The notes beneath the pieces were generated by a model. It saw only the letters and a program-made list of their open reading frames with translations, did not search any database and had not been told where the DNA came from. Positions 1-20,862 of a stretch of DNA of 20,862 bases are shown one piece after another. Position 1 is the first letter of the stretch; each line of letters opens with the position of its first letter. Origin of the DNA: a virus; IMG/VR virus record IMGVR_UViG_3300025086_000317, positions 1 through 20,862 of that record. One strand, given 5' to 3'. A program made the translations under genes and the position numbers.

Positions 1-378
1 ATTTCTAAATTCAATAGTATTTCCGTCTGTAATAATATGATTGAAAGATCCTGTCCTAGTTATAATACTACTGTCTCCAGACATTGAAATATCTGATGAA
101 GCCGTTATAGAACCAGACATAATAGTTAGGCCTGATCCTTTTTGTTCTATCTTTCCATAAACTACTAATTCTTGTCTTGTATCTACCGCTGATCCCAGTT
201 GTAATAATTTATGAGATGCAGTAAGTCCCGGAGCTTGAAGTCCAGTTGTTGTACTAATAAAGCCTGTAGTTTCTATTCTATCTGTTATAGTTGTAGTATT
301 AGTACCGAATGAACCTGTTAAAGCTTGTACAGCTGCAGAGGTTGATATATTTGCAGAAGCTGTTATCGACCCAGACAT
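1..378 (-). repeat. 86-codon tandem repeat in the left-edge fibre gene
   Basis: The unit begins at the Met codon at 378 and again at 120, a spacing of 258 bases or exactly 86 codons. Both copies read MSGSITAS, then an IS-containing step, then TGSF, an I-T-D run and an I-E pair. Both are preceded by VYGKI followed six to seven residues later by LTI. The second copy is cut by the window edge, so the number of copies is unknown. The match is clearer in protein than in DNA, which suggests an old duplication. Confidence 0.7.
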
Positions 379-2328
379 AATCGTAAGTTCTGAACCAACA
401 GATTTTATTTTACCATAAACAAGTAAATCACCACCTAATATATTTGTAGCATGGCCGATATCGCTTTGACTAATAACTGCTGAAGCTGTTATTGGATGAT
501 GAGTTCTTAATGGGTGTAATACTTCTACTCTATCAAAATCTGAACCTGCTGCAGTATCTCCTATATAAACTATATTTGAATTTTCAGTTAAAATTGAAAC
601 ATCGTTTAGATAATACCCTTGTCCATAAATATTTGCACTTGAACTTATATGTCCTGATGCTGTTATGTGGCCTACACCTGGATTAATACTTATACCCGTA
701 TTAGAACCACTCATTATTGCTAATGCTCCTTGAACTCCTCTTAATCTTACTTCATTAGCTGTTTCATCAGCAAATTGAATTGAAGCACCATTCGGAAGAA
801 ATGCCGAATGAGCATATACATTACCACTTGCACTTATATTACTTGAAGCTGTTAGGTTTGTTGTAGCTACAGAAAATATATTTCCAAATGTGTTATCAAT
901 ATTTGAAGTAATAAAACCGCCAACTGATAAATTTGTTGCGATTTGTGCATTTTCCGTTATGATATTACCACTTGAACTTATATTACCAGATGAAGTAATT
1001 GCTCCATTTACTGTAAGACCTTTATTAGCTGTAATCGTAACTGATTGTTGAGCATTTTGACCTTCAACTATTAATGTTTCTTGTGCTTCATATCCTCCGA
1101 TAGCACAATTGTATCCTTCCGCATGTTGCAAATATAAAATTCTTGAAGCATTTACATTAAGATTACCTATACTACTGTGACCAGTGTTAGCTATGGTTCT
1201 TGAACTATGACCTAAATATAAATTACCACCTTTAAGATCTGCACTTGTAGATATATCACCGGAAGCAGTTATAGAAGGCGTTTTAAGGTATGAGGTATTT
1301 TCAAGGGCTAACCCAGTTCCAGATATACCAAAAAATTTGTTAGATCCGCCAAATTCTCCAAAATAAAGTCTGCCAGAAGATAATATATTATTAGCTTCAA
1401 TTAAACCGCTAGATGATACTGCTGATGAAGTAATAGCTCCCCCGACAGATAAATAACCTTCTACATCAACGTTAGCTCCTGATCCTAATTGCAGATTATT
1501 ATTTGTTACTGATAAAGCGTAACCAACACCTCCCCAAGTTATTGCTCCTCCGTTTGGTAATCTTAGTCCACTTGAAGAAACAATACCAGATGCGCTTATT
1601 GCAGTTGTTGATATTACATTACCAGGAGATTCTATTACAAATGATCCAGCTTCGTCTGGGATGGAAATAAGCTTGTTTGAACTGGGAGTCCAACTTATAG
1701 ATTGAGAATACGTTCCAGCATTATTGTATAAATTTAATTTAGGTAGTACTAATGGCCCAGAAGTTTTTATGTTTACTTTACCAGTTACTAAATCTATTTC
1801 ACCTGTACCAGCTGGGTTTATTTCTATGTTATTATTACTATTTGTAGTTATAATCTTTTCGGTATTTACTGCAGTACTTGCGCTTAAAGTACCTTTAACG
1901 TTTACACCTCCTACATGAGTTTGCAATATATCCTCGTCTTGTATAGTAATATTTATATTGTTACCATCCCAATAGATTTTTTCAACGTCTTGATTTGTTC
2001 CACCGAACCAAGCTATCTCTTGGTTTCCAGCATTAGTATTAAACAATGTAATATCTGATGTAGTTACTCTACCACTTGCGCTTATATTGCTTGCTGTAAG
2101 TGGTCCTGTAACTTCAAAGCTATTTGCAAAACTTGCGGTTTCTGCATATGAAGAAGATAGCTCCTTTAATATCTCGACTGAAGATGAAACAGCATATGAA
2201 GATGTTACTCTTAACAGTGGCACTAAAGATCCTGTACCATCTGCAACTGCTCCGCTCGATGATAATTGCAAAACCCTTTGATAAGTGTCTTGAATATTTT
2301 GGCCTGTAAAGTCGTCTGATCCAGCCAT
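1..2328 (-). CDS. Repetitive tail-fibre-like virion protein, 3' end outside the window
   Basis: The frame opens at an ATG at 2328 and stays open for 776 codons to base 1, so the C-terminus is missing. An AGAGGT Shine-Dalgarno site straddles the stop codon of the 186-aa gene, 9 bases upstream. The protein is rich in Ser, Ala, Thr, Gly, Asn and Ile, with many short units of the type GxITASGxISSS, and a stretch near the N-terminus reading SSSYAETASFANS. These units are typical of shaft or fibre proteins in marine T4-like phages. An 86-residue unit containing VYGKI and LTIMSGSITAS starts at 378 and begins again at 120, running off the edge. I see no enzymatic motif, signal peptide or membrane segment. 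It is probably part of the tail fibre or adhesin apparatus; the assignment rests on composition and repeat style, not on a catalytic or structural motif. Confidence 0.85.
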   Translation of the reverse strand, partial: MAGSDDFTGQNIQDTYQRVLQLSSSGAVADGTGSLVPLLRVTSSYAVSSSVEILKELSSSYAETASFANSFEVTGPLTASNISASGRVTTSDITLFNTNAGNQEIAWFGGTNQDVEKIYWDGNNINITIQDEDILQTHVGGVNVKGTLSASTAVNTEKIITTNSNNNIEINPAGTGEIDLVTGKVNIKTSGPLVLPKLNLYNNAGTYSQSISWTPSSNKLISIPDEAGSFVIESPGNVISTTAISASGIVSSSGLRLPNGGAITWGGVGYALSVTNNNLQLGSGANVDVEGYLSVGGAITSSAVSSSGLIEANNILSSGRLYFGEFGGSNKFFGISGTGLALENTSYLKTPSITASGDISTSADLKGGNLYLGHSSRTIANTGHSSIGNLNVNASRILYLQHAEGYNCAIGGYEAQETLIVEGQNAQQSVTITANKGLTVNGAITSSGNISSSGNIITENAQIATNLSVGGFITSNIDNTFGNIFSVATTNLTASSNISASGNVYAHSAFLPNGASIQFADETANEVRLRGVQGALAIMSGSNTGISINPGVGHITASGHISSSANIYGQGYYLNDVSILTENSNIVYIGDTAAGSDFDRVEVLHPLRTHHPITASAVISQSDIGHATNILGGDLLVYGKIKSVGSELTIMSGSITASANISTSAAVQALTGSFGTNTTTITDRIETTGFISTTTGLQAPGLTASHKLLQLGSAVDTRQELVVYGKIEQKGSGLTIMSGSITASSDISMSGDSSIITRTGSFNHIITDGNTIEFRN

Positions 2329-2337
2329 TTATAACCT

Positions 2338-2898
2338 CTATTTACGTTTTTCTAATATCTTTACTACTTTCTCTATAATTGGCGTTTTTTGATTATCATT
2401 TATAGGATTAGCTTGGATATATTCAGCTACTATAGTATTAACCTCAGTTTTCTTTATAGAAAGATTCTTAATGTTTATATTTTCTTTTATTAACATTTTT
2501 AACAAATTAATTACATGTTCTTTTTCTGTTAACGTTGGTTGTGATAATATTTCTACTTTTGAGTTATTTTCTACTAAAGAAGGAGAAGATTGAGATTTAA
2601 CTTCTACTGTAACTTTTTTACTTGCTTCTACTTTGAAAGTAGATTCCCAAGGTGTAAAAAATGTATCTTCAGCAATTACTTCTAATTTAATAGATCCTTT
2701 GCTATTTTCATCTATTAAACCCTTTAATCTTTTAACGGGTACACTAACATTACCAGACTCAGAAATTTTACCATTAAACATTATATTAAAATCTTCTGCT
2801 TCAATTACCAACCTAGCTTTAGACTTTTTTAATGAAGCTCCTTGTAACTCAATTTTTGCTTCAAAGTTTTCTATTTTATCAGTGTATAATTTGTACAT
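2338..2898 (-). CDS. Hypothetical phage protein, 186 aa
   Basis: I cannot name a function. The start at 2898 is preceded by a good GAGGAGA Shine-Dalgarno site inside the end of the 97-aa gene, which it overlaps by 20 bases, so the two are probably translationally coupled. The first 105 residues or so look like a compact beta-rich domain (KIELQGASLKKSKARL, then a FNGKI step, a VPVKRLKGLIDEN step and IKLEVIAEDTFF). Residues 105-130 form a Ser/Val-rich linker. The last 60 residues are Lys- and Ile-rich and probably helical. I recall similar proteins near structural genes in marine T4-like phages, but without a known role. Its place between fibre genes suggests a virion or assembly role; that is inference. 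Confidence 0.8.
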   Translation of the reverse strand: MYKLYTDKIENFEAKIELQGASLKKSKARLVIEAEDFNIMFNGKISESGNVSVPVKRLKGLIDENSKGSIKLEVIAEDTFFTPWESTFKVEASKKVTVEVKSQSSPSLVENNSKVEILSQPTLTEKEHVINLLKMLIKENINIKNLSIKKTEVNTIVAEYIQANPINDNQKTPIIEKVVKILEKRK

Positions 2899-3172
2899 GT
2901 CTTTTTATCTCCTCGGCTATTATTTCTATGTCTTTTACTTTAAGATGTAAGCTTTTAACTTCTTTTTCTTCGTCATAGATTTTTGTACCGTTTTTGTGCA
3001 TTATTAAACGGACTAGTTTCTTTTTTTTCTTCTTATCTAACTTTTTAACTAATTCTGGAGCTATTGCTCCTCCAGTGGTAGTAACCTCTTCTATTATCTG
3101 TACTAGATCCCATAGATGAGGGTTATCATTCCACTTAAAATTAGCTTCTTCCCATTTTACTTTTTGTGCCAT
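2879..3172 (-). CDS. Small hypothetical phage protein, 97 aa
   Basis: The function is unknown. The N-terminus is Trp-rich (KWEEANFKWNDNPHLWD), followed by an IIEEV helix and a lysine-rich run of KKKKKK type near residue 50; the C-terminal half looks helical and charged. The Trp-rich opening resembles small proteins I recall from structural clusters of T4-like marine phages. The start at 3172 lies 13 bases after the TAG of the 52-aa gene and has no convincing Shine-Dalgarno site: the nearest, AAAGG, is about 17 bases away. Translation may therefore be coupled to the gene upstream, or a transcript may begin close by. It ends in TGA, overlapping the 186-aa gene by 20 bases. Confidence 0.8.
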   Translation of the reverse strand: MAQKVKWEEANFKWNDNPHLWDLVQIIEEVTTTGGAIAPELVKKLDKKKKKKLVRLIMHKNGTKIYDEEKEVKSLHLKVKDIEIIAEEIKRHVQIIH

Positions 3173-3185
3173 ATATAAATATCAT
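3170..3185. promoter_or_regulatory. AT-rich start-site motif shared with the leader at 11385
   Basis: The 13 bases CATATATAAATAT at 3170-3182 occur identically at 11385-11397. Here the CAT is the complement of the start codon of the 97-aa gene; in the other copy it lies in an untranslated leader. The plus strand contains TATAAATA, the octamer of T4 late promoters, but that strand points away from the flanking genes. A regulatory role is a guess. Confidence 0.25.
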
Positions 3186-3344
3186 CTAACCTTTCTTATA
3201 AGGGAATTTCTTATTCAATAGTTCCTGTCTTTCGTCGCAGCCACAATCATTACCAATAGTTTTTTTAACTATTTTTTGAATACCTGTAGCTTTTGTTATT
3301 TTTGCTATAGTATCACCCAAACCTTTAGATTTATTCTCTTTCAT
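3186..3344 (-). CDS. Small Cys-x-Cys phage protein, 52 aa
   Basis: This 52-codon frame starts at an ATG whose first base is also the last base of the TAA stop of the S74-fibre gene (TAATG), with AGAGG about 7 bases upstream. It ends in TAG at 3186. The product is basic. It begins MKENKSKGLGDTIAKITKAT and has an I-V-K-K helix, a central DCGCDERQ motif and a C-terminal LLNKKFPYKKG. Small proteins of the form GLGDTI...TKATGI...DCGC...LN..FP recur, in my memory, in T4-like marine phages, always without a known role. The Cys-x-Cys pair could bind metal or form a disulphide, but two cysteines alone do not make a zinc finger. The tight coupling and the family resemblance make it a real gene. Confidence 0.8.
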   Translation of the reverse strand: MKENKSKGLGDTIAKITKATGIQKIVKKTIGNDCGCDERQELLNKKFPYKKG

Positions 3345-4483
3345 TATTTAGCCTCTAATGCTATTATTCTAGCTTTCAAATCTTCTATAATTACTTGTTG
3401 TTCTTTAATTGCTTCTACAAAATGACCAGCTAGATTTGCATAAGATATACTTTTTGCATTATCTATATTAGAAGTTGGTGTATTATCAGGGCTGTCATTT
3501 TTTGTTGCCAATTTTGTTTCAGTATTAACTAATTCTGGAATTACAGTTTCTGTTTCTTGAGCTATCATACCAAAAGATTTTACACCAGGTGTTGAGGATT
3601 TATCGTTCCAAGTAAAGCTTACCCCTCTTAACTTTTTTATTGTATCCAATGAACTTTCAATAGTTTTTACTTCTTCCTTTAACCTTTCATCTGAAGTTTG
3701 ATTGTAAGTACCTGTAGCATATACAGTTCCATATTGATTAACGTAGAATACTGGCCAATGGCTAGTGCCCGAATCGTCTCTGTGTTGTTGTATTCCTATA
3801 AAATTAGTATCTGTATCATAAAAGAAATAAGCTCTTTGCGAATGTTCGTTTCCATAATCAAACAATTTTATATAAGCTCTATCTTCATTTCCTTGAGCCA
3901 TTTTCAAATAATCATGATTACCACCAGACCCAGCATGCGTCCAACTTATTTGACCATTACCAGCTTCGAAAAGTATATCTCCTCCAGCTTTCAATGTAAT
4001 ATCATTTTCAACGTATAAATTGCCATCTCCTGGGTCAGTAGAAGTAGTCCCTACTCTTAATGCATCTATTCTAGCATAATCGTTTACATATAAATCATTG
4101 TCAATAGTAACATTTCTAGATGTATCTATACCTATTGCACGTAAACTACCCATAACATATGATTCATAAATACCAAAGCTATTTCCATCGCTATTGTCTT
4201 GTCCAATTGTCCAGTATTGGCTATCGCATCTAAAGCTTATTCCTGCATCACCTGATCCAATATTCCAACATAATATTTGAGGTCCATAACTTGTATTACC
4301 ATTATCACCTTTAACCGTAAGAAACCCTAAACTTCCTTGATCGGCCTCTATGTCTTCCATGTGAACTGCGTTGTGGAAATAATTTACATCTCCTACATTG
4401 TCTGAAGATTCTACTAACACAGGTGCTCCAGCCGAAGCTGCAAATTTATACCTATGCCCATTTGTCATTGTTACTGTTGCCAT
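3344..4483 (-). CDS. Tail fibre/spike protein with C-terminal S74 intramolecular chaperone
   Basis: The start at 4483 follows GGAG with good spacing, 12 bases after the stop of the 1577-aa fibre gene. Residues 1 to about 255 are beta-rich and contain repeat-like steps (VTIDNDLYVND, NLYVENDITL). From about residue 262 the protein matches the Peptidase_S74 / endosialidase chaperone domain: TSDERLKEEVKTI at 263-275, FTWND at 290-294, FGMIAQETE at 304-312, ISYANLAGHFVEAIKEQ at 346-362, and a final helix suited to a trimeric coiled coil. In the family this domain drives trimer folding of a fibre and then cuts itself off just before the conserved Ser. Ser264 and Lys269 are in the expected places, so cleavage between Thr263 and Ser264 is predicted. 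At 379 aa it is short for an S74 fibre, so it may be a distal tip mounted on a longer fibre. Confidence 0.9.
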   Translation of the reverse strand: MATVTMTNGHRYKFAASAGAPVLVESSDNVGDVNYFHNAVHMEDIEADQGSLGFLTVKGDNGNTSYGPQILCWNIGSGDAGISFRCDSQYWTIGQDNSDGNSFGIYESYVMGSLRAIGIDTSRNVTIDNDLYVNDYARIDALRVGTTSTDPGDGNLYVENDITLKAGGDILFEAGNGQISWTHAGSGGNHDYLKMAQGNEDRAYIKLFDYGNEHSQRAYFFYDTDTNFIGIQQHRDDSGTSHWPVFYVNQYGTVYATGTYNQTSDERLKEEVKTIESSLDTIKKLRGVSFTWNDKSSTPGVKSFGMIAQETETVIPELVNTETKLATKNDSPDNTPTSNIDNAKSISYANLAGHFVEAIKEQQVIIEDLKARIIALEAK

Positions 4484-4495
4484 TTTATTCTCCTA

Positions 4496-7400
4496 TTATG
4501 GTTGTGCTTCCCTTACTGCGTTCATTGCTGTAAACGAACTATTGACGACACCGTTATCAAAACCTGTTACAGTTGTAATTACATCTATTACAATCTGAGA
4601 TTCAACTGATGCAGAAGAATTAACTAAATCAAACCCCTTAATTTTTCCTGGGTCTACATCTAAAATCATATGCATAATTCTTTCTCCACCTTGAGATCCA
4701 TCAAATACTAAATTGTAGCCATCGCCATTTGCTCTTCTATAAGAAGATAAATTTCCAGAATCTACAGTTACTACTTTAGTTGCAAAGTTTGTAGCTGTTG
4801 CGGACCCAGATAATAGCATGCTTGATGCAGTTATTTGCCCATTTGATTTTAATATCGTTGAACCACCATCAACTGAAGTTGTTGAAGTTATCGATGAAGC
4901 ACCAATTGTCCAGCCTGCAACTTTACCGGCAGAAGCTGTTAGTGCTCCTGCTTGGTCTACTTGGAATGATGGAGATGAAGAACCACCAAGTCTAATTATT
5001 CCATTGTCTAAATCTAATTGAGAACCAGCTGATGCTGCCCAATTGTTAGAGTGTATCTTTCCAGTTGTTATTTTATCACCAGATATAGTTGTCCCAGCAG
5101 AGTTAGGTCCGGCCGGTAAATTAAATAACGCTCTTGCATTATCTGCTGTCAATGCAGACTTATATACACGGAACTCAGACATATAACCTGTAAGGTCATT
5201 AGTTGGTGATCCAGCAGCTGAATCTAATTCTCCTCCTAATAGAATTTCATCTATCTGGCCTGAATCTAAATTGGCTGTTTCTACATTGGCAGTAGTATAA
5301 GCACCTACATATTCACCATCAATATATAGTTTAGCTTGAGAACCGTCTGCCATTACTAGTACTATATGGTGCCATTGGTTTGTAAATTCAACTCCAGATG
5401 CCAATGTTCCAAGAGATACTTGATTTACAATTAGTTCGGTTAGATTATCCGTTGAACCATCATTCATAACCCAAATTAAATCATTATTTCCACCATCATG
5501 AAAACCAAATGGTATTATATCACCTGCATTGCTTGTTTCCTTAATCCAAAAAGATAAAGATATATCCATGTTAGAAGTTAAACCAGCTTTTAATGCATTT
5601 ATATCTATTCTAGAATCTGATCCATCAAATTGAGCGGCTCCTGGTAATGGTCCTGCAGATGTTCCTGCCACAAATGTTGTTCCTCCAGATATACTTCCAG
5701 CATCATCTTCTCCATGGTAATCGTTACCCGAATAATCTAATACTCTATCATTACCATTATCTGTTGTTACAGAATTATGCAAAGGGTAATACCCAATTAA
5801 ATTTTCTTCAGAAGGGAAGTCCATTATAGAAGCTGTTAATGCTCCACCAGTTACTGTTATATCTCCAGATATATTAGCACCAGTTGCTGCTAATACTCCT
5901 GCTTTTGTTACACTGAATGGTGCTGACCCGGCAGTTGCGTTACCTGCCCATAGTCTATAAGTTCCATCTTGTGAATCTAGTTTTACAATATCATTAGTTG
6001 TACCCAAAGTTAATGAACCAGCTGAATCTATCTCTGCGTTGTTTTTAGATAATTTGTCTGAGGCTATTGTCCAACCAGCTATTGTACCAGCAGAAGCTGT
6101 TAATGCTCCAGTTTCATCTACTGCAAAGTCTGGTGCAGATGAGCCTCCCAGTTTAATTGTTCCATTATCTAAGTCTAATTCAGAGCCAGCTGATGCTCCG
6201 TAATTTGTTGATTGAACCTTTCCAGTTTTAATTCTGCCACCTTCTATAACTGTTGTTCCACCTACAGTTCCTGCTGGCGATTGGTATAAAGCAGAGATTT
6301 CATTGTCTGTTAATTTGTAATGGCCAAAAACTCTAAGCTCATCGATAGATCCAGTATAACAGTATATCCCATCACCAGAAACAACTCCTGATGTTTGTCT
6401 AAAGCTAGAAGTTATTATTGCACTATCATTATGAGATGCTCCAATACCACTAAAACCCGAGTAAACTATACCGCCACTGTCTATATCCGGGTGGCCTGTT
6501 TCAGTTGCTTGATGTACTCCGTTTATATAAATACTTGCAGTACCATGATATCGTGATGCTGCAACGTGAGTCCAAACGCTAGATTCTATAGATGCAGAAA
6601 CTTTTAATGTGTCATAATTATTTGAAGAGCCCTCCCAAGCTGTCCACCAGATATGGCTACCTGAAATATATAAAGCGTCTCCATTTGATCCTCCTCCAGC
6701 TTCCCATACTATTTGAGGTTGAGTATGTGCAACATTTTCAGGTTTTACCCAAACAGATATACTTGCAGAGTGTAGCGGAGTCGTTGAACCACCAGGATAA
6801 TACCATTCTCTATCTTCTATTTCTATACGAGTACTTTTACCAGATTCAAAATTTATAGATGTACCACCAGTTATAAAGTTTCCACTTCCAGATACCCAAC
6901 ATTCATTTGCGTTTACAATAGAACCACTAATATCGTTTAAGTCTTGTCCTACTGTGTTATATACTATTGTTCCTGCTCCTACGTTAAAATCGTAATGATA
7001 AGATGGTGTGGTAGTAGGTAAAGCCGGTAAACTTGCTACTTCTATTTTACCAGAAAAATATCCATTCTGTGTATATAAACCATAACCGCTTACGCCATCG
7101 CTAAATTTAGAATCGGTAACACCAGATAAATCTCCAAGCCTTGCTTTTAGATCTACATCATAAACATCAGAACCCGTTCTTTCTACTATGTCTATGTATG
7201 GTGTATAGGGATCATTAGGGTTTGCGTTTAATCTAATATAACCAGTTCCAAGTTTACCAGTAGAAACTATTACTTGTGAACCTGAATAACTTTGAGCAGA
7301 TGAACCACTATCTCCAAGTGAACCAGATGTTCCTGCAAATGAAGTACCTAATCCTCTTTCTACATATATAGCACCAGTTAAATCGTTTTCTGCATCCCCG

Positions 7401-9229
7401 TATCTAGAAGATGAAATTACTTTCATATATTCAGTTGCAAAACCTGTACTATTCATTTTCTTTGCTGATAGTATTTCACCATTTGCAAAACCAGTAACAT
7501 TAACTACTGACATTGTTGTTTCATTAGGAGGATACTCTGAAGAAGTATACCCGGAAGGTTGCAATGTTGTTGGAAATACAGACCCAGTTAATGTTGTAGA
7601 ATTTGCAACATATAATTGACCTCCTACTGCAGTTACTGCTTCTTTTTCAAATACAGCTGTTGAAAGTGTCCCTCTAATTCTTGCGTTTTCTACTTCAAGG
7701 AAACCTCCCGATGCAGCTGTTAATCTAAAACCAGTTCCCGGAACGTTAGATGCAAAACCATCTGATTCTATGGTTCCATCTTTTTTAATTATCATTACTC
7801 CACCTTGCAGCTTTTCATTAGTAAAATCCCATCCTGCAATTTGATTAGTAGATCCTAATTGGAATACTTTTGTAGCTGAACCAGAATTTGCTTGGATACC
7901 ATAATTAGCATCATCCGTATAGTACATTCTAACTTTATGTTGATTACTCGGACCTGTTACTATAATTTCAGGAGATGCATCTCCTTTTAGTTCTATGTGT
8001 TCTCCAATTGATGCAAGGTCGTCTCCATTTATATTCCAACTTGCAATTTTACCAGCTGATGCTGACATTCTACCATCTGCAGAAACTTTGAATTGAGATG
8101 AGCTTATAAAACCAGTAGGATCAGAAGTTTCTGCTGATGAAGATATCATCCATTTGCTACCAGCAGAGGAAGATATATACCCATTTGTAGAATTTAATTC
8201 TAATGGTCCAGAATGCAATTTACCAGTCTCTATTGCCCATCCAGCTATCTCTCCTTCATTAGCAGTTATCTTTCCTTCAATGTTTGCAGCAGAAGCTGTC
8301 ATCTGTCCAGAAGATCTTACCTTAAATAATGAACTTGAAATAAAGCCTGCTTCGTCAGCTGGGTCTGCTGATGAAGATATTAACCAACCATCTCCAGCAG
8401 ATGAAGATATATAAGCATTAGCAGAATTTATCATTAATGGACCAGATGTTAATTTTGCATTATCAAATGCCCAGCCTGCAATTGTATTTCCAGTGTTGTT
8501 AGGGTTACCTAATCCAAATACTCTATTACCATCTTCCTTACCTTCTATTCCCCAATTCGAATCAGCACTAAAAAATAGATTTATATAGTTATCAGATGGC
8601 GAGCTAGTACGATTTATTCTAATTCTTGGGTGGGCATCTGCTTCTAAAAATATACCAGCTTCTGAAGCTATATTATCATTAGGTGCACTTAAAGTTTTAT
8701 CAGAAATTATCCATCCACCAATTTTTCCAGCACTTGCTGTTATTGCTCCAGCAGTATCTACTTGAAAACCAGAAGATGAAATATGAAAAGGTCCATCAGA
8801 ATCTAATTCAAAGGTTCCTGCAGAAGCTGATAGAATGTCTGTTCCTATTACCCATCCCCCAAGTGTACCACCAGCCGTAGCCGTAATAGACCCTTGCATT
8901 GTTACATTACCAGTATTTGACAATTCGAAATTAGAAGATGATATAGCAATCTTACCATCTCCAGAACCAGATAAGAAAGCATCACTACTTCCTAAGAAAA
9001 ACGTATCGGTTCTAATATCTAAACCTGAACCAGCAGAAGATGCAGAGTATCTAAAATAACTTTCTGAATGTAATACTGCTTCTAAACCTATACCGTCGTA
9101 ATCTGTGTCCGGTGCTCCCCCCGATCCGGTTAAGGTTTTGGAGCCAGACCAGAACATCCAACCAGAAGTTCCTAAAGAAGAACTTGCAGCTTTGAATCCT
9201 TGATAATTTAATGTTCTTAAATTTGCCAT
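4496..9229 (-). CDS. Giant tail fibre/adhesin with two LamG-like domains
   Basis: This 1577-aa protein starts at 9229 with GGAGC overlapping the last codons of the 703-aa gene. Residues 1-180 hold units ending in ITASAGKIGGW. Residues 196-474 contain two larger repeat families: a 78-residue unit at 251 and 329, and a DxNxGI...VFxLG...AGWxF unit at 196-260 and 413-474. Residues 745-983 and 1143-1371 read as LamG/concanavalin-A-like lectin domains: the first has ISVWVKP, VWTHVAASRYHG and YINGV, then SIDELRVF; the second has LSFWIK, QWHHIVLVM and LYIDGEYVGAY, then MSEFRVYKSAL. Each LamG is followed by the same linker of about 67 residues. Such domains in phage fibres usually bind surface glycans. 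It is probably the main host-contact fibre, followed by the S74 protein; which structure it attaches to is not visible. Confidence 0.88.
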   Translation of the reverse strand: MANLRTLNYQGFKAASSSLGTSGWMFWSGSKTLTGSGGAPDTDYDGIGLEAVLHSESYFRYSASSAGSGLDIRTDTFFLGSSDAFLSGSGDGKIAISSSNFELSNTGNVTMQGSITATAGGTLGGWVIGTDILSASAGTFELDSDGPFHISSSGFQVDTAGAITASAGKIGGWIISDKTLSAPNDNIASEAGIFLEADAHPRIRINRTSSPSDNYINLFFSADSNWGIEGKEDGNRVFGLGNPNNTGNTIAGWAFDNAKLTSGPLMINSANAYISSSAGDGWLISSSADPADEAGFISSSLFKVRSSGQMTASAANIEGKITANEGEIAGWAIETGKLHSGPLELNSTNGYISSSAGSKWMISSSAETSDPTGFISSSQFKVSADGRMSASAGKIASWNINGDDLASIGEHIELKGDASPEIIVTGPSNQHKVRMYYTDDANYGIQANSGSATKVFQLGSTNQIAGWDFTNEKLQGGVMIIKKDGTIESDGFASNVPGTGFRLTAASGGFLEVENARIRGTLSTAVFEKEAVTAVGGQLYVANSTTLTGSVFPTTLQPSGYTSSEYPPNETTMSVVNVTGFANGEILSAKKMNSTGFATEYMKVISSSRYGDAENDLTGAIYVERGLGTSFAGTSGSLGDSGSSAQSYSGSQVIVSTGKLGTGYIRLNANPNDPYTPYIDIVERTGSDVYDVDLKARLGDLSGVTDSKFSDGVSGYGLYTQNGYFSGKIEVASLPALPTTTPSYHYDFNVGAGTIVYNTVGQDLNDISGSIVNANECWVSGSGNFITGGTSINFESGKSTRIEIEDREWYYPGGSTTPLHSASISVWVKPENVAHTQPQIVWEAGGGSNGDALYISGSHIWWTAWEGSSNNYDTLKVSASIESSVWTHVAASRYHGTASIYINGVHQATETGHPDIDSGGIVYSGFSGIGASHNDSAIITSSFRQTSGVVSGDGIYCYTGSIDELRVFGHYKLTDNEISALYQSPAGTVGGTTVIEGGRIKTGKVQSTNYGASAGSELDLDNGTIKLGGSSAPDFAVDETGALTASAGTIAGWTIASDKLSKNNAEIDSAGSLTLGTTNDIVKLDSQDGTYRLWAGNATAGSAPFSVTKAGVLAATGANISGDITVTGGALTASIMDFPSEENLIGYYPLHNSVTTDNGNDRVLDYSGNDYHGEDDAGSISGGTTFVAGTSAGPLPGAAQFDGSDSRIDINALKAGLTSNMDISLSFWIKETSNAGDIIPFGFHDGGNNDLIWVMNDGSTDNLTELIVNQVSLGTLASGVEFTNQWHHIVLVMADGSQAKLYIDGEYVGAYTTANVETANLDSGQIDEILLGGELDSAAGSPTNDLTGYMSEFRVYKSALTADNARALFNLPAGPNSAGTTISGDKITTGKIHSNNWAASAGSQLDLDNGIIRLGGSSSPSFQVDQAGALTASAGKVAGWTIGASSITSTTSVDGGSTILKSNGQITASSMLLSGSATATNFATKVVTVDSGNLSSYRRANGDGYNLVFDGSQGGERIMHMILDVDPGKIKGFDLVNSSASVESQIVIDVITTVTGFDNGVVNSSFTAMNAVREAQP
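4895..5098 (-). repeat. Post-LamG linker, copy 2
   Basis: Encodes residues 1378-1445 of the giant fibre. It matches residues 990-1057 almost position for position: ITTGKIHSNNWAASAGSQLD here against IKTGKVQSTNYGASAGSELD there. Both continue into LDNG, LGGSS, a GALTASAG step and AGWTI. With the LamG domain before each, this marks duplication of a module of about 390 residues. Confidence 0.75.
6059..6262 (-). repeat. Post-LamG linker, copy 1
   Basis: Encodes residues 990-1057 of the giant fibre, directly after the first LamG domain. It is the partner of the repeat at 4895-5098, which lies 388 residues further along the protein. Confidence 0.75.
8030..8479 (-). repeat. 78-codon tandem repeat in the giant fibre
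   Basis: Residues 251-328 and 329-400 are head-to-tail copies. Each starts AGWA, then KLxSGPL, NSxNxYISSSAG, W-I/M-ISSSA, GFISSSxFKV and a G-x-MxASA step. The second copy is a little shorter. The unit fits a repeated beta-structured step of a fibre shaft. Confidence 0.75.
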
Positions 9230-9232
9230 TTT

Positions 9233-11344
9233 TTATGCTCCTATCTGTCCGTCAAATATTATACCTTCACCTAAAAATCCTTCTCCATTTATATAAGTAT
9301 TTCCACCTGCAAAATCTATACTTTCAGATACTAATATTAAATCTGCTCTTACTCCGTTATAATCGAAAAATTCAAATTTGAAATCTAATACATCATCCTC
9401 TTGATATTCTGGTACTCTTGCTTCTATTATAGTATGATTCGGTGTAAAGCCATCTTCAGAAATAGCTTTTATTGAAACTTCGCTTATTAACCATTTTCCA
9501 AAGTGAACTGCAAACACTGGAACTACAAAACCGTCGTGATCTGCTGTAAAAGTGTAAACTACATTGTCGCTATCATAAGCTGGTGCAGAGTTTTCCGTAA
9601 AGTCTGGTATTGACAAAGTAGTTGTTGATGTAGCAGTTGCAATCGTACTAGATCTTGGTATATTTGCAACTTGTGCCATAGGTATACTTGGTCCAGCCAT
9701 ATAAGGTCTGCCAATTAGTGAAACCGGTGCTACATAAGGAGCTCTTAATTCGTTACTGTCCATTCTTCTACCCAAGTCCGCTGAACCTATTGGATCATAA
9801 TCAACTCCAGACCCAGACATAAACACTTTCATATATTCTCTTCCTACATCTGAACCATCATCTACTTCTGCAAAGGCTCTTGCTTTGAAAGACACTTGAT
9901 ATTCGCAATTTCTAAAAACCTCAACTGGTTTTTTACATCTTACTCTAACATATTGATTATTACGATTAGATTCATTAGCTAAATCTTTAGATCCAGATAT
10001 AATCATACCTTCCATTAAAACTTCAGAGTCTGCTTTTAATTCTGTTGATCCTCCTGCTTTAGTAGATGTTGCTGCCCAATAATCATCTATTGTACTTTGG
10101 TTTATAAATCTACCAGTTCTTTCTAATCTAAAAATGTTAGAAGGGTTTGCAAGCAATTCTCTTTGTTCAACTATCTCGTCTGCTAGTATATCCCAAGTTT
10201 GCATACCATGAGATTTCATACAAGTTTTAACTCTGTATACATCCCCAGCCATTGGTGCTAAGTTACCCATAACTATATTTGCATAAGAAACAAGATTGTA
10301 ATTGTTTTCTGTATAAAGCGTTGGTTCACCTTGCCAACTTGCAGAGTAAGCAGTAGCTGCCATTTGTGTAGCTGTGTGTGTTGCATAAATAGATTGAGGG
10401 AAAGAAGATACAGCAGGTGTACCTCTTGAAGTTGTACCAGGTTGAGTATAACTATATTCAAATGAATAGGGTTTATCAACTATGCAAGTAGTAGTATTTA
10501 CAACAGATACTATAGAACAAGTGTAATCTCTAGTGTTTGGTTGACCATTTTGTTTTAATGCTGGAACTGTAATTGTGACATTAGGTAAAGCAGGCGTGTT
10601 ACCAGAAGAAGGGTCTGGAAACATTAAAGTTCCACCAATCATTGAAGAACTAAATTGAAAGTTACTAGATTGAATTGTTGTTTGAGGTGGTGTACTATAA
10701 GAATATCCGCTATTTGCTGCTTGTCCTCCTCCGCCTCTTGTTGCTCCAACGTTATTGTAAGTTTGAGCTGGCGTATGAGTGTAAGTAAATGTAGAAGATT
10801 CTTGTGCATCAGTTATAGTGTTAAAACCTAAATCTTGTGAAAAAGATTCGCTTAAATAAGGTTTTACATTTTCTGTTATTGTTATTCTTGGTTGATGACC
10901 AAATACTATAGGTGTAGTATTAGGTTTTGAAGGATCAACATATATTTCTCTTGACCACTTTACATTAGGTCTTCCTTGAAAAGAACCTCTTACAAATCTA
11001 CCACCAGGTCTTCTAGTCGCTGTTCCTCTTATAGTAACAGTTGCAAGACCAGTTAAATCTTCTGGATAAACGTATATAGATATTAATTTTCTATTAGAAT
11101 TGTCTGTGTAATTGTTTACTTCGTGATATATAGGTTCTACGCCATTTTCTGGCATAATTTCTATTTCTACTATACTACCTCTTAATAGTAAATCAGAGTT
11201 ACCACTAAGTCTAAACATATTTTTACCAGCATGTAATTGTGTTGGAAAATCGGACACTTGAAAATACTGAGATTCGTACTTATTATCTACTATAAGTACA
11301 GGTGTCTCAGCCAAATATTTTCTTGAACTTCTTTTTCGTCCCAT
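9233..11344 (-). CDS. Virion structural protein, 703 aa
   Basis: The ATG at 11344 follows CGGAGAAACTC, a good Shine-Dalgarno site with normal spacing. The N-terminus is basic (MGRKRSSRKY). It is followed by a domain (about residues 15-170) with LHAGKNMFRLSG, MPENGVEPIYHEV, ISIYVYPEDLTGLATVTI and then REIYVDPSKPNTTPI. That arrangement recurs, in my memory, in large structural proteins of marine T4-like phages. Residues 170-330 hold a Ser/Thr/Gly/Gln-rich stretch with a GGGGQ turn and a beta-rich insert (SSSMIGGTLMFPDP). The remainder has further beta-rich sequence and ends GEGIIFDGQIGA. I see no enzyme motif. Its position directly upstream of the giant fibre suggests a baseplate or proximal-fibre component; the exact role is inference. 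Confidence 0.85.
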   Translation of the reverse strand: MGRKRSSRKYLAETPVLIVDNKYESQYFQVSDFPTQLHAGKNMFRLSGNSDLLLRGSIVEIEIMPENGVEPIYHEVNNYTDNSNRKLISIYVYPEDLTGLATVTIRGTATRRPGGRFVRGSFQGRPNVKWSREIYVDPSKPNTTPIVFGHQPRITITENVKPYLSESFSQDLGFNTITDAQESSTFTYTHTPAQTYNNVGATRGGGGQAANSGYSYSTPPQTTIQSSNFQFSSSMIGGTLMFPDPSSGNTPALPNVTITVPALKQNGQPNTRDYTCSIVSVVNTTTCIVDKPYSFEYSYTQPGTTSRGTPAVSSFPQSIYATHTATQMAATAYSASWQGEPTLYTENNYNLVSYANIVMGNLAPMAGDVYRVKTCMKSHGMQTWDILADEIVEQRELLANPSNIFRLERTGRFINQSTIDDYWAATSTKAGGSTELKADSEVLMEGMIISGSKDLANESNRNNQYVRVRCKKPVEVFRNCEYQVSFKARAFAEVDDGSDVGREYMKVFMSGSGVDYDPIGSADLGRRMDSNELRAPYVAPVSLIGRPYMAGPSIPMAQVANIPRSSTIATATSTTTLSIPDFTENSAPAYDSDNVVYTFTADHDGFVVPVFAVHFGKWLISEVSIKAISEDGFTPNHTIIEARVPEYQEDDVLDFKFEFFDYNGVRADLILVSESIDFAGGNTYINGEGFLGEGIIFDGQIGA

Positions 11345-11401
11345 GAGTTTCTCCGATATATCAACAATAGTCTATCTAATGTTTCATATATAAATATAGA
11401 G
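11345..11401 (-). promoter_or_regulatory. Leader before the 703-aa structural gene
   Basis: This is the longest gap in the window, 57 bases between the fusion nuclease/ATPase stop and the 703-aa start, and the point where transcription would pass from DNA-metabolism genes back to virion genes. It contains the 13-base motif shared with 3170-3182, a four-codon mini-frame (ATG AAA CAT TAG), and the GGAGA ribosome site of the 703-aa gene. I see no hairpin followed by a T-run, so no terminator is called. A promoter here is plausible but not shown. Confidence 0.35.
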
Positions 11402-14400
11402 CTAGTGAATAACGTTGGAGAATTCGCCTTTCCTATTTATCTCTATTAAAGAATCTGTTACATCTTTTAGAGATTCTATATGAGAAATAATTATTATGTA
11501 ATCAAACTCCGATTTCAAATAACTAAACATGCTTTCCATTGAACTTAAGTTTTCAGAATCTAATGTTCCAAAACCTTCGTCTATTGCTAAAAAATTCGGC
11601 CTTGGTAAATTTGAAACGTTTATTAGTGCAACACGTATTGCTAAAGAAGATATGAACTTTTCCATACCAGAAGTTAATTCTAAAGACCACTTTTTATTGT
11701 CGTAAACGATATAGGTTAAAACTGATTTACCGTCTACTTCAAATTCTATAGTAAAGTCAACCATCTGAGAAAGTATAGTGTTAACTTCGTCTTGTATATA
11801 TGGAAGGACTTCTGAAATTATTTCATAGGGTATACCGTCTCTTTGAATTGCTTCTAGGTAATATTCATATGACTTTAATTTTATTTCCAATTGATGAGCT
11901 TTTTCAATTGTATTATTTATAGTTTCAATTTTAGTTTTCCATAAACTAACAGAAGAATGTTTTTCAACTAGGTCTTCTTCCTTTAATTCTAAGTCAGCTT
12001 CCCACTTTGTTTTAGATAACTCTTTCTTTGCAATTTCTTTATTGACTTTTTCATTAAAAAGGATAACCTCTTCATTTTCGTAATATTTCTTTATATCTTT
12101 ATCTATAGCTCTTATTTCAGATTTGCAACGTTTTATATTTGACTTCCTTGTTACAGTCTTAACTTTTATTTCAGATTGATAAACTTGTATAGTTGAAACC
12201 TTTTTTTCTAATTTTGCATACTCATCTATCAAATCTTCAAATTCTCCATAAGATTCTAGTTTTTGATTGCACTTAGAAATATCTTTCATTAGAGCTATGT
12301 ATTCAATTTTGCATTGATCTATTTGCAATTTTATTCTTTCTGCACTTTTTACAAAAGAATTATTTTTACAAAAGTCACAGTTGGGGTCGAATGTACCTAT
12401 TGCATCAAGTTTTTCTTTAGCATTTTTAACTTCAGACTTTAACAATTTTAATTTAGTATTTAACTTTTGCATTACCTTTTCATCAGCTAAATAGTTTTTT
12501 TGGTTTGCTTTTGCTTTTTCAATATCTATTTTGGAAAGTTCTAAACTAATATTTTTATACTCAACTTTATTTTTTTCTGTATAGTCTTTGTATTTATTAA
12601 GTTTACTTAAGTCTAATACCGCTTCCTCTTCAAGTTCTTCTTTTCTCTTCTTTAAGTCTACTATGTCTAAATCCTTTTTAACTTTTCTCAAAGATTTGTA
12701 CAATTCTTTAAGCTCTTCGTCTTTGTCTTTTATATTAGATTTTATTCTAGAAACAGTTTTACTAGATTGCTTGTATTCTGCTTTACTATCTTTTAGTTGG
12801 TCTTCTGCTTCTATTAACTCGGAATCATAATCAGTCTTATTAAAATCTTTTAATAGTATTTGAACTTCTTTTATATCTTCATTTGCTAATTGATATAATT
12901 CTTCAAATACGGTTATATCTAAAAATTGAGAAAGCAACTCTTTTCTTTCTGTTTGTGTTTTTTCTATAAAGCCTGTATTATTACCTTGTACAGATAAAGC
13001 CGTTAAAATAAAATCTTCGTATTCTCCAACTATACCCCTGATATTTTTGTCGGTGTCTCTTCTTTGTTCACCATTCAAATCGACCCTTTCTCCACCTTCA
13101 TCGATATACCAAAAGTCAACGTCAACTCTAATCTTTGTATTATTTCTTCTTCTCTTAGCAGTTCTTTCTATATAATAGTCTACCTCTTCTATCTTAAAAT
13201 GCAACTTACAAGAAAAAGTTGATTTTTGAGTATTCATTATGTCATCAGCTTTTTTTCCTCTACTGCATCTATCAAATAAACAAAAAGACAAAGAATCTAA
13301 TAAAGCAGATTTACCTATATGATTTTGTGCAAATATTCCAATTAAACCATTTAACTTTTCAAAGTTTACAACGTTACCCGGTCCATATGAAAACATATTT
13401 GAAAATTCAAATTTTACAGGTTTCCAATCTATACCCCTACCTATTTCTATATCTGACAAATTATTATTCAAGTTTCTATTTATAGACTTTATCTCAGATA
13501 ATATGCTTGGTTCTATTTCGTGGTTTTTATTCAAGTATTCTTCTATCATTTCGTTTTGATACTCTACATTACGAACGTCTTTGGTTATTCTTCTAGAAGA
13601 TTTATTTTCCGATGAACCTTTTATTTTATCTTCTCTAATTATTATTACATCTTGAACTTTGCATTTTTTTCTTATTTCTTTTACAACTTCTTTTATTTGT
13701 GCTTGAGTTGTATTTACAATCTTAAACCTTAATCTAGGATATTTTGGTATATCACTTAGGTCTTGATTTATAATACCATCTTTTATATGGATTGTGTAAT
13801 ATCCATATTCATTTTTTATACTAAATTCTTCGTAACTTTTAGTTTTAACATCCCAAACTATATAGCCATGATTTTCATAAGCTTCACCAAAATTTTGTTG
13901 TATCAAACTACCAGCATAACAAATGGTTTTTTCTTTATTTAGAAATTGTCTTTTGTGTATATCACCAAGCAAGACTAAATCGTAATCTTCAAATAAATCT
14001 ATTTTATGTTCTTCATTTGCTACCTTAAAGCCAGCGTCAGTTGCTGATGAGTCTATAGCTCCGTGAAACAAGGCTATTTTATTTTTTCCATCTATATCTT
14101 TTGCTTTAATATAATTGCTTACCTCATCTGCAATTTCAAATACAGAAAAGTTGCAATCTGCAATTCTGTATACATCGGTCTTATCTAAGTAAAATAAATT
14201 TTTATGATTTAAGTTCTTAACTATAGGAGACAGTGTATCTAGTCTCGTATCGTTGTTTAGATTGGTGTCATGGTTACCTTTGATAAGTATAGTAGGTTTT
14301 ATGTCTGCTAGTTTCTTTAGAAATTCTGAGGTTATCTCTATTAGCTCTGGTGATATATCTGTTTTGTTATGTACTATATCTCCCGCAATATAAATCAAAG

Positions 14401-14545
14401 AATTGTTAGGTAAAGCCTTTGCAGCTTTATACAATTCTTTGAATATTGACCTATATTCTTTGTGACGTTGGTAATTTCTTATATGAACGTCTGCAATGTG
14501 TAAAATTTTATTTACATTTTCAAAATCGACTTTAACATGCTGCAT
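11402..14545 (-). CDS. Fused SbcD-SbcC (Mre11-Rad50; T4 gp47-gp46-type) recombination nuclease/ATPase
   Basis: One 1047-aa frame carries both halves of a complex normally made from two genes. Residues 1 to about 300 form a Mre11-type phosphoesterase: D19-x-H21, GD at 55-56, GNHD at 90-93, a FHG step at 160-162 and GDIHKRQ at 194-200. From about 375 it is an SMC-like ATPase: P-loop AQNHIGKS at 406-413, long coiled coil (about 550-900), zinc-hook C723-x-x-C726 at its middle, signature LTSGMEKF at 957-964, Walker B FLAIDEGFGTLD at 985-996 and H-loop His1022. The family resects DNA ends for recombination-dependent replication and, in T4, host DNA breakdown. The first P-loop glycine is replaced by Ala, and the usual NGxGKS is NHIGKS. 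The start overlaps the primase end by 14 bases, with GGAG about 10 bases upstream. Function is firm; the fusion is the unusual part. Confidence 0.93.
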   Translation of the reverse strand: MQHVKVDFENVNKILHIADVHIRNYQRHKEYRSIFKELYKAAKALPNNSLIYIAGDIVHNKTDISPELIEITSEFLKKLADIKPTILIKGNHDTNLNNDTRLDTLSPIVKNLNHKNLFYLDKTDVYRIADCNFSVFEIADEVSNYIKAKDIDGKNKIALFHGAIDSSATDAGFKVANEEHKIDLFEDYDLVLLGDIHKRQFLNKEKTICYAGSLIQQNFGEAYENHGYIVWDVKTKSYEEFSIKNEYGYYTIHIKDGIINQDLSDIPKYPRLRFKIVNTTQAQIKEVVKEIRKKCKVQDVIIIREDKIKGSSENKSSRRITKDVRNVEYQNEMIEEYLNKNHEIEPSILSEIKSINRNLNNNLSDIEIGRGIDWKPVKFEFSNMFSYGPGNVVNFEKLNGLIGIFAQNHIGKSALLDSLSFCLFDRCSRGKKADDIMNTQKSTFSCKLHFKIEEVDYYIERTAKRRRNNTKIRVDVDFWYIDEGGERVDLNGEQRRDTDKNIRGIVGEYEDFILTALSVQGNNTGFIEKTQTERKELLSQFLDITVFEELYQLANEDIKEVQILLKDFNKTDYDSELIEAEDQLKDSKAEYKQSSKTVSRIKSNIKDKDEELKELYKSLRKVKKDLDIVDLKKRKEELEEEAVLDLSKLNKYKDYTEKNKVEYKNISLELSKIDIEKAKANQKNYLADEKVMQKLNTKLKLLKSEVKNAKEKLDAIGTFDPNCDFCKNNSFVKSAERIKLQIDQCKIEYIALMKDISKCNQKLESYGEFEDLIDEYAKLEKKVSTIQVYQSEIKVKTVTRKSNIKRCKSEIRAIDKDIKKYYENEEVILFNEKVNKEIAKKELSKTKWEADLELKEEDLVEKHSSVSLWKTKIETINNTIEKAHQLEIKLKSYEYYLEAIQRDGIPYEIISEVLPYIQDEVNTILSQMVDFTIEFEVDGKSVLTYIVYDNKKWSLELTSGMEKFISSLAIRVALINVSNLPRPNFLAIDEGFGTLDSENLSSMESMFSYLKSEFDYIIIISHIESLKDVTDSLIEINRKGEFSNVIH

Positions 14546-15452
14546 TAATTTTATACTCCATTATCTTACCGAAAGTTAATTTCTTTGATTCACTGATCAA
14601 TCTATTAACTACGTCTTTTCCTAATTCACTTGGATCTTTTCCTGGTAAATCTATTAGATGTACATCTATACCATTACCCATAAAATATTCTGAATGTTTT
14701 ATTGCTGCTTTCTTTGCATCAGAATCTAGTATTATATTAATCCTTTTAACTTTATTTTCTATTATCTTTTTACTTAGATTATCTGGTAATATTTTACCGA
14801 ATAGAGGTATTGTATTATCACCAGTTGCTATTGCATCAAAAGCTCCTTCAACTAAATTTATATCTTTTTTCCAATCTATTAACATATCAAAACCTACTAC
14901 GTCTTTTGAAACATTAGGGTTTTTGTGTTTATAATTTGTTTCATAAAAAGCTCTACTTACAAAGTAATTAACTACGCCGTCTGCGTCATAGCTTGGTATT
15001 ATTATCATACCATTATATTCACCATTTTCTGCGTAGCCTATATTATGTCTAAGTATGTCTATTTTATTTAATCCTCTACCTTTCAAATAATGTATTGCAT
15101 TTTTATAATGAGGAGAATTTATATTACCATTTAATAGAGGAATAAATTCTAATGGCAAGGAAACATAATCGTCTCTTTTTTTATTTACAATTGCAAAAGA
15201 TCTTTCACCAAGTATATCGTTTAATTCTTCTATTTGTTTTGAATTAGCATTTAGCTTTTTAAGCAGTACAAATAATTTTCTACCTTTAGCATTACAATGC
15301 CAGCAGTGCCATTTTTCACTTATTAAGTTTACGCTAAGTTTATTTTTTGGGTGTTTACAAAAAGGGCATTTGTGCCAAACATCGCCTTTATTCTTTTCAG
15401 AGCCTCTACCTAGTAGAGCTGCTAGTAACCTCTTTAATCTTGATTTTTTCAT
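14532..15452 (-). CDS. DNA primase, CHC2 zinc finger plus TOPRIM
   Basis: The protein makes RNA primers for phage replication. The zinc ribbon is C29-P-F-C32 with C50-x-x-C53 (KWHCWHCNAKG). A short linker follows, then a region with YLKGRGLNKIDILRHNIGYA and MIIIPSYDADG, typical of DnaG-like primase cores. The TOPRIM part has E202-G203 (NLVEGAFDAI), D243-S-D245 (INIILDSDAKKAA) and DPSELG at 273-278. At 306 aa it is close to stand-alone T4 gp61-type primases (about 340 aa), with no helicase domain. The ATG at 15452 has no clear Shine-Dalgarno site (ATTGTAGTAA upstream), unlike most neighbours. A small hairpin lies 22 to 37 bases before the start. It overlaps the recombination gene by 14 bases, so the two are probably co-translated. 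Confidence 0.92.
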   Translation of the reverse strand: MKKSRLKRLLAALLGRGSEKNKGDVWHKCPFCKHPKNKLSVNLISEKWHCWHCNAKGRKLFVLLKKLNANSKQIEELNDILGERSFAIVNKKRDDYVSLPLEFIPLLNGNINSPHYKNAIHYLKGRGLNKIDILRHNIGYAENGEYNGMIIIPSYDADGVVNYFVSRAFYETNYKHKNPNVSKDVVGFDMLIDWKKDINLVEGAFDAIATGDNTIPLFGKILPDNLSKKIIENKVKRINIILDSDAKKAAIKHSEYFMGNGIDVHLIDLPGKDPSELGKDVVNRLISESKKLTFGKIMEYKINAAC

Positions 15453-15473
15453 TTACTACAATATAATAAATTT

Positions 15474-15489
15474 TTTGGACTTATCCAAA
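15474..15489 (-). promoter_or_regulatory. Short inverted repeat in the primase leader
   Basis: TTTGGA and TCCAAA form perfect 6-base arms around a 4-base loop, between the stop of the nuclease gene (15490) and the primase start. On neither strand is it followed by a T-run, so it is not a normal terminator. It could be a protein-binding site or an mRNA structure that affects primase translation, since that gene lacks a clear ribosome site. Confidence 0.3.
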
Positions 15490-15927
15490 TTATAACGCAA
15501 TTTTATTTATAACGTTTATAGTTTCTTTGTCTAGATTTACTCTTGCAAATCTTCTTGGTCCTATGCAATCATTATAGAACTTGCTTGAGTTTGCTACATG
15601 AAATTTATGATGTAAATTTTCTTCTATATAATTAACTTGACCTTTCGTTTTACCAAAAGCTAATATCTTGAAATTAAATTGTTTTTTATTTTTTTGAATG
15701 CTTTCTTGTAAAGTTTTGGAACTGCCTATATAAGTTCTCCAATCTGAATCCTTTCTTATGACTTTTCTTCTTTTACTTCCTTTCTTTTTAACTCTTCTAG
15801 TTTTGCCAAAGTATTTTCTACCAATATACATTTTACCAGTTTTATCGTTTGTAATTAAATAAACAAAACCAAATACGCCTTCAGGCGCTTCTTCTAGAAT
15901 TTTATTTTTATATAACCAATGACTCAT
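15490..15927 (-). CDS. GIY-YIG nuclease-like protein
   Basis: I chose the ATG at 15927, giving 145 aa (MSHWLYKNKILEEAPEG), one base after the stop of the 608-aa gene. This opening resembles related phage proteins as I remember them. An in-frame ATG at 15945 would add six residues and overlap the gene before. Neither has a clear Shine-Dalgarno site. In the longer numbering, G26-FVY29 and Y40-IG42 match the GIY-YIG pair, followed by R43, a very basic segment (KKKGSKRRKVIRK), DWRTYIGSS at 68-76 and Glu108-Glu109 in NYIEENLHHKF, where the family's metal-binding Glu is expected. GIY-YIG proteins include homing endonucleases and repair nucleases; this compact form is common in T4-like phages. Activity is inferred from the motifs only. 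Confidence 0.82.
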   Translation of the reverse strand: MSHWLYKNKILEEAPEGVFGFVYLITNDKTGKMYIGRKYFGKTRRVKKKGSKRRKVIRKDSDWRTYIGSSKTLQESIQKNKKQFNFKILAFGKTKGQVNYIEENLHHKFHVANSSKFYNDCIGPRRFARVNLDKETINVINKIAL

Positions 15928-15928
15928 T

Positions 15929-17755
15929 TTATATTGTTGTATCAAATCTTATTTGAAAAGTGTTATCATAATCATCTTGATTTTTTATAGGTTGAGCTAA
16001 TTTTCCAACTGCTACTAATTCGTGACTATCATTATACAAACCTATAGTTGTGATATAAGGGTTAAATTCTGAATGAGTAGTATATGCTTGTAAGTTATCA
16101 TTTCTTGCATCAAACTTTTCTCTTGCAGTTGGATTATACGTTGCATTAAATTCTCCATCTAATATATTGCAAATATAAAGATGTTCTTTTATTTTATGTG
16201 TACCTTTGAAAGTTATCTTTTCTGTTGCATCATTACCCCAGTTAACTTGATAACTTACGCCATCTGTATTGTTTGGCGTAGTTATGGTTGCTATACCATG
16301 TTCATAGAAAACATTTCCAACGTAATTGTCTTGGTTAACGCTAGCACTAATACAATTAATCAAGTTAGTATTACTAGGGTTTATAAATTCATCGTATAAT
16401 CTTACTGAAGATATTGACCCAGAAAAAGGATCTATGTAATTTTTTTGATCTTTTTGATTAAACCACTTTTGATATTGTTGATTTCTATATCTTTGTTTGT
16501 AATTATAAGGTCTTGCTCCCAGATGCATATCTACTGGCCATCTTGTATTAAGGTGAGAAGGTATGTAATCGCCACTTGCTTCTGTATTACCATCTACAAT
16601 TAAATAACAAGTTCCACCTCCAACGGTTAGTAAGATGTGGTGCCATTCTGAATCATTAAAGGTATTAGTTGAAGTAAGATTGTTAATCCAACCTTCGGTT
16701 TTAGATTTATATGTAACTCTTAATTTACCCTTGTCTGCAGATAGACTGTTTATTATTTCTAAAGATATAGGACAATTATTTCCCCACCATTCTCTAGTTG
16801 TTAATATGGTATTTCTTTGCCTACCAGTTCTTAGCGTTCTTGTAATTCTAGAATTGGTTCCATTTTCATAATCCCAAGGGCCAGAATAACTTTCGGAAAC
16901 AGATTGAGATTCTGGACATTTGACCCATAATGAAATTGCAAAGTCAGATTCTAAATCTAAATCTTTCGTTCCTTTTATTCTAACAAAAGAACTATCAGAA
17001 GGGTTATCTATAGAATTGCTTTCTTGTAAACTATGAGAACCATGAAAAGTTACATGTCCTCTTGTTGCTCCATTAATATGAGCTGGATCTCCGTACCATT
17101 TTACATTATATGCACAAGCTTCATAGTCTCCAGCTGCTTCAATAAAAGTAGAACTTGTTGCTACGAATCTTGGACCGCCAGGGCTAAACCATTCTCCAGT
17201 GTGTCTCCAGTAATCAGTAAAGGGTGCGTATAACAAAGATGAAGATAAAGTAGTTGATGCAGTTGAACCAGTAGTATCTAATAAATCTCTTAAATTACCT
17301 TTGCCATCATCTGTTAAAACGTAAGACGATCTGCTTATTATTAAACTACCAGGTTTTATTTCTTCTCCATATATAGAAGACGGTATAGATAAAACAAAAA
17401 CTATTCCATCTAATTCCTTTGCCATTTTATGAGGTTCATCGTTACAAAAAGAGTCATAGGGATTGTCATTCAAACCATAGTACAAATGGTCTATACTTTT
17501 ATGAATTCCGTATGAATAATATTCTCTACCTCTATGTGTAGTTATTGCATTACTGACTGTGCCGCCGAAATGAGGGTCTGACGTATTGAATTGGTAACTT
17601 CCAGTTTGTGCTGCTTTGTGATCATAAGCTAACCCTTGAAAATATTCAACACCTAAGCTTGCAGAGTTTTCTTTATCTACTTCCCATTCTTTATGGGTAA
17701 CGGTTGGCGTAATCTTTTTTTCACCACCTTTGAATGTTTTGAAAATTTCTGACAT
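15929..17755 (-). CDS. Virion protein with inserted LamG domain, paralogue of the 369-aa neighbour
   Basis: 608 aa. The start at 17755 lies 17 bases after the 369-aa gene and has no good Shine-Dalgarno site. Residues 1 to about 160 have SFCNDEPHKMAKELDGIVFV, then PGSLIISRSSYVLTDDG. Residues 255-458 read as a LamG/concanavalin-A-like domain: FAISLWVK at 272-279, EWHHILLTVGGGTCYLIVDG at 370-389 and SGSISSVRLYDE at 445-456. The final part has VGNVFYEHGIATIT at 479-492 and ITTIGLYNDSHELVAVGKL at 568-586. Everything outside the LamG segment lines up in order with the 369-aa protein. This suggests duplication followed by gain of a carbohydrate-binding domain. The likely location is the baseplate or tail surface; I see no catalytic motif. 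Confidence 0.87.
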   Translation of the reverse strand: MSEIFKTFKGGEKKITPTVTHKEWEVDKENSASLGVEYFQGLAYDHKAAQTGSYQFNTSDPHFGGTVSNAITTHRGREYYSYGIHKSIDHLYYGLNDNPYDSFCNDEPHKMAKELDGIVFVLSIPSSIYGEEIKPGSLIISRSSYVLTDDGKGNLRDLLDTTGSTASTTLSSSLLYAPFTDYWRHTGEWFSPGGPRFVATSSTFIEAAGDYEACAYNVKWYGDPAHINGATRGHVTFHGSHSLQESNSIDNPSDSSFVRIKGTKDLDLESDFAISLWVKCPESQSVSESYSGPWDYENGTNSRITRTLRTGRQRNTILTTREWWGNNCPISLEIINSLSADKGKLRVTYKSKTEGWINNLTSTNTFNDSEWHHILLTVGGGTCYLIVDGNTEASGDYIPSHLNTRWPVDMHLGARPYNYKQRYRNQQYQKWFNQKDQKNYIDPFSGSISSVRLYDEFINPSNTNLINCISASVNQDNYVGNVFYEHGIATITTPNNTDGVSYQVNWGNDATEKITFKGTHKIKEHLYICNILDGEFNATYNPTAREKFDARNDNLQAYTTHSEFNPYITTIGLYNDSHELVAVGKLAQPIKNQDDYDNTFQIRFDTTI

Positions 17756-17772
17756 ATCATAGCTTGTACTTA

Positions 17773-18882
17773 TTAATAATCAAGTTTAACCCTAATTGTT
17801 GCTTCTCTTGCAAAAGTTTTCTTTAGCGGTTTGCTAAGTTTTGCAGTTGCAACTAATTCATTTTCGTCATTATATAAACCAACTGTTGTAATATAAACAG
17901 AAGGATCACCAACCATACTTGCATTTTGCAATGTTCCAACAGTAGTTGCGAAGGTTGGATTGTTTGAAAAATTATATTCTGAATTTTTAACTCTTACAAA
18001 ATAATGCGTTGATGAAATATCTTCTTCTGCTCTTCCTTGGAAATAAGCACCATCTGAACCAGAAATTGCTGTAAACATAGCTTTTACTGGATCAACAAAA
18101 GGTTCTACTGGTGCTACTGAGTAATTACTTTGTGTAATTGTAGAAGCAATATCAAAACCAGATACAGCATTAATATTTTGATGAGATATAGCTAAGATAC
18201 CAAGATCAGGATAAAATAACCCCATATTAGTTGTAGTTGCAGATTGTCCTGCAGCTAATGTACCCGAAATTATATTGTATACCCTGTTTCCATTTGTAGA
18301 AGAATTAGCATTGTATCTACTGTCATCTATTAAATGGCAAGTTGCAGAACCAACGTCTAATTTTAATTCCCATCCATTAGGGTTCATCTTTTCTTTGAAA
18401 CGATTTCTAGCTACTGTAATAAAATACATATAATCGTTATCTGTAGTATCTATTGTAAATTTATCATCTCCTGCTGCAAGTAATTGATTTGCAAAAGAAG
18501 TATAAACCGCTTTTGAAGGAGTATTACCTTGATCAGAAGCTCCTGAAGAAGTAATAGACCCAGAGCCAGCATAATGTCCCCAAGCAATGTTAAATTGTAC
18601 AGATGATGAAGTATTTGTTGCAGGATCTACAGAGTATATCTCTGCTTGATACGATTGAGATGTTGATGGATGCGGTGACTGAGTCGACGACGTATGGAAC
18701 GTAGTAAGTGTACTAACGTTGTCAGACCATAAAGCCGAAGTAATCGATTTAGCTACATCTGATTCTATAATATCTTCATCATCGAATCTATTATAGGTTT
18801 TTGTAGTAATACCTCTAAATCTTCTACGACTTCTTGCTTCTAGTAAAGCTCTTTTATTTAGTCTTGATCTTCTTTGTGCCAT
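17773..18882 (-). CDS. Virion structural protein, 369 aa
   Basis: The start at 18882 follows AGAGGAA with good spacing. The N-terminus is strongly basic (MAQRRSRLNKRALLEARSRR). A Ser/Thr-rich segment follows at about 60-110. A middle region has YMYFITVARNRFKEKMNPNG at 151-170 and CHLIDDSRY at 182-190. The C-terminal half has GLFYPDLGILAISH at 221-234, YNFSNNPTFA at 303-312 and YITTVGLYNDENELVATAKL at 330-349. This order of blocks recurs, in my memory, in structural proteins of T4-like marine phages, and it is shared with the 608-aa protein next door. No enzyme or membrane features are visible. It is probably a tail or baseplate component, with the precise role unknown. Confidence 0.86.
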   Translation of the reverse strand: MAQRRSRLNKRALLEARSRRRFRGITTKTYNRFDDEDIIESDVAKSITSALWSDNVSTLTTFHTSSTQSPHPSTSQSYQAEIYSVDPATNTSSSVQFNIAWGHYAGSGSITSSGASDQGNTPSKAVYTSFANQLLAAGDDKFTIDTTDNDYMYFITVARNRFKEKMNPNGWELKLDVGSATCHLIDDSRYNANSSTNGNRVYNIISGTLAAGQSATTTNMGLFYPDLGILAISHQNINAVSGFDIASTITQSNYSVAPVEPFVDPVKAMFTAISGSDGAYFQGRAEEDISSTHYFVRVKNSEYNFSNNPTFATTVGTLQNASMVGDPSVYITTVGLYNDENELVATAKLSKPLKKTFAREATIRVKLDY

Positions 18883-18894
18883 TTTCTATTCCTC

Positions 18895-19542
18895 TTATAC
18901 GCTAGTTACTATATCCAACTCAGGATCTTTCTTAACAGTGTAAGGTATCGTTAAAGAACCCCCTGTTTCATTTCCTACAATTGTGATAGTAGTTGCAGTA
19001 TCTACAGTAACTACTTTAGATGTAATTAAAAATCTTGTTCCAACTACAGATACAGATGTTGCAGCATCATCGCCAATTGCAGAGAATGTAGATTCTTGTT
19101 CTACGTTTCCACCTGGAGCAACTGTAAGTGTTGCAATTGCAGAATTTGATAATATACATGTATATCCTGCTGTTCTGTTTCCGTTTGCTATGTTGGCAGT
19201 TGTTGGAATAATTGTTGTTTGTACACCAGGTCTTACATGAGATATAGACGTTTGACCAGCTTGTACTAATGGTAGTTTAGTAGTGTTTTTTGGTAAACTA
19301 ATTAACTTATACCTCATCATTTGATTTTCATTTGCAAATGCTTCTAATAACGGCATATTTTCTATTGCTTGTCCATAGTAATTCGTACCCAATGAATGAG
19401 CAGAATCCCATAATCTATAATCTATTTCATCATCAGCTAGGGCAAATTTTGTAATTTCTAATGCGCCCTCTGATAACAGCTGTCTTCCTTTTTTGGTAAG
19501 GATTGCATCAACTGTTAAACTTGTATTGTCTAAGTATCCCAT
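18895..19542 (-). CDS. Virion structural protein, 215 aa
   Basis: The ATG at 19542 follows AGAGGA. Residues 1 to about 95 form a well-marked conserved block: MGYLDNTSLTVDAILTKKGR, then ITKFALADDEIDYRLWDSAH, YYGQAIENMPLLEA and MRYKLISLPKNTTKLPL. I recall this pattern from T4-like phage structural proteins of unknown exact role. Residues 100-215 are rich in Thr, Val, Ala and Ile with regular beta-strand spacing (ATLTVAPGG, SVSVVGTRFLI, TITIVGNETGGSLTIPYTV) and could be an Ig-like domain, as often decorates phage virions. The gene sits 12 bases before the 369-aa gene and is likely transcribed with it. Confidence 0.86.
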   Translation of the reverse strand: MGYLDNTSLTVDAILTKKGRQLLSEGALEITKFALADDEIDYRLWDSAHSLGTNYYGQAIENMPLLEAFANENQMMRYKLISLPKNTTKLPLVQAGQTSISHVRPGVQTTIIPTTANIANGNRTAGYTCILSNSAIATLTVAPGGNVEQESTFSAIGDDAATSVSVVGTRFLITSKVVTVDTATTITIVGNETGGSLTIPYTVKKDPELDIVTSV

Positions 19543-19592
19543 TGTATTTCCTCTATTCTTTTTATACTAATAAATATCCATGTTCTTTAATT
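19543..19592 (-). promoter_or_regulatory. 50-base leader before the 215-aa gene
   Basis: The second-largest gap. It holds an AT-rich stretch with ATATTTATTAG and TATAAAAAG on the minus strand, then the AGAGGA ribosome site. The ATATTTAT part resembles the motif in the leaders at 11385 and 3170. I see no terminator hairpin. A promoter is possible but not demonstrated. Confidence 0.25.
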
Positions 19593-20862
19593 TTATCTAA
19601 CTAATAGGTCACCAGATAAGCCTGGATTTTTACTAATTAGTGTATTCGGGTTTCCTTCTATGTATTCTACTACTGGACCACCATCTATTGTATCCTCGCT
19701 TGCGGCATTAAAGTCTGGTGATGTCATCTTACAACCTGCTACAAACGAATTGTTAAAACCTAAAAATACGTCTTGTTGAACTATTTGAGTTGGTTCATAA
19801 GAAGATGAATACCATTTTTTTAATGAAGAGCTAAGAGAAGAGCTGTAGTAATATCTGATTTGATAATACTTATTATCAGTTGGTTGATCATATGCTTGTG
19901 GCATTACTCCTGCAACTGACATTGTTAATTGTGATCCGTCTAAGTTTTTATCTCTACCAGTACCATCTTGATTTATCGTTGCTATGTTAAATGTATAATG
20001 GTTTGGTTCATGACCAGCTTCAGTTTTTACAGTATCAGTTAAAGTAGAAAACCATTGTGCAGCACCAGACCCATCTTCGAATTCATAATACATTGCATCA
20101 TAATCATCGCTTTCTTCCATATACCTATCTGGCATTACATCTATACTTTGGGTATAGTGTTCTAGATTTTGATCAGACCTTGCGGTTTTACCTAAGTAAT
20201 GATTTTCTTGGAAAGAGAAAGACGGTTCAAGTGAAACTTTTGATCTTTCTAATAAAGTGGGTTTTACCATTAAACCAACTACGTTAGTTCCTCTTGCTGG
20301 AAGCATAGCATCTATTTGTTGGAATAATGCATTGTTTATATAAGATAGCGTTTTTACATAAGCTTGTATCTTTTGAACTGATGTAAACTTCTTAAAGTAA
20401 TCTGCTCTTAATTTTCTCAGTTGAGAATAATCTGTTGCATACTTTTCTCTTGGATCTCCTACATAGTTATCCATATTTATATCGCCATATTGTAAACCTA
20501 TGTCTAAATCTAAATCGTCTTGTGGAGATACTGATACATATAGATCAGCTAAGTCTATAGGATTTGTATCTGACGAACTTGACTCTTGAGATTCAAATGG
20601 ATCTAGTGTTCCATTTACAGTATTAGCTTCTATTCTAATCTTATTAGATACTGGTCTTAGGCCAAAAGAGTTTGGAGTAGTAACATAATAAGTTTCATTT
20701 TCATCCTCCCATTCAAATGACCCAGACATATAAACTGTTTGAGTTGATATACCAGTTTTCGTTTGATCTGGGTGTGTTGAAGTAAATGTATTTATCGATG
20801 CTGTATTGTGATCTATGTTATTATCCGTTCCCAATGGAAGTCTAAGTACAAGATTGTCAAAA
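19593..20862 (-). CDS. Virion structural protein, N-terminus outside the window
   Basis: The frame stops at 19593 (TAA) and is open to the right edge. A TTG at 20834 could be read as a start, but the codons before it continue in frame without a stop and encode FDNLVLRLPLGTDNN, which looks like ordinary coding sequence, and there is no ribosome site there. So the gene is 5'-truncated by the window. The visible 423 residues include YMSGSFEWEDENETYYVTTP, an acidic SPQDDLDLDIGLQYGDINMD, a basic helix-rich REKYATDYSQLRKLRADYFK, and PARGTNVVGLMVKPTLLERS. The last of these, followed by a SFQENHYLG-type step, recurs in my memory in large structural proteins of marine T4-like phages. No enzymatic motif is seen. 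It is probably a large virion protein; the role is unknown. Confidence 0.85.
   Translation of the reverse strand, partial: FDNLVLRLPLGTDNNIDHNTASINTFTSTHPDQTKTGISTQTVYMSGSFEWEDENETYYVTTPNSFGLRPVSNKIRIEANTVNGTLDPFESQESSSSDTNPIDLADLYVSVSPQDDLDLDIGLQYGDINMDNYVGDPREKYATDYSQLRKLRADYFKKFTSVQKIQAYVKTLSYINNALFQQIDAMLPARGTNVVGLMVKPTLLERSKVSLEPSFSFQENHYLGKTARSDQNLEHYTQSIDVMPDRYMEESDDYDAMYYEFEDGSGAAQWFSTLTDTVKTEAGHEPNHYTFNIATINQDGTGRDKNLDGSQLTMSVAGVMPQAYDQPTDNKYYQIRYYYSSSLSSSLKKWYSSSYEPTQIVQQDVFLGFNNSFVAGCKMTSPDFNAASEDTIDGGPVVEYIEGNPNTLISKNPGLSGDLLVR

Follow-up and report, generated by a model that had tools for sequence, protein, structure and literature searches.

Fusions of Mre11 and Rad50 in one polypeptide were published by Yoshida et al. 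in 2011 from Mimivirus (R555), a Bacillus phage (0305phi8-36), plasmids, bacteria and eukaryotes, and this broader set of fusions was found not to be monophyletic (PMC3175470). The same study described homologues of the fusion as abundant in aquatic viral metagenomes and viral fractions, confirmed them from a few long environmental sequences, and noted phage primases on some of the metagenome scaffolds that carry R555 homologues (PMC3175470). The gene studied here, found in a window by which we mean the whole 20.9 kb fragment of phage DNA that was analysed, belongs to this already described kind of fusion and is standard in its group; the one-chain form that a sequence-only reading of the window had set against the separate genes of SbcD/SbcC, Mre11/Rad50 and T4 gp47/gp46 was already known from the 2011 fusions, a phage one included (PMC3175470). 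Like the window protein, R555 joins an N-terminal Mre11 part to a C-terminal Rad50 part and has Asp in place of His206 of P. furiosus Mre11 (PfMre11), a likeness taken from the paper's description, but it is 1351 aa long and comes from a eukaryotic giant virus (PMC3175470).

The phage systems with separate subunits offer a second comparison. The gp47/gp46 pair of T4 and the SbcD/SbcC pairs of the Herelleviridae (SPO1-like phages) have the same domains in the same order as the window protein, including the CxxC hook, and the Herelleviridae also resemble the window in having a primase nearby. In contrast, both are made from two genes, have GHxH rather than GDxH in the last nuclease motif, and fall on the opposite side of a strongly supported branch (100/99) in our tree of head domains; among split relatives, the Herelleviridae pairs match the window protein best, at ~25% identity. 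Among cultured phages, Microcystis phage Mel-JY01 encodes a fused protein (WWT39521.1) that aligns to 98% of the query with 41% identity yet is annotated only as 'AAA domain containing protein'. As in the window, GIY-YIG and primase genes lie upstream of the Mel-JY01 fusion, although there a 57 aa ORF separates primase and fusion.

The window gene is a real single-chain fusion of an end nuclease with an ATPase motor (Table 1). Its frame runs on the minus strand from an ATG at 14545 to a stop at 11402 and encodes 1047 aa with no internal stop, so that the uninterrupted frame and coordinates of the sequence-only reading hold, with the addition of the strand, which that reading omitted. Pfam places Metallophos at residues 13-198 (2.5e-12) and AAA_23 at 382-626 (1.9e-10), followed by a weak SbcC_Walker_B match at 957-1006 that lies below the family cut-off (0.003), while PHROG assigns an SbcD-like family (phrog_100) to residues 6-347 and an SbcC-like family (phrog_77) to 234-1046; together with the ORF itself, these matches give the domain order typical of Mre11/Rad50 (SbcDC) fusions. 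In a PDB sequence search the two halves match Rad50, SbcC and Mre11 chains, and the AF2 and Foldseek matches are likewise to Mre11-Rad50 and SbcCD. The SbcC/Rad50 feature set is complete, comprising Walker A, signature, Walker B, D-loop, H-loop and a CxxC hook between coiled coils, and the nuclease motifs are found at D19/H21, D56, N91-H92, H161 and D195/H197. The placing of nuclease and ATPase motifs along one chain was therefore sound, and the motif positions already proposed are all correct in the window protein and nearly all fixed in its relatives: across 142 distinct fused sequences, on which all conservation counts are based, there is almost no variation in the metal ligands, the Walker motifs, the signature, the hook cysteines or the H-loop. 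A fixed 1:1 ratio of nuclease to ATPase, also part of that reading, follows from a one-chain fusion with intact motifs.

Table 1. Features of the fused gene and the adjoining primase-like gene in the window
Feature	Position	Strand	Basis
Fused Mre11-like nuclease / Rad50-like ATPase gene	11402..14545	(-)	ORF reading, Pfam, PHROG
Calcineurin-like (Mre11/SbcD) nuclease domain, residues 13-200	13946..14509	(-)	Metallophos, alignment, conservation
Mre11-type capping region, residues 201-305 (boundary inferred)	13631..13945	(-)	AF2 of residues 1-398 matching 3qg5_D, 3tho_B, 6s6v_B
Predicted Rad50-binding helix-loop-helix (HLH), residues 327-360	13466..13567	(-)	AF2 helices; alignment with C-terminal helices of split phage nucleases
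Short linker from HLH to first ATPase strand, residues 361-372	13430..13465	(-)	AF2, alignment
ATPase N-lobe, Walker A AxxxxGKS at residues 406-413 (K412/S413)	12911..13429	(-)	AAA_23, alignment
Zinc-hook CxxC (C723, C726), coiled-coil tip	12368..12379	(-)	Conserved in 142/142; AF2 long helices on both sides
ATPase C-lobe: signature SGME 959-962, Walker B D989-E990, H-loop H1022	11405..11845	(-)	Pfam, alignment, conservation
DnaG-type primase-like gene, zinc ribbon and Toprim, 306 aa	14532..15452	(-)	phrog_47 (3.4e-37); TIGR00646/TIGR01391

How the two halves are joined is addressed by two AF2 models, one of the full protein (mean pLDDT 81, pTM only 0.42), with its first ATPase strand at residue 373, and one of residues 1-398 (mean pLDDT 84, pTM 0.74). 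Both agree on a nuclease core, a capping region to ~304, a low-confidence stretch at ~307-322 and two helices at 327-341 and 346-360/362. With the model of residues 1-398 as query, the three best Foldseek hits are Mre11 chains of T. maritima (3qg5_D, 3qg5_C and 3tho_B) and the fourth is SbcD of E. coli (6s6v_B), while 3thn, a shorter Mre11 core, comes further down; the Foldseek output itself gives lengths only. The top chains come from Mre11:Rad50 complexes and include the Rad50-binding HLH, in keeping with the published description of the T. maritima complex (PMC3175470). The sequence-only reading had envisaged a linker of ~75-100 residues that takes the place of a protein interface; instead, this region is predicted to be mostly folded as a retained HLH, with only ~12 residues between it and the ATPase, and both AF2 models and Foldseek speak against a long flexible linker standing in for the interface. 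The gap between the C-terminus of T. maritima Mre11 and the N-terminus of Rad50 is ~28 Å, for which 9-12 residues suffice, and the predicted linker fits this published length (PMC3175470). Thus, with capping and HLH regions both kept and a linker matched to the gap, the Mre11-Rad50 interface appears to be kept and tethered rather than replaced.

We propose, with a probability of roughly 0.8, that this gene encodes the single-chain Mre11-Rad50 (SbcDC) of a large group of T4-like aquatic phages, acting in ATP-controlled end trimming and recombination-dependent replication. In this architecture, contacts at the zinc hook, at the dimer face of the nuclease and at the ATP-sandwiched heads would join two chains into the equivalent of an M2R2 complex, and the nuclease would be able to trim DNA ends or hairpins once the heads open under ATP control. 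Such trimming would provide the phage recombinase with 3' single strands and so serve recombination-dependent replication and repair, and the protein might also aid host DNA degradation, as T4 gp46/gp47 does. By likeness to gp46/47, DNA-end resection for recombination-dependent replication is the most likely function. The window being a fragment, the other replication genes of the phage were judged from relatives, and Mel-JY01 encodes RecA, PolB, a clamp loader, a gp41-type helicase and a T4-like capsid. Relatives likewise bear on copy number: AAA_23 matches the fused gene in all 16 large phage records of 125-735 kb (in LR756508, its downstream part), and in 15 of them a search with AAA_23 for a second SbcC copy found none outside it. 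Most likely the fused protein is the phage's only Mre11-Rad50 machine. The 735 kb phage LR756501.1 shows two further AAA_23 (SbcC-like) matches, at 672010-672690 and 148883-149116, and extra Metallophos matches in the large phage records belong to other ORFs, 193-278 aa in length.

The metal site of the fused proteins is somewhat unusual. The SbcD/Mre11 ligand set (D, H, D, N, H, H, HxH) is all there except for the first His of HxH, which is Asp195 in the window protein; this residue aligns to PfMre11 His206 and is Asp in 142/142 distinct fused sequences, so that the fused group has GDxH where E. coli SbcD and the split phages with an alignable motif have GHxH. The Asp is shared by Mimivirus R555 (PMC3175470). 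A second metal-site substitution, Gln for His21 (motif I DxH to DxQ), occurs in 21 of the 142 relatives and also in the Tenacibaculum/PAU group, and the nuclease chemistry may accordingly be altered. Both substitutions would suit a protein that is mainly an end tether, retaining ATPase-driven end binding and bridging while its nuclease specificity has been changed by the His-to-Asp replacement, for example to endonuclease or hairpin cutting only. We consider this unlikely. Asp is able to bind metal, and the other nuclease ligands are kept despite divergence to ~40% identity, so that catalysis appears to be selected.

The neighbourhood of the gene bears on a different alternative. The primase-like gene overlaps the start of the fused gene by 14 nt, and a DnaG-like primase lies upstream on the same strand, within 1.2 kb, in 111 of the 114 distinct loci with room to show it. 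Between the window primase and a tail gene with a LamG lectin domain (15929-17755) sits a SegE-like GIY-YIG endonuclease ORF with a TTG start (15490-15945, minus strand), which is probably a mobile homing endonuclease since no more than 27 of the 114 related loci have a match to it. The LamG protein and a second one at 4496-9229, both large, Ser/Gly-rich putative tail proteins on the minus strand, flank the replication genes and thus place primase and fusion inside a tail-fibre block. That the gene encodes an SMC protein of the Lamassu LmuB kind, carried by the phage for defence or counter-defence and not as a replication factor, is very improbable: the PADLOC LmuB model does match the ATPase part (8.9e-25), but SMC-like ATPases match one another broadly, and the fused Mre11 domain, the CxxC hook and the conserved primase neighbour favour an SbcCD role. 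Moreover, those window neighbours that match a family are genes for tail proteins, a GIY-YIG endonuclease and the primase, with neither an LmuA effector nor an LmuC partner among them, and PADLOC gave no match on the primase and GIY-YIG genes.

Single-chain SbcDC genes of this type are widespread. In a first set of 80 IMG/VR loci fetched by similarity (100 to 41% identity), all 80 have one open frame spanning both halves, a few ending at a contig edge, and in a second scan 583 of the 600 stretches listed encode relatives, so that IMG/VR contains at least this number. An assembly or frameshift artefact, or a chance ORF, is refuted by the same open frame in separate IMG/VR contigs at 100, 98, 90 and 81% identity (L029, L005, L001 and L002) and on down to ~40%, nothing having been found in its favour, and we give it next to no weight. 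We opened 172 fused-group loci, some of which overlap on one contig and one of which is the window itself; 169 pass the single-frame test, and 170 are single frames when L093 is counted, whose single 1243-aa frame is too divergent for the test. One further locus (L091) is cut by the contig end, and in the 484 kb phage LR756508 (L083) a ~0.9 kb insert (8700-9605) breaks the fused gene just after GDIHKRQ. The fused form is thus the usual state in the related aquatic phage group, the very outcome that the sequence-only reading had named as counting against it. The LR756508 insert seems to contain a cysteine-rich ORF that resembles an endonuclease; an Rfam search of it gave no intron match and one chance-level match only. 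Four loci that carry the gene bear MAG labels of Nitrosopelagicus, Chloroflexi, 'bacterium' and Gammaproteobacteria (L089, L090, L091 and L092); these contigs are probably of phage origin and were binned with cellular DNA. Plasmid relatives gave partial matches only, none reaching 80% query coverage.

In a head-domain tree of 32 rows and 656 columns, the 22 fused and 10 split proteins lie on opposite sides of the single branch noted above, which is compatible with a single origin of the fused phage proteins; the fused rows came from searches with fused queries, and the tree includes neither R555 nor cellular fusions. A more distant fused group comprises the 735 kb phage and phages of Tenacibaculum, Chryseobacterium and Sphingomonas (PAU), whose proteins are annotated 'metallo-phosphoesterase', 'DNA repair' or with a bare gp number. 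The phrog_35725 'metallo-phosphoesterase' proteins of the latter three also combine the nuclease and an SbcC-type ATPase in one chain; they differ in being ~1300 aa long and only ~23% identical to the LR756501 member, and in the stretches read no primase annotation lies near their genes. Among these outlying fusions the last nuclease motif reads GHIH in PAU and GDIH or another xDIH in the others. In Nitunavirus, the nuclease and ATPase genes share a reading frame but are separated by several stops, an arrangement that is a possible template for the fusion and not evidence of ancestry. A more far-reaching proposal sees in the fused phage proteins a single old lineage: when the nuclease became tethered to the ATPase, its metal site would have been rebuilt for good (Asp for His), giving a single-chain Mre11-Rad50 that cuts with altered chemistry and works with the adjacent primase in replication. 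We regard this as rather unlikely.

In public annotations the fusion is hidden as 'AAA domain' or 'metallo-phosphoesterase'. A one-gene Mre11-Rad50 of fixed stoichiometry may be handy for structural studies and single-molecule experiments, and its metal site, with the invariant Asp, would offer a simple handle on exo- versus endonuclease control. For the phages themselves, our analysis points to a single-chain Mre11-Rad50 as the standard end-processing gene across a widespread group of large aquatic phages.
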